Positions 1 to 64,000 of a DNA stretch of 64,000 bases are shown in pieces; within the stretch, counting starts at the first letter, position 1, and every line of letters starts with the position of its first letter. The notes beneath the pieces are model-generated. The model made no database searches and was not told the origin of the DNA. It worked only from the letters and a program-made list of their open reading frames with translations. This stretch comes from Microbulbifer sp. SAOS-129_SWC (GTDB lineage: Bacteria > Pseudomonadota > Gammaproteobacteria > Pseudomonadales > Cellvibrionaceae). The position numbers were made by a program, and so were the translations under genes. Where the stretch lies: NCBI RefSeq assembly GCF_039696035.1, contig NZ_CP155567.1, positions 3,653,001 through 3,717,000 on the forward strand, written 5' to 3'.

Positions 1-2
1 GC

Positions 3-668
3 AATTCACTGGCCAAACCTTTCCATCGCCGACAGTGGTTGAGTATTGAGCAGGCCGTCAACCACTTGAGCGCCGTGTCCGAAGAGCCACTCACCAGCGG
101 CGATCTGGCCGATCTGGCGGAGGAGCACCAGCTGGAACTCTTCTGGTACCGGCCCGGCCAGCAACTGGCCTACCTCGGCCGCCCGGAAGTGCGCGAACTC
201 GACCAGCCCCTGCGCCTGTGCGCGGAGAACCACAGCGACTGGCATGCCATTGTGGATATCCTGCGCCACCGCCCCGCCCTGCCCGCCTATGAGCAGGACA
301 CCCCGCTACTGGAAGACGCCGCCGGCGACCGCCTGCGTATCACCTTCGACAATCGCGCCCGCCCGGAACCGTTCAGCAGCCGCTGGTACCCGAACTTCGC
401 CGAAATCATGCTGCGCCGCCGCGATGTGGAGCAGCTGGAACCGCAGCTGTTCTCCGCCCAGGACGGGGAAGGCGATATGGACGCGCACCTGCTGCTGAAT
501 GTCATCTGGCAGCTCGAGCAACTGGCGCTGGACAGTATTGAACCGCACCACCCGCCCAGCTGGCTTGCCGACCAGCTGGCGCAGCGCTCTGGCGCTCCCG
601 ACCGCGGCGCGCTCGAGCGGGTCCTGGCCGCCGCCGAGCGCGAGGGGCAGCGCGGCCACCCGCACTGA
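3..668 (+). CDS. Hypothetical protein, 5' end cut by the window edge
   Basis: The frame is open from the first bases of the window to the stop at 668, so the gene very probably begins upstream; a TTG at 39 is the only start-like codon near the edge and has no ribosome binding site. The visible part (about 220 residues) is acidic and soluble, with no signal peptide or membrane segment. Residues after the TTG form helix-rich sequence (EQAVNHLSAV, DLADLAEEHQ) that could be a small DNA-binding-like fold, but I do not recognise the family. Function unknown. The gene is followed directly by the 74-bp repeat array, which could end its transcription. Confidence 0.6.
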   Translation, partial: NSLAKPFHRRQWLSIEQAVNHLSAVSEEPLTSGDLADLAEEHQLELFWYRPGQQLAYLGRPEVRELDQPLRLCAENHSDWHAIVDILRHRPALPAYEQDTPLLEDAAGDRLRITFDNRARPEPFSSRWYPNFAEIMLRRRDVEQLEPQLFSAQDGEGDMDAHLLLNVIWQLEQLALDSIEPHHPPSWLADQLAQRSGAPDRGALERVLAAAEREGQRGHPH

Positions 669-715
669 CACCCGTTGCTTTCCTCCCGGCCCCCATCCCC
701 GCACCCACCGTCCGC

Positions 716-1050
716 GGCGCCTGCGCGCGGAAATTAGCGGTCCTGCTAATTTTTTACTCACGCCATCCCTGGCGTTGGCCCCTTTCGGGACGCCTGCGGC
801 GCGGAAATTAGCTGTCCTGCTAATTTTTTACTCACGCCATCCTTGGCGTTCGCCCCTTTCGGGACGCCTGCGGCGCGGAAATTAGCTGTCCTGCTAATTT
901 TTTACTCACGCCATCCCTGGCGTTCGCCCCTTTCGGGACGCCTGCGGCGCGGAAATTAGCTGTCCTGCTAATTTTTTACTCACGCCATCCTTGGCGTTCG
1001 CCCCTTTCGGGACGCCTGCGGCGCGGAAATTAGCTGTCCTGCTAATTTTT
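716..1050. repeat. Tandem array of 74-bp units carrying terminator-like hairpins
   Basis: AAATTAGC recurs at 731, 805, 879, 953 and 1027, exactly 74 bp apart, giving about 4.5 copies. The units are nearly identical; single-base differences include CCCTGG versus CCTTGG, and the first copy is the most diverged. Each unit has an inverted repeat AAATTAGC-6 nt-GCTAATTT followed by a run of T, which is the form of an intrinsic terminator, and a second hairpin ACGCCA-TCCC-TGGCGT. There are no unique spacers, so it is not a CRISPR array. Confidence 0.9.
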
Positions 1051-1170
1051 CGATCGGTTCCTTCGGTTTTTTTAGCTATTCGCGCTGAACGAAATTTTTA
1101 TAATCGGCATATTGGAAACGGACTGCGGGCGGTACACTCACGGGCAGTCAATAACAGTGCGGAGAGCCCC

Positions 1171-1725
1171 ATGCCGGCCCGGAATAGCAATAACGAATAC
1201 GGTTGGGTGGCCATCGGCCTGCACTGGCTGATGGCGCCGGCCATTATCGGCCTGTTTTTTCTCGGCTGGTGGATGCGCAGCCTCACTTATTACGATGCCT
1301 GGTACCGCGAGGGGCCGGCGCTGCACAAGAGTATCGGCCTGCTGTTACTGGCGCTGCTGCTGGTGCGCCTGTTGTGGAAGCTGCTCAACCGCAGCCCCGC
1401 GGCAGAGCCCGGCACACCGCGCTGGCAGGCACTGGCGGCGCGGCTGACGCACGGCGGCCTCTACCTGTTGCTGCTGGTGATCATGACCTCCGGCTACCTG
1501 ATCTCCACCGCCGACGGCCGCTCGATCGAGGTGTTCGGCTGGTTCGGCGTACCCGCCACCATTCACGGCCTGCCGCACCAGGAGGATATCGCCGGCCAGG
1601 TGCACAAGATTCTGGCCTGGAGCCTGATGGCCGTGGTAGTGCTACACGGGCTGGCGGCACTCAAACACCATTTTATCGACCGCGACGCCACCCTGCGCAA
1701 AATGCTCGGCCGCGGCGCCGGCTAG
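1171..1725 (+). CDS. Cytochrome b561 family membrane protein (CybB-like)
   Basis: A 184-residue di-haem cytochrome b of the inner membrane, expected to pass electrons between quinol and a periplasmic partner. Four hydrophobic segments are visible (about 13-35, 54-72, 95-112, 143-165). Candidate haem-ligand histidines sit in the family pattern: H18 (IGLHWLM), H52 (ALHKSIG), H145 (GQVHKIL) and H159 (VLHGLAALKHH). The ATG at 1171 is chosen because it follows a GGAGAG and the family motif starts just after it; the frame is open further upstream into the repeat array but that part is not protein-like. It lies 37 bp before yceI, a common pairing, so the two are likely co-transcribed. Confidence 0.93.
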   Translation: MPARNSNNEYGWVAIGLHWLMAPAIIGLFFLGWWMRSLTYYDAWYREGPALHKSIGLLLLALLLVRLLWKLLNRSPAAEPGTPRWQALAARLTHGGLYLLLLVIMTSGYLISTADGRSIEVFGWFGVPATIHGLPHQEDIAGQVHKILAWSLMAVVVLHGLAALKHHFIDRDATLRKMLGRGAG

Positions 1726-1762
1726 ACCGACGGAAATAATTCACACAAAAAAGGAGCAAACC

Positions 1763-2329
1763 ATGAAAAAACTCGCCATTTTCCTCGCCGCCACCCTGCT
1801 CGGCACCGCCGCCCAGGCCGCCGAATACAAAATCGATACCCGGGGCGCCCACGCCTTTATCCAGTTCCGCATCAAGCACCTGGGTTACAGCTGGCTCTAT
1901 GGCCGCTTCGACGATTTCGAAGGCACTTTCAATTACGATGCGAAGGCCCCGGAAAAGTCCTCGGTCAACGTCAATATCGACGTATCCAGCCTCGACAGCA
2001 ACCAGGCCGAGCGCGACAAGCACCTGCGCAGCCCGGACTTCCTGAACGTGGCCAAGTACCCCACCGCCACCTTCAAGAGCACCAGCTTTGAGCCGCTCGG
2101 CGACGGCAAGGGCAAACTGTCCGGCGAACTCACCCTGCACGGTGTCACCAAGCCGATCACCATCGCTGTCACCAATATCGGCGGCGGTAAGGATCCCTGG
2201 GGTGGCTACCGCCAGGGCTTCAGCGGCACCACCGAGTTCGCACTGAAAGATTTCGGTATCGACTACGACCTGGGGCCGGCGTCCCAGAAGGTGGAAATGA
2301 TGCTGGATCTCGAGGGCGTGAAAATCTAA
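1763..2329 (+). CDS. yceI: YceI family periplasmic lipid-binding-like protein
   Basis: A 188-residue protein with a clear signal peptide (MKKLAIFLAATLLGTAAQA, cleavage before AEYKID) and the YceI lipocalin-like barrel: FIQFRIKHLGYSWLYGRFDDFEG near the start, SSVNVNIDVSSLDS, RDKHLRSPDFLNVAKYPTATF, and a C-terminal FALKDFGIDY. The family binds isoprenoid or fatty chains in the periplasm; the exact ligand is unknown. A strong AAGGAG lies just before the ATG. It follows a b561 gene, an arrangement seen often, which suggests a link to a membrane quinone or base-stress function. A terminator follows at 2352. Confidence 0.95.
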   Translation: MKKLAIFLAATLLGTAAQAAEYKIDTRGAHAFIQFRIKHLGYSWLYGRFDDFEGTFNYDAKAPEKSSVNVNIDVSSLDSNQAERDKHLRSPDFLNVAKYPTATFKSTSFEPLGDGKGKLSGELTLHGVTKPITIAVTNIGGGKDPWGGYRQGFSGTTEFALKDFGIDYDLGPASQKVEMMLDLEGVKI

Positions 2330-2351
2330 TCCACGCGCTGCGTAACGCCCA

Positions 2352-2384
2352 CAAAAAAGCCCGGCACCTGGCCGGGCTTTTTTG
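2352..2384 (+). terminator. Intrinsic terminator after yceI
   Basis: Inverted repeat AAGCCCGGC-ACCTG-GCCGGGCTT preceded by A and followed by T6, 22 bp after the yceI stop. The symmetric A and T runs mean it could also stop the leftward symporter transcript from the other side. Confidence 0.9.
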
Positions 2385-2434
2385 TGTGTGGATCGCGGCG
2401 GTCACCGCGATCGGGTGGAGTCACCTGTGAAGGC

Positions 2435-3853
2435 TCAGGCGTTGGCCCCACTCACCACGGGGGTGCGTTCGAACCAGCGGGTTGCGGCAAACACCACCAG
2501 GCCGGCGATGATGCCCGGCATGCCTTCGTAAATATCGCTGTTCCAGCCCAGCCAGCGCCACACCAGCGCGGTGGCCAGCCCGATCACGCTCATGGCGATA
2601 TAGGTTTTCTGGCTCGGTCGCGCGCCCAGTGCCAGCACGATCAGCAGCGGCGCAAAGGCCGAGGCCAGGGCGGACCAGGACATGACCACCAGGCTGAACA
2701 CACTCTGCTTGTTCAGCAGCGCCCAGCCCACCGCCACCACGGTGATACCCAGCGTGGCCGCTTTGAGTAGCCAGGATTTTTCCACCCGGTGCGGAATGAC
2801 ATCGTGGGTCAAAGACGCCGAGCAACTCAGCACCAGGGAATCCGCGGTAGACATGGTGGCGGCGAACACGCCCGCCAGAATCAGCCCCACAAACGCCGGA
2901 GACAACAGCTTCATCGCCATCATCGGCAGGGCCAGCTCCGCATCGAAGCTGCCCGCGTCGGGCAGCAGGATACGCGCCAGCATGCCCACACTGGTGGCCA
3001 TCAGATAGAAGGCGGTAAACCAGCCGTAGTACCAGCAGCGCGCCTGCACCATACGGGTTTCGGACTCCAGCGCCATAAAGCGCACCATCACGTGGGGCTG
3101 GCCGATCACGGACAGGCCGGCAAACAGCCAGCCCACCGCAAACAGGATACCGCCCGCCAGGCCCGGCAACAGCAGGTTGTGGGGATACCAGTCGAGGAAA
3201 CCTTCGACCTGCCCCATCTGCGCCACCGCCGCGCCAATACCGCCCACCGACTGGGTGGCCACGACCAGCAGCGAGGCCATCGCCACGATCATCACCATGG
3301 ACTGGGCCGCATCGGTCCAGATGGAAGCACGGATGCCGCCGGCCAGGCAGTAGGCCGCCACAATCACGCCGCCGATTACCGCACCGCTCCACGCGGGCAG
3401 ATCCAGCACGACGTACAGCGCCTTGCCGCCGGCCACCAGCTGCGCGCTGGCGTAGGCGAGCAGGAACAGCAACGACAGGATGCCGGCGAGGCGCTGCCAG
3501 GTACTGAAGTTGGAGCCAGTCCAGGCGCCGATCACGCCGGCATAGCTGGATTCCCCGGTTTTGCCCGTGGCCCGGCACAGGGACTTGTGCACCCACAGCG
3601 AGCCGAGAAAGTCGCCGAGGATCCAGCCCACCATCATCCAGATGGAGGCGAGCCCGGTGGCGTAGGTGTAACCGATCACGCCGATAAACATATAGCCACT
3701 ATTGTTGGTGGCCACCGCAGACAGCCCCACCAGGAACGGCGATACGTCCTGGCTGGCGAGGTAATAGTCTTTCTTGGTACCGCGGCTCTTGATAAAAGAG
3801 CTCATGCCGATGGCGGCAAACATCAACAGGAAAAACAGGAAACTGAGTAACAA
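2435..3853 (-). CDS. Sodium/solute symporter (SSS family, PutP-like)
   Basis: A 472-residue inner-membrane symporter with about 13 hydrophobic segments. SSS features include the early DYYLASQDVSPFLVGLSAVATNNSGYMFIG stretch, GGIRASIWTDAAQSMVM and the sodium-site-like AATMSTADSLVLSCSASLTHDV. The closest recognisable group is proline-type uptake, but substrate is not certain. The start is a TTG at 3853, supported by AGGAG seven bases upstream. It is the last gene of the leftward ectoine block, 71 bp after the TPR gene, so uptake of ectoine, proline or another compatible solute is an attractive guess. Confidence 0.88.
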   Translation of the reverse strand: MLLSFLFFLLMFAAIGMSSFIKSRGTKKDYYLASQDVSPFLVGLSAVATNNSGYMFIGVIGYTYATGLASIWMMVGWILGDFLGSLWVHKSLCRATGKTGESSYAGVIGAWTGSNFSTWQRLAGILSLLFLLAYASAQLVAGGKALYVVLDLPAWSGAVIGGVIVAAYCLAGGIRASIWTDAAQSMVMIVAMASLLVVATQSVGGIGAAVAQMGQVEGFLDWYPHNLLLPGLAGGILFAVGWLFAGLSVIGQPHVMVRFMALESETRMVQARCWYYGWFTAFYLMATSVGMLARILLPDAGSFDAELALPMMAMKLLSPAFVGLILAGVFAATMSTADSLVLSCSASLTHDVIPHRVEKSWLLKAATLGITVVAVGWALLNKQSVFSLVVMSWSALASAFAPLLIVLALGARPSQKTYIAMSVIGLATALVWRWLGWNSDIYEGMPGIIAGLVVFAATRWFERTPVVSGANA

Positions 3854-3924
3854 GGGACGCTCCTCTGCCTTGCGGTTAAGGCACTGTTATTAAAATTGTA
3901 CGGGCAAAAAGTTGTCGCTGCGGA

Positions 3925-4851
3925 TCAGGCCGTCTCCCCACTCTCGGCCAGCGGTTGAATCCCCATCAGCTCGACAAACGGCGGGTATTCGTGCAGGCGC
4001 TCCAGCGCCGCATCTTCCATCGCCTCGTCGCGATAGGCCGGAGATTTACCCAGCGCCCGCGCCAGGTAATCCACTGCCTCTTCCCACTGCTCCTCGTGCG
4101 CGTGGGCACAGGCCAGCTGGTAGTAGGCGTTGCCGTTGTCGCCGTCGATTTCCAGCGCCTGCCGGCACAGGTTGATGGCCCACTGCGGCTCACCCAGCTC
4201 GAGCACGGCGTCGGCCTTGTAGGTAAGCGCCTCGCAATCGTCGCTGCGCAGGGTGAGGATCTGATCGTAGATCGCAATCTTGCTTGCCGGCGTCTGCTCG
4301 CGCCCGGCGCGCAACCACAGGGACTGCACTTCCTGGGTCAGCTCGATCTCGTCGCGGTTGTGCTCGATATGGCGGGTCTTCTCGCTGAGCTGCTCTTCAA
4401 TGCTGCGCAGGCGCTCTTCGTACTGGCTCACCAGCTCGGAAATTTCTTCCGTGGCGAGGTTGTGCACCTTCTCCTTGATATCGCGGATGGAGGTCCAGCC
4501 CACCAACACCAGCATGGAACTGATACCGGCGATCAGATAAAAGAAGTAGGTCACCGTATCGGTGGCGTAGGTAATGGCCTTGTCGGCGGTGCTGACCTGC
4601 CGATCAACCATTTTCTCGGTAAGCGCCACGCGCTGCGCGGCCATATCCTTGCGCAGCTGTTTCAGTTCATCGAGCACATAGCGCTCGATGAAGGGGGTGT
4701 ACAGCGGCTTGTCCAGATGGTCGACACGCTCCTGCATCCGCTGCTGTTGCGCCGCGTCGTCGGCAGCCGCCGGCGGCGTTTCCGCGGCGGCGCCGAGCGT
4801 ACCCAGCGCAAACAGCAGCAGTGCGGACAGCAGCGCCGTCAGGCTGCGCAT
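3925..4851 (-). CDS. Membrane-anchored coiled-coil/TPR protein in the ectoine operon
   Basis: A 308-residue protein of unknown function. It has a signal-like N-terminus (1-23), a polar stretch, one strong membrane segment (about 99-120, FFYLIAGISSMLVLVGW), a coiled coil (about 125-175, rich in E, R and Q), then two to three TPR-like helical pairs (about 190-270, for example DNGNAYYQLACAHAHEEQWEEAVDYLARAL). The TPR half should be cytoplasmic if the signal-like segment is cleaved. Its ATG overlaps the end of the aspartokinase gene by 13 bp, so translation is probably coupled. That places it inside the osmoadaptation operon, yet it is not a known ectoine gene. A scaffold or a regulator of the adjacent transporter is possible. 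Confidence 0.85.
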   Translation of the reverse strand: MRSLTALLSALLLFALGTLGAAAETPPAAADDAAQQQRMQERVDHLDKPLYTPFIERYVLDELKQLRKDMAAQRVALTEKMVDRQVSTADKAITYATDTVTYFFYLIAGISSMLVLVGWTSIRDIKEKVHNLATEEISELVSQYEERLRSIEEQLSEKTRHIEHNRDEIELTQEVQSLWLRAGREQTPASKIAIYDQILTLRSDDCEALTYKADAVLELGEPQWAINLCRQALEIDGDNGNAYYQLACAHAHEEQWEEAVDYLARALGKSPAYRDEAMEDAALERLHEYPPFVELMGIQPLAESGETA

Positions 4852-6284
4852 ATTGCTTCACCGTGGTCGTATACCTCGACCAGGGCGTGGTGCAGGCTCT
4901 TTACGGCACTTTCGTAGTCGCTCTCGTTGACGACGAACTGCATATCCACCTGGCGCATGGACTGGTGCACGGCCAACACGCTGATACCGGAGCGCGCCAG
5001 TGCGGCCACGGCGCGGGACAGCATGCCCGGCACCTTCATGTCACTGCCAATCGCCGATACCACGGCTACCTTGCGCACCTGAATGTCGCAATCCGGATAC
5101 TGCGCGCAGATATTGCTGCGGATGCGCTTCACCGTTTTCAGGTTGTTACCCAGGAAGTGGGTGATGGTGTTGGCATTGGTATCCTTGGTGACCACATTGC
5201 CCTTGAAGCGCGCGATGATCTCGTTGATCGCGCGATCGTAGCTGGTCATCAGGCCCATCATGTCCTGGTCGAAACACTCGACAGCGTAGATATTCTTGCG
5301 CCCGGCGATGATCTCCACGCACGGGGTCTCGCTGACGTAGTCACCGGTCACCAGGGTACCGCGGTGCTCCGGCTCAAAGGTGTTCATGACGCGCAGCGGA
5401 ATTTCCTGCTGGCGCAGGCCCTTGGCCGCGCGCGGGTGGATAGCCTCCATCCCCAGGTTGGCCAGCTGGTCGGCCACGTCGTAGTTGGTGCGGCCGATCG
5501 GCACTGCCTGGTCCTCGCCAACGAGGCGCGGATCGGCACTGCTCAGGTGGTATTCCTTGTGAATGATCGCTTCACAGGCTTCGGTGATTACCGCGATGCG
5601 GCTGAAAGTCATCTCGCTGTAACCGCGCGCAAAGCTCTTCATCAGGCCTTCGGCGGTGTGCGCATAACCGGTCACGATCGGCAATTCACGCGCGAGATCG
5701 ATCTCGCTGAAAGCGCGCTCGATGCGCTCATCGAGGGTCAGGTGCTCGCCGTCCTGCCAGCCGGTCAGGTCGACAAAGCGCGCCGCAATTCCCTCCTGGC
5801 GCAGCAGCTCGGCGGTGTTCCAGGCGCTGTGCGCCTCGCCCAGGCTGGCCAGCATCTCGCTGACGGTGTTGAGGTGCCCTTCGAGGGCGAAGTGCCCGTG
5901 CTGGCAGACCCGCTCCAGGTCGGCCAGGCAGCGCTCGGCATCCTGCAGGCGTTCGCCGATAAAGGTATTGGCCTTTTTCAGCTGTTCCGGTTCGGTAAAC
6001 AGGGTACCGTTGATCTCCTCCATGCGCTCGCGCAGGCCGCTGACAGCCTCAGACCAGCTGCCCTCTTCATCGGCACTGGCAAACAGGGCGAAGATACCCG
6101 GACGGCCGGACTTTTTGTGTTCGAGCAGCATATCGGTAATGCCGCCGTAAGCGGAGACAACAAAAATTCGCTGGTAGACATCGTCCACCCCGACTTTGCC
6201 GTCCTTGAAAATGATGTTGTCGCGAACTGCGGCATAGTCGTTCATGGACGTGCCGCCGATTTTTTCCACCGTGTGTTGTTTCAT
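4839..6284 (-). CDS. ask: Aspartate kinase of the ectoine pathway (Ask_Ect)
   Basis: Phosphorylates aspartate, the first step towards aspartate semialdehyde and so ectoine. The 481-residue protein starts MKQHTVEKIGGTSM, the KIGGTSM motif typical of the ectoine-linked aspartokinase group, which usually differs in feedback control from housekeeping LysC. C-terminal ACT-type regulatory sequence is visible (VAVVSAIGSDMKVPGMLSRAVAALARSGISVLAVHQSMRQVDMQFVVN). The ATG at 6284 is preferred because AGGA precedes it and the family begins there; the longer open frame to 6350 runs through a hairpin. It is the fourth gene of the ectABC-ask set. Confidence 0.93.
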   Translation of the reverse strand: MKQHTVEKIGGTSMNDYAAVRDNIIFKDGKVGVDDVYQRIFVVSAYGGITDMLLEHKKSGRPGIFALFASADEEGSWSEAVSGLRERMEEINGTLFTEPEQLKKANTFIGERLQDAERCLADLERVCQHGHFALEGHLNTVSEMLASLGEAHSAWNTAELLRQEGIAARFVDLTGWQDGEHLTLDERIERAFSEIDLARELPIVTGYAHTAEGLMKSFARGYSEMTFSRIAVITEACEAIIHKEYHLSSADPRLVGEDQAVPIGRTNYDVADQLANLGMEAIHPRAAKGLRQQEIPLRVMNTFEPEHRGTLVTGDYVSETPCVEIIAGRKNIYAVECFDQDMMGLMTSYDRAINEIIARFKGNVVTKDTNANTITHFLGNNLKTVKRIRSNICAQYPDCDIQVRKVAVVSAIGSDMKVPGMLSRAVAALARSGISVLAVHQSMRQVDMQFVVNESDYESAVKSLHHALVEVYDHGEAICAA

Positions 6285-6318
6285 GGTTTTCCTGTAGATG
6301 CTTGGTGAGCTTGTTCGT

Positions 6319-6342
6319 GAACCGGCGCCGCAGCGCCGGTTC
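6319..6342. promoter_or_regulatory. Stem-loop between ectC and ask
   Basis: Perfect 9-bp inverted repeat GAACCGGCG-CCGCAG-CGCCGGTTC in the 75-bp gap between the ectC stop and the ask start. There is no T run, so it is unlikely to be a full terminator; it could protect or process the operon mRNA and set the ask to ectABC ratio. Confidence 0.6.
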
Positions 6343-6359
6343 GGCAACACAACATCTAT

Positions 6360-6761
6360 TTATTTGCCGGAAACCTCTTCCGCATCCAGTTCGTAGGCAC
6401 CATCGGCATTGTGCACTTCCTTGCCGTGCAGCGGCGGGTTGAACACACAGGCCATTTTCATTTCGGTTTTGCCACGCAGAATGTGCTTGTCGTGCTGGTC
6501 GAGAACGTAGATGGTACCCGGCTTGATTTCGTACACCTTGCCATCCGCCACGGTTTCGACACTGCCTTCACCGGAAATGCAGTACACAGACTCCAGGTGG
6601 TTCTGGTAGTGCAGGTGCAGCTCGGCACCTTCAAAGATAGTGGTGATGTGGAAGGAAAAGCCCATGTTGTCCTGCTTCAGCAGCAGGCGGGTGCTGTCCC
6701 AGCCCTCGGAAACAATCTTGCGGTCAGTTTTTTCGGCTTCTTGCAGACTTCTAACAATCAT
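6360..6761 (-). CDS. ectC: L-ectoine synthase
   Basis: Cyclises N-gamma-acetyl-diaminobutyrate to ectoine, the last step of the pathway, in the cytoplasm. The 133-residue cupin matches the family in length and motifs: [16 protein letters not shown] at the N-terminus, [66 protein letters not shown] and [14 protein letters not shown]. The ATG at 6761 is chosen over an in-frame TTG at 6782 because the family starts at MIVRSL and GAGAG lies upstream. The gap to ectB is short, in the order ectABC. Confidence 0.97.
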
Positions 6762-6812
6762 TACTGGTCTCTCATCAATCAAAGAATCAGGTTATTTCGC
6801 GGGCGGTGCCGA

Positions 6813-8159
6813 TCAGGCGGCGCCGGCCAGTTCGCCTTTCTTGTCAGCGGCCTTCTCGGCAGCGGAGTCATCGTCGGCAAAGAAATCGTGTTCTTCCGGC
6901 ACCTCGGTACCTTTCAGAACTTTTTCCACCGCCGCTTCAACGATATCCAGGCTGCGCTTGAGGTTCTCGTCACTGATGGTCAGCGGACACAGGGTTTTCA
7001 CCACCTGGTCGTCGGCACCACTGGTCTCGATGACCAGGCCGTTCTTGAACGCTTCGCTGGTGATCTTGCCGGCCAGTTCGCCGCTGATGCAGTTCAGACC
7101 GCGGAACATACCGCGACCGCGGGTGGTCATGTTGCCGTCGCCGAACTTCTCCACGATCGCGTTCAGGCGCTCACCGATGTAGTCGCCCTTGCGCTGCACT
7201 TCCTTGGCGAACTTGTCGTCGCTCCAGTAGTGGTTGATCGCCGCAGTCGCGGTGACGAACGCCAGGTTGTTGCCGCGGAAGGTACCGTTGTGCTCACCGG
7301 GCTTCCATTGGTCCAGCTCCGGGCGCATCAGCACAACCGCGAACGGCAGGCCGTAGCCGGACAGGGACTTGGACAGGGTCACGATATCCGGCTTGATACC
7401 CGCGTCTTCAAAGCTGAAGAAGCTGCCGGTACGGCCACAGCCCGCCTGGATGTCGTCGACAATCAGCAGCACATCATGCTTGTGGCAGACCGCCTGCAGA
7501 TTGCGCAGCCACTCGGCGCTGGCCGCGTTGATGCCGCCCTCGCCCTGTACGGTTTCCACCATGACTGCCGCAGGGTGGTCGATGCCGCTGGAGGAATCGG
7601 ACAGCACCTTGTCCAGATAGGCGGTGGTGTCGATGTCGTCGCCCAGGTAGCCGTCGTACGGGATGCGCGAAACACCGCTCATGCTGGTTCCGGCAGCGCC
7701 GCGGTGGTGGGAGTTACCGGTGGCGGCCAGGGCGCCCATGCTGCAGCCGTGGAAACCGTTGGTGAAGGAGATGATGTTCTCGCGGCCCTTGTACTTGCGC
7801 GCAATCTTCATCGCCGCTTCCACGGCGTTGGTGCCGGTGGGACCGGTGAATTGCATGACGTAGTTCAGTTCGCGCGGCTGCAGGATCTTCGTGGCGAAGG
7901 CTTCCAGGAATTCGCGCTTGGCCTTGGTGTGCAGGTCGAGACCGTGGGTAATACCGTCCTGCTGGATGTATTCGATCAGGGCTTCCTTGAACAGCGGGTT
8001 GTTGTGACCGTAGTTCAGGGTGCCGGCACCGCCGAGAAAGTCCAGGTACTGGGTGCCGTCCTCGTCATAGAGGTACTCGCCCTGAGCTTTGTTAAATACG
8101 CGCGGAAAAGCGCGGGCATAGCTCTGTACTTCCGATTCGATCTCGTCAAAAACTTTCAT
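6813..8159 (-). CDS. ectB: Diaminobutyrate--2-oxoglutarate transaminase
   Basis: Converts aspartate semialdehyde to L-2,4-diaminobutyrate using glutamate as amino donor. The 448-residue class III PLP aminotransferase shows [15 protein letters not shown] near the start, a phosphate-binding region [17 protein letters not shown], the acidic [17 protein letters not shown] and the PLP lysine in [12 protein letters not shown]. It is slightly longer than usual; the extra length is an acidic, low-complexity C-terminal tail ([27 protein letters not shown] region). It is the second gene of the ectoine operon. Confidence 0.97.
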
Positions 8160-8215
8160 GTAGGCAACCTTTTATGGGTGAATTGGGAATTCGCAGTGAA
8201 TGAAATTGGGCAGCA

Positions 8216-8839
8216 TCAGCCATCGACTGCCGCTTGGGAAAACGGCCCGATACGCAGCAGCATCTCGCTGTCGTGACGTCCCTGGAAATGGCGCTCGCGA
8301 TCAAACATCACCGAATCGCCGCACTCCGCCCCGAGCCGGCGGGCGAGGCCGCGGAACAGCGCCCAGGAGGCTTCGTTGTCGGGGGTGATGGTGGTTTCCA
8401 GGTAGCGCACCGCAGCGCAGGCCGGGCGGCTCAGGATCTCGCGGATCATGCGCCCGGCCAGGCCCTGGCCGCGGCCGGCTTCGGCCACCGCCACCTGCCA
8501 GACAAACAGCGTGTCGGGGCGCTCCGGCACCAGGTAGCCGGACACAAAGCCGGCGAGGGCACCATCGATCTCGGCGGCAACGCTGGTGTCGGCGAAATGG
8601 CTCGCCTGCAGCAGGTTGCAGTAGATGGAGTTTTCATCCAGGGGGGGACATTGACTGATCAGTCGATGCACATCGGCACCGTCTTCACTGACCGGCCTGC
8701 GCAGCAGGGCTTCCCTGGTAGCGGAATCCTGCCGCGCGGTGACCTTTTCTTCCGGAGACTCTTCAGTTTTGCTTTCCGAGCTTCCGCTCTGCGATTTCGT
8801 AACGCTTGTGGCGCTCAAACCAATACCTTTAGTCGTCAA
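8216..8839 (-). CDS. ectA: Diaminobutyrate acetyltransferase
   Basis: A GNAT-family enzyme that acetylates diaminobutyrate on the gamma amino group. Core motifs are RRPVSEDGADVHRLISQCPPLDENS, NLLQASHFADTSVAAE, VWQVAVAEAGRGQGLAGRMI (acetyl-CoA loop) and LETTITPDNEASWALFRGLA. The first 45 residues are a polar, Ser/Glu-rich extension beyond the usual EctA core. No ATG is available: the frame offers a TTG at 8839 with no clear ribosome site and a TTG at 8818 preceded by TAAAGG at good spacing, so 8818 may be the real start. It is the first gene of the operon, divergent from ectR. Confidence 0.94.
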   Translation of the reverse strand: MTTKGIGLSATSVTKSQSGSSESKTEESPEEKVTARQDSATREALLRRPVSEDGADVHRLISQCPPLDENSIYCNLLQASHFADTSVAAEIDGALAGFVSGYLVPERPDTLFVWQVAVAEAGRGQGLAGRMIREILSRPACAAVRYLETTITPDNEASWALFRGLARRLGAECGDSVMFDRERHFQGRHDSEMLLRIGPFSQAAVDG

Positions 8840-8890
8840 ATTTTCGATTGATACAAAAAAGACGTCATAGACGCCTCAATGCACACTCAT

Positions 8891-8908
8891 AAGGTCATAT
8901 TTGACCTT
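8891..8908. promoter_or_regulatory. Candidate EctR operator between ectA and ectR
   Basis: Perfect inverted repeat AAGGTCA-TATT-TGACCTT in the 149-bp divergent gap. MarR-type regulators bind such palindromes. The right arm overlaps a TTGACC that could serve as a -35 for ectR, which fits autoregulation. No other palindrome in the gap is as good. Confidence 0.65.
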
Positions 8909-8988
8909 TTAACAGAAAAATTATTTACTGCACTAAACAATTTTTTGCATAGTACTCTAAATAACCGCGACACCGCAAGGCTCACCCC

Positions 8989-9675
8989 ATGCAGAACGAT
9001 CAAAAGTTAACCAGATCACAGTATCTCGACAGCGGGCGTGACAGCCGTCCGCGCGCGGGAAATGGCAGGGATGCAGGACCTCAGACAGTGATTGACAAAA
9101 TGCAGGCAGGGCCTAAAGTCGGCCGCAGGCAACTTTCCCGCCGCGAACTGCAGAGCCTGCTTTTAATGGACAAGATTGAAGAAGTACTGATCACCCTGCG
9201 CCGCCTGATCCGCGCCACCGACCTGCATTCCAAGCAATTGGTGAAGACCGCCGGGCTGACGGCACCACAATTGCTGCTGCTACAGGCCATCCGCGAGAAG
9301 GGGCAGGTGACCATCGGTGCCCTGGCGAGGGAAATCAGCCTCAGCCAGGCGACCGTCACCACCATTCTCGACCGGCTGGAAAAGCGCGGCCTGGTGTACC
9401 GCGAGCGCTCCTCGGAAGACAAGCGCAAGGTGCACGCCTACCTCACCGAGAAGGGCATGGACTTTATCCGCGACGCCCCCACACCGCTGCAGGAACATTT
9501 CGTACGCCAGTTCCGCGACCTGCGTGAGTGGGAGCAGTCGATGATCATCTCCTCGCTGCAGCGCGTCGCGTTGATGATGGATGCCGAGCATATCGACGCA
9601 TCGCCGGTACTGGATGTCGGCGACCTGGATCGCAAAGACAGCCGCCACCCGTCTGCGGAAAAAGACGAAGGCTGA
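8989..9675 (+). CDS. ectR: MarR-family regulator of the ectoine operon
   Basis: A 228-residue repressor-type protein, divergent from ectABC-ask, the standard position of EctR. The MarR core begins at MDKIEEVLITLRRLIRATDLHSKQLVKTAGLTAPQLLLLQAI and includes the winged helix (IGALAREISLSQATVTTILDRLEKRGLVYRERSSEDKRKVHAYLTEKG). About 59 basic residues precede this core; a start at ATG 9166 would give the usual length, but the ATG at 8989 has an AAGG upstream and is kept. The C-terminus carries a short polar tail. It likely represses ectABC until salt stress. Confidence 0.93.
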   Translation: MQNDQKLTRSQYLDSGRDSRPRAGNGRDAGPQTVIDKMQAGPKVGRRQLSRRELQSLLLMDKIEEVLITLRRLIRATDLHSKQLVKTAGLTAPQLLLLQAIREKGQVTIGALAREISLSQATVTTILDRLEKRGLVYRERSSEDKRKVHAYLTEKGMDFIRDAPTPLQEHFVRQFRDLREWEQSMIISSLQRVALMMDAEHIDASPVLDVGDLDRKDSRHPSAEKDEG

Positions 9676-10130
9676 AACGTCACGTAAAGACAAAGCGAGC
9701 TGCCAAACTGGCCACAGTTTCGTGCGTCGATTTCCGAGACAACGCAAGCTTTCTGCATTTTTTATCCGCCGGGCACTGAATCGTTGCATTCAAGAAAAAG
9801 ATCGGTATAAATGGTGCAACAACACTAAAGGCAACCCTATACGGGCGTGCCAGATCGAGACAGGGCGCGAATAAAAATACCTATGCGCCGCTGAAAAATC
9901 GTTTTGCCACGGCTGGAGGGGCTCTGCCAGTGGTTAAATATTGACGGCTATTCAGCGACAGCATCACCTGACGCCTGGCGAAAATGTAAACCGACCTCCT
10001 GCTATCGGCCCCTCCGGTTTTCATTGGCATTGCCCGCCTTGCGCTGCGCGCTGCGTCCTGTCTTTCCGCAATTGAGGTTGTTGGCGAGGCACAGGCCCGC
10101 CGCGCAACCACAGGGAAGAGGGATCGAAGC
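9676..10130. promoter_or_regulatory. Leader region of the FHA-kinase cluster with candidate promoter
   Basis: No gene is supported in these 455 bases. TTGCAT at 9784 and TATAAA at 9806 (16-bp spacing) form a reasonable sigma-70 type promoter reading towards the FHA gene, leaving a leader of about 310 bases. GTTGCA (9783) and TGCAAC (9815) form an inverted pair around it that could be an operator. The leader itself shows no known riboswitch. Confidence 0.45.
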
Positions 10131-11117
10131 ATGGCTTCACTGCAGCACCCAGACAGGGAACAGCCCGTCTACCTGATGGCGCACCACACTGTTGGGCGGC
10201 GACAGGACCGGGTCGATACGCGCATCACCAGCTCTGAAATCTCCGGCATTCACGCCGCTATCCAGTGGACCGGAACCCACTGGAATATTCGCGACCTCAG
10301 CCGCAACGGTACCTGGCTCAATAACCAGCAGATGGTGCCGGCCAAGAACTACCAGTTGCAGCAGGGCGACCACATCGCCTTCGGCCGCGCCACCAACCCG
10401 GCCTGGGTAGTGGAAAACCTCGATGCGCCGGAAAACCTGCTGATCGACCTGGAAACCGGTGAGGCGCAACTGCTGGAGCAATACCACCTGCTGCCCGATG
10501 AGCGCGAGCCACTCGCCAGCCTGCACTACAGCCCGCTCACCGGCCAGTGGCTGTACGAGATTACCGGCAATTCCAACGGCACCCACAACGCCACCATCGT
10601 CAAGCACGGCGACCGCGTTGACTGCGGCGTACACAGCTGGCGGCTGTTCCTGGCCGACAACCAGGGGGCCACCCGGGAGCTGTCGCTGAAGCAGCTGTCC
10701 ATTACCCAGTTTGACCTGCGCTTCTCCGTCAGCCACCACGAAGAACACGTGCAGCTGCAATTGCGCCAGGGAGAAATCAAACAGGCGCTGCCGGCGCGCA
10801 TCCACAACTACCTGCTGCTGTACCTGGCCCGCGCGCGGGTAAACGATATGCAGCGCGGCGTCGATGCCGATTCGCAGGGCTGGGTGTCGATCCAACTGGC
10901 CACCCGCGAGCTGGGCATCACCGTCAATCACCTGAATACGCAGATCTTCCGCGCGCGCAAGCAGATCGGGGAATCACTGCCGGACGCCATCGACACCTCC
11001 GATCTGGTGGAGCGGCGCTCATGGGAAATTCGCCTCGGCTGCAATCGTTTCGAAATTTACAAGGGCTCGCAGCTGGAGTCCCACACCGGGATCCGCACGG
11101 CAGCGGTAATCGAATAA
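10131..11117 (+). CDS. FHA domain protein with C-terminal winged-helix-like domain
   Basis: A 328-residue cytoplasmic protein. The N-terminal FHA domain (about 15-90) should bind phosphothreonine: it has G22-R23, S38-G-I-H41 and N59-G60-T61, the usual phosphopeptide-contact residues. The middle (90-210) is beta-rich and unassigned. The C-terminal part (about 215-315: LLLYLARARVND, GWVSIQLATRELGITVNHLNTQIFRARKQI, IRLGCNRFEIYKG) has the layout of a winged helix of the response-regulator type. AAGAGGGA precedes the ATG. The first kinase gene follows within about 100 bp, so it is a likely substrate or reader and perhaps a phospho-controlled transcription factor. Confidence 0.85.
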   Translation: MASLQHPDREQPVYLMAHHTVGRRQDRVDTRITSSEISGIHAAIQWTGTHWNIRDLSRNGTWLNNQQMVPAKNYQLQQGDHIAFGRATNPAWVVENLDAPENLLIDLETGEAQLLEQYHLLPDEREPLASLHYSPLTGQWLYEITGNSNGTHNATIVKHGDRVDCGVHSWRLFLADNQGATRELSLKQLSITQFDLRFSVSHHEEHVQLQLRQGEIKQALPARIHNYLLLYLARARVNDMQRGVDADSQGWVSIQLATRELGITVNHLNTQIFRARKQIGESLPDAIDTSDLVERRSWEIRLGCNRFEIYKGSQLESHTGIRTAAVIE

Positions 11118-11217
11118 CATGTCAGCGCGGCACGCCCGCGCACAGCCCCGGCACAACGACTGCACAATTACTGAAGGATCCTCTCGCTACGGACGGCTGA
11201 GTGAATCAACGGAACTC

Positions 11218-13794
11218 ATGACGTCAGAGCAAAACCCTTTTTACATCGGCCGCTACCAGGTCACCGGGCAACTGGGTTCCGGTGGCATGGGCGTGGTGTA
11301 CCTGGCGCTGGACGAGCGGCTGAACCGCCGCGTGGCGATCAAGCGGCTGCTGAAGCGACCCAACAGCAGCGCCGCGCCCCAGCGTATCCGCCAGGAAGCG
11401 CTGCTGCTGGCACAGCTCAACCACAACAACATCGTGCAGATCTACGATGTGGTCGAAGAGCGCGACGACCTGGCGCTGGTCATGGAGTATGTGGATGGCT
11501 GCACCCTGCACACCTGGCTGCGCGAACGGGATCCCGGCCTGATACAGAAAATCCAGCTGTTGCGGCAGATCTGTCATGGCCTGGCGCGGGCACACAGCAT
11601 CGGCATCATTCACCGCGACCTGAAGCCCGACAACATCCTCATCGACGCCGACAACACCGCCAAGATCACGGATTTCGGCATCGCCAAGAGCTGGCGTGAG
11701 GACAGCGAACTCACCCTGGAGCAGCACATCGCCGGCAGTTGGGGCGCCATGTCCCCGGAACAGGCCCTGGGCAACCCGCTCGACAACCGCTGCGACCTGT
11801 TTGCGCTGGGCGTACTCGCCTACCGGGTACTGTGCGATGAAACCCCGTTCGGCACGCCGGAAAGCCCCTTCGCCGCGGTCGACCGCCTCGTCAACGCCCG
11901 CCACGCGCCGGCCTCAACCCTCTGTCCCGAGCTGCCCCCGGCACTGTGCCAGCTGCTGGACCGGCTGCTGCAGAAAGATCCGGACAAACGCCCGCTCAAC
12001 GCCAGTATCGTCGCCGAGGAGCTGGGCACCATCCTGCAGGCGCTGGCCGCGGAGCAGAGCGGCAGCGCCACCCGCACGGTAACCGTCACCGCAGAGAGCT
12101 ACCAGCGGCGCCAACAGCGCCGCGCGCGCCTGCGCAAGGGACTGCTGGCCGCGGTCGGCACCGCCGCCTGCGCGCTGCTGGCCGCCGCGGCGGTGGCACT
12201 GTGGCCGACCATCGAGCGCGACGACGGCGGCCGCTATATCGCCATCGTCGCCCCGACGCAAAACAGTGCCACCCCGGCGCTGCGGCAGCTGCATATCAAT
12301 GTGCTGAGCGCGATCAAACAGGGACTGTCGGAGCGCCGCGGCCTGCTGCAGATCCCCTATTCCGAGTCCCGCCCGCTGCGCGGCAAGTCGCTGCGCGAAC
12401 AGGCCCGGGCACTCAATGCACAACTGCTGCTGCACCCGTCGATCACCTGCCAGGCGCGTCGCTGCGAGGCATCGCTGGAGCTGATCGACACGCGCAACTT
12501 CGCCGTGATCGCCAGCCGCAGCACCCAGCTGGAAACGGACTACCCGCTGGAGAGCCGCGCGCGCGTGCTGCAGCAGCTCAACTACCTGCTGCCGCAATTC
12601 CCGGCCCGCGACAACAGTGCCGACTACAACATCAGCCGCGACGATTACCAGCGCTACCTGCAGCTCTACGCGCAGCGCAACAACGACGACAAATCGCCCG
12701 GCATCATCGATGCACTGGAAAAGCTGCAGCAGAAAAATCCCGGTTTCGCCCCCTACTACGACCTGTTCGGTGCCGTCATCGTCGGCTACGAGTACGACAC
12801 CCGCGACGCGGATGCCTTCGATCGGCTGGAGCGCTTCCTGCAGCGCGCCCCCGGCGACATCGCCGACAGCCCGGCGGTACTGTCGGCGCGGCTCAAGCTC
12901 GCTACCGCGCGCGGCAACTGGTCGCGCGCGGCCGCACTGCTGACAAAACTTAAAGTCTCCCTGCCCGATCAGGGCAGCTACTACTTCCAGAAAGCCAAAT
13001 ACCACACCGCGCGCGGCGAGTACGACCGCGCCATTACCGCCATCGACCGCGCCCTGAGCTACCGCACCAGCGCCGCCTACCTGCTGGAAAAAGCCCTGGC
13101 GCTGTCGCAGTCCGGACACATGGATAGCGCGCGCGACTTTATCCAGCGCTCCCTCGAGTACTACAAAGACAACCCGCGCGCCATCTCGCTGCTGGCCGCC
13201 AACGAACTCGACGGCGGCCACCCGAAGGAAACCATCCGCCTGCTGAATGCCGAGGATGTCGAGCAGCTGGGCCCGATGGACACCTACAACCTGTGCCTGG
13301 CCTATTTTATCGAGCGGCAGTTCCCGCGCGCCGACCGCTGCTTCGACGGCATCGCCACCGCGGCCCCGGACGACGCCGAGCCGCTGCTCTACCGCGTGGA
13401 GATTGCCCGCGCCCAGCATCTCGACGACCAGGCCCGGCAGCTGGCCGCACAGGCACTGAAACTCGTCGACGGGCGCAACAACTGGGAAAGCCAGCTAATC
13501 CAGGCGCGCGCCTACGCCGAGCTGGGCCAGCCCGACCGCGCGATTGAAAAGCTGATCGCCATCCGCCGCGACGCGCCGGGCAACCTGTACGTCAACTACG
13601 CACGTGCGCAGATCTATTTCATCACCGGCGACCTGAACTCCGCCAAGGCGCATATCCGCAGCACGCTGGAGATGGGCATTTCGCCGATCTGGTACACCAC
13701 CAATACCTTCGCCTCCCTCTGTACCCGCGCGGAGTTCACCGGCCTGCGCGCCGACTACCCCACGCTCTGCCCCAACGCAATTGCGCAGAAATAG
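11218..13794 (+). CDS. Transmembrane Ser/Thr kinase with periplasmic TPR sensor half (kinase 1)
   Basis: An 858-residue PknB-like receptor kinase. The kinase domain (about 12-280) is complete: glycine loop LGSGGMGVVYLA, lysine K42, H132-R-D134-LKPDN and D152-F-G, with MSPEQ in place of APE. One membrane segment lies at about 308-329. The outer part begins with a FlgO/TolB-like stretch (GGRYIAIVAPTQN) holding a C-X4-C pair, then TPR-type helices to the end, with a Cys pair at the C-terminus (LCTRAEF...PTLC). The ATG at 11218 is preferred because it aligns with kinase 2; an in-frame ATG at 11119 would add 33 unlikely residues. No phosphatase gene is nearby. Confidence 0.93.
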   Translation: MTSEQNPFYIGRYQVTGQLGSGGMGVVYLALDERLNRRVAIKRLLKRPNSSAAPQRIRQEALLLAQLNHNNIVQIYDVVEERDDLALVMEYVDGCTLHTWLRERDPGLIQKIQLLRQICHGLARAHSIGIIHRDLKPDNILIDADNTAKITDFGIAKSWREDSELTLEQHIAGSWGAMSPEQALGNPLDNRCDLFALGVLAYRVLCDETPFGTPESPFAAVDRLVNARHAPASTLCPELPPALCQLLDRLLQKDPDKRPLNASIVAEELGTILQALAAEQSGSATRTVTVTAESYQRRQQRRARLRKGLLAAVGTAACALLAAAAVALWPTIERDDGGRYIAIVAPTQNSATPALRQLHINVLSAIKQGLSERRGLLQIPYSESRPLRGKSLREQARALNAQLLLHPSITCQARRCEASLELIDTRNFAVIASRSTQLETDYPLESRARVLQQLNYLLPQFPARDNSADYNISRDDYQRYLQLYAQRNNDDKSPGIIDALEKLQQKNPGFAPYYDLFGAVIVGYEYDTRDADAFDRLERFLQRAPGDIADSPAVLSARLKLATARGNWSRAAALLTKLKVSLPDQGSYYFQKAKYHTARGEYDRAITAIDRALSYRTSAAYLLEKALALSQSGHMDSARDFIQRSLEYYKDNPRAISLLAANELDGGHPKETIRLLNAEDVEQLGPMDTYNLCLAYFIERQFPRADRCFDGIATAAPDDAEPLLYRVEIARAQHLDDQARQLAAQALKLVDGRNNWESQLIQARAYAELGQPDRAIEKLIAIRRDAPGNLYVNYARAQIYFITGDLNSAKAHIRSTLEMGISPIWYTTNTFASLCTRAEFTGLRADYPTLCPNAIAQK

Positions 13795-13796
13795 AC

Positions 13797-13824
13797 GAAC
13801 CCGACCATAAACAGTGTCGGGTTC
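13797..13824. promoter_or_regulatory. Stem-loop between kinase 1 and kinase 2
   Basis: Perfect 9-bp inverted repeat GAACCCGAC-10 nt-GTCGGGTTC starting three bases after the kinase 1 stop. No T run follows, so it is more likely an mRNA stability or partial termination element that separates expression of the two kinases. Confidence 0.55.
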
Positions 13825-13915
13825 ACAGTTGTCACCAGAGAAAAAAGGTAGACTCGCGCGCAAATTGGCACCAACGCCCGTCACACTCTCATTGCTGCGA
13901 CAAGAATAAAAAACC

Positions 13916-16528
13916 ATGGACTTCGCCCAACCGGAACAGATCCTGTCGGATCGCTATCGCATCGAGCGCACCCTCGGCGCCGGCGGCATGGGCGTGGTCT
14001 ACCTGGCCGAAGACCTGAAACTGCAGCGGCGCGTGGCGATCAAAAAGCTGCGTACCGACACCGCCAACGAGTCCGCCAGCGTGCGCATTCAATCGGAAGC
14101 GCGGCTGCTCGCACAACTCAATCACCCCCACGTGGTACAGCTGTACGATGCCATCGACACCCGCGACGGCATCGCCCTGGTGATGGAATATGTCGAGGGC
14201 ACAGCACTGTCGACCCGGCAACAGAGCCAGCCCCTGTCGTTGGCGGCCAAGCTGGATCTGCTGGTGCAGATCTGCCGCGGTATCGATGCCGCGCACCGGC
14301 TCGGTATCGTCCACCGCGATCTCAAACCGGACAATATCCTGGTGGCCGCGGACGGCAGCGCCAAGGTGGCCGACTTCGGGATCGCCAGCTCCATCGAGCC
14401 CGGCGACGAGCGGCTCACCCGCGACGGCAAGGTGGCCGGCTCCTTCGACACCATGGCACCGGAGCAGCTGCGCGGCGAGGCGCCGCAGCCCCACAGCGAC
14501 CTGTTCGCACTGGGCCTGCTGGCCTACCGGCTGCTGTGCGGCCAGCACCCGTTCGGTGACAACCGCAGTCCCTACACCACCGCCGAGCGCATCCTGCGCA
14601 AACCGCACCCGCCGGCGACGCGCTTCAACCCGGAACTGCCGCCGGCACTCAACCGACTGCTCGACCGCCTGCTGGCCAAGGAGCCCGCCGAGCGGCCGCC
14701 CGGCGCGGCAGCCGTGGCGGCCGAACTGGAGCGCATCGGTCGCGACCTGGCCGAAGGTGGCGAGCGCCGCAGCGAGATTCCCCCCGCGCACAACCCCCCT
14801 ACCAGCGAGGAACACTACCGGCGCCGCCGCCTCCCGTTCGGCGCCCTGGCCGCGCTGCTGCTGGTGGTGGCCGCAGCCGCGGTGGGCGTATCGCTGTCGC
14901 TGCGGCACCCCGGGTTTGCGCACTGGGACAGCGGCCGTTATATCGCCGTGCTGATGCCCGCCGAAATACCCAAACAGAACAGCGCGCAGATACAGAGCGC
15001 ACTCGGTGCCATCTGCCGCGCGCTGGCCAACCGCCGCGGCCTCTACCTGGTGCCCTACAGCGAATCCGCAGCGCTGCGCGGCCAGCCCGCCAGCGCCCAG
15101 GCGCAAAAGCTCAATGCGCAGTTGCTGCTCAAACCCCGCTTCGACTGCGGTGCCAGCGATTGCAAACTGACGATGGCACTCATCGATGCCAGCGACCTCC
15201 GCACCATCGGTAAACGCAGCCTGAGCCTCAAGCCCCACGCCATACGCCGCGGCTACGAGCGCACCCAGCAGCAGCTCAACTATCTGCTCGGCGACTACCC
15301 GCCGCGCGGCAGGGACCCGGACCTCAGCATCGGCGAGGCCGAGTACCAGCGCTTCCTGGCGCTGGAAACCCACAGCTTCTACTACCGCAACATCGAGGTC
15401 TTTGCCTCGACCATGCAGGCACTGGAAGCCCTGCAGCCGCAGGCACCGGACTATCCGCCGATTTACCTGCTCTATACCCAGCTGGCGTTCGACGACCGCA
15501 CCATCAACCGCAATATCGACGCGGTGGAGCGGCTGCAGCGCTTCCTGGCCCGGGCCCCCGACGACATCGGCGATACGTTCGCATTACTGATGTCCCACTA
15601 TTATCTCGCCCTACTGCAATACGACTGGAACCGCGCCCGCGAACTGCTCGCGCGGCTCAAGGACGTGGCCCCGGACCCGGCCAGCTACTATTTCACCGAG
15701 GCCAGCTATTACCAGCTGCGCGACGACTACCCCGCGGCCCTGCATAGCATCGACCGCGCGCTGGCGCTGCGCACCAGCGTCACCTACCTGATGCAGAAGG
15801 CCACCATCCTCAGCTACGCCGGCCAGTTGCCGGCGGCACAACCTATCCTGGAACAGGTGCTGGCGCTGGATAAAAAGGATTTCGCCGCAACCTCGCTGCT
15901 TGCCGCCAACGACCTCGATATGGGCGCATTGCAAGCAGCCATCGAGTTGCTCGAACACGCCGATCCGCAGCAGCTGTCCAGTATCGATATCTTCAACCTG
16001 TGCCAGGCCCGTTACCTGCAAGGTGAACTGGCGCAGTCCGACCGCTGCTTCGCCGATCTCTACCGGCGCCTGCCGGACGACCTGGAACCGCTGCTGTACC
16101 GCGCCGAGATCGCCCGCCTGCGCGGCCAGCCACGGCGCGCGCAACAGTTCGCAGAAAAAGTGCGCGACCTGGGCCGCACGCGCAAGGGCTGGGAAAACCG
16201 CCTGATTCTCGCCCGCGCCTACGCGCTGCTCGGGCAGCAGGAAGAGGCGGCCAGCGCGCTGATGGAAATCCGCCGCCAGGCCACCGACGATACCTATGTC
16301 AACAACGCGATGGCCCAGGCCTATATCGCCACCGACGACCACGCCTCCGCCGCGGCCACCATCCGCCGCGCACTGGAACTGGGCCAGTCGCCGGTCTGGT
16401 ACCGCACCCCGCGTTTCGCCAGCCTGTGCCGGCACCGCGCCTTTGCCGGACTGCGCGCCGACTACCCGGCGCTGTGCGCCAAAGCACAAGCAGACGGAGA
16501 AATAGTCGCAGGCGCGGGAACAGGGTAA
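13916..16528 (+). CDS. Transmembrane Ser/Thr kinase with periplasmic TPR sensor half (kinase 2)
   Basis: An 870-residue paralogue of kinase 1. The kinase domain has LGAGGMGVVYLA (20-31), K43, H133-R-D135-LKPDN, D153-F-G and MAPEQ. The membrane segment is at about 305-325 after a basic HYRRRRLPFG stretch. The outer half repeats the layout of kinase 1: SGRYIAVLMP, NRRGLYLVPYSESAALRGQ, a C-X4-C pair (FDCGASDCKL), TPR helices, the FNLC...DRCF pair and a C-terminal pair (LCRHRAF...PALC). The ATG at 13916 follows AAGAATAAAAAACC. The next kinase begins within 100 bp. The strong likeness of kinases 1 and 2 points to tandem duplication. Confidence 0.93.
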   Translation: MDFAQPEQILSDRYRIERTLGAGGMGVVYLAEDLKLQRRVAIKKLRTDTANESASVRIQSEARLLAQLNHPHVVQLYDAIDTRDGIALVMEYVEGTALSTRQQSQPLSLAAKLDLLVQICRGIDAAHRLGIVHRDLKPDNILVAADGSAKVADFGIASSIEPGDERLTRDGKVAGSFDTMAPEQLRGEAPQPHSDLFALGLLAYRLLCGQHPFGDNRSPYTTAERILRKPHPPATRFNPELPPALNRLLDRLLAKEPAERPPGAAAVAAELERIGRDLAEGGERRSEIPPAHNPPTSEEHYRRRRLPFGALAALLLVVAAAAVGVSLSLRHPGFAHWDSGRYIAVLMPAEIPKQNSAQIQSALGAICRALANRRGLYLVPYSESAALRGQPASAQAQKLNAQLLLKPRFDCGASDCKLTMALIDASDLRTIGKRSLSLKPHAIRRGYERTQQQLNYLLGDYPPRGRDPDLSIGEAEYQRFLALETHSFYYRNIEVFASTMQALEALQPQAPDYPPIYLLYTQLAFDDRTINRNIDAVERLQRFLARAPDDIGDTFALLMSHYYLALLQYDWNRARELLARLKDVAPDPASYYFTEASYYQLRDDYPAALHSIDRALALRTSVTYLMQKATILSYAGQLPAAQPILEQVLALDKKDFAATSLLAANDLDMGALQAAIELLEHADPQQLSSIDIFNLCQARYLQGELAQSDRCFADLYRRLPDDLEPLLYRAEIARLRGQPRRAQQFAEKVRDLGRTRKGWENRLILARAYALLGQQEEAASALMEIRRQATDDTYVNNAMAQAYIATDDHASAAATIRRALELGQSPVWYRTPRFASLCRHRAFAGLRADYPALCAKAQADGEIVAGAGTG

Positions 16529-16612
16529 ACTGGTGTGAAAAGCCGCGATGCAGACCCGAAAAGGGCAGATAACAGCGGCAGACGGATACAACACCAACAA
16601 GAACCAGAGACT

Positions 16613-19195
16613 ATGGAAGTCGCGGAACCTGAACTGGGTCTGGATCTGGATCCAGATAAAAAGGGGCGCTACCGCACCGAGCGCGCGCTGGGTGCCGGCG
16701 GCATGGGTATCGTCTACCTGGCCGAGGACACCCGCCTGCAGCGCCAGGTGGCCATCAAACAACTGCGCAAGGACTCCACCAGCGCCTCCGCCAGCGCGCG
16801 CATCCACAGCGAGGCGCAGCTGCTCGCGCGCCTCAACCACTCCAATATCGTGCAGCTCTACGACGTGCTCGAAGAGAACGGCAGCATTGCGCTGGTAATG
16901 GAATACGTCGAGGGCACCACGCTGAAGGAGTGGATGCGCGAGTACAGCGCACCGCTGAAACAGAAGCTCGACCTGCTGCTGCAGATCTGCGCCGGCCTCG
17001 GCGAAGCACACCGGCTCGGCATCCTGCACCGCGACCTGAAGCCCGACAATATCCTCATTACCCGCAACGGCGCCGGCGGCTTCACCGCCAAGATCACCGA
17101 TTTCGGTATCGCCAAATCCCTGCAACATGAAGGTGAACAGATCACCCGCGAAGACCAGGTGGCCGGTACCGTGGAAGCCATGTCGCCGGAACAGCTGCAG
17201 GGCTTCCCGCTCGACCCCAGAAGTGACCTGTTCAGCCTCGGCGCCGTCGCCTACGAACTGCTGTGCGGCGCGCGCCCGTTTGACGGTGGCGAGGGCGGCG
17301 CCATGGCGCTGGCACACAAGATTGTCAGCGAAGCGCATATCCCGCCGCAGCGGACCAACCCCGCCCTGCCGGCATCCCTCGCCGCGCTGCTCGACCGGCT
17401 GCTGGCCAAGGAGCCGGGCAAGCGCCCCGACTCCGTCGAGCAGGTGGGCGAGGCACTGGCGTTCCTGCAACAGGTGGAATCGGATACCGACACACGCGAG
17501 TTCTCCGCCACCGTGACCCAGCTGCTGCGCAAACCGCCGAGCACACGGCGCCGCAACCTGCGCGCCGCCGCAGGCGCACTCGGCGTTGCCGCACTTGGCG
17601 TTGCCGGCTATTTCGCCTGGGACTACGCCACCCGCCTGGATCCGCAATATATCGCCGTACTGCCGGTGGAGATGCACGGCGACGTGCGCGGCGAAGACAA
17701 CGCCAAAACCCTGACCAAAACCATGGTGCGCCAGGCACTGATGAATGCCGCCGCCCAGTTGAAGGCCTCCGCGCTGGTCAGCTTTACCCCGAAAGACGGA
17801 CAGGATTTTGATGCGCAGCTGCAAAAACTGCGTGACAAGGGTGTGACCGATGCGCTGTTTGCGCGGCTGGATTGTGCGCAGGTGCGCTGTGAGATCGAGT
17901 TGCAGCGGCTGAATCCGGTCAATAGCCAGATCCGGCAGCAGGCTGGGTTTGCGTTTTTGGTAGATAAGCGGCAGGAGGCGGAGTATCGGATTGCCAACAG
18001 TGCCACCGGGCTGTTCCCTAGTGACTATGCCAAAGATACTATCAAACAGATAGCGATGTCGGAGCGGGACTACAGTGATTATCTGAACATTATCAGTCGG
18101 ATGGAAAGCAAGGAGAACTCCAAAGCTGACTTACAGCGGCTCGGCAAGCTGCTCGGCAGCTATCCACAAAACCCCAATCTATACAGAACTTATACGCAAG
18201 TCGCGACAAACCTGTTTGTATTGACGGACGACAAAGCGGATCTCCAGTCAGGTCTGGACATGCTGGAGCGGGCCAAGGCCCGGAAGATTTCGCCGATATT
18301 GGTTCTTGAACTTGAACTTTGGTTGCGGACTTACAGCGCAGATAAAAGCCAGTTCGACGCTCTGATAAAGCAATTCGACAAACAGGAAGCGCCCTCTGCG
18401 GCACTACTTGCCAAGTACGCCCGCTACCTGTTTACCCAAGGGGATTATGAATCGGCCCTGCAATATGCCGAGCAAGCTACCGCGCTAAATCCGTCAGCCG
18501 ACAATTTATACCTGATCGCGCTGAACCACGCTCTTAGCGGGAATTACACTCAAGCGCGCAATATCCTGAAGAAAAATATCAGCGCCCACCCGGAACACTG
18601 GTCTTCGTATTCCGCACTTGGGAATATAGAAATGGAAAGCGGAAACTTTACCGCTGCAGAAAAAGCTATCACCTCAATACCCGAAAAGCTCCGTGGCTGG
18701 CGCACCAAATCCAATCTCGGTGCAATCTATTTCTTACAAGGTAAATACTCGCAAGCATTGAAGGTGTACCAGCAGGTCTTAACATCAGTTCCCGATAATG
18801 TGCCTGCAATTGAGCAAATCGCTGAGACTTACTTGCTACTTGGAGAAACACCGGAATCCATATCAAGTTTCAACAGATTGCTTGAACTAACCAGGGGGAA
18901 AAAGGATTTACGATCCAGGCAGTTTCGAAGCGAGGCTTTAGCCAATGTTGGCAGAATTGATGAAGCCATACTGCTAACCAAGGACCTGCTTAGAGAAGCA
19001 CCTGACGACACTTACGTGCAATACGCTGCAGCCCAGGTTTATGCAAATGCAGAGGAGTGGCGATCTGCGAGCTACCATATCGAAAATTTGCTCAGGCAGG
19101 GCATGAGCGCAGAGTGGTTTAACCTGCCGGCATTCCAGCAACTCTGCACCCAGCCCCAGGTTTCCGCGAAGGTAAGAGCCGCTATCTGCGACTGA
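16613..19195 (+). CDS. Transmembrane Ser/Thr kinase with periplasmic TPR sensor half (kinase 3)
   Basis: An 860-residue third paralogue. The kinase domain is complete: LGAGGMGIVYLAED, K49, H139-R-D141-LKPDN, D163-F-G and MSPEQ. The membrane segment lies at about 316-340. The outer half keeps YIAVLPVE and the C-X4-C pair (LDCAQVRCEI), but the TPR part differs from kinases 1 and 2 and lacks the middle Cys pair; a C-terminal pair remains (QLCTQ...AAIC). From about 18,050 the DNA is visibly richer in A and T than the kinase half, as if the sensor part had another origin. A GTG at 16535 with AGGG upstream is an alternative start adding 26 residues. Confidence 0.92.
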   Translation: MEVAEPELGLDLDPDKKGRYRTERALGAGGMGIVYLAEDTRLQRQVAIKQLRKDSTSASASARIHSEAQLLARLNHSNIVQLYDVLEENGSIALVMEYVEGTTLKEWMREYSAPLKQKLDLLLQICAGLGEAHRLGILHRDLKPDNILITRNGAGGFTAKITDFGIAKSLQHEGEQITREDQVAGTVEAMSPEQLQGFPLDPRSDLFSLGAVAYELLCGARPFDGGEGGAMALAHKIVSEAHIPPQRTNPALPASLAALLDRLLAKEPGKRPDSVEQVGEALAFLQQVESDTDTREFSATVTQLLRKPPSTRRRNLRAAAGALGVAALGVAGYFAWDYATRLDPQYIAVLPVEMHGDVRGEDNAKTLTKTMVRQALMNAAAQLKASALVSFTPKDGQDFDAQLQKLRDKGVTDALFARLDCAQVRCEIELQRLNPVNSQIRQQAGFAFLVDKRQEAEYRIANSATGLFPSDYAKDTIKQIAMSERDYSDYLNIISRMESKENSKADLQRLGKLLGSYPQNPNLYRTYTQVATNLFVLTDDKADLQSGLDMLERAKARKISPILVLELELWLRTYSADKSQFDALIKQFDKQEAPSAALLAKYARYLFTQGDYESALQYAEQATALNPSADNLYLIALNHALSGNYTQARNILKKNISAHPEHWSSYSALGNIEMESGNFTAAEKAITSIPEKLRGWRTKSNLGAIYFLQGKYSQALKVYQQVLTSVPDNVPAIEQIAETYLLLGETPESISSFNRLLELTRGKKDLRSRQFRSEALANVGRIDEAILLTKDLLREAPDDTYVQYAAAQVYANAEEWRSASYHIENLLRQGMSAEWFNLPAFQQLCTQPQVSAKVRAAICD

Positions 19196-19693
19196 TCACT
19201 GCGGTTCGTATTGCGCTTGAGGATCACCGGAGACAAAATCCACCCCGTCGGCGGTAGTGCATTGCCACAGGAAAGTATAAGTATCTGCCTCGAAATCCTT
19301 GTTCTTTACCGTGATCTGCAGCAGCGTATAGTTACCATCGTCGCCCTTCTTCGCTTTCGCCTTGAACTCGTGGCGGAAATTTTCGGTAATTCCCTTGATA
19401 CCATCCTGACCATGCCCGGTAGACTTGGCAAACTGCAGATCCGGCACCTCGGACAGGTCCAGGGTTAGGTTGAGCACAAAGGTGCCTTTCTTGCCATTGA
19501 ATTTGAACAGCATATTGCCAAACTGTTCGCCTTCACTGCTGCTGTTAAACAGCGGCCAGTACTGGTCTACGCCATCCACGGGGTTGACCGGCTTCAGCAC
19601 CAGGTCGTAGCTGCGTTCGGTTTCGTCACCCGCCAACTCGGCAGTAAATACCGGCAGCGCTGCACACTTGTCCGCGACAGTTTCTGAACTCAT
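19196..19693 (-). CDS. Small protein, possibly DP-EP family, convergent with kinase 3
   Basis: A 165-residue acidic protein with no signal peptide or membrane segment, rich in beta-strand-like sequence (GTFVLNLTLDL, YTLLQITVKNKDFEADTYTFLWQC). The end, FVSGDPQAQYEP, resembles the short Asp-Pro motif of the DP-EP family of unknown function, but this is a weak match from memory. Its stop codon abuts the kinase 3 stop with no gap, so the two convergent transcripts must overlap. AGGAGTGG lies before the ATG. Whether it belongs to the kinase system is unknown. Confidence 0.75.
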   Translation of the reverse strand: MSSETVADKCAALPVFTAELAGDETERSYDLVLKPVNPVDGVDQYWPLFNSSSEGEQFGNMLFKFNGKKGTFVLNLTLDLSEVPDLQFAKSTGHGQDGIKGITENFRHEFKAKAKKGDDGNYTLLQITVKNKDFEADTYTFLWQCTTADGVDFVSGDPQAQYEPQ

Positions 19694-19879
19694 ATTCCAC
19701 TCCTGCTATTGTTTCTCTTGTTGTTCCCTGCAGACATCTCAGGTCAGTTAGCATTAACTCACTCTTTGCGCGCGATTGCGGCAGCCCCACTGCCGAACCC
19801 CCGGCGCGCTGAATAGCATAATGGAAACCACCAGCGGAACTCCATCACATTTTTGGCGTGAATTACATTGCGCCAGATA

Positions 19880-19912
19880 AAAAAAACCGGCAGTAACGCA
19901 GTTACTGCCGGT
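19880..19912 (-). terminator. Strong hairpin with T run on the minus strand, no known gene upstream
   Basis: Perfect 12-bp inverted repeat ACCGGCAGTAAC-GCA-GTTACTGCCGGT. On the minus strand it is followed by at least six T. It would end a leftward transcript coming from about 19,913-20,330, where I see no protein gene, or it shields the small gene at 19,196-19,693 from read-through. Confidence 0.7.
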
Positions 19913-20217
19913 CCGAATGATGGTCCCAGCCATCGACGGTTACAACAACACTATCAAGAGCGAATTGGAGCATCCGTGCCCCGGCCAAGCCCTTCCCCAA
20001 AACCCCGGCAGACTAGGCTCTGTGTATGCCGAGCCCGGCTTGGCAGTTCAGCTTGCGCTGAATTGGTCTCCGTTCCCCGGTGCGCCGCAAGCGGCGCGCC
20101 GATCCGATCCTTCGGATTCCTTGTCGAGGGGCATCCAGCCTTCCCGTAGCGTGCGCTGTGTCAAAGTCCTTTGACGCGCTCAGCCCCTCAACCTTGTGCG
20201 CTACTCTACGGATGGGA
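19913..20217. other. Unassigned intergenic region with several hairpins
   Basis: About 300 bases without a convincing gene. Short inverted repeats are dense: AATTCAGC/GCTGAACT near 20,046-20,064, GGCGCGCC-type palindromes near 20,090-20,100, ATCCG/CGGAT near 20,105-20,118, and GAGGGGC (20,126) with GCCCCTC (20,183). It may be a repeated intergenic element or a small RNA read leftward into the hairpin at 19,880-19,912. It matches none of tmRNA, RNase P RNA, 6S or SRP RNA by the signature motifs I could check. Confidence 0.35.
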
Positions 20218-20256
20218 CCATTACAGGTCGATCACAGGCCATTACACGCCATTACA
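20218..20256. promoter_or_regulatory. Three CCATTACA direct repeats upstream of the PLP enzyme gene
   Basis: CCATTACA occurs at 20,218, 20,239 and 20,249, spaced 21 and 10 bp, so all copies lie on the same face of the helix. This is typical of a regulator bound in tandem about 80-110 bp before the gene start at 20,332. The regulator is unknown. Confidence 0.45.
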
Positions 20257-20331
20257 GCAAAGTGACAATACTTTCGAATTGCAGCCATTAATGTCAGTTG
20301 ATAACGGTAATCCACTACAGGAGAGAAAGCC

Positions 20332-22113
20332 GTGGCGCAGAATTTCGATGAGATGAAACTTCTCTCCCCCCGGCGCAACAGCACCGCGGCCACTTCCATC
20401 GAGACACTGGCGGCGGAACAGCTGGCACACTTCCACATCGATCCGGCCTCGCCCCACGGCCGCCTACTGTTAGAGACCGCCGAACTGCTGTACCGCGCCC
20501 AGGGCAAGATCAGCCAGCTGTGGGCGCAGCACACGGAAATCCTGCAACAGCTGGATCGCAGTGACCGCATCGCCTACTTCAACGCCAAGCGCTTTATGAG
20601 CTTCCAGCTGGCCAGGCTGCTGGTCACCTTGCAGAACCCGCTGCGCGCCAGTTTCCGCGGCCTGCAGGGCGACGACTTCAACTGCGCCACCCGCGGCGGC
20701 TACCCGCTGTTCGACAATATCCCGGCGATCTTTTCCGCCACGCCGGTGATCGCGCGCACCGCCACCTATATCTACGCCTGCACCGAGTGGATTGACGATG
20801 CCTTTCACGGCCGCGAGCCCAGCTGCGACATCTACTCGCGCCTGCTCAACCCCACCTCGATCGCGCTGGCCAACGCCATCGTCGACCTGGAATGCGGGCC
20901 GGCGGCCGGCGACTATCTGGCGTGGAATTTCAACTCCGGCATGGCGGCCATCGACGCCCTGCTGGCCAACCAGCTGCAGCGCGGCGATATTTTAATCGTG
21001 TCGCGCCATGTCTACGGCGGCGTGCACCAGCTGCTCACCGACCACTATGCGCGCGACGACAAGCTGGCCATTGCACTGGCCTGGTTCGACGGCACCGGCG
21101 CGGAAGATTTCGAGCAGCTGCTTACGCACACGCAACGCACCCACAGTGAGGCGATTGCTGCCGGCGCGCGCGTGCATGTGTATATCGAATCGCCGTGCAA
21201 TCCCCACGGCACCATGCTCGATGTGCCGGGCATCTGCGCGGCTGCGCACCGGCACGAGCTGCGCGTGACAGTGGACAGCACCCTGGCCACGCCCTTCCTT
21301 TACCAGCCGCTGCGCCGCGACAACCCGGCCGAGCGGCCGGACTTCGTGGTGCACTCCTATACCAAGGATATCGCTGGCAGCGGCGGCGCCACCGCCGGCG
21401 TGGTGATCGGCGCAACCCACCGAATGTTTATCCCCAAGGGCGAGCGCTGCCGCGACCTGAACTGGAACCAATGCCTGTTCTGGGATGTGTACTACATCAA
21501 GGGCGCCTTTCTCGACGCGGACAAGGCCTGGGAAGTGCACAACGGCCTGCGCACGCTGGAGGTGCGCATGCTGAGCAAGTGCATCAACACCCTGTGCCTC
21601 GCGCACTTCCTCGCCAGCCACCCGCAGATCCGCATTCACAGCCACGCGCTGGCGGCGCATGCCAACAGCCCGCTGCGCCAAAAACTGCTGCGCCACGGCC
21701 TGCCGGTACCGCTGTTCAGTATCGATCTGGAGGCGGCGCAGCTGCCGGCGGAGACATTCAAGCGCTTTTTTGACGCGCTGGAGCCGGCCTTCGGCCAGAT
21801 GGTGAGCCTCGGCCAGACCAACACCATGGTGCTGTGCCCGGCGCTTACCTCGCACTCGGAGCTGTCACCGGAGGCACTCAAGGCGGCGGATATTTACCCC
21901 ACCACCATCCGCATCTCCGTCGGCGACGAGAATATGGCGCAGCTGGTGGCACACCTGATTAGCTGCGCGCGGCTGCACCTGGATCCGGTACAGCCGGGTT
22001 TCAGTACGGAATTTATGTCGCCGGAAGACGCGGATGCGTTGTTCGCGCGTTTTTACCGCGAGGCGCACGCGCGGGTGGCGGATGCTTTTCCGCGGGTGGC
22101 GGATTACCTGTAA
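20332..22113 (+). CDS. Long Cys/Met metabolism-type PLP-dependent enzyme
   Basis: A 593-residue cytoplasmic PLP enzyme. The core from about residue 130 looks like the cystathionine gamma-synthase/methionine gamma-lyase family: LLNPTSIALANAIVDLECG, NFNSGMAAIDALLANQL, HVYGGVHQLL, YIESPCNPHGTMLDVPGI, VDSTLATPFLYQPL and the PLP lysine in VHSYTKDIAGSGGATAG. It is about 200 residues longer than the usual 390; the first 130 or so form an unrecognised helical extension, with another insert in the C-terminal half. The start is GTG after CAGGAGAG. The exact reaction (gamma-elimination or replacement on a sulfur amino acid) cannot be fixed from sequence. Probably a single-gene unit. Confidence 0.82.
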   Translation: MAQNFDEMKLLSPRRNSTAATSIETLAAEQLAHFHIDPASPHGRLLLETAELLYRAQGKISQLWAQHTEILQQLDRSDRIAYFNAKRFMSFQLARLLVTLQNPLRASFRGLQGDDFNCATRGGYPLFDNIPAIFSATPVIARTATYIYACTEWIDDAFHGREPSCDIYSRLLNPTSIALANAIVDLECGPAAGDYLAWNFNSGMAAIDALLANQLQRGDILIVSRHVYGGVHQLLTDHYARDDKLAIALAWFDGTGAEDFEQLLTHTQRTHSEAIAAGARVHVYIESPCNPHGTMLDVPGICAAAHRHELRVTVDSTLATPFLYQPLRRDNPAERPDFVVHSYTKDIAGSGGATAGVVIGATHRMFIPKGERCRDLNWNQCLFWDVYYIKGAFLDADKAWEVHNGLRTLEVRMLSKCINTLCLAHFLASHPQIRIHSHALAAHANSPLRQKLLRHGLPVPLFSIDLEAAQLPAETFKRFFDALEPAFGQMVSLGQTNTMVLCPALTSHSELSPEALKAADIYPTTIRISVGDENMAQLVAHLISCARLHLDPVQPGFSTEFMSPEDADALFARFYREAHARVADAFPRVADYL

Positions 22114-22296
22114 GTTTTCTGGTGCGCGCGGCGCGCCTTGGCAGCGGCGACGTCAGGTTCGCCAGCCGGGCCGGCTCGTACAATGAGGCAGGGTGCGCCA
22201 TGCGCAGCGTGAATTTGTCGCGTCTCGGCCCGCTTGTTGCACTACGCTATATCCCGTAATATCGAGCCTCTTTTGCCCACAAATTAATCAAACAAG

Positions 22297-23607
22297 ATGT
22301 CGAAACTTTGCATGCGCCTGCTGATTCTGCTGCTCTGCTGTTTTTCCGGATTCGCCGCGGCGCAGAGCTACGAAAAGCTCTATAGCGATTACCGGGGCAG
22401 CCTCTACCAGATCCGCCTGATCGAGAAATCCTCCAATTCCAAGGCCGGGCTGGGCTCCGGCTTCCAGATCTCCGCTGATGGTCTGATCGCCACCAATTAC
22501 CACGTAGTGGCCGAGGCGGTGAGCGATCCGGACAAGTACCAGCTGGAGTACCTGTCGGTAGACGGCAAACAGGGGCCGCTGAAACTGCTGGATATCGACG
22601 TCATCAACGACCTGGCGATCCTGCGCCAGGACAAGCCGGGCAGTGATTTCCTGCAGCTGGCCGATACCACGCCGAGCAAGGGCGAGACCATCTTCTCCCT
22701 CGGTAACCCGCTGGATCTCGGCATGACGCTGATTCCCGGCACCTACAACGGTATCGCCGGCGGCAGTTTCTACGACCGCATCCACTTTTCCGGCTCCATC
22801 AACCCGGGCATGAGCGGCGGCCCCGCCATCAATGCCAGAGGCCATGTGGTGGGCATCAATGTGGCCACCGCCGGCAACCAGGTGAGCTTCCTGGTGCCGG
22901 TCGACAAACTGGCGCACCTGTATAAGCACCTGCGCAAGCAGGGCCCGGAAAAGGCCGTGGACCTGCAGGCCATCACCCACCAGCAACTGCTCGCCAACCA
23001 GAGCGAAATCATCGACACGGTACTGGGCGCAGACTGGAAACTGCGCCCGCTGGGTGAGGCCATGGTGGTGGGCGAGATCGTGCCGGCGATCCAGTGCTGG
23101 GGCAACACCCAGGAAGAAGACGACAACCCGGTGACGCGTATCGACAAGGGCTGTACCGGCCAGGATGTGGTGTACCTGAGTGAAGACTTCAACACCGGCC
23201 GGGTGGAATACGAATTCTTCTGGCTGCAGTCCAAAAAGCTGCAGCCGTCGCGCTTCTACGCCGAGTACGAGCAGCAGATGAGCAGCTTTTTCCCCGGTAA
23301 CAACGCCGGCGAGGAGGATGTCACCAACTTCCGCTGCGACCAGGGCTTCACCTCGCAGCCGCGCGAGTCCGGCGGCGAAACCGAAGAGGCGCAGCGCGAG
23401 GCGCCGAAAGGGCCGGTGATCGCGCGCACCAGCTATTGCGTGCGCCGCTACAAGCACTTCCCGGACCTGTACGACATCTTCTTCCTGAGCCTGAGCGTGG
23501 ACCAGAAAGACCGCGCGCTGGTCAGCCACTTCACCCTGTCCGGTTTTACCCGCGAATCCGCCGAAGCGTTTACCAAGAAGTTTACAAGCGAGATCCAATG
23601 GCACTGA
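22297..23607 (+). CDS. Secreted trypsin-like serine protease (S1C-like)
   Basis: A 436-residue protein with a signal peptide (1-22, ending AAAQS). The catalytic triad of a chymotrypsin-type fold is visible: H69 in TNYHVV, D105 in INDLAIL and S173 in GMSGGPAI, preceded by LGSGFQIS. There is no PDZ domain as in DegP; instead residues about 215-436 form a unique region with four or five cysteines (IQCWGN, KGCTG, FRCDQG, SYCVRR) that may be disulfide-linked in the periplasm. The last codons overlap the following FHA gene by 10 bp, so the two products are probably made together. Confidence 0.87.
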   Translation: MSKLCMRLLILLLCCFSGFAAAQSYEKLYSDYRGSLYQIRLIEKSSNSKAGLGSGFQISADGLIATNYHVVAEAVSDPDKYQLEYLSVDGKQGPLKLLDIDVINDLAILRQDKPGSDFLQLADTTPSKGETIFSLGNPLDLGMTLIPGTYNGIAGGSFYDRIHFSGSINPGMSGGPAINARGHVVGINVATAGNQVSFLVPVDKLAHLYKHLRKQGPEKAVDLQAITHQQLLANQSEIIDTVLGADWKLRPLGEAMVVGEIVPAIQCWGNTQEEDDNPVTRIDKGCTGQDVVYLSEDFNTGRVEYEFFWLQSKKLQPSRFYAEYEQQMSSFFPGNNAGEEDVTNFRCDQGFTSQPRESGGETEEAQREAPKGPVIARTSYCVRRYKHFPDLYDIFFLSLSVDQKDRALVSHFTLSGFTRESAEAFTKKFTSEIQWH

Positions 23608-24641
23608 TTATCGAAGAGCTGAACCGCGCCCAGCGGGTTCAGGCCCGCTATCGTATGGACGGTGCGCGCTACACGCTCGGCCGCGGCTACCAGAATGATG
23701 TCATTGTCGAGGATGTGCACGCGGACGCGGAACACGCGGAGATCCACCGCGGCGATGACGGCCACTATTACCTGCGCGACCTGAAAAGCGTCAATGGCAC
23801 CCAGCTGCTGGGTAACTGCCGCGACAAGTCCGTCAAAGGCACAGACGTCGACGAGCGCCTGATCCATTCCGGCGATGAAATACAGCTGGGCAAGACCCAT
23901 TTCCGCCTGACCGACAGCGCAGCGGCCATGACACCCGCGGTGCCGCTGCACTCGGTGGAAAACCTGTTCGAGCGCCTGTCGCACCCGGCGCTGGCCATCG
24001 GCCTGCTGCTGGCGGTGGCCACCTCTTTCCTGTTGATCGGCTACTACGGCTCTGCGCGCGCATTCCAGTGGAATATCGCCCTCAACCTGGTGGCCGGCAC
24101 CGCCGTGGGCCTGCTCGGTTACGCCGCCGCCTGGGCGTTTATCGGCCGCGTGGTGCGCCACGAGACCCAGTTCTTTGCCCACCTGACCATCGCCGCGCTG
24201 GCGGCGCTGGTATATCTCGGCTGGGAGCGCATCAGCGGTCTGCTGGACTTCAACTTCTCCCTCGGCCACACCCTGTCGCTGCTGAACCTGGCGGTGCTGG
24301 CAGTGCTGTTGCCGGCAATGCTGTGGTGCGCCTGTTACCTGGCGACTAATATAGCCCCGCGCTGGCGCTGGGTGGTGGCCCTGTTGGCGCCACTCAGCTT
24401 CCTCGGTGTGGAGCTGGCCGACCAGGTGGGCAATATCCGCGATTTCAACGAGATTCCGGATATCTCCACCGAACTCAAACACGACAACCTGATGCTGCGA
24501 AAACCGGTGCCGATGGCACAGTTCCTCGCCAATTCGCCGGAACTGTTCAACATCCCCATCGAAACCGATAAAAGCGATAAAAAAGACAAGCCCGCCGACA
24601 CGCAGACCGCCGGCGACAACAGTGCAGAGGAATCGTCTTGA
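23598..24641 (+). CDS. FHA domain integral membrane protein
   Basis: A 347-residue protein. The cytoplasmic FHA domain (about 1-105) has G28-R29 and N66-G67-T68, but the conserved serine three before H46 is D43 (HADAEH), which may weaken or change phosphothreonine binding. Five hydrophobic segments follow (about 128-150, 158-182, 190-206, 220-245, 252-272), then an acidic C-terminal tail (KSDKKDKPADTQ). The ATG at 23598 lies inside the protease gene and a TTG start of hisC overlaps its stop by 4 bp. It may carry a kinase signal to the adjacent protease or to the cell-wall genes downstream. Confidence 0.85.
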   Translation: MALIIEELNRAQRVQARYRMDGARYTLGRGYQNDVIVEDVHADAEHAEIHRGDDGHYYLRDLKSVNGTQLLGNCRDKSVKGTDVDERLIHSGDEIQLGKTHFRLTDSAAAMTPAVPLHSVENLFERLSHPALAIGLLLAVATSFLLIGYYGSARAFQWNIALNLVAGTAVGLLGYAAAWAFIGRVVRHETQFFAHLTIAALAALVYLGWERISGLLDFNFSLGHTLSLLNLAVLAVLLPAMLWCACYLATNIAPRWRWVVALLAPLSFLGVELADQVGNIRDFNEIPDISTELKHDNLMLRKPVPMAQFLANSPELFNIPIETDKSDKKDKPADTQTAGDNSAEESS

Positions 24642-25729
24642 GCAGTATTTTCTGGAGTCCTGACCTGGGGCAACTTTCCCCCTATGTGCCGGGCGAGCAG
24701 CCGCGCGGGCGCAAACTGGTGAAACTGAACACCAACGAAAACCCCTACCCGCCATCGCCGCGCGCGCTGGCCGCGCTGGCCGACCCGCAACTGGCCGATG
24801 CGCTGCGCCGCTACCCGGACCCGGACTCCGCCGACCTGTGCGCGGCCATCGCCACGCAGTTCGGCCTGGCGCCGGAGCAGGTGTTCGTCGGCAACGGGTC
24901 CGACGAGGTGCTGGCGCACAGCTTCTACAGCTTTTTCCGCCGCGATGGCGAACCGCTGCTGTTCCCGGATATCACCTACAGTTTCTATCCGGTGTACTGC
25001 CAGCTGTACGGTATCGACTACCGCACGCCGGCGCTCGGCGACGACTTCTCCATCGACGTGAGTGATTACTGCGGTCCCGCCGCCGGTGTCATCCTGCCCA
25101 ACCCCAATGCGCCCAGCGGCCGCTGCCTGGAACTGGCGCAGATCGAGACACTGCTGCAACAGCAACCCGAGCGGGTGGTGGCCGTCGACGAGGCGTATAT
25201 CGATTTCGGCGGCGACAGTGCCGTACCCCTGATCGAGCGCTACCCCAACCTGCTGGTGATCCGCACCCTGTCCAAGTCCCACGCGCTGGCGGGCCTGCGC
25301 CTCGGCTATGCGCTGGGCCAGGCACACCTGATCGAGGGGCTGAACCGCACCAAGAATTCGTTCAATTCCTACCCGATCGACAGCGTCGCGCAGCGCGTGG
25401 CGGCGGCCGCCATCGGTGACCGCGCGTGGCTGGCGGAAACCAGCGGCAAGGTGATCGCCACCCGCACGCGCGTCGCCGAGGCGCTGCGCGCACTGGATTT
25501 CGAGGTGGTGCCATCAAAAGCCAACTTCCTGCTGGCGCGCCCGCGCGCCATCGGCGCCGAGGCCCTGTACCTGGCACTGCGCGAGCGCGGTATCCTGGTG
25601 CGCTACTTCGACAAACCGCGCATTTCCGACCACCTGCGCATCAGTATCGGCACCGATGCGGAAATGGATCAGCTGCTGGCGGCGTGTCGCGAAATCCAGA
25701 TGGCGCCGGATGCTTCACAGACCCGCTGA
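24638..25729 (+). CDS. hisC: Histidinol-phosphate aminotransferase
   Basis: A 363-residue class I/II PLP aminotransferase that forms histidinol phosphate in histidine synthesis. Family motifs are KLNTNENPYPPSPRAL, FVGNGSDEVLAHSFYSFF, PNPNAPSGRCLELAQIE, DEAYIDFGG and the PLP lysine in LVIRTLSKSHALAGLRLGYA, ending with ISDHLRISIGTDAEMDQLL. The start is TTG, overlapping the FHA gene stop (TTGA) and preceded by AGAGGA. No other his gene is present, so it is a stray copy; related enzymes of this length can act on other substrates. Confidence 0.93.
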   Translation: MSSIFWSPDLGQLSPYVPGEQPRGRKLVKLNTNENPYPPSPRALAALADPQLADALRRYPDPDSADLCAAIATQFGLAPEQVFVGNGSDEVLAHSFYSFFRRDGEPLLFPDITYSFYPVYCQLYGIDYRTPALGDDFSIDVSDYCGPAAGVILPNPNAPSGRCLELAQIETLLQQQPERVVAVDEAYIDFGGDSAVPLIERYPNLLVIRTLSKSHALAGLRLGYALGQAHLIEGLNRTKNSFNSYPIDSVAQRVAAAAIGDRAWLAETSGKVIATRTRVAEALRALDFEVVPSKANFLLARPRAIGAEALYLALRERGILVRYFDKPRISDHLRISIGTDAEMDQLLAACREIQMAPDASQTR

Positions 25730-25773
25730 GCAGAGCCTCTATAATTTGCTCTGAATTCAGCAGTAGAGCAGTT

Positions 25774-26667
25774 ATGTTCAAACGACCCATTCAAACCCTG
25801 TTATGTAGCGGCGCCCTGCTGTGCGCGGCCGCCGCCAGTGCCGCGAATCCGTGGGAACAGGTCCAGCGCCCATCGTCGCAGACCCCCGACAGTATCGGTA
25901 ACTACAGTAACGGCTGCCTCGCCGGCGCCGCCGAGATGCCCCTGCGCGGCAAGGGCTTCCAGGTGATGCGCAGCGACCGCGAGCGCCGCTTCGGCAACCC
26001 GGAGCTGATCCAGTTCCTCGAGGATCTGTCCGCGCGGGTGGCCGCGCGCGGCCTCGGCCGGCTGCAGATCGGCGACATGTCCCTGCCCCGCGGCGGCCCG
26101 TTTTCCCACAGCAGCCACAAGAGCCACCAGACCGGCCTGGACGTGGATATCTGGTATTCCCAGGACGCGCGCGCGCTGAAGCGGCCGCTGACACCGTGGG
26201 AGCGCGAGCATGTCTCGGCGATTCCGCTGGCCAACGATGAGAAGAACCAGCTGATTGAAAAGAACTGGGACGAGATGCGCGACAAAGTGCCGCAGATACT
26301 GCGGCTGGCCTCCGAGGATCCGCGCGTCGAGCGCATCTTTGTGCACCCGTCGATCAAGCGCAAACTGTGTAATATCAGCGGCAGTAACAACGCCTGGCTG
26401 CGCAAGCTGCGCCCCTGGTGGGGGCACAGCTACCATTTCCATGTGCGCCTGTCCTGCCCCGACGGCGACCGGGACTGCAAGCCCCAGCACCCGGTCACCC
26501 AGGCTGCCTGCGGTCCCGATCTGGACTGGTGGTTCAGCGATGAATTCCTGGCGCTGCTGCACGGCACGGCGCCCAAGAGCAAGAAACCCAAGCGCGAGAA
26601 GCCACCGATGCCCGCGCAGTGTAAAAAAGTACTGAGCGCGCCCGGCGCGCGGACGGGACAGCCATGA
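25774..26667 (+). CDS. mepA: Penicillin-insensitive murein endopeptidase
   Basis: Cleaves D-Ala-meso-DAP cross-links in peptidoglycan. The 297-residue protein has a signal peptide (1-23) and the MepA zinc-site pattern: SHSSHKSHQTGLDVDIW, with H118 and D125 as ligands, and WWGHSYHFHVRLSCP near residue 225. Six to seven cysteines fit the disulfides known in the family. The C-terminal tail is lysine- and proline-rich (KSKKPKREKPP). The ATG at 25774 is used; the longer open frame upstream lies within hisC. Its stop overlaps the ddl start (ATGA). Confidence 0.95.
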   Translation: MFKRPIQTLLCSGALLCAAAASAANPWEQVQRPSSQTPDSIGNYSNGCLAGAAEMPLRGKGFQVMRSDRERRFGNPELIQFLEDLSARVAARGLGRLQIGDMSLPRGGPFSHSSHKSHQTGLDVDIWYSQDARALKRPLTPWEREHVSAIPLANDEKNQLIEKNWDEMRDKVPQILRLASEDPRVERIFVHPSIKRKLCNISGSNNAWLRKLRPWWGHSYHFHVRLSCPDGDRDCKPQHPVTQAACGPDLDWWFSDEFLALLHGTAPKSKKPKREKPPMPAQCKKVLSAPGARTGQP

Positions 26668-27650
26668 TCAATACCCTGCTGATTTGCGGCGGCGGCAGCA
26701 GCGAACACGATGTGTCGCTGCGCACCGCCGACTTTATCGAGCGTCATCTGCTCAACGCGGACGAAATCGAGCTGCTGCGCGTAGAGATGGATTCCAGCGG
26801 CCAGCTGCGCGACCGCGTCGGCCGTGTGCACGAACTCGGCCAGGATCGCCAGCTGCGCTGCGGTGCTGAAAGCTGGCCGGTGCACTATGTGGTGCCCGCC
26901 ATTCACGGCTACCCGGGCGAGACCGGCGACCTGCAGTCGATGCTGGAACTCTACCGCATCCCGTATTACGGCTGCGGACCGGAAGCGAGCAAAATCTGCT
27001 TCAACAAGGTCACCACCAAGCTGTGGCTGAGCGCACTGGGCATCGACAACACCCCCTACCAGTTCCTGTGCCGCAACGACGCCGAGGAGATCACCAAGGC
27101 GACCATGGCGCTGCAGCAGTGGGGCGCGGTATTTATCAAGGCGTCCAACCAGGGCTCATCGGTAGGTTGCTACAAGGTGACTGCCGCCGAACAGTTGCAA
27201 CCGGCACTGGACGAGGCGTTCGCGTTGTCGCCCTACGTGCTGGTGGAAAAGTGCCTGAGCGTACGCGAGCTGGAAGTGGCCGCCTACCCCTACGACGGCG
27301 AGTTGATCATCACCCCGCCGGGCGAGGTCTGCGCCCCGGCGGACACCTTCTACAACTACGAGGAAAAGTATGCCGAGGGCAGCCGCGCCGTGACCCACGT
27401 GGAAGCGCAGGGCCTCAGCGAGGCACAGCTGAACTGGATTCATGAAGCCGCAAAACGCGCCTTTGTCGGCCTGCAGCTGAAAGACCTGTCGCGCATCGAT
27501 TTCTTCCTCACCGACAACGGCGACATCTACCTCAACGAGGTCAACACTTTCCCCGGGATGACCACAATTTCCATGTTCCCGAAGATGATGGAAAACGCCG
27601 GCCACGAGTTTGGCCGGTACCTGACCGGATTGATTCGCGCGGCGGTTTAG
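26664..27650 (+). CDS. ddl: D-alanine--D-alanine ligase
   Basis: Makes the D-Ala-D-Ala dipeptide for peptidoglycan. The 328-residue ATP-grasp enzyme shows LLICGGGSSEHDVSL, VVPAIHGYPGETGDLQSMLELYRIPYYGCG, FIKASNQGSSVGCYKV, ELEVAAYPYDGELII, LSRIDFFLTDNGDIYLNEVNTFPGMTTISMFPKMM. It overlaps mepA by 4 bp, so building and cutting of the cross-linked peptide are encoded together. It is outside the usual division and cell-wall cluster, so another ddl may exist elsewhere in the genome. Confidence 0.95.
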   Translation: MINTLLICGGGSSEHDVSLRTADFIERHLLNADEIELLRVEMDSSGQLRDRVGRVHELGQDRQLRCGAESWPVHYVVPAIHGYPGETGDLQSMLELYRIPYYGCGPEASKICFNKVTTKLWLSALGIDNTPYQFLCRNDAEEITKATMALQQWGAVFIKASNQGSSVGCYKVTAAEQLQPALDEAFALSPYVLVEKCLSVRELEVAAYPYDGELIITPPGEVCAPADTFYNYEEKYAEGSRAVTHVEAQGLSEAQLNWIHEAAKRAFVGLQLKDLSRIDFFLTDNGDIYLNEVNTFPGMTTISMFPKMMENAGHEFGRYLTGLIRAAV

Positions 27651-27683
27651 CGGAGCGCACGGCTTCACGGCCAACAGCAAGCA

Positions 27684-27950
27684 GGGCGAACACAAGGTTC
27701 GCCCCTACCGATCGACTATCGAGGCCCATATCACCGACATCACTACCGGCCGCACTGGGCACCGAAGTCGTTCAGAAAACTGAACCACCTACCGTAGGGG
27801 CGGACCTTGTATCTGCCCGCCCCGCGGCCGCCGCAAACCAGAGCAAACCCGCCAGGCCCTGCACCGTCGTCACTAAAGACCGCGCGAGGCACCGGATTCG
27901 TTTAGCCCACAAAATCACCTACCGTAGGGGCGGACCTTGTGTCCGCCCGC
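27684..27950. repeat. Three copies of a GTAGGGGCGGAC-type palindromic repeat
   Basis: Copies lie at 27,684-27,708 (reverse orientation, with GAAC variant), 27,794-27,820 (one arm decayed) and 27,924-27,950 (intact: GGGCGGAC-CTTGT-GTCCGCCC after GTAG). They fill the 334-bp gap between ddl and the HNH gene, and nothing else is seen there. Further copies are at 39,988, 40,450 and, diverged, 58,154. Confidence 0.85.
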
Positions 27951-27984
27951 ATCGAAGCTGTAACACCAGCCCCACCCACAACAC

Positions 27985-28563
27985 TCAGTCGCGCCCGGTG
28001 AACAACCAGCCCTCCTGCCGCGGGCGCGAGAACTGGCCGCGCAGAAAATCCATCTGGTCGCCGCGAATCCGCTCACTGTTGATCAGTGCCAGATACTCGG
28101 CCGGATTGGGGCAGAACGGCAGCGCCAGCAGCTCCATCTCCAGATCTTCCAGCAGGCGATTGCCCTTGTGCTGATTGCAGCGCCGGCAGGCGGTGACAAC
28201 ATTCTCCCAGACATCGCGCCCGCCGCGGGAAACGGGATGCACATGGTCGCGCGTCAGCTCGGTGCCGCGGAACACCTGGCCGCAATACAGGCAGGTCTGG
28301 GAGTCGCGAAAAAACAGCGCGCGGTTGTTCAGCGGCGGCCTTTTGCGCGGTCGCGCCATGCGCTCGCCGCCGCAGGCGATGATTGCCGCCAGGTCCAGGT
28401 AGGAACGCTCGCCGCGGCGGTTGATACCGCCGTGTACCCGCTGCACCACACCACCCAGGGTCCAGGTCACCAGATCGCGCACATACAGGCAGGCCGCGTC
28501 CTGCCAGTTCAACCACTCCAGCGGCTGGCCCGCCAGGTTTAGACGCAGGATTCTCGCTTGCAT
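27985..28563 (-). CDS. HNH endonuclease family protein
   Basis: A 192-residue protein with a central HNH zinc-finger nuclease motif: C91-LYC94-G, RDHVHPVSRGG (D106-H107), WENVVTAC126-RRC129-NQHKGNR. The N-terminal 60 residues (MQARILRLNLAGQPLEWLNWQDAACLYVRDLV) match the small HNH group common in proteobacteria that often has no toxin or phage context. Substrate unknown. The ATG at 28563 has GGGGAG upstream; a longer open frame to 28701 is not protein-like and runs over a terminator hairpin. A single-gene unit. Confidence 0.9.
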   Translation of the reverse strand: MQARILRLNLAGQPLEWLNWQDAACLYVRDLVTWTLGGVVQRVHGGINRRGERSYLDLAAIIACGGERMARPRKRPPLNNRALFFRDSQTCLYCGQVFRGTELTRDHVHPVSRGGRDVWENVVTACRRCNQHKGNRLLEDLEMELLALPFCPNPAEYLALINSERIRGDQMDFLRGQFSRPRQEGWLFTGRD

Positions 28564-28631
28564 CAGCTCAGCTCCCCTTCCGAGACGAAACAGAGATCGG
28601 CGCGGCGCCGCCGCGCGGGTACACCAGAACG

Positions 28632-28665
28632 AAAAAACCCCGCGGGCGTACCGGCGGGGCTTTGA
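28632..28665 (-). terminator. Minus-strand terminator upstream of the HNH gene
   Basis: Inverted repeat GCCCCGC-10 nt-GCGGGG followed by T6 on the minus strand. It sits between the HNH gene and the non-coding stretch to the right, so it would end a leftward transcript from about 28,670-29,040. Confidence 0.65.
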
Positions 28666-29361
28666 CAGAAATTCAGGGGTGAGGGGGTTATTGCCCGCCA
28701 AGAGACTGGGAGCTGAAGGCTAGCGCGTATGTAGTCCAGTAAATTACTGAATGCTTTACCCTCCGCCGGCCGGGAAATTTGTGGCCGGATTTGTATTGAT
28801 TAAAGCGGATAATTGTTTCAATTTCCAGACAGCATACAAGATACGGATCACACCAATAACAACCGAAGGGATATTCGGTTGTGATGTAAAAGTAATCACA
28901 AAAGATAAAATAGCGCGGCGGCAGGAATAACGCGCGGGGCGCTTTGCACGAACTGGCGAACGGGCGGGATAAGTTTGCAGGCCGGGGGCGAATCGGTGTT
29001 GCCGCGCCTTTCTGCGCCGCGATTCTGCTACCCCCTATAAAACACCGCCCAGGCAATCCGGCCCGGGCGGTGCGTCTCACAGGATGGTGCCAAGATCCGT
29101 TTGGCGAGCGGCGCAGTCCCTTTATCCCTTACCGCTGTAGTGAAGTCCCTTCTGCATCCTTGCAACTTCATTATGGCAACTGGCGCGGAAAAAAGTAGAG
29201 GACATCGGCTGAAATTCGTGTGCGAGATATCTCACAAAGTAGGGAGATATCTTACGCGGGCAAGGTGACTAAGACGGGAATCGCTGCTTGTGGTAAAACG
29301 GGCGCCAGGAATTTTTGAAGCGACAACTATAACCACTTTTATTACCGGATCAATCACCACC
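28666..29361. other. Long non-coding region with hairpins
   Basis: About 700 bases without a supported gene, locally rich in A and T near 28,780-28,920. It holds an inverted repeat ATCACAACCG/CGGTTGTGAT-like pair near 28,850-28,885 and a second minus-strand terminator-like hairpin at 29,043-29,072 (CACCGCCC/GGGCGGTG, TTTTA after it). One or two small RNAs read leftward are possible. Confidence 0.4.
29224..29255. promoter_or_regulatory. Two GAGATATCTYAC direct repeats upstream of the PQQ dehydrogenase gene
   Basis: GAGATATCTCAC at 29,224 and GAGATATCTTAC at 29,244 are 20 bp apart, two helical turns, each with the palindromic core AGATATCT. They lie about 110-140 bp before the gene start at 29,362 and look like a pair of sites for one regulator. 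Confidence 0.5.
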
Positions 29362-30879
29362 GTGAACAGCCTGTTGAAATATGCGCTAATTTTTCTGCTC
29401 GCCCTCGGCCTGGGCGTCGCCACGGTCACGATATTCGCGCCCGGCATCAGTGTGCCCTGGCGGCAACTGACCGGCGGTGCGTCGATCGATGAACAGACCG
29501 TGGACAACCGACTGCATACGGTGCCGGGTTACGGCGTGGTGCTGTTCGCCGACGACGTCCCCAATGCGCGCTGGATCGCCATCACCCGCCGCGGCGACCT
29601 GCTGGTGTCCCAGCCCAAGCGCGGCCAGGTGACCCTGCTCGAGGCCGATGCGGACGGCGACGGCCACAGCGATGGCCAGCGCGTGCTGATCGACCACCTC
29701 AAGCGCCCGCACGGTCTGTTCCTGTACGAGGACTGGCTGTATATCGCCGAGAGCGATGGCGTCGGCCGCGTGCCCTTCGACCACTCCGACGGCCTCGTCG
29801 CCGGCCGCTACCAGAAAATCGTCAGCGGCCTCGCCGACAGCGGCAACCACTGGACCAAGACCATCGCCATGGGCCCCGACGGCTGGATCTACCTGAGCAG
29901 CGGCTCCAGCTGCAATGTCTGTATCGAGGACAATCCGCGCCGCGCCACCATCATGCGCTTCCGCCCCGATGGTAGCGACCTGCAGGTGTATGCCAGCGGC
30001 CTGCGCAACAGTGTGGGTTTCGACTGGTCACCGAAGGATGGCGCCCTCTACGCCACCGATAACGGCCGCGACTGGCTCGGCGACAACTTCCCGCCGTGCG
30101 AACTCAACCGCATCGAGCGGGGCGCCTTCTACGGCTGGCCCTACGCCAACGGCAACCGCGTGCCCGACCCCGACTTTGGCGTCAATGCCGGCGAGGATAT
30201 CGAGGAAAAGATCGCCAACTCACGCCCGCCGGTGTTCAGCTTCCCGGCCCACAATGCGCCACTGGGCATCACCTTCCTGCGCAGCCAGGCCCAGCCCGCC
30301 ACCTACCGCGACGCGGCGCTGGTGGCCCTGCACGGTTCCTGGAACCGCAGCACCAAGGACGGCTACAAGGTGGTGTCGCTGCACTGGGACGAGCACGGCG
30401 CGATTCACCAGCGGGATTTCCTGTGGGGCTTCCTCAGCGCAGACCGCCAGACCGTCTACGGCCGGCCGGTGGATATCGCCGAGGACACCGAGGGGCACAT
30501 CTATGTCTCCGACGACTACGCCGGCGCCATCTACCGGGTCACGCCCGGCGAATCCGGCGACAGTGAGGCCGGCGCGCACAAACCGCGCCTGCAGGCACCG
30601 ACCAAACCACTGGCGATCGACCGCGGCGCAGCCCAGCGCGGGGCCGAGCTGTATCAGCGCCACCACTGCGCCCGCTGCCACGCCGCGCAGGTGCCGCTGC
30701 GCAATCTGGCCCGGCGCTATACCCTGCAGACGCTGGCGGATTACTTCGATGCGCCGACGCCGCCGATGCCCGACTACGACTTTGGCCCGTCGCAGAAGCG
30801 CGCGCTGGCCCACTACCTGATGTCCCGCGAAGTGGACACCCCCAAACTGGTGGCGCCGCCGCCCGCACCGCACAATTGA
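29362..30879 (+). CDS. PQQ-dependent sugar dehydrogenase-type protein with C-terminal cytochrome c
   Basis: A membrane-anchored periplasmic dehydrogenase of about 505 residues. After an N-terminal hydrophobic segment (LLKYALIFLLALGLGVATVTIF) comes a six-bladed propeller like soluble glucose dehydrogenase (RRGDLLVSQPKRG, RPHGLFLYEDWLYIAES, NHWTKTIAMGPDGWIYLSSGSSCN, GLRNSVGFDWSPKDGALYATDNGRDWLGD, HGSWNRSTKDGYKVV). The last 80 residues are a mono-haem cytochrome c (HHCARCHA, methionine ligand in PTPPMPDYD), so electrons can pass within one chain. The sugar is unknown. The start is uncertain: GTG 29362 fits the anchor, GTG 29290 would add 24 residues. Confidence 0.87.
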   Translation: MNSLLKYALIFLLALGLGVATVTIFAPGISVPWRQLTGGASIDEQTVDNRLHTVPGYGVVLFADDVPNARWIAITRRGDLLVSQPKRGQVTLLEADADGDGHSDGQRVLIDHLKRPHGLFLYEDWLYIAESDGVGRVPFDHSDGLVAGRYQKIVSGLADSGNHWTKTIAMGPDGWIYLSSGSSCNVCIEDNPRRATIMRFRPDGSDLQVYASGLRNSVGFDWSPKDGALYATDNGRDWLGDNFPPCELNRIERGAFYGWPYANGNRVPDPDFGVNAGEDIEEKIANSRPPVFSFPAHNAPLGITFLRSQAQPATYRDAALVALHGSWNRSTKDGYKVVSLHWDEHGAIHQRDFLWGFLSADRQTVYGRPVDIAEDTEGHIYVSDDYAGAIYRVTPGESGDSEAGAHKPRLQAPTKPLAIDRGAAQRGAELYQRHHCARCHAAQVPLRNLARRYTLQTLADYFDAPTPPMPDYDFGPSQKRALAHYLMSREVDTPKLVAPPPAPHN

Positions 30880-30951
30880 CCCTTTTCCCGCCAGCGGCTA
30901 AGGTTGCCGCGCACGGCGGCCCAAGCGCCGCAATTACTAGAGGCAGGACCC

Positions 30952-31206
30952 ATGGCAGCGAAAAAGCAAGCGGCAACCTTCGAGCAGGCACTGGAAGAAC
31001 TGGAGCAGCTGGTAGAACGACTGGAGGCGGGTGAGCTGCCACTGGACGAAGCACTGGCCGACTTCGAACGCGGCGTGAAGCTCACGCGTGAGTGCCAGCA
31101 GAAACTCGCCACCGCCGAGCAGAAGGTCAAGGTACTGATGGAAGAAAACGGCAGCGTGCGCGAACTGCCGTTCGACAGCGACGGCGAAGCGGACGAGCGC
31201 GAGTGA
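30952..31206 (+). CDS. xseB: Exodeoxyribonuclease VII small subunit
   Basis: An 84-residue subunit that joins XseA to form exonuclease VII, which degrades single-stranded DNA. The family pattern is clear: FEQALEELEQLVERLEAGELPLDEALADFERGVKLTRECQQKLATAEQKV, a two-helix hairpin. The ATG at 30952 follows AGGCAGG. It overlaps ispA by 4 bp (GTGA), giving the well-known xseB-ispA-dxs order. Confidence 0.97.
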   Translation: MAAKKQAATFEQALEELEQLVERLEAGELPLDEALADFERGVKLTRECQQKLATAEQKVKVLMEENGSVRELPFDSDGEADERE

Positions 31207-32114
31207 GCACCGACACCATGGTGCCGGAGCTGCGCGCCTTCCTCCAGCGCGCGGCCACGCGCGTTGAGGCCGCGCTCACCGCGGCGCTGGCGGATCGCGA
31301 TGGTAACAGTGTCGAGCTTCTGTTCGCCGCCATGCGCTACGCCGCCCTCGGCCCCGGCAAACGCCTGCGCCCGGCGCTGGTGTATGCCTGCGCGGAATCC
31401 CTCGCCGGCCCTGCACCCGCGGCCGCCGACTGCGATGCTGCCGCTGCCGCACTGGAGTGCATCCACGCCTATTCCCTGGTGCACGACGACCTGCCCGCCA
31501 TGGACGACGACGACCTGCGCCGCGGCCGCCCCACCTGCCATATCGAATTCGACGAAGCCACCGCCATTCTCGCCGGCGATGCCCTGCAGACCCGCGCCTT
31601 CGAGCTGCTGCTGGCCTGCGACGCCGCGCCGGCGCTGAAACTGCAACTGCTCGACGAGCTGGCATCCGCTGCCGGCGCCCGCGGCATGGTCGCCGGACAG
31701 GCCATCGACCTGGCCGCGGTGGCCGCCGATCTGGATCTGGCGCAGCTGGAACGCATGCACCGCCTCAAGACCGGTGCCCTGATCCGCGCCAGCGCGCGCA
31801 TCGGCGCACTGCTCGGCGGCGCCGACGACACCCAGCTGGCGGCCGTCAGCCGCTATGCCGAGGCCATCGGCCTGGCCTTCCAGGTGCAGGACGACATCCT
31901 CGATGTCACCGCCGATACCGCCACCCTGGGCAAGACCCAGGGCGCCGACGCGGCGCGCAATAAGCCCACTTACGTGTCGCTGCTGGGCCTCGACGGCGCC
32001 CGCGCCAAGCTGGCGGAACTGCACGGCGAGGCGCTGGCCGCGCTGGCACCACTGGGCGGCGACACCATGCAGCTGCGGCTGCTGGCGGATTACATCGTCC
32101 AGCGCAGCCACTGA
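31203..32114 (+). CDS. ispA: (2E,6E)-farnesyl diphosphate synthase
   Basis: Condenses isopentenyl diphosphate to geranyl and farnesyl diphosphate for quinones and undecaprenyl carrier. The 303-residue protein has both aspartate-rich motifs: DDLPAMDDDDLRRGRPT and FQVQDDILDVTAD, plus GPGKRLRPALVY and GQAIDLAA. The start is GTG at 31203 (VSTDTMVPELRAF), overlapping the xseB stop. The following dxs makes its precursor pathway, so the operon couples supply and use. Confidence 0.96.
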   Translation: MSTDTMVPELRAFLQRAATRVEAALTAALADRDGNSVELLFAAMRYAALGPGKRLRPALVYACAESLAGPAPAAADCDAAAAALECIHAYSLVHDDLPAMDDDDLRRGRPTCHIEFDEATAILAGDALQTRAFELLLACDAAPALKLQLLDELASAAGARGMVAGQAIDLAAVAADLDLAQLERMHRLKTGALIRASARIGALLGGADDTQLAAVSRYAEAIGLAFQVQDDILDVTADTATLGKTQGADAARNKPTYVSLLGLDGARAKLAELHGEALAALAPLGGDTMQLRLLADYIVQRSH

Positions 32115-32302
32115 TTGCCCCGCAGGAGCCTACGCTGAAGGCGGGCCAGAGGCCGGCACCCGAGCCGAACGCCTGCAAGGCAGGCGCCTGCCGCCGGGTT
32201 TAGCAGTGTGAGCGCGGCATGTCGCGCCCCAACAGGATGCAATCTGCCCGCCACAGGCATACAATCCCTTTTTCTATCGATCTGTTGCAATTGATACGTT
32301 TG

Positions 32303-34231
32303 ATGTTCAACGAAATCCCACGCACACGCCCGCAGACGCCGCTGCTCGACGCCATTGACGAACCAGCGCAACTGCGCGCCCTCGAGGAGCGCCAACTGCC
32401 GGAACTTGCCAGTCAGCTGCGCGAGTACCTGCTGTATTGTGTCGGCCAGAGCGGCGGCCACTTCGGCGCCGGCCTCGGTGTGGTGGAACTGACCATCGCC
32501 CTGCACTACATCTACAACACGCCGGAAGACCGGCTGGTGTGGGATGTGGGCCACCAGACCTATCCGCACAAGATCCTCACCGGGCGCCGCGAGCAGATGC
32601 CAACCATGCGCCAGCAGGGCGGCCTGTCGGGCTTCCCCAAGCGCAGCGAGAGCCCCTACGACACCTTCGGCGTCGGCCATTCCAGCACCTCGATCAGCGC
32701 CGCGCTGGGCATGGCGCTGGGCTCGCCGGACGAGCGCCGCGTGGTGGCGGTGATCGGCGACGGCGCCATGACCGCCGGCATGGCCTTCGAGGCCCTGAAC
32801 CACGCCGCCCACACCGGCAAGGACATGGTCGTGGTGCTGAACGACAACCGCATGTCGATTTCCAAGAACGTCGGCGGCCTGGCCACCTATTTTGCCAAGA
32901 TCCTCGCCAGCAAGACCTACCTGTCCATGCGCGAGGGCAGCCGCAAACTGCTGTCGGCCATTCCCAAGGCCTGGCAGCTGGCGCGGCGCACCGAGGAACA
33001 CGTCAAGGGCATGATCACCCCGGGCACCCTGTTCGAGGAACTCGGCTTCAACTACGTGGGCCCGATCGACGGCCACAATGTGCACGACCTGGTGCACACG
33101 CTGCGCAACCTGCGCAACCAGCGCGGCCCGCAGCTGCTGCATATCGTCACCACCAAGGGCAAGGGCTTCGGCCCCGCCGAGGAAGACCCGGTCGGCTACC
33201 ACGCGCTGAACAAGCTGGAGCCGGAACCGAAGGTGCAGGTGGCGCTGTCGCCGCAAGAGAAGAGCGGCGAGAAGAAAAAGCCCAAATACCAGGCGATCTT
33301 CGGCCAGTGGCTGTGCGACACCGCGGAGCAGGACGACAAGCTGATCGCCATCACCCCGGCCATGTGCGAGGGCTCGGGCATGGTGGAATTCGCCGAGCGC
33401 TTCCCCGAGCGGTTCCACGACGTGGCCATCGCCGAGCAGCACGCGGTCACGCTGGCCGCCGGCCTCGCCTGCGAGGGGCAGAAGCCGGTGGTGGCCATCT
33501 ACTCCACCTTCCTGCAGCGCGGCTACGACCAGCTGGTGCACGACGTGGCCATCCAGGATCTGGACGTCACCTTCGCCATCGACCGCGCCGGTCTGGTGGG
33601 CGAGGACGGCCCCACCCACGCCGGCAGCTTCGACCTGACCTATATGCGCTGCCTGCCGAATATGGTCATCGCCGCCCCCAGCGACGAGAACGAGTGCCGC
33701 CAGCTGCTCTACACCGCCTACCAGCACAACGGCCCGGCGGCGGTGCGCTACCCGCGCGGCACCGGCCCGGGGGTGGAAATCGAGCAGCAGATGCGCGAAC
33801 TGCCAGTGGGCAAAGGGCGTGTGCTGCGCGAGGGCAGCGACGTGGCCATTCTGAATTTCGGCACCCTGCTGGCGCCGGCGCTGGAAGCCGCCGAACAGCT
33901 GGGTGCCAGCGTCGCCGATATGCGCTGGGTCAAACCGCTGGACGAGGCGTTGATCGACGAGCTGGCCGCCAACCATCGCCTGCTGGTCACCGTGGAAGAA
34001 AACACTATTGCCGGCGGCGCCGGCAGCGCGGTAATGGAGTACCTCAACGCCAGCGGCACCCCGGTGCCGATGCTGCAGCTGGGCCTGCCGGACAGGACCA
34101 TCGAGCACGGTAAACACAAAGACCTGCTGGCCGCCATCGGCCTCGACGCCAGCGGTATCGAGGAACAGATCCGCCACCGCCTGCAGTTGCTGGAGCGCGG
34201 TGACTACAACAACCAGGCCGCCGCGTTCTAA
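32303..34231 (+). CDS. dxs: 1-deoxy-D-xylulose-5-phosphate synthase
   Basis: Thiamine-diphosphate enzyme that starts the MEP isoprenoid pathway from pyruvate and glyceraldehyde 3-phosphate. The 642-residue protein matches the family: [100 protein letters not shown] and [10 protein letters not shown]. The ATG at 32303 aligns with the family start but has a poor ribosome site. It lies 188 bp after ispA, so it may also have its own promoter. Confidence 0.97.
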
Positions 34232-34340
34232 GCGGCGCCGGGTCTCCCGGCCGCCGCCAACCACCGCCCCATGCCGCCGACACAATAAAAGCCAAATCCG
34301 CGCGGTTCGCCCGCTTGCGCTACAGGACCAGGGGGAAGTC

Positions 34341-36209
34341 ATGTCCTTGTTCAACCAATCCTTCTTCAGCAAATCCCTGCTCACCGGCCTCGGCCTGCTG
34401 GCTGCCGCCGGCGCATCGGCGATGGAACAAAAGGCCTTCGACCAGGCCTTCGATGCACTGCCACACGACGACCCCGCTGCCCGCGTCACGGCGCTGCAGG
34501 ACCTGCGCTATCGCTGGCTGATGGAGAGTTTCCCGGAGAGGGCCACCTACGAGGGCTATCCCGGGGTCGACGACCGCTGGACCGACTACTCGATGGATGC
34601 CATCGAGCGCCGCGAGACGCAGACCCGGCGCCTGCTCAGCGCCAGCCGCCATATCCACGATGTAACCCTGCCGGCAGACGAACAGCTGGACTACCAGCTG
34701 CTGTATCAGGACCTGCTCAGCGAGGTGAAGGGTTACCAGTTCCCGGATTACCTGCTGCCGCTCAACCATATGGCCGGCATCCAGACCAATGTGCCGGCGG
34801 TGCTCGGGGCCATGGCCCACCGCAGCGAACGCGACTATGGGAAGATCCTCGCGCGGCTGGAGAAGCTGCCGGCGCTGGTGGAACAGACCGAGACCCTGAT
34901 GCGCAAGGGGCTGAACAAGCATATCACCCCGCCGCAGATCACTCTGCGCGACCTGCCCGCGCAGATACGCGCGCTGATTCCGGACGATCCCAAACAGAGC
35001 CCGCTGCTGAAAGTATTCCAGCAGATGCCCACGAGTATCGCTCCGGCGCACCGGCAGCGCCTGCAGCAGCGCGCCTATGCCCTCTACCGCAAGTCGCTGG
35101 CACCGGCGTGGCGCGAGCTGGCGGAATTTGTCGAGCGGGATTACATCCCCGATGCGCGTGTGAATATCGCCTTTACCAGCCTGCCGGACGGCCAGCGCTG
35201 GTACGCCTACAAGGTGCGCAAAGAGACCACCACCGAATTGAGCCCGGCGGAGATCTACGAAATCGGCATCGGCGAGGTCAAGCGCATCCGCGCGGAAATG
35301 GACAAGGTGATTGCCAAAACCGGCTTTCAGGGTGACTTCAAGGCCTTTACCGACTACCTGCGCACCGACCCGCGCTTCTTCTACACCGACAAGGCCGAAC
35401 TGCTGAGCGGCTACCGCGACATCGCCAAGCGTATCGATGGCGAGCTGCCGACCCTGTTCCGCAAACTGCCGCGCCTGCCCTACGGGGTCAAAGCGATCCC
35501 GTCGTATTCGGAAAAGTCGCAGACCACGGCCTACTACCTGCCCGGCTCCATGGCCGCCGGCCGCTCGGGCACGTTTTACGCCAACACCTACAAGCTCGAC
35601 AGCCGCCCCAAGTGGGAAATGGAAGCGCTGACCGCACACGAGGCAGTGCCGGGCCACCACTTGCAGATTGCCCTGGCGCAGGAACAGGAAAACCTGCACC
35701 CGCTGCGGCGCATCACCAACTACACCGCCTTTGTCGAGGGCTGGGGGCTTTACGCGGAAAGCCTCGGCAAGGATCTCGGCCTGTATCAGGATCCCTACAG
35801 CGAGTTCGGTGCACTGACCTATGACATGTGGCGCGCCGTGCGCCTGGTAGTGGATACCGGTATGAACCAGCTGGGCTGGAGCCGCGATCAGGCAATCGAG
35901 TATTTCATGCAAAACAGCGCCAAACCGCGTCACGATGTCACCGTGGAGATCGACCGCTACCTGGCGTGGCCGGGGCAGGCACTGGCCTACAAGCTGGGCC
36001 AGCTCAAGATTCTGGAGTTGCGTGCCAGGGCGGAAAAGAAACTGGGCGACAACTTCGATATCCGCGCTTTCCACGAAGAATTGCTTAGCGCCGGCGCCCT
36101 GCCGCTGAATGTGCTGGAAACACGTATGAATCGCTGGATCGAGGCCCAGGGCGACAATGGCATCGCCACCCAGCAACCGGCACAGGCGGAACCCGTGTCA
36201 CCCAGCTGA
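34341..36209 (+). CDS. DUF885 family secreted metallopeptidase-like protein
   Basis: A 622-residue protein with a signal peptide (about 1-27, ending AGASAM). The DUF885 family is metallopeptidase-like: here HEAVPGHHLQIALAQEQ carries the HEXXXHH-type zinc motif and FVEGWGLYAESLGKDLGLYQDPYSEFGAL supplies the glutamate-bearing helix, with SYSEKSQTTAYYLPGS before them. Likely a periplasmic or secreted peptidase; the substrate is not known. GGGGGAAG precedes the ATG at 34341. It stands alone, followed by hairpins at 36,224 and 36,299. Confidence 0.9.
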   Translation: MSLFNQSFFSKSLLTGLGLLAAAGASAMEQKAFDQAFDALPHDDPAARVTALQDLRYRWLMESFPERATYEGYPGVDDRWTDYSMDAIERRETQTRRLLSASRHIHDVTLPADEQLDYQLLYQDLLSEVKGYQFPDYLLPLNHMAGIQTNVPAVLGAMAHRSERDYGKILARLEKLPALVEQTETLMRKGLNKHITPPQITLRDLPAQIRALIPDDPKQSPLLKVFQQMPTSIAPAHRQRLQQRAYALYRKSLAPAWRELAEFVERDYIPDARVNIAFTSLPDGQRWYAYKVRKETTTELSPAEIYEIGIGEVKRIRAEMDKVIAKTGFQGDFKAFTDYLRTDPRFFYTDKAELLSGYRDIAKRIDGELPTLFRKLPRLPYGVKAIPSYSEKSQTTAYYLPGSMAAGRSGTFYANTYKLDSRPKWEMEALTAHEAVPGHHLQIALAQEQENLHPLRRITNYTAFVEGWGLYAESLGKDLGLYQDPYSEFGALTYDMWRAVRLVVDTGMNQLGWSRDQAIEYFMQNSAKPRHDVTVEIDRYLAWPGQALAYKLGQLKILELRARAEKKLGDNFDIRAFHEELLSAGALPLNVLETRMNRWIEAQGDNGIATQQPAQAEPVSPS

Positions 36210-36223
36210 TCAATCAATTGCTG

Positions 36224-36256
36224 TTTGCGGGAGCGGTCATGCATCGCTCCCGCAAA
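36224..36256 (+). terminator. Strong hairpin after the DUF885 gene
   Basis: Perfect 12-bp inverted repeat TTTGCGGGAGCG-9 nt-CGCTCCCGCAAA, 15 bp after the stop. The T run is missing, so it may act in mRNA protection or Rho-linked ending. A second, shorter hairpin at 36,297-36,315 (AAGCCGGC/GCCGGCCTT) has an A-rich left side, giving a T run on the minus strand. Confidence 0.6.
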
Positions 36257-36629
36257 CGCAGAATACACGCGCTTTTATTCCCGCCGAAAAAAAGAAAAGC
36301 CGGCAAAGCCGGCCTTCTCAACATCCGATTGTCGCGAATACATCACCTTTCTCGACCCGCAACAATCTGATGTGTTCGAGTATAGTCGCTGGCCATGGTT
36401 CCGCCCGCTTCCAACTCGCGATCCAGTATCGTCAGGGCAAATTGCCGCGCCGTGACATTTTTATAAAGCTTTTGTGACAGCCTTCGCGCTATAACCGGCA
36501 CGCCCGTCCTTCTTCCATCTCCGCCCCCCCGGGTGGGAGGCCAGCCGCCCAATGCCCTGCTTCAATGCGCTGCAGGGAGATCCCGCAGTACTCCGAGCCA
36601 CCGCCATAACAATAATCTGGGGCAATACT

Positions 36630-39600
36630 ATGCGATCGATGAGATCCTCGGCCGCGCATCCGCGTGCCAGTCTTTTATTTACCAGCCTGTTACTGGCCGT
36701 ACACCTGCCGGTGCACGCCAGTGATACGCCCGACCCGTCCACCGTCAATATTCCCGGTACCATTCAGAGCCAGATCGGCTGCTCCGGAGACTGGCAGCCG
36801 GACTGCGCCGCCAGCCAGCTCGCTCACGACAGCGACGACGACAAGTGGAGCGGCACTTTTTATATTCCCGCCGGCAGCTGGGAATACAAAGCCGCACTCA
36901 ACAACCGCTGGGACGAAAATTACGGCCTGGGCGGTTGGCGCAACGGTGCCAATATTGCGCTGAACCTGAGCAGCGGCCGCAACGTGACGTTTATCTATGA
37001 CCACCAGAGCCACTGGATTGCCGACAGCGCCAACAGCACCATCGCCACCGCGGCCGGTAATTTCCAGGCCGCGCTCGGTTGCCCCGGCGACTGGCAACCG
37101 GATTGCCTGCGCAGCTGGATGCAGGACGCCGACGGCGACGGCATCTACACCTTTATCACCCGCGCGATTCCCGCCGGCAGCTACGAATTCAAGGTGGCGC
37201 TGAATCAGGGCTGGAGCGAAAGCTACGGTGAATACGGGAACAACGTGCCGTTTACCGTGGCCAATGACGACGACGAGATCTACTTCGCCTTCGACGCCGC
37301 CAGCAAAAAGGTCACCGTCAGCACGGACGGTGTACCCCACGGCGATCTGAGCATGGAACAGGCCCAGTGGCTCGACACTGACACCCTGGCCTGGAATATT
37401 TCCCTGCATGACGGCGACACGGTGAAACTGCATTACAGCGCCGACGCCGACCTGCAATTGGGTGCCGACGGCGTCAGCGGTGACGGCGAGATCCTACTGC
37501 AGCCCGCCGGCAACCTGCCCGCGGACCTGCAACAGAAATTCCCGCACCTGGCCGGCTACACCGCGCTGCAACTGCCGGCCGGTGCGCCGCCACTGGCCGA
37601 GCTGGTCAAACGGCAGCTGGCGCTGGCGGTGTACGACCGCGACGGCAAGGTGCGCGATGCCACCGGCATCCAGCTGGCCGGCACCCTCGACGACCGCTTT
37701 GCCTACAGTGGCAAACTCGGCGCACAGGTGCAACGCAACGGTATTCACTTCGGCCTGTGGGCACCCACCGCGCGCTCGGTAAAACTGCATCTGTACAGCG
37801 ATGCGGCCCACACCACGGCGGATACGGTGGTGCCGATGCAGTTCGACGCCGCAAGCGGCGTCTGGGGCGCGGATGTGGGCAAAGACTGGGACCGCAAATA
37901 CTACCGCTACGAGGTTGAGGTCTACTCTCCCTTCACCCAACGTATCGAAACCAACCTGGTCACCGATCCCTATTCCCTCGGCCTGTCCATCAACAGCGGC
38001 AAGAGCCAGATCGTCAATCTCGACGATGCCGACCTGAAACCGCGCGGCTGGAATCACCTGCACAAGCCGCGCCTGGACAATCCGGAAGATATCTCGCTGT
38101 ACGAACTGCACGTGCGCGACTTCAGCATCGCCGACAAATCGGTACCGCAAGACGAACGCGGTACCTTCGCCGCATTCGCAGAACGCGACAGCAACGGCAT
38201 GCGCCACCTGGCAAAACTCGCACGCGCCGGCCTGACCCATGTGCACCTGCTGCCGGCGTTCGATTTTGCCACCGTCAACGAAGACCGGAGCCAGCAGGCG
38301 CAGACCCCGGATCTGTCCGTGTACGCCGCGGACAGCAGCGAACAGCAGGCCGCCGTGGACGCGGTGCGCGACCGCGACGGTTTCAACTGGGGCTACGACC
38401 CGCTGCACTACACGGTACCCGAGGGCAGCTACAGCACCGATGCCAACGGCGTCGAGCGCATCCGCGAATTCCGCGATATGGTGCAGGGGCTGTCGCGTGC
38501 CGGTCTGCGCGTGGTCATGGACGTGGTTTACAACCACACCAGCTCCTACGGCCAGTACGAAAACTCCATCCTCGACAAGATCGTGCCCGGCTACTACCAC
38601 CGTCGCAATGCCGACGGCGGTATCGAGATGAGCAGCTGCTGCGCCAACACCGCCAGCGAACACGCGATGATGGAAAAGCTGATGCTCGACTCGCTGCGCA
38701 CCTGGGCCACGGCCTACAAGGTAGACGGCTTCCGCTTCGACCTGATGGGCCACCACAGCCGCGACAACCTGTTGCATGCACAGAGCATGCTGCACGCGCT
38801 GACACCGCAGCGCGACGGCGTCGACGGCCGCGCGATCTACCTGTACGGCGAGGGCTGGAATTTCGGCGAGGTCGCCGACGACGCGCGCTTCGTGCAGGCG
38901 CGCCAGGCCAATATGGCCGGCACCGGAATCGGCACCTTCAACGACCGCCTGCGCGACAGCGTGCGCGGCGGCAACCCGTTCGGCGGTTACGAGGAACAGG
39001 GTTTCGGCAACGGCCTGTTTACCGACAGCAACGGCAAGTTCGGAGGAAATGACGAGCGCGCGACACTGCTGACCCTGGCGGACAAGGTGCGCGTGTCGCT
39101 GGCCGGTAACCTGGCAGACTACCCGCTGACCGATTCCCACGGCAACGCCATCACCGGCGCCCAGCTGATCTACAACGGCCAGGCCACCGGCTACACCGGC
39201 GACCCGCAGGAGTCGATCAACTATATCGCTGCGCACGACAACGAAACCCTGTTCGACGCCATCCAGCTAAAGGCCCACAGTACCGCCTCCGTCGACGAGC
39301 GTGCGCGCATGCAGGCGTTCAGCAACTCGCTGGTGCTCTTCGCGCAGGGCATCCCGTTCATCCACGCCGGGCAGGATTTCCTGCGCTCCAAATCCATGGA
39401 CCGCGACAGCTACAATTCCGGCGACTGGTTCAACGCGCTGGATTTCAGCCTGCGCACCGGCAACTGGGGTAAAGGCCTGCCGGTAGCCGACAAGAATGAG
39501 GACAGCTGGTGGATCATGCAGCCGCTACTGGCGAACCCCGCGCTGTCGCCGCAAGAAAACCAGCGCGAATGGACCGCGGCGCTGTTCCGCGAACAGCTGG

Positions 39601-39968
39601 CGATCCGCAACAGCTCGCCGCTGTTCCGCCTGACCGACGCGAGCGCTGTCGGGCAGCACCTGAGTTTTCTCAACACCGGTCCGGAGCAGGTGCCGGGGCT
39701 GATTGCGATGCAGCTGCAGGACGAAAGCGGCAATATCGACCGTCGCTATCAACGCGTCGTTGTACTGTTCAACGGTGACGACGACACAGTTCAGTTCACT
39801 AGCGACGCTCTGCGCGGTTTGCATCTGCAGCAACACCCGCTGCAGCGCCACTCCGCCGATACACGCCTGCACGATGTACAGTTCGATCGCGACAGCGGCA
39901 GCTTCACCCTGCCCGGCCGCACCACCGCAGTCTTCGTGGAGCGCCGTCGCGGGCACAATAATATTTAA
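36630..39968 (+). CDS. pulA: Type I pullulanase, secreted
   Basis: Hydrolyses alpha-1,6 bonds in pullulan and related alpha-glucans. The 1112-residue protein has a signal peptide (about 1-30, ending VHAS), two tandem pullulanase-type N-terminal modules ([10 protein letters not shown] and [10 protein letters not shown], about 45-130 and 140-240), a CBM48-like module ([20 protein letters not shown]) and the GH13 catalytic domain: [26 protein letters not shown], nucleophile Asp in [10 protein letters not shown], acid Glu in [10 protein letters not shown], and [10 protein letters not shown]. The ATG at 36630 follows GGGG; longer frames to 36552 are not signal-like. Probably secreted for marine alpha-glucan use. 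Confidence 0.95.
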
Positions 39969-39987
39969 GAAACCTGAAGGTGATTCC

Positions 39988-40012
39988 GTAGGGGCGGACC
40001 TTGTGTCCGCCC
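39988..40012. repeat. GTAGGGGCGGAC palindromic repeat copy
   Basis: GTAG followed by GGGCGGAC-CTTGT-GTCCGCCC, identical to the copy at 27,924, and lying 20 bp after pulA. On its plus side it ends in TTGTTGTTT, so it may double as a terminator. Confidence 0.85.
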
Positions 40013-40069
40013 TTGTTGTTTATGGCTCTGTGCGCTTGGTTCCGCGGCGCTCTGTTCTCGCCTCGTGGC

Positions 40070-40228
40070 GGCAAAGCCCTGGGTGTACCATTTCGAAATC
40101 GAGCTAGGCGCCCCCCTGTGAATACATCCCTGTACGCTCCGGCGGCGACGGTCCGGCCGCTCCATGCATTCACGGCGCCTTCGGCCCTGTCGCCGACGGT
40201 TGCGAAATGGTACACCCAGCACTTTGCC
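40070..40228. repeat. 159-bp MITE-like element with 26-bp terminal inverted repeats
   Basis: The ends at 40,070-40,095 and 40,203-40,228 are inverted copies with two mismatches (core GGGTGTACCATTTCG). The inside contains the motif TGAATACATCCCTGTA also found, inverted, in the element at 40,304-40,413. It has no coding potential, so it would need a transposase in trans. Confidence 0.75.
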
Positions 40229-40303
40229 TTCGACTGAAGTGACTGACTTCGTAAGAATCATTTGAGAGGGCAAGTTTGATTGGGCGATTAGCGTTATGCG
40301 AAG

Positions 40304-40413
40304 CCCCTGATGCTGGCGGCCCTATGCGGGACTGTCGGCCGGAGGGACCCGGCCGCCAAGCCTACAGGGATGTATTCACGGCGTGTCCCGCATAGGGCCG
40401 CCAGCATCAGGGG
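40304..40413. repeat. 110-bp element with perfect 29-bp inverted repeats
   Basis: Arms at 40,304-40,332 and 40,385-40,413 are exact reverse complements (begin CCCCTGATGCTGGCGGCCC). The 52-bp loop holds GGCCGG/CCGGCC and the inverted form of the TGAATACATCCCTGTA motif. Folded as RNA it would be a very stable stem. Confidence 0.8.
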
Positions 40414-40449
40414 AGCCACCAAACGATCTACGGTGTTCCAGACAAAAAA

Positions 40450-40474
40450 GGGCGGACACAAGGTCCGCCCCTAC
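40450..40474. repeat. GTAGGGGCGGAC palindromic repeat copy, reverse orientation
   Basis: GGGCGGAC-ACAAG-GTCCGCCC then CTAC, preceded by a run of A. On the minus strand the hairpin is followed by T6, so it could end the leftward ribA transcript, whose stop is at 40,506. Confidence 0.85.
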
Positions 40475-40505
40475 ACAGGATCAGCAAGCAACCAGGGCTT
40501 CCGCC

Positions 40506-41111
40506 TTATTCCTGCTCGTCCTCATCCTCGAACAAATGCCCCAACTTACCTTTCTTGGTCGACAGGTACTTCACATTGTGGGGATTGCGGCCGGTCTGGT
40601 GCGGCAGCCGTTCGGTGACTGTGATTCCCAGGCCTTCCAGCGCATCGACCTTGCGCGGGTTGTTGGTCATCAGGCGCACCGATTTGATATGCAGGTGATC
40701 GACCATCGCCTTCAGGACCGAATAGTCGCGCATGTCGGCACCGAAGCCCAGCTGCTCATTGGCCTCCACGGTATCCGCACCACAGTCTTGCAGGTGGTAA
40801 GCGCGGATCTTGTTCAGCAGACCGATACCACGCCCCTCCTGGCGCAAATAGAAAATGGCACCGCGGCCTTCTACCGAAATGCGATGCATCGCGTGCTGCA
40901 GTTGCGCGCCGCAATCGCAGCGCAGCGAAAAGAGCGCATCGCCGGTCAGGCACTCGGAGTGGATGCGGGCCAGCACCGGTTCGTCGGTGTCCATATCTCC
41001 CATGGTCAGCACCACATGCTCTTTACCGGTTTCCACTTCCTCGAAACCGTGCATCGCAAACATGCCCCAAGGAGTGGGCAGTTTGGAGGATTCCACGTAG
41101 CGAATGGTCAA
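40506..41111 (-). CDS. ribA: GTP cyclohydrolase II
   Basis: Opens GTP to the first riboflavin intermediate. The 201-residue enzyme has the three zinc cysteines (C54, C65, C67 in [20 protein letters not shown]), the catalytic [21 protein letters not shown] and the [22 protein letters not shown] end. Its C-terminus is acidic (FEDEDEQE). The start is a TTG at 41111, backed by GAGG seven bases upstream. It complements the ribBA gene at 44.4 kb, whose cyclohydrolase half has lost these cysteines. Confidence 0.96.
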
Positions 41112-41164
41112 GTTGTTACCTCGATTTCAGCGGCCAGCGCAGCCATTGTAGCGCCGTCCTTCAG

Positions 41165-41800
41165 TCAATTGCGCGCGCGCAGGATCAGCACGCCGCGCTG
41201 TTTCTCCATATCCACCCGGCTCAGGAAACTGTTGCCCAGCAGGGTGATCTGCGGAAAATCGTTTGCGTGGACGGTCGCCACCACATTGTGCAGCTTGATC
41301 CCGCCGATGGTGACACTGCCCAGTGTCAGCTGGTAGGCACTGGTGACGCCATTGGCTGTGGACACCCGAATGCGCTGCGCCCGATCCAGGTTCAGGCCCA
41401 GGCGGCGTGCCGTGGGGTAGTTGAAGGCGATTGCGGTAGCCCCGGTATCGACCATCATCGACACGCGGCGGCCGTTGACCCAGGCGCTGGTGCTGTAATG
41501 GCCCAGATTGTCCGGCATCAGGCGCACCTCGGCGCGCTGGCTGCGCTGGTAATTGGTGGCCACCGGTGCGTCGAGGGTCAGCTTCTGCTCGCGGCCGTCC
41601 ACGCGCACGCGCGCATACTCGGTGGTGACTTCCAGCAACACCACACCTTCCGGCGATTTCTGCCCGCTCTTCAACAGGCGCTGGTGGCCGTCCACCTGCA
41701 GCATCGCGCTCTGCCCGAACAGTCCTTTCAGCTGCACCTGCTGCGCGGCGGCCGCCAGTGGCAACAGACACAACAGTGCAATTGGAAGTATCCGCTTCAT
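41165..41800 (-). CDS. Retropepsin-like aspartic protease, periplasmic
   Basis: A 211-residue protein with a signal peptide (about 1-19, LPLAAAAQQ). The clan AA aspartic protease fold is shown by MVDTGATAIAFNYPTARRLGL and the later LLGNSFLSRVDMEKQRGVLIL; such proteins act as dimers with one DTG each. The N-terminal 90 residues resemble the small domain found in this bacterial group (LKGLFGQSAMLQVDGHQRLLKSGQ). The substrate is unknown. It lies 53 bp before ribA and 13 bp after pgpA, so it belongs to the same leftward transcript. Confidence 0.88.
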   Translation of the reverse strand: MKRILPIALLCLLPLAAAAQQVQLKGLFGQSAMLQVDGHQRLLKSGQKSPEGVVLLEVTTEYARVRVDGREQKLTLDAPVATNYQRSQRAEVRLMPDNLGHYSTSAWVNGRRVSMMVDTGATAIAFNYPTARRLGLNLDRAQRIRVSTANGVTSAYQLTLGSVTIGGIKLHNVVATVHANDFPQITLLGNSFLSRVDMEKQRGVLILRARN

Positions 41801-41813
41801 GGCGATTCCGTCC

Positions 41814-42293
41814 CTATCCGATCCAGTGGGCGGTCAGCTGCAGGACCAGCGCCGCATATACTGCTGCCAGTATATCGTCGAGCATAATTCCGGTACCACC
41901 GTGTACTTTCCGGTCAGCCCAGCTGATCGGCTGTGGCTTGGTGATATCGAACAGGCGGAACAGCACAAAGCCGTACAGCGCCCAGCCCCAGCCCGCCGGG
42001 GCCATGAACATGGTGAGCCAGTAGCCTACGAACTCGTCCCACACGATACCGCCGTGGTCGTGTACGCCGAGCTTTTTCGACGCTGCGCCGCACAGGTAGC
42101 AACCCACCAGTGCGCTGACAATGACCACCGCTAGATACTGGGCCGGCGGCAGCCACTGCAGCAGCCACCAGAACGGGATCGCGGCGATGGTACCGAAGGT
42201 GCCCGGCGCCTTCGGCGCCAGGCCGGAGCCGAAACCGAAGGCGAGCAGCATGGTGGGGCTGCGCAACAGGTCGGAAAAAGCGGGTTGTTTCAT
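41814..42293 (-). CDS. pgpA: Phosphatidylglycerophosphatase A
   Basis: Dephosphorylates phosphatidylglycerophosphate in the inner membrane. The 159-residue protein has the family motifs FGFGSGLAPKAPGTFGT, VHDHGGIVWDEFVGYWLTM and FRLFDITKPQPISWADRKVHGGTGIMLDDILAA, with three or four hydrophobic segments. It follows thiL in the conserved nusB-thiL-pgpA order. Confidence 0.96.
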   Translation of the reverse strand: MKQPAFSDLLRSPTMLLAFGFGSGLAPKAPGTFGTIAAIPFWWLLQWLPPAQYLAVVIVSALVGCYLCGAASKKLGVHDHGGIVWDEFVGYWLTMFMAPAGWGWALYGFVLFRLFDITKPQPISWADRKVHGGTGIMLDDILAAVYAALVLQLTAHWIG

Positions 42294-42333
42294 GCCGGTT
42301 TATCTTCCGCTTTGGTTTTATGCAGGATTGTTC

Positions 42334-43278
42334 TCAAAAATGCTGGTATCCGGCGCTGGCGGCGCTCCAGCTTTCGCCGTTAAGTCGGGCGTCGACCCGC
42401 CCTTCCCCTTCCACAATGCGGCCGATCCGTGTCGCACCCAGATTCAGCGCCTCCAGTTCGGCGACCCTGTGTGCCGGCACGGTAAAACACAGCTGGTAAT
42501 CGTCACCGCCGGTGGCCGCCAGTTCCAGAGCCTGTTCGCCGGCGAGGGCGCGGGCCAGGGGCGCCACCGGCAGCGCTTCCATCTGTACCTCGGCCGAGAC
42601 GCCGCTGGCACGGCAGATATGACCGAGATCCGCCAGCAGGCCGTCGGAAATATCCACCGCGCTGGAGGCGATGGCGCCGATGGCGGCGGCGGTGTGCAGT
42701 TGTGGCAGCGGCTCGTAGTAGGCGGCCAGCGCCTGGCGCAGGTCACTGTCACCGACCTGGCGCCGGCCGAGAATAACCGGCAGCGCAGCTGCCGCCGCAC
42801 CCAGCGGGCCGCTGACATAGATGGCGTCGCCACTGCCGGCGCCGGCACGGCGCAGCGGTGCGGCGGTAGTGCCGGTCACCTGTACGGTGATCGACAGCGG
42901 CCCTTTGTTGGTATCACCGCCCACCAGCGACACGTCGTAGGCGCGCGCGCAATCCAGCAGGCCGCGGGCAAACCGCTGCAGCCAGTCTGCGTTGCTGTGC
43001 GGCAGTGTCAGCGCCAGGGTAAACCACAGCGGCCGCGCGTTCATTGCCGCCAGGTCGCTGAGGTTGACCCGCAGCGCGCGACTGGCGATCAGCGCGGGAT
43101 CGCCAGTGGCCGGGAAGTGGCGGTCGGCTACCAGGGTGTCGACACTGGTGGCGAGCAGTTCGCCGGCGGGCGGCTGCAGCAGTGCGCAGTCGTCGCCGAT
43201 ACCGAGTACCACGCCCTCGCCCTGCGGCGCGCCGCTGAAATAGTCGCGGATAATGTCGAACTCGCCGGGGCCGGGCAT
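42334..43278 (-). CDS. thiL: Thiamine-monophosphate kinase
   Basis: Phosphorylates thiamine monophosphate to the active cofactor thiamine diphosphate. The 314-residue protein starts with GEFDIIRDYF and shows VLGIGDDCALL, TSVDTLVADRHFP, LAAMNARPLWFTLALTLP, LVGGDTNKGPLSITVQVTG, AVDISDGLLADLGHI and GGDDYQLCFTVP. The ATG is 8 bp after the nusB stop. The product is a cofactor of dxs in this same window. Confidence 0.97.
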   Translation of the reverse strand: MPGPGEFDIIRDYFSGAPQGEGVVLGIGDDCALLQPPAGELLATSVDTLVADRHFPATGDPALIASRALRVNLSDLAAMNARPLWFTLALTLPHSNADWLQRFARGLLDCARAYDVSLVGGDTNKGPLSITVQVTGTTAAPLRRAGAGSGDAIYVSGPLGAAAAALPVILGRRQVGDSDLRQALAAYYEPLPQLHTAAAIGAIASSAVDISDGLLADLGHICRASGVSAEVQMEALPVAPLARALAGEQALELAATGGDDYQLCFTVPAHRVAELEALNLGATRIGRIVEGEGRVDARLNGESWSAASAGYQHF

Positions 43279-43286
43279 GCGGGTGG

Positions 43287-43727
43287 TTATTTCCGGTCGG
43301 CGGTCACTTCGGCCGCACGCAGGTCGGCGGCGGTCTTGTCGAGGATGCCGTTGATATATTTAAACGCGTCGGTGGGACCGAACTTCTTCGCCAGCGCCAC
43401 TGCTTCGTTGATCACGACCTTGTAGGGGACATCAATACGGTTTTTCAGCTCGTAAGTGGCCATGCGCAGCAGCGCGCGGGACACCGGGTCCAGCTCGTCG
43501 ACGTTGCGGTCAAGGTGCGTGGCGTAGGCGTCTTCGATCTCGTCGAGATTCTTGGCCACGCCATGAAACAGATCGCGAAAATACGGCACGTCTGTTTTGC
43601 TCATGTCATTGTCGGCGTGGAACTCGGCCTCGATCGCATTGAGGCTGGCGCCGGCCATCTGCCATTGATAGAGCGCCTGCATGGCGTAGTGGCGCGCCTT
43701 GCGGCGTGCGGATGCGGTTACTGTCAT
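43287..43727 (-). CDS. nusB: Transcription antitermination factor NusB
   Basis: A 146-residue all-helical protein that joins NusE at boxA RNA in rRNA antitermination. Family signatures: [80 protein letters not shown]. It sits between ribH and thiL, its usual place. A 113-bp gap to ribH holds small imperfect palindromes but no clear promoter. Confidence 0.97.
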
Positions 43728-43839
43728 GGTTCAATCAATCTTTTCTGGCTTCTGGAGCCGATACCTGTAGGCAACTATAGAGGCAGCCCTGCTACCGGGA
43801 CGCGGTATCAGGGCCTTCGCCCCGATGTCGGTACTCTGT

Positions 43840-44310
43840 CTAAATCTTGCCGAGCAGAGAAACCATCTCCAGCGCGGTTTCCGCCGCTTCGCAGCCCTTG
43901 TTGCCGGCCTTGGTGCCGGAGCGCTCGATGGCCTGCTCTATGGAGTCCACGGTGAGTACGCCGAAGGTCACCGGCACACCGCTGTTCAGCGATACCTGGG
44001 CGAGGCCCTTGGTGCACTCGCCGGCGACGTATTCGAAGTGCGGCGTGCCGCCGCGGATCACCGCGCCGAGGGCGATGATGGCATCGAACTTTTTGCTCTC
44101 GGCCAGCTTCTGGGCCGCCAGCGGAAATTCAAACGCACCCGGGGCGTAGTAAATGGTGATGTCTTCGTCCTTGATACCCTTGCGGCGCAGGGTGTCCAGC
44201 GCGCCGTCTTTCAGGCTCTCGACGACAAAGCTGTTCCAGCGGCTGACCAGCAGCGCGTACTTGCCTTTGTTGTCGATGAAATCGCCTTCGATTACGTTGA
44301 TGTTGCTCAT
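43840..44310 (-). CDS. ribH: 6,7-dimethyl-8-ribityllumazine synthase
   Basis: Makes lumazine, the substrate of riboflavin synthase, usually as a 60-subunit or smaller shell. The 156-residue protein shows [96 protein letters not shown]. The ATG at 44310 is preceded by GGAAAGAGC. It follows ribBA by 60 bp. Confidence 0.97.
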
Positions 44311-44370
44311 TGCTCTTTCCATTATTTTGATGGGCAAAGGCGTGCAGCGATGTGCCCATCCGCTAGTCGA

Positions 44371-45486
44371 TTAATCGCCGTCGGCGTTCAGGTACTCTTC
44401 CACTTCCAGGTCGAAACCGGAAATGGCGCTGAAGCGGAACGGCGCACTCATCAGGCGCATTTTGCGCACCTTCAGATCGCGCAGAATCTGCGAGCCGGTA
44501 CCCACCTGCTTGTACACCAGATCCTGGCTGGGGCGCTGCTGCTTGCCACTGATCAGCCAGTCGATGCTCTCTTCGATCTCTTCGGTGGTTTCGTTGTGGC
44601 AAATCAGTACGACCACGCCCTTACCTTCCTCGGCCACACGCTGCATCGCACGGCGGAAGGTCCAGGGGGTGAACTGTTCGTCGCCGCGGCGAATGGTCAG
44701 CACGTCGCGCAGGGTATTGCCCACGTGCACACGCACCAGTGTCGGCTCTTCCGGCGTGGGCTGGCCTTTGACGAAGGCGAAATGGCGTTCGCGACGGGCC
44801 TTGTCCAGGTAGGTGCGCAGCTTGAATTCGCCGAACTCGGTGTGCACCTGGCGTTCGTTGGTGCACTCGACGGTTTTCTCGTTCAGCGCGCGGTAGTTGA
44901 TCAGGTCGGCGATGGTGCCGATCTTCAACTTGTGTTCCTTGGCGAACTTTTCCAGGTCGGGGCGGCGCGCCATGGTGCCGTCTTCATTCATGATCTCGAC
45001 GATTACCGCGGCCTGCTCGAAACCGGCCAGGCGCGACAGGTCGCAGCTGGCTTCGGTGTGACCGGCGCGGCTCAGTACGCCGCCGGCCTGGGCCATGATC
45101 GGGAAAATGTGGCCGGGCTGCACGATATCGCTGGACTTGGCATTGCGGGCCACGGCGGCGCGCACGGTGCGCGCGCGGTCGGCAGCGGAGATGCCGGTAG
45201 TCACGCCCTCGGCGGCTTCGATGGAGACAGTGAAGTTGGTACTGAACTGGGCGCCGTTGTCGCGGGACATCAGCGGCAGCTCGAGCTGCTCGCAGCGCTC
45301 GCGGCTCATGGGCATACAGATCAGGCCGCGGGCGTGGGTGGCCATGAAGTTGATGTCTTCGGCGCGCACCTGCTCCGCCGCCATCACCAGGTCGCCCTCG
45401 TTCTCGCGGTCCTCGTCATCCATCAGGATCACCATTTTGCCCTGGCGGATATCGTCGATCAGTTCTTCAACCGTATTGAGTTCCAT
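44371..45486 (-). CDS. ribBA: 3,4-dihydroxy-2-butanone-4-phosphate synthase with degenerate cyclohydrolase half
   Basis: The N-terminal half (1-200) is a full RibB enzyme: DDEDRENEGDLVMAAEQV, THARGLICMPM, TNFTVSIEAAEGVTTGISAADRARTV, PGHIFPIMAQAGGVLSRAGHTEASCDL. The C-terminal half keeps the RibA fold outline (VRVHVGNTLRDVL, GSQILRDLKVRKMRLMSAP) but lacks the zinc cysteines and catalytic arginine region, so only butanone phosphate synthesis is expected. The 371-residue form is common in gammaproteobacteria. The ATG at 45486 has AGAGAG upstream; an ATG at 45501 is possible. Confidence 0.94.
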   Translation of the reverse strand: MELNTVEELIDDIRQGKMVILMDDEDRENEGDLVMAAEQVRAEDINFMATHARGLICMPMSRERCEQLELPLMSRDNGAQFSTNFTVSIEAAEGVTTGISAADRARTVRAAVARNAKSSDIVQPGHIFPIMAQAGGVLSRAGHTEASCDLSRLAGFEQAAVIVEIMNEDGTMARRPDLEKFAKEHKLKIGTIADLINYRALNEKTVECTNERQVHTEFGEFKLRTYLDKARRERHFAFVKGQPTPEEPTLVRVHVGNTLRDVLTIRRGDEQFTPWTFRRAMQRVAEEGKGVVVLICHNETTEEIEESIDWLISGKQQRPSQDLVYKQVGTGSQILRDLKVRKMRLMSAPFRFSAISGFDLEVEEYLNADGD

Positions 45487-45562
45487 AAAGCTCTCTAACA
45501 TCGTGATTGGTGGCCTTCACTAAGACCGTGGCGATTCTTCGCATCAAGCCTGATAGCTTCGA

Positions 45563-46225
45563 TTAACCCTTGTAAAACCCGTGCTGCGCCAGGAATTCCG
45601 CTGTCAGCCCGTCGCTGTTCGGCTCGGCGGCCTTGTCGCCCTGAAGCAGGCGCTCCAGGTAGCGGGCAATCAGGTCCACCTCCAGGTTGACCCGGGTTCC
45701 GGCGGCGTAGCCGCCCATAATCGTTTCCTGCAGCGTGTGCGGCACGATGGTCAACTCAAACTCGGCGCCGTCCACGGCGTTGACCGTCAGGCTGGTGCCG
45801 TCGACGGTGATCGAGCCCTTGTGGGCGATGTACTTGGCCAGCCCCGCCGGCGCGCGCAGGCGGAAGCGCTCGGCGCGGGCTTCCTGCTTGCGCCATACGA
45901 CCTCGCCGATCCCGTCCACGTGGCCACTGACAATATGGCCGCCGAGGCGGGTCTGCGGGGTCAGCGCCTTCTCCAGGTTGACGCGGCCGCCCTTGCTCCA
46001 GTTGCCGACGGTGGTCACACCGAGGGTCTCGGCGGACACATCGGCCCAGTAGCCGTCGCCGGGCAGGTCCACCACGGTCAGGCAGACACCGTTGGTGGCG
46101 ATGCTGTCGCCCAGCTGCACGTCGGCCAGGTCCAGCTTGCCGCTTCTGATCCGCACGCGCAGGTCGCCGCCCTGCGGCTTCAGTTCGGCGATCTCGCCGA
46201 CGGCTTCGATGATTCCGGTAAACAT
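45563..46225 (-). CDS. ribE: Riboflavin synthase, alpha chain
   Basis: Dismutates lumazine to riboflavin. The 220-residue protein contains the two similar barrels of the family: MFTGIIEAVGEI, SIATNGVCLTVVDL, LGGHIVSGHVDGIGEV and again KGSITVDGTSLTVNAVDG, IVPHTLQETIMGGYAAGTRVNLEVDLIARYLERLL. It starts 5 bp after ribD and is followed by a 76-bp gap to ribBA. Confidence 0.96.
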   Translation of the reverse strand: MFTGIIEAVGEIAELKPQGGDLRVRIRSGKLDLADVQLGDSIATNGVCLTVVDLPGDGYWADVSAETLGVTTVGNWSKGGRVNLEKALTPQTRLGGHIVSGHVDGIGEVVWRKQEARAERFRLRAPAGLAKYIAHKGSITVDGTSLTVNAVDGAEFELTIVPHTLQETIMGGYAAGTRVNLEVDLIARYLERLLQGDKAAEPNSDGLTAEFLAQHGFYKG

Positions 46226-46230
46226 CAGCG

Positions 46231-47361
46231 CTATCTCTCGATATCCGTCGTGGCAGTGATGCGCCAGTCGTGGCCGACGGCGCGCATGTCGGTGATGGTG
46301 ACCGGCAGCATTGAGCCCATGCGTGCGATCGGCAGCTCGAACAGCGGCCGCGCAGTGCTGCCCAGCAGTTTCGGCGCCACATAGACGATCAGTTCGTCGA
46401 TATGGCCGCGGTAGAGGAACTCGCCGGACAGGGTCGCGCCGCTCTCCACCAGCACCTCGTTGCACTGGCGCCGGGCCAGCTCCTGCAGCAGTGCCAGCAG
46501 GTCGACGTGGCCGTTACCGTCGTCGGCCAGCGCAACCACCTCGGCGCCGGCTTTTTCCAGGCGCTCGCGCCGGGCGGCGTCTGCAGCTTCGGTCGTGACC
46601 ACCAATGTGGGGGCGTCCCCCTGCAAAATAAAGGCTTTCGACGGTGTGCGCAGTTTGCTGTCAACAATTACGCGCAGCGGCTGCACGCCGGCAGCGTCCT
46701 CGGCGGCGAGCAGTTCCAGCGCCATTTCGTCGGCGCGCACATTCAGGTTGGGGTTGTCGAAGCGCACCGTTTCCACGCCGGTGATCACCGCGCAGCTGCG
46801 CGCGCGCAGGCGCTGCACATCGGCGCGCGCGGCGGGGCCGGTGACCCATTTGGATTCGCCGCTGGCCATGGCGGTGCGGCCGTCGAGGCTCATCGCCGAC
46901 TTGCTGCGCACCAGCGGCAGGCCCAGCGTCATGCGCTTGATAAAGCCCGGGTTGAGCGCGCGGCACTGCACTTCCAGCAGCGGGCCCTCGACTTCGATGC
47001 CGGCGTCTTTCAGTTTGCGCAGGCCATCGCCGCTGACCGATGGGTTCGGATCCTGCATACCGTAGACCACTTTGCCCACGCCGGCCTGAATCAGTGCGTC
47101 GGCGCAGGGGCCGGTGCGGCCGGTATGGCTGCACGGTTCCAGGGTCACATAGACAGTGGCGCCGCGGGCGCGCGCGCCGGCGGCGTTCAGGGCTTCGATC
47201 TCGGCGTGGGGCAAACCGGCGCGGCGGTGCCAGCCCTCGCCGGCGATTGCGCCGTCGCTATCAACTATCACACAGCCGACACGGGGGTTGGGCATGGTGG
47301 TGTAGAGGCCGCGCTCGGCCAGCTGGACCGCGCGCGCCATCAGGGCCTGGGGAGTCTGCAT
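46231..47361 (-). CDS. ribD: Bifunctional pyrimidine deaminase/reductase
   Basis: Carries out the second and third steps of riboflavin synthesis. The 376-residue protein has an N-terminal zinc deaminase (PNPRVGCVIVD, GLPHAEIEAL, VTLEPCSHTGRTGPC) and a C-terminal NADPH reductase (PLVRSKSAMSLDGRTAMASGESKWVTG, CAVITGVETVRFDNPNLNVR, NEVLVESGATLSGEFL). Its ATG shares one base with the nrdR stop, so translation is coupled. Confidence 0.97.
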   Translation of the reverse strand: MQTPQALMARAVQLAERGLYTTMPNPRVGCVIVDSDGAIAGEGWHRRAGLPHAEIEALNAAGARARGATVYVTLEPCSHTGRTGPCADALIQAGVGKVVYGMQDPNPSVSGDGLRKLKDAGIEVEGPLLEVQCRALNPGFIKRMTLGLPLVRSKSAMSLDGRTAMASGESKWVTGPAARADVQRLRARSCAVITGVETVRFDNPNLNVRADEMALELLAAEDAAGVQPLRVIVDSKLRTPSKAFILQGDAPTLVVTTEAADAARRERLEKAGAEVVALADDGNGHVDLLALLQELARRQCNEVLVESGATLSGEFLYRGHIDELIVYVAPKLLGSTARPLFELPIARMGSMLPVTITDMRAVGHDWRITATTDIER

Positions 47362-47828
47362 CAGGGCGTCTCCGGACGCTTGCTGGTCAGGCGCTCGATC
47401 TCTTCGCTGAACTCGCTGACATCCTCGAAGCGGCGGTAGACCGAGGCGAAGCGCACATAGGCCACCTTGTCCAGCTCGCGCAGCTGCTCCATCACCAGCT
47501 CGCCGATGGCGCGGGCGGGCAACTCGCGTTCGCCGGCGGCCTGCAGGGCGTGCTTGATCTGGGACACGGCGGACTCCACCCGTTCGGTGCTGACCGGGCG
47601 TTTCTCTACCGCGCGCTGCATTCCGGCGCGCAGCTTGTCTTCATTGAAGGGTTCGCGCTGGCCGTTCTGCTTGATGACCCGCGGCAGCAGCAGCTCGGCG
47701 GTTTCGAAGGTGGTAAAGCGCTCGTGGCACTCAAGGCACTCGCGCCGGCGACGCACCTGGTCGCCCTCCGCCACCAGGCGGGAATCGACGACCTTGGTTT
47801 CGTCCGCGCTGCAGAAAGGACAGTGCAT
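47361..47828 (-). CDS. nrdR: Transcriptional repressor NrdR
   Basis: Zinc-ribbon and ATP-cone repressor of ribonucleotide reductase genes. The 155-residue protein shows [36 protein letters not shown] for the zinc ribbon (C3, C6, C31, C34) and an ATP-cone ([31 protein letters not shown]). It heads the rib block; glyA is normally directly upstream, but here a binding-protein gene intervenes. Confidence 0.97.
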
Positions 47829-47881
47829 GGGAAAATCGGCCCTGGGGGTTGGAAAACGGGCCGCAGTCTACCACAAGCGGA

Positions 47882-47912
47882 GCCCCGGGGCGCCATCGCG
47901 GCGCGCCCGGGG
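47882..47912. terminator. GC-rich hairpin after the binding-protein gene
   Basis: Inverted repeat GCCCCGGG...CCCGGGGC with an inner GGCGC/GCGCC pairing, in the gap between the binding-protein gene and nrdR. No T run is present, so it would weaken rather than stop read-through into nrdR. Confidence 0.45.
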
Positions 47913-47931
47913 CCACACCAGCGCCGCGCGG

Positions 47932-49029
47932 TTACAGCGCCTTGCGTTCGACGATGCGGTCCCAGAGCTTGTGCCTCAGCGCCAGCACACCGGGGTCGGT
48001 GGCCTCGGGGCTCCAGGTGTTGCCCAGCGCCTGCGGGTCGGGGTAGACGATGGGGTTGGCGCGCAGGGTCTCATCGACATACTGGCGCGCTTCGGTGTTG
48101 GCATTGGCAAACTGGGTCTCGTTGCTGATTTCGGCAATCACCTTCGGGCGCAATAGGTATTCCATCAGCTTGTAGGCGGCGTCCTTGTGCGGGGCGTTGG
48201 CGGGCATAGCCACGGTATCGATCCACAGCGGGAAGCCCTCTTTCGGCATGATATAGCGGATCTCGAACGGTTTGCCGGCTTTGCGCGCCTGCTGCTGGGC
48301 CTGCAGGATATCCCCGTTCCAGCCATGCACCATGCAATGCTTGCCGCTGGCCAGATCTTCCACATAGTGGCCGGAGTCGAAATCGGTGACGTAGAGGCGC
48401 ACCTTGGCCAGCAGGTTGGCCACCATCAGCTGGGACGCGGTTTTCATACTGCCCGGCTTTTTGCCTAGGTACTTGAGGCCCACGTCGTAGATTTCCTCCG
48501 GCGAGCGCAGCAGGGTCACGCCGCAGTGCGCCAGCTTGGACAGGTTGTCCGGGTCAAAAAGCAGGTCCCAGCTGTCCTCTGGCAGCTTGCCGCCGAAGGC
48601 CTTGCGTACCGCCTGCACGTTGTAGCCGATACCCACGGTGCCCCAGAGGTAGGGAAAGGCGTATGCGTTGCCGGGATCCGAGTGCTGCAGGCGCTGCATA
48701 AACTGCGGGTCGTTGTGTGACCAGCCGGGCAAGCGGCTGCGATCCAGCTTGGCGAGCATGCCGCCGGCGATATAACCGGGCAGGTTTTCCGCACTGGGCA
48801 CGATGACATCAAACTGCCGCCCTTCGTCGATCCACTGGTGCTCGAGTTCCTCGATGTCATCGAACTCGAAGTAGTTGACGGTGATCCCGGTCTCTTTCTC
48901 GAAGTTGGCCAGGGTGTCCTTGCCAATATAGTGAGACCAGTTGGCGAAATTCAGCTCCTCTGCCGCGGCTTCCTGCACAAGGCCGGTCACCAGCAACAGA
49001 GCGCCCAGAACAATATAAGTGGTGCGCAT
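47932..49029 (-). CDS. Polyamine-type ABC transporter periplasmic binding protein (PotD/PotF-like)
   Basis: A 365-residue secreted binding protein with a signal peptide (about 1-23, ending QEAAAEE). PotD/PotF-family features: LNFANWSHYIGKDTLANFEKETGITVNYFEFDD, DVIVPSAENLPGYIAGGMLAKLDRS, PYLWGTVGIGYNVQAV, SWDLLFDPDNLSKLAHCGVTLL, HGWNGDILQAQQQA, PKEGFPLWIDTVAMPANAPHKDAAYKLMEYLL. The ligand is probably putrescine or spermidine but residues were not checked in a structure. GGGGGAAG precedes the ATG at 49029. No permease or ATPase gene is nearby, so it is an orphan component lying between glyA and nrdR. Confidence 0.9.
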   Translation of the reverse strand: MRTTYIVLGALLLVTGLVQEAAAEELNFANWSHYIGKDTLANFEKETGITVNYFEFDDIEELEHQWIDEGRQFDVIVPSAENLPGYIAGGMLAKLDRSRLPGWSHNDPQFMQRLQHSDPGNAYAFPYLWGTVGIGYNVQAVRKAFGGKLPEDSWDLLFDPDNLSKLAHCGVTLLRSPEEIYDVGLKYLGKKPGSMKTASQLMVANLLAKVRLYVTDFDSGHYVEDLASGKHCMVHGWNGDILQAQQQARKAGKPFEIRYIMPKEGFPLWIDTVAMPANAPHKDAAYKLMEYLLRPKVIAEISNETQFANANTEARQYVDETLRANPIVYPDPQALGNTWSPEATDPGVLALRHKLWDRIVERKAL

Positions 49030-49324
49030 GCTTCCCCCTGTCGCAGCCACGGGCTGCGGAATGGACTGAACACCACCGGGACCGGCGTCCCGCCGTACCG
49101 GATGGCGGAGGCTCCGGTCACCGCTTGGAGCCCACAATCAAATGCCGCTTCCGCGCCCGCTGGCGCCGGAAACCGCAACAACGCCTCCCTGCGCTGCAAG
49201 ATACCGGCCAGCGCCGGCATAAATTGAATTTTTATTCGGATTTTCTAAGGGCGCCTATTAAACCAGATTTAACGCGGCGACTCACGGGTCAAGGGATAAG
49301 CTGCGCGGAAAAACCGACAGGCAT

Positions 49325-49354
49325 AAAAAAAGCGGCTCAGAAGAGCCGCTTTTG
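49325..49354. terminator. Terminator of glyA
   Basis: Inverted repeat AAAAGCGGCTC-AGAA-GAGCCGCTTTT with an added A run on the left, giving T7 on the minus strand, 22 bp after the glyA stop. Confidence 0.9.
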
Positions 49355-49375
49355 AGAACCAGTTCCGCAATCCAC

Positions 49376-50641
<1,266 letters not shown>

Positions 50642-50754
50642 GGTGTTCCCTCGGTAATGCGGGCTGATGTAGAGATAGGGTGCAACTATAGCCAGCTGAA
50701 CTATAGAAAGGCGCGCATTGTACACCAAGCAAATCGGCTCTGCGCGGCTATGAC

Positions 50755-50777
50755 GGCGCGGTCAGGACGACCGCGCC
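50755..50777. terminator. Hairpin after the outer membrane protein gene
   Basis: Perfect inverted repeat GGCGCGGTC-AGGAC-GACCGCGCC, 14 bp beyond the stop of the leftward barrel gene. There is no T run, so termination is likely but not certain. Confidence 0.55.
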
Positions 50778-50790
50778 GCGGGGAGGGGGA

Positions 50791-51285
50791 TCAGAAAGTC
50801 AGGGTCATGGTGCCGGACCAGAAACCGACATCCTGCTCGATCATGGTGTATTCCAGCTCAAAATTGGTGTTGGGGCCGTAGTTGATACCGACACCGGCGC
50901 CGAGCGAGACACCGGTATCATCGGCGCTGCGCCAGCCGGCGTCGACGCTCTCGTGCAGGATGCCCGCGCGGCCCTTGAAGTAGATGTCGCCGAAGGAGCG
51001 GTAGGTGCCATATCCGGCGATAGTCTGGATATCCACGTCGTTGCTGCTGCCGCCATTGAGGGCATCGGCGCTGCCGCTGACCAGGGAGGTGGTGTACTCG
51101 CCCTCGAAGCCCCAGCCGGACGGCAGGACGTAACCGCCGCGCAGCCCCACATTGATCGGGTTGTCGACACCCCGCATATCGATGTCCATCATGCCGATGG
51201 TGCCACCCCAGTAGCCGCCCTCGGCATAGGCCGCGGAAGAACCGACCAGCGCCAGTGCGGCGAGGCCTTTGACAATATTACGCAT
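50791..51285 (-). CDS. Small outer membrane beta-barrel protein
   Basis: A 164-residue protein with a signal peptide (MRNIVKGLAALALVGSSAAYA, cleavage before EGGYWGG). The mature part is built from alternating strands (INVGLRGGYVLPSGWGFEGEYTTSLV, IYFKGRAGILHESV, GVSLGAGVGINYGPNTNFELEYTMIEQDVGFWSGTMTLTF) and ends in phenylalanine, the outer membrane assembly signal. It fits an eight-strand OmpA-type barrel. Function unknown. Single gene. Confidence 0.88.
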   Translation of the reverse strand: MRNIVKGLAALALVGSSAAYAEGGYWGGTIGMMDIDMRGVDNPINVGLRGGYVLPSGWGFEGEYTTSLVSGSADALNGGSSNDVDIQTIAGYGTYRSFGDIYFKGRAGILHESVDAGWRSADDTGVSLGAGVGINYGPNTNFELEYTMIEQDVGFWSGTMTLTF

Positions 51286-51591
51286 TGGTAACCCCCAATA
51301 TTGCTGCTGTAAATAATTGCGCGGATTCTAGCCGCCTTTATTCCCCCGGAACCGTTACCCGAGTCACACTAGTGAGTGGTAGCCGCCGCCGGGCACCCTC
51401 CGACCGCCCCGGTCGCAGATTGGTTCCGGCGACCCGTCAGTCCATCGCCGGTGCCGGATTCCACTGCCATAAATCTGTCACCGCACTTTAATCACCCGGC
51501 GCTAGTGTGGTGCTGCCAGTTGTCGCCGGCGCCAGCTGGCGCCAAAGCGCACCGGCAATGGACCATAATGACTAACAAAAAGGGAGCCGAC
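51286..51591. other. Divergent intergenic region, no clear element
   Basis: About 306 bases between the barrel gene and the lipoprotein gene. It must hold promoters for both but I see no convincing -35/-10 pair, operator or repeat. Confidence 0.4.
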
Positions 51592-51993
51592 ATGCGTTCT
51601 GCCATCACACTGATTGCCATCCTTATGCTCAGCGCCTGCGCCGCCAACCAGGCCGCGCAGCAAATCACCGTCAGCGGTACCGTCGTACAGTCCGACGGCA
51701 AATACTACCTGCAGGGCACCAAGACCAAATACCACCTCAACGCCATGCCCCAGCTGCACTACCGCCAGTACCTGGGCCGTGAACTGCAGGTCAAGGGTGA
51801 GGTGCCGTCACAGTGCGCCCAGGTCTGGCAGGACGCCGTGGTGAAAGTCGGTGGCGACGCCGAGATGGTCGACCTGAACAAGGTCGACTGGTCGCCGTGC
51901 CTCGCGCCGCAAAAGGTCAGCCTGGTGACTGCCGATGGCAGCGAGCTGGTCTACGACTGGCAGAAAATCGATCTGGAAGATTACTATTTCTGA
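51592..51993 (+). CDS. Small lipoprotein of unknown function
   Basis: A 133-residue protein with a lipobox (LMLSAC, C16 followed by Ala, so outer membrane sorting is expected). The mature part is beta-rich (ITVSGTVVQSDGKYYLQGTKTKYHL, GRELQVKGEVPSQCAQVW, VSLVTADGSELVYDWQKIDLEDYYF) and resembles a small OB-like barrel, without a recognised family. The ATG at 51592 follows AGGGAGCC. It lies before the FNR-box region of the hemerythrin gene but seems a separate unit. Confidence 0.8.
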   Translation: MRSAITLIAILMLSACAANQAAQQITVSGTVVQSDGKYYLQGTKTKYHLNAMPQLHYRQYLGRELQVKGEVPSQCAQVWQDAVVKVGGDAEMVDLNKVDWSPCLAPQKVSLVTADGSELVYDWQKIDLEDYYF

Positions 51994-52107
51994 GCCACCG
52001 CACGGCGCCAATCGAGCGGGGCCGGCCGGCCCCGCTGCCCCCACCTTCGCCCTCCGGCTTGCGCACCGATACTGCCGTTATCACAGCCGCCAACAACCTC
52101 CGCGGAC

Positions 52108-52121
52108 TTGATCCAGGTCAA
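52108..52121. promoter_or_regulatory. FNR-type box upstream of the hemerythrin gene
   Basis: TTGAT-CCAG-GTCAA, one mismatch from the FNR consensus TTGAT-N4-ATCAA, centred about 67 bp before the start at 52,181. The position fits activation under low oxygen. Confidence 0.65.
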
Positions 52122-52180
52122 GTCGACGAACTCCGGTCCCGGCACCATGGTGATATCGGAAAAGAGAAAGGAGGTGGGCA

Positions 52181-52753
52181 ATGCACCGTATCTACCGGCA
52201 GCTCTGCCGCGACCACAAACACATGCAGCAATTGCTCGACGCCTTCGAGCGACTGCTGTTTGAATTGGGGCGCCGCGAACGCGACCCCGCTACCCTGAGC
52301 CTGATCCTCGACGCCCTCGACTACATCTCGGTTTACCCGGATCGCTGGCATCACCCGGTGGAAGACCTGGTGTTCGAGCGACTGCTGGACAAGCCCATTC
52401 CCAATCGCGACGCGGTCATTGCCACCCAGGCGGAACACCGCCGCATCGCCGCCGCCACGCGGCACTTGAACAAACTCTTTTACGCCGTAGCCAACGACGC
52501 CGCCGTCGTGCGCGAAAAGCTGCTCGATGCCGCCCGGCATTACCTGCAGCTGCAGCGCGAGCATATGCAACGGGAAAACTGCACGGTCTTCCCGCTGATG
52601 GAAAAACACCTGAGCGCCGCCGACTGGGCCGCCATTGAGGCGCGCCTGCAACTGCAGCGGGATGCCCTGTTCAATCCCGGGGTGAAGCGCATGTACGAAG
52701 CAATTCACGCATCTCTGGTGGAATCCGGCAGCCCGGTGGCCGCCATCGCCTGA
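52181..52753 (+). CDS. Hemerythrin HHE domain protein
   Basis: A 190-residue helical protein likely binding a di-iron site. Ligand candidates follow the family pattern: H12 (CRDHKHMQ), H57 or H58 (WHHPVEDLVFERL, with E61), H86 (AEHRRI), H128 (QREHMQRENCTVFPLME) and E132. Such proteins sense or handle oxygen, nitric oxide or iron in the cytoplasm. AGAAAGGAGG lies just before the ATG, an unusually strong ribosome site. The upstream FNR-type box and the nearby fnr and hemN genes suggest a role in the shift to low oxygen. Confidence 0.93.
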   Translation: MHRIYRQLCRDHKHMQQLLDAFERLLFELGRRERDPATLSLILDALDYISVYPDRWHHPVEDLVFERLLDKPIPNRDAVIATQAEHRRIAAATRHLNKLFYAVANDAAVVREKLLDAARHYLQLQREHMQRENCTVFPLMEKHLSAADWAAIEARLQLQRDALFNPGVKRMYEAIHASLVESGSPVAAIA

Positions 52754-52854
52754 GCGCAACAACGCGGTGCGCAATCAACCATTTTCCCGCCCGGGCCGAT
52801 AAACCACTTCTGCGCACCGCTCCGCCCGGCGGATTCAGTAACAAGGAGAACGCT

Positions 52855-53310
52855 ATGAGCCAGGGCAACCGCCACGGTATTTCCATCGGTGTCGAGCGGG
52901 TCGGCAATGAGTTTTACCTCTATTTCAAGGCCGTCGGCCGCCTCACGCACGACGACTACCGGCAGATCACCCCGCTGATCGATTTCGCCCTGCGCGAAGT
53001 GAAGGCGCCGCGGGTCAGGGCGCTGATGGATGTGCGGGAGTTCGACGGCTGGGAATTGCGTGCGGCCTGGGACGACTTCAAGCTGGGACTGAAGCACGGC
53101 AGCGAATTCTCACGGGTTGCGCTGCTCGGCGACGAGAAATGGCAGAAAACCGCGGCGCGCATCGCCAACTGGTTCGTTGCCGGCGAGGTGCGCTACTTCC
53201 AGGACGCGGACGAAGCGCTGGAGTGGCTATCGCAAATGGAGACAGAAGCGGCGGACAAAACCGGAGACGCGGGCCTGTGGCAGTATCCGACCTTCCCGCC
53301 CTACCAGTGA
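52855..53310 (+). CDS. SpoIIAA-like (STAS/UPF domain) protein
   Basis: A 151-residue cytoplasmic protein of the SpoIIAA-like group: FKAVGRLTHDDYRQITPLIDFAL, VRALMDVREFDGWELRAAWDDFKLGLKHGSEFSRVALLGDEKWQKTAARIANWF, EVRYFQDADEALEWL. The family has a STAS-like fold and an unknown role, sometimes with lipid binding. AAGGAGAAC precedes the ATG. It lies 101 bp after the hemerythrin gene in the same direction and could be in its transcript. Confidence 0.9.
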   Translation: MSQGNRHGISIGVERVGNEFYLYFKAVGRLTHDDYRQITPLIDFALREVKAPRVRALMDVREFDGWELRAAWDDFKLGLKHGSEFSRVALLGDEKWQKTAARIANWFVAGEVRYFQDADEALEWLSQMETEAADKTGDAGLWQYPTFPPYQ

Positions 53311-53333
53311 CCGCCCCGCGCGAACGGTAGGGG

Positions 53334-54098
53334 TCAGCTGTCGTAGCTGCAGTGGGTACCGGCCAGTTCGCTGAGGCCGATGAGGTCGAGGATCTCGACC
53401 TCGCGCCCGCTGACGCGGATCAGCTGTTCCTTCTGGAAGCGGGAAAACAGGCGGCTGACAGTCTCCGCGGTGAGCCCCAGGTAATTGGCGATATCGGTGC
53501 GCGGCATGGACAGCACAAACCGGTTGGGGGAATAACCGCGGCGCGCGTAACGGCTGGAGATATTGATCAATAGTGCCGCCAGGCGCGTGTCCGCAGAGCG
53601 CTTGCCCAGCAGCAACAGAATCTCGTTTTCCTGCTTCAGCTCTTCGGAAAAAATACTGTAAATCTGTTGCTGCAACGCCGGCACCTGCTGCGCCAGTATC
53701 TCCAGCAGGGAGAATGGCAGTACGCAGACACTGCTGTCTTCCAGCGCCTCGGCGTAACCGGGGTGGGTTCTGCTGCTGTAGGCGTCCAGGCCGAGCAATT
53801 CGCCAGGCAGGGCAAAATGGGTCACCTGGGTATCGCCGTCGGCGGCGATCACCGCCGACTTGAAACTGCCGGAGCGGATCGCGTAGAGATTGTCGAACGC
53901 ATCGCCGACATGAAACAGGGTTTCGCCGGCGCGCACCACCTTCTTGCGCCGGGTGATCTGCTCCAGCCGGTCGATATCCGGCTGCGACAGGCCGGCGGGC
54001 AGGCACAGGCGCCGCACCGAACAGCTGCCGCAACTGACCGCTGGCTTTTCTTCCGCCTTTTCTCCGGCCTGCTCGACTACCTGAGAATCCGCCATCAT
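53334..54098 (-). CDS. fnr: FNR-type oxygen-responsive regulator
   Basis: A 254-residue Crp/Fnr family activator. The oxygen-labile 4Fe-4S ligands are all present: C23, C26 and C32 (CGSCSVRRLC) and C125 (DSSVCVLPF), spaced exactly as in E. coli FNR. The helix-turn-helix MPRTDIANYLGLTAETVSRLFSRFQ carries the E-S-R type DNA-contact residues. The ATG at 54098 follows GGGGGATGG. It is downstream of hemN on the same strand, 49 bp after it. A half-site TTGAT lies in between. Confidence 0.95.
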   Translation of the reverse strand: MMADSQVVEQAGEKAEEKPAVSCGSCSVRRLCLPAGLSQPDIDRLEQITRRKKVVRAGETLFHVGDAFDNLYAIRSGSFKSAVIAADGDTQVTHFALPGELLGLDAYSSRTHPGYAEALEDSSVCVLPFSLLEILAQQVPALQQQIYSIFSEELKQENEILLLLGKRSADTRLAALLINISSRYARRGYSPNRFVLSMPRTDIANYLGLTAETVSRLFSRFQKEQLIRVSGREVEILDLIGLSELAGTHCSYDS

Positions 54099-54147
54099 CA
54101 ACCCATCCCCCGAAACACTGAGTTTATGCTGCTTGATAGTACACCCT

Positions 54148-55521
54148 TCACAGCACACGGGAATAGCGCGCCCCGCTCGGCGCACCGTGGAGATAGCGAT
54201 CGAAAGCGGCGGCGGCATTGCGCAGGAACCAGCGGCCGCGCTCGGTGACATTCAGGCTTGTGGCATCTTCGACCAGCAGCCCATCGGCCAGCAGCGGCTG
54301 CAGACGGCCGCGCTCGGCGTGGAAATAGTCGTCGAACGGGCGGCCGGCGCGGCGTGCAAACTCGCCCTTGTCGAGCCGCAGGCGGCACATCAACTCCGCG
54401 ATGAGCCACTGGCGCAGGCGGTCGTCGTCGTCGAGCAGCCAGCCGCGATTGACCGCCGTGCCCCGCGCGGCGATAGCCGCGGCGTAGTCCTTCAGGCGAT
54501 GCGCATTCTGCCAGTAGCCATCGCCGCTGTAGCTGATGGCCGAGGCACCGAGCCCCACCAGGGCATCCGCCGGCATCAGCGTGTAGCCCTGGAAGTTGCG
54601 CGCCAGCCGGCCGGCGCGGGCGGCGACTGCCAGCGCGTCGCCGGGGCGGGCGAAGTGATCCATGCCCAGGAACTCATAGCCCGCGCCGACCAGGCGCGAC
54701 ACCGCGGCGAGCTGCATGGCGATCGTCTCCTGCGGGGCCGGGATCCGGTCCGTGTCGATCAAGCGCTGCGCCTTGAAACGGTGCGGCAGGTGCGCGTAGT
54801 GGTACAGCGCGATGCGATCGGGCGCCAGCTCCAGCACCCGCTCCAGCGTGCGCTCGAGGCTGGCAACCGTCTGCTGCGGCAGCCCGTAAATCAGATCGTA
54901 AGAGATGGAAGTGAAGCCGCGCGCGCGCGCCGCCTCGGTCAACTGCGCCACCGACTCCGCACTGCAGACGCGATTGACGGCATGCTGCACCGCGCCGTTG
55001 AAATCCTGGATGCCGAGGCTGAGACGGTTGAAGCCCAGCGCGCGCAACGTATCCAGGGTATCGACGTCCAGCCCGCGCGGGTCGGCCTCGATACTGTACT
55101 CGGCGGCGTCACCGCCGCGCAGATCGAAGATCTGCCCCAGTTCCCCGATCAGGCGGCGCAAGTCGGCGTCACTGAGAAATGTCGGCGTGCCGCCGCCCAG
55201 GTGCAGCTGTACCACCGGCGCCTGCACCCGCTGGCGGTACCAGCGCGCCTCCTGCAGCACCTGCTCCAGATAGCTGGCAGCCAGCCCGTACTGCTGGGTG
55301 ATCACCTTGTTGCAGGCACAGAAATAACACAGCGAGCGGCAGAACGGGATGTGTATATAGAGCGACAGACTGCGCGCCTCTGCCAGCCCGCGCCACGGCT
55401 CGGCATCGCCCAGGGGCGCGAAGCGGTCCGCGGTGGGATAGGACGTATAACGGGGACAGGGCCCGGCGTAGCGGGATAACAATTTCGCGGAAAGCCCCGC
55501 GCCCTCGGTGGTTTGTGCCAT
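54148..55521 (-). CDS. hemN: Oxygen-independent coproporphyrinogen III oxidase
   Basis: Radical SAM enzyme that makes protoporphyrinogen IX when oxygen is absent. The 457-residue protein has the CX3CX2C cluster motif (C61-RSL-C65-YF-C68-A-C70), the PRYTSYPTADRF start, LYIHIPFC, HLGGGTPTFL, IEADPRGLD, RLSLGIQDFN, SYDLIYGLPQQT and FLGMDHFARPGD. It belongs to the true HemN group, not HemW. A perfect FNR box lies 55 bp upstream. Confidence 0.97.
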   Translation of the reverse strand: MAQTTEGAGLSAKLLSRYAGPCPRYTSYPTADRFAPLGDAEPWRGLAEARSLSLYIHIPFCRSLCYFCACNKVITQQYGLAASYLEQVLQEARWYRQRVQAPVVQLHLGGGTPTFLSDADLRRLIGELGQIFDLRGGDAAEYSIEADPRGLDVDTLDTLRALGFNRLSLGIQDFNGAVQHAVNRVCSAESVAQLTEAARARGFTSISYDLIYGLPQQTVASLERTLERVLELAPDRIALYHYAHLPHRFKAQRLIDTDRIPAPQETIAMQLAAVSRLVGAGYEFLGMDHFARPGDALAVAARAGRLARNFQGYTLMPADALVGLGASAISYSGDGYWQNAHRLKDYAAAIAARGTAVNRGWLLDDDDRLRQWLIAELMCRLRLDKGEFARRAGRPFDDYFHAERGRLQPLLADGLLVEDATSLNVTERGRWFLRNAAAAFDRYLHGAPSGARYSRVL

Positions 55522-55575
55522 GCTCGATTACCTCTGCTGATGCGCAGAGATTAATCGCAGCCGGCGCCATGGCGC

Positions 55576-55589
55576 TTGATACAGATCAA
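55576..55589. promoter_or_regulatory. FNR box between hemN and a small divergent gene
   Basis: TTGAT-ACAG-ATCAA, a perfect match to the FNR consensus. It lies about 61 bp before the hemN start and about 120 bp before the start of the small gene at 55,705, so it may serve both. Confidence 0.8.
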
Positions 55590-55704
55590 GTCCGCAGTGC
55601 CACCCCGCCGTAAGCTGGAATCGGCACCGCTACAGCGGTTGAGATACCGGTGGATTCGCGCATCCGCACAGGCTTGTCGGGTTGATTACAGCGGGAGAGG
55701 AACC

Positions 55705-55923
55705 ATGAGCGAGTTAGTCGAACAGGCCCCGGCGCGCTTCGAGGCCTGTCTGTTCTACGACGGCAAACTGATCGAGCAGCGGCGCAGCGACGATCCGCAG
55801 GCGCTGGAAATCTGGATGCTGAGCGCCGCCGGAGACAGCGGCAACTACAGTGGCCAGATTGTCGACCGCCGCGACAACAACCGGCAGGTCAGGGCTTTCC
55901 GCCGCAGCGCGCCCGATTCGTAA
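55705..55923 (+). CDS. Small hypothetical protein, divergent from hemN
   Basis: A 72-residue acidic protein (MSELVEQAPARFEACLFYDGKLIEQRRSDD... in part) with one cysteine and no membrane segment. GGGAGAGGAACC gives it a strong ribosome site. No family is recognised. It shares its upstream region, and so the perfect FNR box, with hemN. Its stop lies 10 bp from the convergent mmsB stop. Confidence 0.75.
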   Translation: MSELVEQAPARFEACLFYDGKLIEQRRSDDPQALEIWMLSAAGDSGNYSGQIVDRRDNNRQVRAFRRSAPDS

Positions 55924-55933
55924 ACCGCGCCGC

Positions 55934-56833
55934 TCAGTCTCCTGCTGGGCGGCGGAACAGGTTCTGGATGCTGGAAAAATCCAGCCGCTGGTTTTTGTCG
56001 TCGCCACCGTGCAGCTGGTAGAGGTTCTTCGCCAGCGCCCCCAGCGGTGTAGAGGACGCGCTGCCGGCCGCGGTATCCATCGCCAGGCCCAGGTCTTTCA
56101 GCATCAGCGCCACGGCAAAGCCGCCGGTGTAGCCGCGCGACGCGGGTACGCCATCCATCACCCCGGGATAGGGATTGTACTTCTCCAGCGACCAGTTGCC
56201 GCCGGAGCTGGCCTTCATGATGTCCGACAACACCGTCGGGTCGAGGCCGTTGTCCACGCCCAGCTGCAAGGCTTCGGCGGTACCGATCATATGGATCGCC
56301 AGCAGCATGTTGTTGCAGATCTTGGCCACCTGGCCGGCGCCGGCGGGACCGGCGTGGAAGATATTCGCCCCCATTGCTTCGAGAACAGGCCGCGCCGCAT
56401 CCACCGCATCCGCCTCACCGCCGCACATGAATGACAGGGTACCGGCCGCGGCCGCGGCGGTGCCGCCGGAGACCGGTGCGTCGATAGCGCGGATTCCGCG
56501 CTCGCCGGCCGCGGCAATCACCTGACGGGCGTCGTTGGCGGCGATGGTGGAGCTGTCGATCACCAGGGTATCCCGGTCCAGCGCCTGCAGCAGGCCGCGG
56601 GCGCCGAGATAGAGTTCCTTGACCAGCGCGCCGCTGGGCAGCATCGAGAGCACCACATCGGCACCCTTGGCCGCTTCGGCGGCACTCGCCGCGGCGCTGC
56701 AGCCATTCTTCACCGCCTGCTCCAGTGCCGCTGCGGCCGGGTCGAAGGCGGTGACCGAATACCCCGCCTTGACCAGATTCGCGGCCATAGGCCCGCCCAT
56801 ATTGCCGAGGCCCAGAAAGGCTACTTTTTCCAT
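55934..56833 (-). CDS. mmsB: 3-hydroxyisobutyrate dehydrogenase
   Basis: Oxidises 3-hydroxyisobutyrate to methylmalonate semialdehyde with NAD in valine breakdown. The 299-residue protein shows the Rossmann GLGNMGGPMAANL (8-20), DAPVSGGTAAAAAGTLSFMCGG, and the catalytic lysine K171 in GQVAKICNNMLLAI. The ATG at 56833 follows AGGGAG. The gene after it in the pathway order, HIBYL-CoA hydrolase, lies 65 bp upstream on the same strand, so both steps are co-expressed. Confidence 0.95.
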   Translation of the reverse strand: MEKVAFLGLGNMGGPMAANLVKAGYSVTAFDPAAAALEQAVKNGCSAAASAAEAAKGADVVLSMLPSGALVKELYLGARGLLQALDRDTLVIDSSTIAANDARQVIAAAGERGIRAIDAPVSGGTAAAAAGTLSFMCGGEADAVDAARPVLEAMGANIFHAGPAGAGQVAKICNNMLLAIHMIGTAEALQLGVDNGLDPTVLSDIMKASSGGNWSLEKYNPYPGVMDGVPASRGYTGGFAVALMLKDLGLAMDTAAGSASSTPLGALAKNLYQLHGGDDKNQRLDFSSIQNLFRRPAGD

Positions 56834-56898
56834 CGGGTTGACTCCCTGTTGATTATTATTCGTTTTCCCGGCCCACCCCCTGTACGCGGGGACGTGCG

Positions 56899-57999
56899 CT
56901 ATAGATCCGCCAGCGGATTCTCCGCCCAGGGCGCGTCGAAGCACGCCGCCACCTGGGCCGTATCAATCTCTTCGAGTTTGGCCTGCCAGTGCGGATTGCG
57001 GTCCTTGTCGATCAGCAGTGCGCGCACGCCCTCCTTCAGATAGCCGCTGGCACAGAGATTGACCGCCAGCGCCAGCTCCATGCGGAACACCTCCGCCAGC
57101 GCCAGGTGGCGGCCGCGCGCAAGCTGCTCCCAGACAATCCAGGGCGTCAGCGGTGAGCCCGCGGCCAGGGTGGCAGCGGCCTTCTGCAGCCACTGGTCGT
57201 CGCCCTGATAAGCGGTGATCGACTGGTATACCTGCGGCAGGCTGGCGAAGTCGGTCAACTCCTGAATCTGCTCGTAGTGCGCGCGCAGGTTCGCCTCGGG
57301 CCGCTGCTCGCGCGGGAGTTCCAGCCGCTTCAGGCAGTCGCTGACCTGGCGGTGGTTGCGCGCGCTGTCGGCGAAGAACTCCAGCGAGGCCAGCGTCATC
57401 AGCGCCGATTCGCGTCGCTCGGCGGGCAGCATGCGGTCCGCCATGCCCGCGAACAGGGCGTCGCTGCCGTTGAACTGGGCCCCGGTCAGCCCCAGAAACA
57501 GGCCCAGGCGGCCCGGCATGCGGTTCAGGAACCAGCTACCGCCGACATCGGGAAACAGGCCGATGGTGACTTCCGGCATCGCCATGCGCGTGGTCTCGGT
57601 CACGATACGGTGGCTGGCCCCGGCCATAATGCCGATACCGCCGCCCATGACGATGCCACTGCCCCACACCACGATCGGTTTGGAGTAGGTGTGAATCCGG
57701 TAATCGAGGCGGTATTCACGCGAGAAGAAATCCGTCGTGAAAGCGTAGTCGGGGGTCTCGCCGTAAGCGGCGGATGCCCGGTACAGCGCCACCACGTCGC
57801 CACCGGCGCAGAACGCCCGGTCGCCACTGCCGTCGATCCAGACACAGGCGACACTGTCATCGGTTTCCCATTCGTCGAGCTGCTGTGACAGCAGCTCGAT
57901 CATCTCCAGATTCAGCGCGTTCAGCGCCTTGGGCAGGTTCAACGTGGCGGTGGCAACAGCACCGCGACGCTCGAACAGCACGGGAGGATTTTGTTCCAT
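56899..57999 (-). CDS. 3-hydroxyisobutyryl-CoA hydrolase (enoyl-CoA hydratase fold)
   Basis: A 366-residue crotonase-fold protein that frees 3-hydroxyisobutyrate from CoA in valine catabolism. Marks of the HIBCH group are LNLPKALNALNLEMIELL, SGDRAFCAGGDVVALYRA, KPIVVWGSGIVMGGGIGIMAGASHRIVTETTRMAMPEVTIGLFPDVGGSWFLNRMPG and GTDKDRNPxW-like DKDRNPHWQ near the end. It is longer than true enoyl-CoA hydratases (about 260), as expected for HIBCH. The ATG at 57999 is used; a TTG further upstream is not needed. It is followed by mmsB. Confidence 0.93.
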   Translation of the reverse strand: MEQNPPVLFERRGAVATATLNLPKALNALNLEMIELLSQQLDEWETDDSVACVWIDGSGDRAFCAGGDVVALYRASAAYGETPDYAFTTDFFSREYRLDYRIHTYSKPIVVWGSGIVMGGGIGIMAGASHRIVTETTRMAMPEVTIGLFPDVGGSWFLNRMPGRLGLFLGLTGAQFNGSDALFAGMADRMLPAERRESALMTLASLEFFADSARNHRQVSDCLKRLELPREQRPEANLRAHYEQIQELTDFASLPQVYQSITAYQGDDQWLQKAAATLAAGSPLTPWIVWEQLARGRHLALAEVFRMELALAVNLCASGYLKEGVRALLIDKDRNPHWQAKLEEIDTAQVAACFDAPWAENPLADL

Positions 58000-58153
58000 T
58001 GCAATACGGGTTCCGGCTACTTCTGTTGCGCTGCAGTTAAACACAGATCCGCGCGGGCGTCAGCCGCGCCCACGGCGGCCCCTGGTTACCCCCACCAACA
58101 CGCTTACCAGGTATATTGGGCACAGAGGGCGAAAAGAGCGCCAGGCGGCTTCC

Positions 58154-58179
58154 GCAGGGGCGAACCTGGTGCTCGCCCG
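58154..58179. repeat. Diverged GTAGGGGCGGAC-type repeat
   Basis: GCAGGGGCGAACCTGGTG followed by CTCGCCC: the same layout as the copies near 28 and 40 kb but with imperfect arms. It lies in the 283-bp gap between the hydrolase gene and ettA; no other element is seen there. Confidence 0.6.
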
Positions 58180-58282
58180 GGTTGCGGGCGACTCTCGATG
58201 CGCAGCACTGTGGCCGGTTGCACTTTTCCGGCAAACTGATAAGTTGCGCGCAAATTCTGACCGATTCTCACTGGAACCCTGA

Positions 58283-59947
58283 ATGGCCGAATACGTATAC
58301 ACCATGAACCGGGTGGGCAAGGTGGTACCGCCCAAACGCGAAATCCTCAAGGACATCTCCCTGTCCTTCTTCCCCGGCGCCAAGATCGGCGTGCTGGGCC
58401 TGAACGGCGCCGGCAAGTCCACGCTGCTGCGCATCATGGCCGGCGTCGACCAGGACTATAACGGCGAAGCCCGCGCGATGCCGGGCATCAAGGTGGGCTA
58501 CCTGCCGCAGGAACCGCAGCTGGACCCGTCCAAGACCGTGCGCGGCAATGTCGAGGACGGTGTGCGCGAGGCCATCGACGCGCTGGCCGGCCTCGACCAG
58601 GTCTACGCCGACTACGCCGATCCGGACGCCGATTTCGACGATCTGGCGAGAAAGCAGCAGCAGTTCGAAGACATTATCCAGGCCTGGGACGCCCACAATC
58701 TGGAGCACCGCCTGGAAGTGGCCGCCGACGCCCTGCGTCTGCCGCCCTGGGATGCCGATGTAAACAACCTGTCCGGCGGTGAGAAGCGCCGCGTGGCCCT
58801 GTGCCGCCTGCTGCTGTCGCGCCCGGACATGCTGCTGCTGGACGAGCCCACCAACCACCTCGACGCCGAGAGTGTCTACTGGCTGGAGCGCTTCCTGCAC
58901 GACTTCGACGGTACCGTGGTGGCCATCACCCACGACCGCTACTTCCTCGACAATGTCGCCGGCTGGATCCTGGAGCTGGACCGCGGCCACGGCATTCCGT
59001 GGGAGGGCAACTACACCACCTGGCTGGAGCAGAAAGAGAAGCGCCTGGAGCAGGAACAGCGCGGTGAGCAGGCGCGCCAGAAAGCCATGCAGAAGGAACT
59101 GGAGTGGGCGCGCCAGAATCCCAAGGGCCGCCAGTCCAAGAACAAGGCGCGTCTGGCCCGCCTGGAAGAGATGCAGTCGCAGGACTTCCAGGCCCGCAAC
59201 GAGACCAACGAGATCTACATTCCGCCGGGCGAGCGCCTCGGTGACAATGTGATCGAGTTCAACGGCGTTTCCAAGGGCTTCGGCGACCGCTTGCTGATCG
59301 ACGACCTGTCCTTCCGTGTCCCCAATGGCGCCATCGTCGGTATCGTCGGCGGCAACGGCGCGGGTAAATCGACACTGTTCCGCATGATCAACGGCACCGA
59401 GCAGCCGGATTCCGGCGACATCAAGGTCGGCGAGACGGTACAGGTGGCCTACGTCGAACAGGGCCGCGAAAACCTGGACGACAACAAGACCGTGTGGGAG
59501 GCCATCTCCGACGGCCACGACATGCTCAAGATCAACAACTATGAAGTGGGCTCGCGCAATTACGTCGGCCGTTTCAACTTCAAGGGCGGTGACCAGCAGA
59601 AGCGCGTCGGCGAGCTGTCCGGCGGTGAGCGCGGCCGCCTGCACCTGGCCTACACCCTGAAACAGGGTGCCAATGTGCTGCTGCTGGACGAACCGTCCAA
59701 CGACCTGGACATCGAGACCCTGCGCGCGCTGGAAGAAGCGCTGCTGAACTTCCCCGGCTGCGCCCTGGTGATTTCGCACGACCGCTGGTTTCTGGACCGG
59801 GTCGCCACCCATATCCTCGCCTACGAAGGCGAGAGCGATGCGGTGTTCTTCGAGGGCAACTACACCGAGTACCACGAGGACTTCGTGGCGCGCAAAGGGG
59901 AAGAGGCCACGCCGCACCGCATGCAGTACAAGAAGCTCAAGACCTGA
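58283..59947 (+). CDS. ettA: Energy-dependent translational throttle protein EttA (ABC-F)
   Basis: A 554-residue soluble ABC-F ATPase that binds the ribosomal E site and gates elongation by ADP/ATP ratio. Two ATPase domains are complete: Walker A GLNGAGKST and GGNGAGKST, signatures LSGGEKRRVAL and LSGGERGRLHL, Walker B LLLDEPTNHLD and LLLDEPSNDLD. The P-site tRNA linker (about 240-310) is basic and helical, and the EttA-type arm lies within domain 1. A single gene. Confidence 0.97.
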   Translation: MAEYVYTMNRVGKVVPPKREILKDISLSFFPGAKIGVLGLNGAGKSTLLRIMAGVDQDYNGEARAMPGIKVGYLPQEPQLDPSKTVRGNVEDGVREAIDALAGLDQVYADYADPDADFDDLARKQQQFEDIIQAWDAHNLEHRLEVAADALRLPPWDADVNNLSGGEKRRVALCRLLLSRPDMLLLDEPTNHLDAESVYWLERFLHDFDGTVVAITHDRYFLDNVAGWILELDRGHGIPWEGNYTTWLEQKEKRLEQEQRGEQARQKAMQKELEWARQNPKGRQSKNKARLARLEEMQSQDFQARNETNEIYIPPGERLGDNVIEFNGVSKGFGDRLLIDDLSFRVPNGAIVGIVGGNGAGKSTLFRMINGTEQPDSGDIKVGETVQVAYVEQGRENLDDNKTVWEAISDGHDMLKINNYEVGSRNYVGRFNFKGGDQQKRVGELSGGERGRLHLAYTLKQGANVLLLDEPSNDLDIETLRALEEALLNFPGCALVISHDRWFLDRVATHILAYEGESDAVFFEGNYTEYHEDFVARKGEEATPHRMQYKKLKT

Positions 59948-60009
59948 GACAAAGAAGCCCGCTTGCGCGTAATGCCGTTCACTTAAGGGCGCTGGTGGCG
60001 GCGCCGCTA

Positions 60010-60103
60010 CCGGGCATAGCTTTGTGAGACACGCCGTAAACCCATCCCTGGGGGCTCTCCACCGGCATCCCTGCCGGTGAAGGTCTCACAAAGCTATACC
60101 CGG
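60010..60103. repeat. Inverted-repeat element after ettA
   Basis: Arms at 60,010-60,030 and 60,083-60,103 (CCGGGCATAGCTTTGTGAGAC and its inverse) differ at one base. The loop carries CGCCGTAAACCCATCCCTG, related to the motif inside the elements at 40.1 and 40.3 kb, and a CACCGGCA/TGCCGGTG hairpin. Non-coding. The rest of the 288-bp gap up to 60,235 shows nothing else. Confidence 0.75.
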
Positions 60104-60235
60104 CACCGGCACCTTCGCAGAAAGCGCTACTCAGTGAACAGCATTGCGGCATTTAGCCGGGCTTTTTGTGCCTCTACAACAAGCTCTCTCCTGTTGCTAT
60201 CCTCGCGGTCAGGATAACCAGACGACGGAGACAGC

Positions 60236-60784
60236 ATGGCCCTCACACCCTCGGCAATGATTCCGCTCGGCAGCCCCCTGCCGGAATTCTCCCTGCCCGA
60301 TGCCAATGGCGAACCTGTTTCCAGCGAACAGTTTGCCGGCAAGCCGCTGCTGGTGATGTTTATCTGCAACCACTGCCCGTTCGTGAAGCATATCGCCGCG
60401 GGTCTGACAGAATTCGCCGAGCAATACCTCGCCGCCGGTCTCGGCATCGTCGCCATCAACAGCAACGACTTCACCAGCTACCCGGAAGACAGCCCGGCGA
60501 AAATGCGTGACGAGATCGCCGCACGCGGCTACCGCTTTCCCTACCTGCTGGACGAAAGCCAGCAAGTGGCACAGGCATTCGACGCGACCTGCACGCCGGA
60601 CTTTTTCCTGTTTGATGCCGCCGGCAACCTCGCCTACCGCGGCCAGTTTGATGACAGCCGCCCCGGCAATAACGTAGCGGTCAGCGGTGCAGATCTGCGC
60701 GCAGCTGCCGATGCCATCCTCGCCAGCCACACCCCCGCTGACAGGCAGATTCCATCCATGGGTTGCAATATCAAATGGAAATAG
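60236..60784 (+). CDS. Thioredoxin-like/AhpC-TSA family protein
   Basis: A 182-residue cytoplasmic thioredoxin-fold protein with the active-site C44-NH-C47 (FICNHCPFVKHI) and the group's PLGSPLPEFSLPDANG start, IAINSNDFTSYPEDSPAKM and CTPDFFLFDAAGNLAYRGQFDDSRPGNN. The group is a common thiol oxidoreductase of unknown partner, related to peroxiredoxins but with a CXXC instead of a peroxidatic Cys. CGGAGA precedes the ATG. The MOSC gene follows within 45 bp. Confidence 0.92.
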   Translation: MALTPSAMIPLGSPLPEFSLPDANGEPVSSEQFAGKPLLVMFICNHCPFVKHIAAGLTEFAEQYLAAGLGIVAINSNDFTSYPEDSPAKMRDEIAARGYRFPYLLDESQQVAQAFDATCTPDFFLFDAAGNLAYRGQFDDSRPGNNVAVSGADLRAAADAILASHTPADRQIPSMGCNIKWK

Positions 60785-60827
60785 GAGTGCCCGCGGCATT
60801 CCGGAAAATCCGCTGAGGAACAATACC

Positions 60828-61637
60828 GTGGAGATTTCCGCGCTCTACCACTTTCCGGTCAAGTCCCTGCAAGGGCACCGCTGTGACTCGCTGGCGCTAG
60901 ACCGCTTCGGCGCCGCCGGTGATCGCCGCTGGATGCTGGTAGACAGCGACAACCAGTTCGTCACCCAGCGCCGCCTGCGCGCCATGGCACGACTCAGGGC
61001 CACCAACATCCCCGGTGGGGTGCGCCTCGAGGATGAGCGCGGCGCACATCTGGAGGTCCTATTCCCCAACGCCAACGCCCCTCTGCGCCAGGTTACCGTC
61101 TGGAACGACAGCGTCAGTGCCCGCGACGCCGGCGATAGCGCGGCCGCATGGCTCAGCGAGCGGCTGCAAACAACACTGCGACTTGTGGCCATGGGGGGCG
61201 AATTCGCGCGCCCGCTGGCGCAACCGCGCGGTAACCGCCAGGTGGGCTTCGCCGACGGCGCACCACTGCTGCTGATCGGTCAGGCCTCTCTCGACGACCT
61301 GAATGCGCGCCTGGGCGAGCCGGTATCGATGCTGCGCTTTCGCCCCAACCTGGTAATCGAGGGCGCCGCCCCCTTCGCCGAGGACACCTGGCAGCGGGTG
61401 CGCATTCACACTGCCAGTGGCCCGATAGAATTCGAATGCACCCACACCTGTGCCCGCTGTGCCATTCCCGGACTGGATCCGTTTACCGGCCGTGCCGGCA
61501 AGGAGCCGCTGCGCACGCTGGCGCAATACCGCCGCTTTGAGGATGGGCAGATCCACTTCGGCGTCAATCTCGCCCCTTACCTCAGCGACCCACACGGTAT
61601 CACCATAAACTTGGGGGACCGTGTCGACGTGGAATAA
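60828..61637 (+). CDS. MOSC domain protein (YcbX-like)
   Basis: A 269-residue protein with the MOSC N-terminal barrel (ISALYHFPVKSLQGHRCDSLALDRFGAAGDRRWMLVD) and a MOSC domain with the molybdenum cofactor cysteine in FECTHTCARCAIPGLDPFTG. Such proteins reduce N-hydroxylated compounds or deliver sulfur to Mo cofactor. The start is GTG at 60828 with GAGGA upstream; a longer frame overlaps the thioredoxin gene. A CysXXCys pair (CARC) near the cofactor cysteine may also bind an iron-sulfur cluster, though no ferredoxin domain is attached. Forms a likely operon with its two neighbours. Confidence 0.92.
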   Translation: MEISALYHFPVKSLQGHRCDSLALDRFGAAGDRRWMLVDSDNQFVTQRRLRAMARLRATNIPGGVRLEDERGAHLEVLFPNANAPLRQVTVWNDSVSARDAGDSAAAWLSERLQTTLRLVAMGGEFARPLAQPRGNRQVGFADGAPLLLIGQASLDDLNARLGEPVSMLRFRPNLVIEGAAPFAEDTWQRVRIHTASGPIEFECTHTCARCAIPGLDPFTGRAGKEPLRTLAQYRRFEDGQIHFGVNLAPYLSDPHGITINLGDRVDVE

Positions 61638-61652
61638 CCAGGGGAGCCAAGC

Positions 61653-62624
61653 GTGAGCATCACCCGCTACTGTGCAGAACTGCTCGAAGCGGCCAGCCAC
61701 TACCACGTCCGCTACGGCGACCGCCTCGCCAACCACCTGCCGATGGTGCTGATTGCACTGGATAAAATGGGCGCCAGCCACGCACAGTTGCGCCACGCCT
61801 TCGATCGCACCATTCCCCACCTCGAACGCCCCCAGCTGCTGCCGCCGGACCCCGACATTCCCATCTCCGCGTGCCGCAAGCGCGAGGCACTGTTCCCGAG
61901 CGCACTGCAGTACTATGAAAAGCAGCTCAGGCAGCACGGCATTGCCGAGTGCCTGCGGCGCGAGCTGCCACCGCTGCTGCCCGCCATTGCCTCCGCCGCC
62001 TTCCACCCGTTGATCCGCACCGCCTACGGTGTCGACGCCCGCCACCTGGAAGAAATTGCGGCCGGCCTCGCCTACTGGAATCTGGAATATCAGGAGTTGC
62101 CCGCGAGCGACACCAGGTTACCGATCACCGCCGCAGAGGTGCTGCCCGTGCTCGCGCAGCGCTTTCCATTGATCTCACTCGCGCCCGGCAACATCAGTGA
62201 CCATATGGCGTCGGTAACGAGACAGCGGGGGTGGATGGAGACAGCGATTCAACCGCAGCAGCTCGGGCTTGCAGATATCGCGCGGGTAGCGCTGGAGGCG
62301 TATCTGAGCACCGGCAATTTTACCCTGCTACACGGAATTACCGGCTGCCATGCTCTGCGCCTGGTGTTGGCCTATTGCGATGAGGCTGAAGTGGCGCTGC
62401 GTTATTTCTGGCGGGGACTGGCGATTGCCTACTTGAGCACGGGGCCGGAAAAACTGGAGACAACAGACAATTTCTCACACCTGCCGGATTGGGTGCAGAT
62501 CAGGATATCGGCCTGCGGAAGTGACGACGACCATAAAATCAAGCTCACTTACAGCTGCTGGCGCGAGTGCGTGAATTACCACTGGGACAAATACCGCATC
62601 GTATCCGGAAGGCTTTACCGATAA
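61653..62624 (+). CDS. Questin oxidase-like protein (DUF4243)
   Basis: A 323-residue helical protein that matches the start of the questin oxidase family: EAASHYHVRYGDRLANHLPMVLIALDKMGAS, HLERPQLLPP. The later regions FHPLIRTAYGVDARHLEEIAAGLAYWNLEY, LLHGITGCHALRLVLAYCDE also fit. Fungal members perform Baeyer-Villiger-type ring opening of anthraquinones; bacterial substrates are unknown. The catalytic residues cannot be checked here. It begins 15 bp after the MOSC gene, so the three genes are one unit. The codon use is ordinary. Confidence 0.8.
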   Translation: MSITRYCAELLEAASHYHVRYGDRLANHLPMVLIALDKMGASHAQLRHAFDRTIPHLERPQLLPPDPDIPISACRKREALFPSALQYYEKQLRQHGIAECLRRELPPLLPAIASAAFHPLIRTAYGVDARHLEEIAAGLAYWNLEYQELPASDTRLPITAAEVLPVLAQRFPLISLAPGNISDHMASVTRQRGWMETAIQPQQLGLADIARVALEAYLSTGNFTLLHGITGCHALRLVLAYCDEAEVALRYFWRGLAIAYLSTGPEKLETTDNFSHLPDWVQIRISACGSDDDHKIKLTYSCWRECVNYHWDKYRIVSGRLYR

Positions 62625-62655
62625 AAAAGCCCCGCACGAAGGCGGGGCTATTAAT
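62623..62655. terminator. Bidirectional terminator between questin-oxidase-like gene and TonB receptor gene
   Basis: Inverted repeat AGCCCCGC-ACGAAG-GCGGGGCT with A6 on the left and TATTAAT on the right, directly after the stop at 62,624. The A run becomes T6 for the leftward receptor transcript. Confidence 0.85.
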
Positions 62656-62679
62656 AACAACGTTAATTATGAATTGTTG

Positions 62680-64000
62680 TTAGAAGTTAGCCTGCAGACC
62701 CAAGCGAGCGGAACGCGGTGCAGTCCAGGAATATGCAGCACCGTACCACTGGTTCTGGGTTCCCGGGCTGGACTCATAATGCTCGTTGAGTGAAGTGGGC
62801 TCTTGGGTGTTCAGCAGGTTGAACACATCAAAAGATGCCACCATGTCTACGCCGGACACATCAAACCGATAACGTACTGATGAATCGATCGTGAAGGTCC
62901 AGGGTGTACGCCCAACCGTACCGCGCGGAATGCGAGTCATCGAGCCGTCGGCATTGGTGATATAGAAGGTGTCACCGTAGCTGCCGTAGACGTTGGGATC
63001 AGAGCTCGGGTAGCTTTGACCGAAGGCTGACAGCGGACGACCGCTGGACAGGGTCGCATTCAGGCCGAAGGTCAGGTCCTGGGTAAAGTCGTAGCTACCG
63101 AACAGCTTGAACACATGGCGGCGATCGTTTGCCTGATAGCCTTGCGCACCATCCATCAGGGCCGGGAAGTCGAAGTCCTGAGTAATACCAGCATCCGCCT
63201 GGTTGATATCAGACTTAACCGCACCCTCGAAGTTACCGGTGCTACGAGACCAGGTGTAAATGAACTTCCAGTTCATTCTGTCGGTGGTGTAGCCCAGCTC
63301 GGTCTGGATTGCACGATACTCATTGTTCGCTTTCGGCAGGCCGATAGTATCAGCGGAGTATGTAGTCATGGAGCCCGGATCCGGCGCACCGTCAAACATA
63401 TCCCCTTTGACAGTAAGGTCCTTACCATCCCAGTAGAAGCCGTCGTGCGCCCAGGACATGTCCTCACCCGGGTTAACCATCACACAGTAGGGCCACGCAT
63501 AGCGTCCGCAGTAGTCATCCAGAGCGCTGGTTACTTTGCGGTAGATGCCGCGAACACCCACTGTCAGGCTGTCGTTCACGGAAGTCTCATAGCCGAGAAT
63601 CAGCTCGTCACGCGCAAAGGGGCTGGCCTCTTTCGCCTGGAAGATGTCCTTTTCCGGAATCGTGGACACCGAGCTGGTGAAGGAGGAGTTGGCTGCAGTG
63701 CCACCGATCGGTGATGCACCGGTAGGAACACCCGTGGCGGAGTCATAACCGTCAAAGGTATAGAAGGTAGTGACATCACTTACACCCGAAGCCGCACGAT
63801 AGATCGTGTTGTTGGCAATCGGCAGATAGTAACGGCCGTAGGTACCATAGATTTTATGCTCACCATCGCCTACCGGATCCCAGGTGAAGCCCAGACGCGG
63901 GGCGACATCGGTATCGAAGTCAAACAGCTCCTTACCAGTGGTACCCTCGCCCTTGAACTGGTCCTTGCGCAGGCCAATGCTAACCATCAGGTCATCAGTG
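62680..64000 (-). CDS. TonB-dependent receptor, C-terminal part
   Basis: The stop is at 62,680 and the frame is open to the window edge, so the N-terminal signal, plug and early strands are outside. About 440 residues of beta-barrel are seen, with aromatic strand ends (KIYGTYGRYYLP, WKFIYTWSRSTGNFEG, HVFKLFGSYDF, TFGLNATLSSGRPLS) and the terminal RSARLGLQANF, the outer membrane signal. The late FNLLNTQEPTS stretch and lack of a siderophore-type plug in view fit the Oar/CarboxypepD_reg group used for peptides or oligosaccharides, but the substrate is unknown. Confidence 0.9.
   Translation of the reverse strand, partial: TDDLMVSIGLRKDQFKGEGTTGKELFDFDTDVAPRLGFTWDPVGDGEHKIYGTYGRYYLPIANNTIYRAASGVSDVTTFYTFDGYDSATGVPTGASPIGGTAANSSFTSSVSTIPEKDIFQAKEASPFARDELILGYETSVNDSLTVGVRGIYRKVTSALDDYCGRYAWPYCVMVNPGEDMSWAHDGFYWDGKDLTVKGDMFDGAPDPGSMTTYSADTIGLPKANNEYRAIQTELGYTTDRMNWKFIYTWSRSTGNFEGAVKSDINQADAGITQDFDFPALMDGAQGYQANDRRHVFKLFGSYDFTQDLTFGLNATLSSGRPLSAFGQSYPSSDPNVYGSYGDTFYITNADGSMTRIPRGTVGRTPWTFTIDSSVRYRFDVSGVDMVASFDVFNLLNTQEPTSLNEHYESSPGTQNQWYGAAYSWTAPRSARLGLQANF

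Follow-up and report, generated by a model that had tools for sequence, protein, structure and literature searches.

A conserved FHA protein and TPR receptor kinase locus of Microbulbifer with a hypervariable sensor half in the last kinase

The window analyzed here is a stretch of 64,000 nucleotides (contig positions 3653001-3717000) from the genome of a marine Microbulbifer. It contains a module of one FHA protein followed by three intact Ser/Thr kinases, the last of which has its stop at 19195.

FHA1, 10131..11117, + strand: 328 aa with ATG at 10131; putative transcription factor that would act as the reader. Residues 20-85 form the FHA domain, about 103-173 a beta-rich middle domain, and about 195-318 a predicted OmpR/PhoB-type winged helix.
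K1, 11119..13794, + strand: 891 aa; conserved sensor with its kinase domain at residues 46-299, a membrane segment at 343-361, and an outer half of TPR repeats. The coordinates are those of the longest ORF, and the true start is uncertain, possibly Met34 (11218).
K2, 13916..16528, + strand: 870 aa; extra kinase with a K1-like outer half.
K3, 16535..19195, + strand: 886 aa; last of the three kinases, with the kinase domain at residues 46-300, a weak membrane segment at 344-362, and a hypervariable TPR half.
Low-GC variable block, 18050..19840 (approximate), no strand: spans the TPR half of K3 and the convergent gene.
DP-EP-like gene, 19196..19693, - strand: 165 aa; convergent, its stop codon abutting the K3 stop; S-x-D-P near the C-terminus; candidate ligand or partner.
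Trypsin-like gene, 22297..23607, + strand: Pfam Trypsin_2, E 3.7e-26; conserved neighbor and putative system member.
FHA2, 23580..24641, + strand: second FHA protein (Pfam FHA, E 4.1e-11), a possible additional reader; hydrophobic stretches were seen by eye.

The sequence-only reading had described one FHA protein from 9784. FHA1 was real, but it starts at 10131, and FHA2 behind the trypsin-like gene had been missed. The convergent gene was absent from that reading, and the hypervariable half of the last kinase had been overlooked. Both the trypsin-like gene and FHA2 lay within the retrieved sequence in 29 of 36 relatives, and also beside an FHA1 homologue in an Alteromonadaceae MAG (L099). 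The ect (ectoine) genes were upstream of the locus in 27 of 36 relatives, and the ectoine linkage was therefore treated as mere neighborhood.

All three kinases matched Pfam Pkinase (E 9e-54 for K1, 4.1e-51 for K2, and 3.5e-53 for K3), lie on the same strand, and carry TPR repeats. They kept the VAIK, HRDLKPDN, DFG, and A/SPEQ motifs of Hanks-type Ser/Thr kinases, which confirmed the earlier description of three complete Ser/Thr kinases with TPR repeats. The activation-loop Thr was present in 73 of 78 aligned kinases, with Thr199 as its equivalent in K1. The PknB/PASTA (Stk1) model gave 253, 261, and 277 bits over the kinase part, below its cut-off of 450. One membrane segment had been proposed for each kinase. 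This held for K1 and K2 (best 19-residue hydropathy 2.26 and 2.55), but the K3 segment was marginal (1.55); across relatives the segment of the last kinases was also weak, with a median of 1.49 vs 2.2 in other kinases. The proposed FlgO/TolB-like start of the outer halves was dropped: a Pfam scan at E up to 10, whose HMMER filters drop most matches above 0.1, listed no such family in the approximately 165 aa after each membrane segment. The outer halves, read earlier as three different ones, were nearer to two types, as those of K1 and K2 were 44% identical and that of K3 was 23-25% identical to either.

The FHA domain of FHA1 was matched by Pfam at E 1.8e-16. It kept G22, R23, S38, H41, and N59, which we take to be the pThr-binding residues. 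When the C-terminal domain was predicted alone, its best structural matches were OmpR/PhoB-type DNA-binding domains; the best nine were all DNA-binding domains of one family, with modest Z scores. The structural search with the full FHA1 model mainly covered residues 1-99, and Foldseek alone gave a best E of 0.086. The predicted structure has the fold of an OmpR-type winged helix. Its HLN-x-x-I-F-R-A-R-K helix, one of the most conserved stretches, is at the recognition-helix position by topology. Pfam placed no family on the C-terminus of FHA1 from the window, and in its homologues it gave a few matches at chance level; a PDB profile search with this part found no match. Alignment by hhalign with nine OmpR-type domains of the same genome had the expected register at P 0.087, and 3 of 30 column shuffles outscored the real alignment. 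The winged-helix-like C-terminus claimed earlier was thus supported by predicted structure but not at the sequence level. This domain type occurred once in its own genome. No genus-wide operator motif was seen by eye in the 260 nt upstream of FHA1 at 27 loci; blocks there were shared clade-wise, such as CGCCTGGCG, which the window has in common with some of its relatives. The structural model indicated that FHA1 is likely a DNA-binding-type FHA reader and a gene-control protein.

FHA1 was present in 37 of 37 same-genus genomes, and a kinase lay downstream of it in 36. The 37th contig stops 628 nt behind FHA1, with no kinase within that stretch. Kinase genes are conserved neighbors of FHA1, and the order is not unique to this genome. 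Three kinases were found in 3 of the 37 same-genus loci, two in 26, and one in 7, and the three-kinase count is lineage-specific. The 4.63-Mb source genome had seven kinase matches in total. FHA-winged-helix/kinase pairs were patchy in other Proteobacteria, SAR324, and myxobacteria. A further 44 named loci were surveyed, 43 of them in other genera and one a second Microbulbifer copy. In these, the kinase was the next same-strand gene in 29 and convergent in 2; ten had no kinase beside the FHA gene, and three more were without sequence. The conserved gene order gives good support to an arrangement of several sensor kinases next to a single FHA reader of the DNA-binding type. The earlier idea that three sensors feed one reader kept this part, but the K1 outer half is conserved, the K3 outer half is hypervariable, and the number of kinases varies by lineage.

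Sensor variability was analyzed in 30 close genome pairs with FHA1 at least 90% identical. The median identity of the last-kinase domain was 92%, whereas that of its TPR half was 49%, and the latter was below 60% in 25 of the 30 pairs. The first-kinase TPR half had a median identity of 87% (15 close pairs), and flanking genes and kinase domains had medians of 88-94%. Nucleotide identity profiles contained a divergent block with sharp edges. It covered the convergent DP-EP-like gene as well in four of six profiled pairs but not in the other two, and for L038/L042 and L050/L052 the strong difference was confined to the TPR half. When the window was compared with four relatives, identity fell from about 18050; in the nearest relative (L031), the convergent gene itself stayed 75-87% identical. 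The GC content of the window changed from 0.62-0.68 (17000-17999) to 0.46-0.54 (17750-19999) and was 0.64 by 20500. The TPR half of the last kinase had lower GC than its own kinase part in 35 of 35 cases and than the first-kinase TPR half in 29 of 29. Similar sensor divergence was observed in Cellvibrio and Pseudoteredinibacter pairs; no low-GC sensor half was found in the Gilvimarinus, Aestuariibacter, and Shewanella salipaludis loci. Close relatives appear to exchange the sensor part of the last kinase as a cassette, often along with the small gene that follows it, and we infer that the variability of the K3 TPR half reflects segment exchange by recombination. Such swapping suggests recognition of something fast-changing.

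The convergent gene belongs to a family found in 35 of 37 same-genus loci, with the S.DP motif in 35 of 35. Its stop exactly abutted the kinase stop in 21 of the 35 and lay within 16 nt in 33. Equivalents in Pseudoteredinibacter, Gilvimarinus, and Cellvibrio scored above the Pfam PF08985 cut-off, and this model did not match the window protein or three other Microbulbifer partners. In hhalign, the profile of the convergent protein aligned with DP-EP proteins at a probability of 96.3 (P 1.6e-9, 141 columns; control P 0.27). Judged by this profile similarity and the shared S-x-D-P, the 165-aa protein is a remote homologue of the DP-EP/DUF1888 family (PF08985; PDB 3njh, 3nji). PDB sequence searches gave no match for the Pseudoteredinibacter DP-EP protein and nothing relevant for the Cellvibrio one or for alignment A5. 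A mixed partner alignment reached 3njh only at E 0.27, and a Pfam DP-EP member of another genome matched 3njh ("Peptidase") at E 1.2e-4. A Shewanella DP-EP protein, the subject of work by Osipiuk et al. in 2012, reportedly self-cleaves and self-assembles. According to passages of PMC11655445, a DP-EP protein has been employed as a self-cleaving endopeptidase. The PF08985 model, which misses the Microbulbifer partners, found the family in 1 of 369 class genomes and 2 of 390 order genomes. Of these three genes, one has a kinase/FHA module as its neighbor, and the other two adjoin winged-helix-nSTAND1-TPR proteins. No link of DP-EP proteins to receptor kinases was found in the literature searched.

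The DP-EP-like protein had no signal peptide by eye, whereas the K3 TPR half is predicted to be periplasmic. Co-variation of the last-kinase TPR half with the DP-EP-like protein was weak (Mantel r 0.22, equaled or exceeded in 4 of 500 permutations) and barely above that of the membrane-proximal part (r 0.19; 13 of 500). No strict co-variation of receptor and partner was observed; L051/L052 is a counter-example, with partners 89% identical and TPR halves 35% identical. Four Cellvibrio loci (L101, L103, L104, and L113), in which the kinase is shorter, have a same-strand ORF in place of the convergent gene. The partner profile did not match these ORFs, and a Pfam scan of three of them gave no clear family.

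The closest known logic is that of PknH-EmbR of Mycobacterium tuberculosis, in which a Ser/Thr kinase is coupled to a transcription factor carrying an FHA domain, so the idea behind the supposedly undescribed signaling system is known. EmbR has an N-terminal winged helix, then BTAD, then FHA. FHA1 differs in domain order, with FHA at the N-terminus, a beta-rich middle, and the predicted winged helix at the C-terminus, and BTAD was not among its Pfam matches. Because of this order, FHA1 may by analogy work like EmbR but was not filed as EmbR. The Microbulbifer kinases also differ in having TPR outer halves, several kinases per reader, and one hypervariable kinase. Mycobacterial EspM has by description the same order as FHA1, a predicted N-terminal FHA domain and a C-terminal helix-turn-helix; its N-terminal half alone did not shift target DNA, and the DNA-binding role was tested with the C-terminal half (PMC7002343). 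EspM is tied to the ESX-1 secretion system, with no adjacent kinase described in the accessible passages of that paper. Parts of PMC10482370 describe the kinase-to-FHA-protein logic of type VI secretion PpkA-Fha-PppA and the kinase-to-transcription-regulator logic of PpkA2-VtsR in Vibrio alginolyticus. TPR is among the domains most commonly tethered to bacterial Ser/Thr kinases (PMC2877116, in part). In the literature searched, which covered few subscription papers and so gives a weak negative, no description of an FHA-winged-helix/TPR-kinase module was found; nor was sensor-half hypervariability between near-identical kinases or pairing with a DP-EP gene.

The explanation we favor, to which we give an even chance, is a module that runs from kinases to a transcription factor, in which one input is constant and the other polymorphic and the DP-EP-like protein is a candidate ligand. 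A stimulus on the TPR half would lead to autophosphorylation of the kinase on the conserved activation-loop Thr. FHA1 would dock on this phosphothreonine and then be phosphorylated itself or released, and its promoter binding would change. K1 (and K2) would read a common cue, and K3 a fast-changing, lineage-specific one. Most economically, the K3 cue would be the tail-to-tail DP-EP-like protein or its self-processed form; if so, the locus would distinguish the cell's own type from others. A rather unlikely extension makes it a self/non-self (strain-type) locus, in which the TPR ectodomain and a cognate DP-EP-type ligand gene are swapped as one allelic cassette, match or mismatch is passed through the FHA-winged-helix factor to the nucleoid, and a further, invariant kinase serves as the reference.

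Another possibility, which we regard as doubtful, leaves the kinase-FHA1 pathway unchanged and lets the K3 TPR half sense an outside cue, such as a rival's product, a nutrient peptide, or an envelope fragment, with the DP-EP-like gene merely co-traveling. The weak co-variation, the two pairs that differ strongly in the TPR half only, and the replacement of the partner in the four Cellvibrio loci are consistent with it. However, hitch-hiking needs less constancy than a tail-to-tail neighbor in 35 of 37 same-genus loci and three further genera. We consider it improbable that the system is immunity-like, with the hypervariable TPR half detecting phage or intruder parts and the DP-EP-like protein, as kin of a self-cleaving endopeptidase, acting as an effector under FHA1 control. 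Its recognition module is low in GC and variable, DP-EP genes adjoin STAND-TPR proteins in two other genomes, and a trypsin-like gene is nearby. Conflict systems with variable parts appear in passages of PMC7159879, but the systems described there have different cores. The PADLOC PD-T4-6 and mad6 models matched the kinases (for example K3, E 1.5e-82), but within the kinase part, as can happen with ordinary Hanks kinases, and RT-Protease_XI weakly matched the trypsin-like protein (E 4e-14); yet no PADLOC model matched FHA1, FHA2, or the DP-EP-like protein at E 0.001, and the NCBIfam MAD6 scores were about 163-172 bits against a cut-off of 460.

We think it quite improbable that FHA1 does not bind DNA, its OmpR-like fold serving protein contacts while the kinases act on other targets. 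The modest structural Z and the lack of significant sequence similarity of its C-terminus to DNA-binding families would fit this, but the single DNA-binding family among the best nine structural matches and the highly conserved helix in recognition position argue against it. The usual type VI secretion PpkA-Fha set is hardly credible here, as the sequence-only reading had already held. The FHA domain of FHA1 matched TagH weakly (32 bits vs a cut-off of 120), but the VipA gene is at 342850 of the contig, far from the window, and another FHA gene, a PP2C gene, and a kinase gene accompany it between about 327 and 360 kb. The genome's three PP2C matches and one VipA match are all outside the window, and a type VI origin was rejected on this gene content.

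Kinases of this kind are far less known in Gram-negative than in Gram-positive bacteria (PMC6213207, in part). A fixed module with one reader and a naturally varying sensor half offers ready-made alleles for finding the targets of TPR receptor kinases, and DP-EP proteins, apparently little studied, gain a testable partner. Should the cassette encode both a receptor and its ligand, it would represent a bacterial recognition locus of a new type.

The genome was a single contig of 4.63 Mb, with the window at 3653001-3717000. The signalling block and its convergent neighbour were as follows.

10131-11117, + strand, FHA1, an FHA protein (Pfam FHA) with a predicted C-terminal OmpR/PhoB-type winged helix
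11119-13794, same strand as FHA1, kinase K1 (Pfam Pkinase and TPR)
13916-16528, same strand as FHA1, kinase K2 (Pfam Pkinase and TPR)
16535-19195, same strand as FHA1, kinase K3 (Pfam Pkinase and TPR)
19196-19693, - strand, DP-EP-like gene; its stop codon touches that of K3

The sequence-only reading of one FHA protein followed by three kinases was borne out, and all three kinases retained their catalytic motifs. Its start at 9784 was not, as this position lies before the first ATG of the FHA1 ORF. Translation of K1 may actually begin at Met34. Between FHA1 and a MarR-type gene, a gap of 455 nt (9676-10130) contained a near-palindrome, CGCCTGGCG, retained in some of the closer relatives. The window also encodes a trypsin-like protein (22297-23607) and, behind it, a second FHA protein, FHA2 (23580-24641). 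Of 36 same-genus relatives, 29 carried this pair close to the kinase block; in an Alteromonadaceae MAG (L099; L-numbers denote compared loci), it adjoined a homologue of FHA1.

All 37 same-genus genomes had FHA1, as did 4 of 21 other genomes of the same sample, 2 of these 4 through the FHA part only. Named FHA1 homologues above 60% identity were from Microbulbifer, and the genome was assigned to this genus accordingly. The gene order was not unique to this genome: a kinase lay behind FHA1 in 35 of 36 fetched same-genus relatives (26 had two kinases, 7 had one and 2 had three), and the contig of the last, L066, stops 628 nt past the FHA1 gene. Three genomes, the window's included, had three kinases.

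In all, 70 FHA1 loci came from a named scan. In the Microbulbifer group (26 loci, L070-L094 and L107, including one gammaproteobacterial MAG without a genus name), the kinase domain began less than 700 nt from the FHA stop in 24; one of the others had no sequence and the other, L075, had a kinase remnant first. This remnant of Microbulbifer thermotolerans (L036/L075; 135 codons of open frame), between FHA1 and the sole intact kinase, is a sign of kinase loss. At the 44 other loci, the kinase was the next same-strand gene in 29 and convergent in 2, the arrangement was different in 10, and 3 had no sequence; the kinase profile was made from K1-K3, so remote kinases were possibly missed. These 44 included a second copy in Microbulbifer variabilis. 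In strain SaN7-12 of that species (L130/L069), a kinase-TPR gene lay about 1.6 kb from the second, diverged FHA-winged-helix protein, on the opposite strand, with an uncharacterised gene between. The FHA1-type domain occurred in 6 of 369 class genomes and 25 of 293 order genomes (own genome counted, one weak match in each sample), showing a patchy distribution. A kinase match lay within 1.5 kb at 22 of 30 strong loci from these searches, one of them a remnant; the 30 partly overlap the earlier genomes, and 3 weak or partial loci were dropped.

In pairs of closely related loci, nearly everything was near-identical except the TPR half of the last kinase. We compared all 30 pairs whose FHA1 shared 90% identity or more, drawn from the 35 same-genus relatives that have a kinase (window not included); genomes recur, so the pairs are not independent. 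Median identities were 94 for FHA1, 94 for marR (14 pairs), 92 for the PLP gene (21 pairs), and 93, 88 and 90 for the trypsin-like protein, FHA2 and hisC (26 pairs each). The first kinase (15 pairs) had medians of 93 in the kinase domain, 87 in the membrane-proximal part (1 pair below 60) and 87 in the TPR part (0 pairs below 60). The last kinase (30 pairs) had medians of 92, 65 (11 pairs below 60) and 49 (25 pairs below 60), respectively. As an exception, L050/L051 shared the same last-kinase allele (99%), and the L056/L062 pair also diverged in the outer half of its first kinase (60%). The second kinase of L034/L035 was the opposite of K3, with 50-80% identity in the kinase part and 78-100% in most of the outer half, a pattern that may stem from paralogue exchange. 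In six pairs chosen for nucleotide profiling, identity fell from mostly 84-100% to mostly 30-66% within the last kinase and returned to 84-100% beyond; in L039/L044 the recovery lasted only about 200 nt before gene content differed. The divergent block took in the convergent gene in four pairs and not in two.

The last-kinase TPR half had a lower GC than the kinase part at all 35 loci (medians 44.5 against 62.4), and a lower GC than the TPR half of the first kinase at all 29 loci compared (44.6 against 63.3). In the window the values were 50.0 and 65.3, seen as a dip at 17750-20000. Outside Microbulbifer, Cellvibrio L102 was 95-96% identical to L101, L103 and L104 in the kinase and 30-31% in the outer half. 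For Pseudoteredinibacter L095/L097, kinase and outer-half identities were 84% and 36% for the third kinase and 99% and 93% for the first. Gilvimarinus had a smaller identity contrast and no GC contrast, and L127 and L132 had no GC dip, indicating that the trait is not universal.

In a tree of 96 kinase domains, the K1 clade (21 rows) and K3 clade (26 rows) were separate, and K2 of the window joined neither with support. The three tandem kinases of Pseudoteredinibacter formed their own supported clade (12 rows), indicating an independent tandem expansion. In their outer halves, K1 and K2 shared 44% identity, and K3 shared 23-25% with either.

The convergent gene was in place at 35 of 37 same-genus loci; the remaining two lie at contig ends. 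Its stop exactly touched that of the last kinase in 21 of 35 loci and was at most 16 nt away in 33, and all 35 homologues had an S-x-D-P motif. The family formed four diverged clusters at 45% identity (32 genomes; an ORF rule left out 4 of 36 loci, in 3 of which the gene was later found). Tail-to-tail equivalents occurred in Pseudoteredinibacter, Gilvimarinus and four Cellvibrio loci, and the one protein scanned per genus matched Pfam DP-EP above cut-off (E 4.2e-12, 3.9e-6 and 5.9e-21, respectively). Among nine homologues of the Pseudoteredinibacter protein, two carried the name "DP-EP family protein". The Microbulbifer profile aligned with the DP-EP profile (P 1.6e-9, against 0.27 for the control). 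By this alignment, the window protein is a remote DP-EP family member; it had no match to the Pfam model itself. Convergent ORFs of comparable size also occurred in Arenicella, Shewanella salipaludis and Aestuariibacter; the last had a weak DP-EP match and the first two had none. Partner identity correlated weakly with that of the last-kinase TPR half (Mantel r 0.22, 4 of 500 permutations as high) and membrane-proximal part (r 0.19, 13 of 500), and not with that of the kinase domain (r 0.01, 171 of 500).

In Cellvibrio L101, L103, L104 and L113, whose kinases have a shorter outer half, a same-strand ORF of 109-158 codons stood behind the kinase in place of the DP-EP gene, with no clear Pfam family at the three loci scanned. 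A second type of TPR regulator had this small neighbour as well: at L186 (8920-9336) and L188, DP-EP genes adjoined proteins that combine a Trans_reg_C winged helix, nSTAND1 NTPase and TPR.

Nine partner kinases were scanned. Six were fused to TPR, among them those of L125 and L132, which had no membrane segment at the threshold used; the other three were fused to an AAA_16 ATPase, and in one of them a cyclase domain scored above cut-off. Seven loci with the kinase-AAA_16 type carried a YcaO gene, so the FHA1-type reader appears to serve RiPP-like clusters too. At L100, L116, L118, L124, L126, L137, L139 and L067, an FHA-winged-helix protein shared one stretch with a YcaO gene and a soluble kinase/AAA-type gene, which suggests that azole-type RiPP clusters contain a kinase-read regulator.

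The module would work like PknH-EmbR, but the domain order of FHA1 is reversed, so it is not EmbR. As the sequence-only reading held, it is not the usual T6SS set either. All PADLOC matches lay in the kinase domains, except for a weak one to the trypsin-like protein. Searches of an open-licence library brought up no published description of this combination, which is weak evidence of novelty.

FHA domains bind pThr, Hanks kinases autophosphorylate the activation loop, and OmpR-type domains bind DNA. On this basis, a signal would likely pass from sensor to kinase, pThr, FHA1 and promoter. The activation-loop Thr was present in 73 of 78 aligned kinases. Topology poses a problem: the DP-EP-like protein had no obvious signal peptide, whereas the K3 TPR half was predicted to be outer, and the membrane segment was weak in last kinases. 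The K3 TPR half is variable and low in GC and has a steady neighbour, which suggests a role in recognition shaped by diversifying exchange, with the DP-EP-like neighbour as the first ligand candidate.
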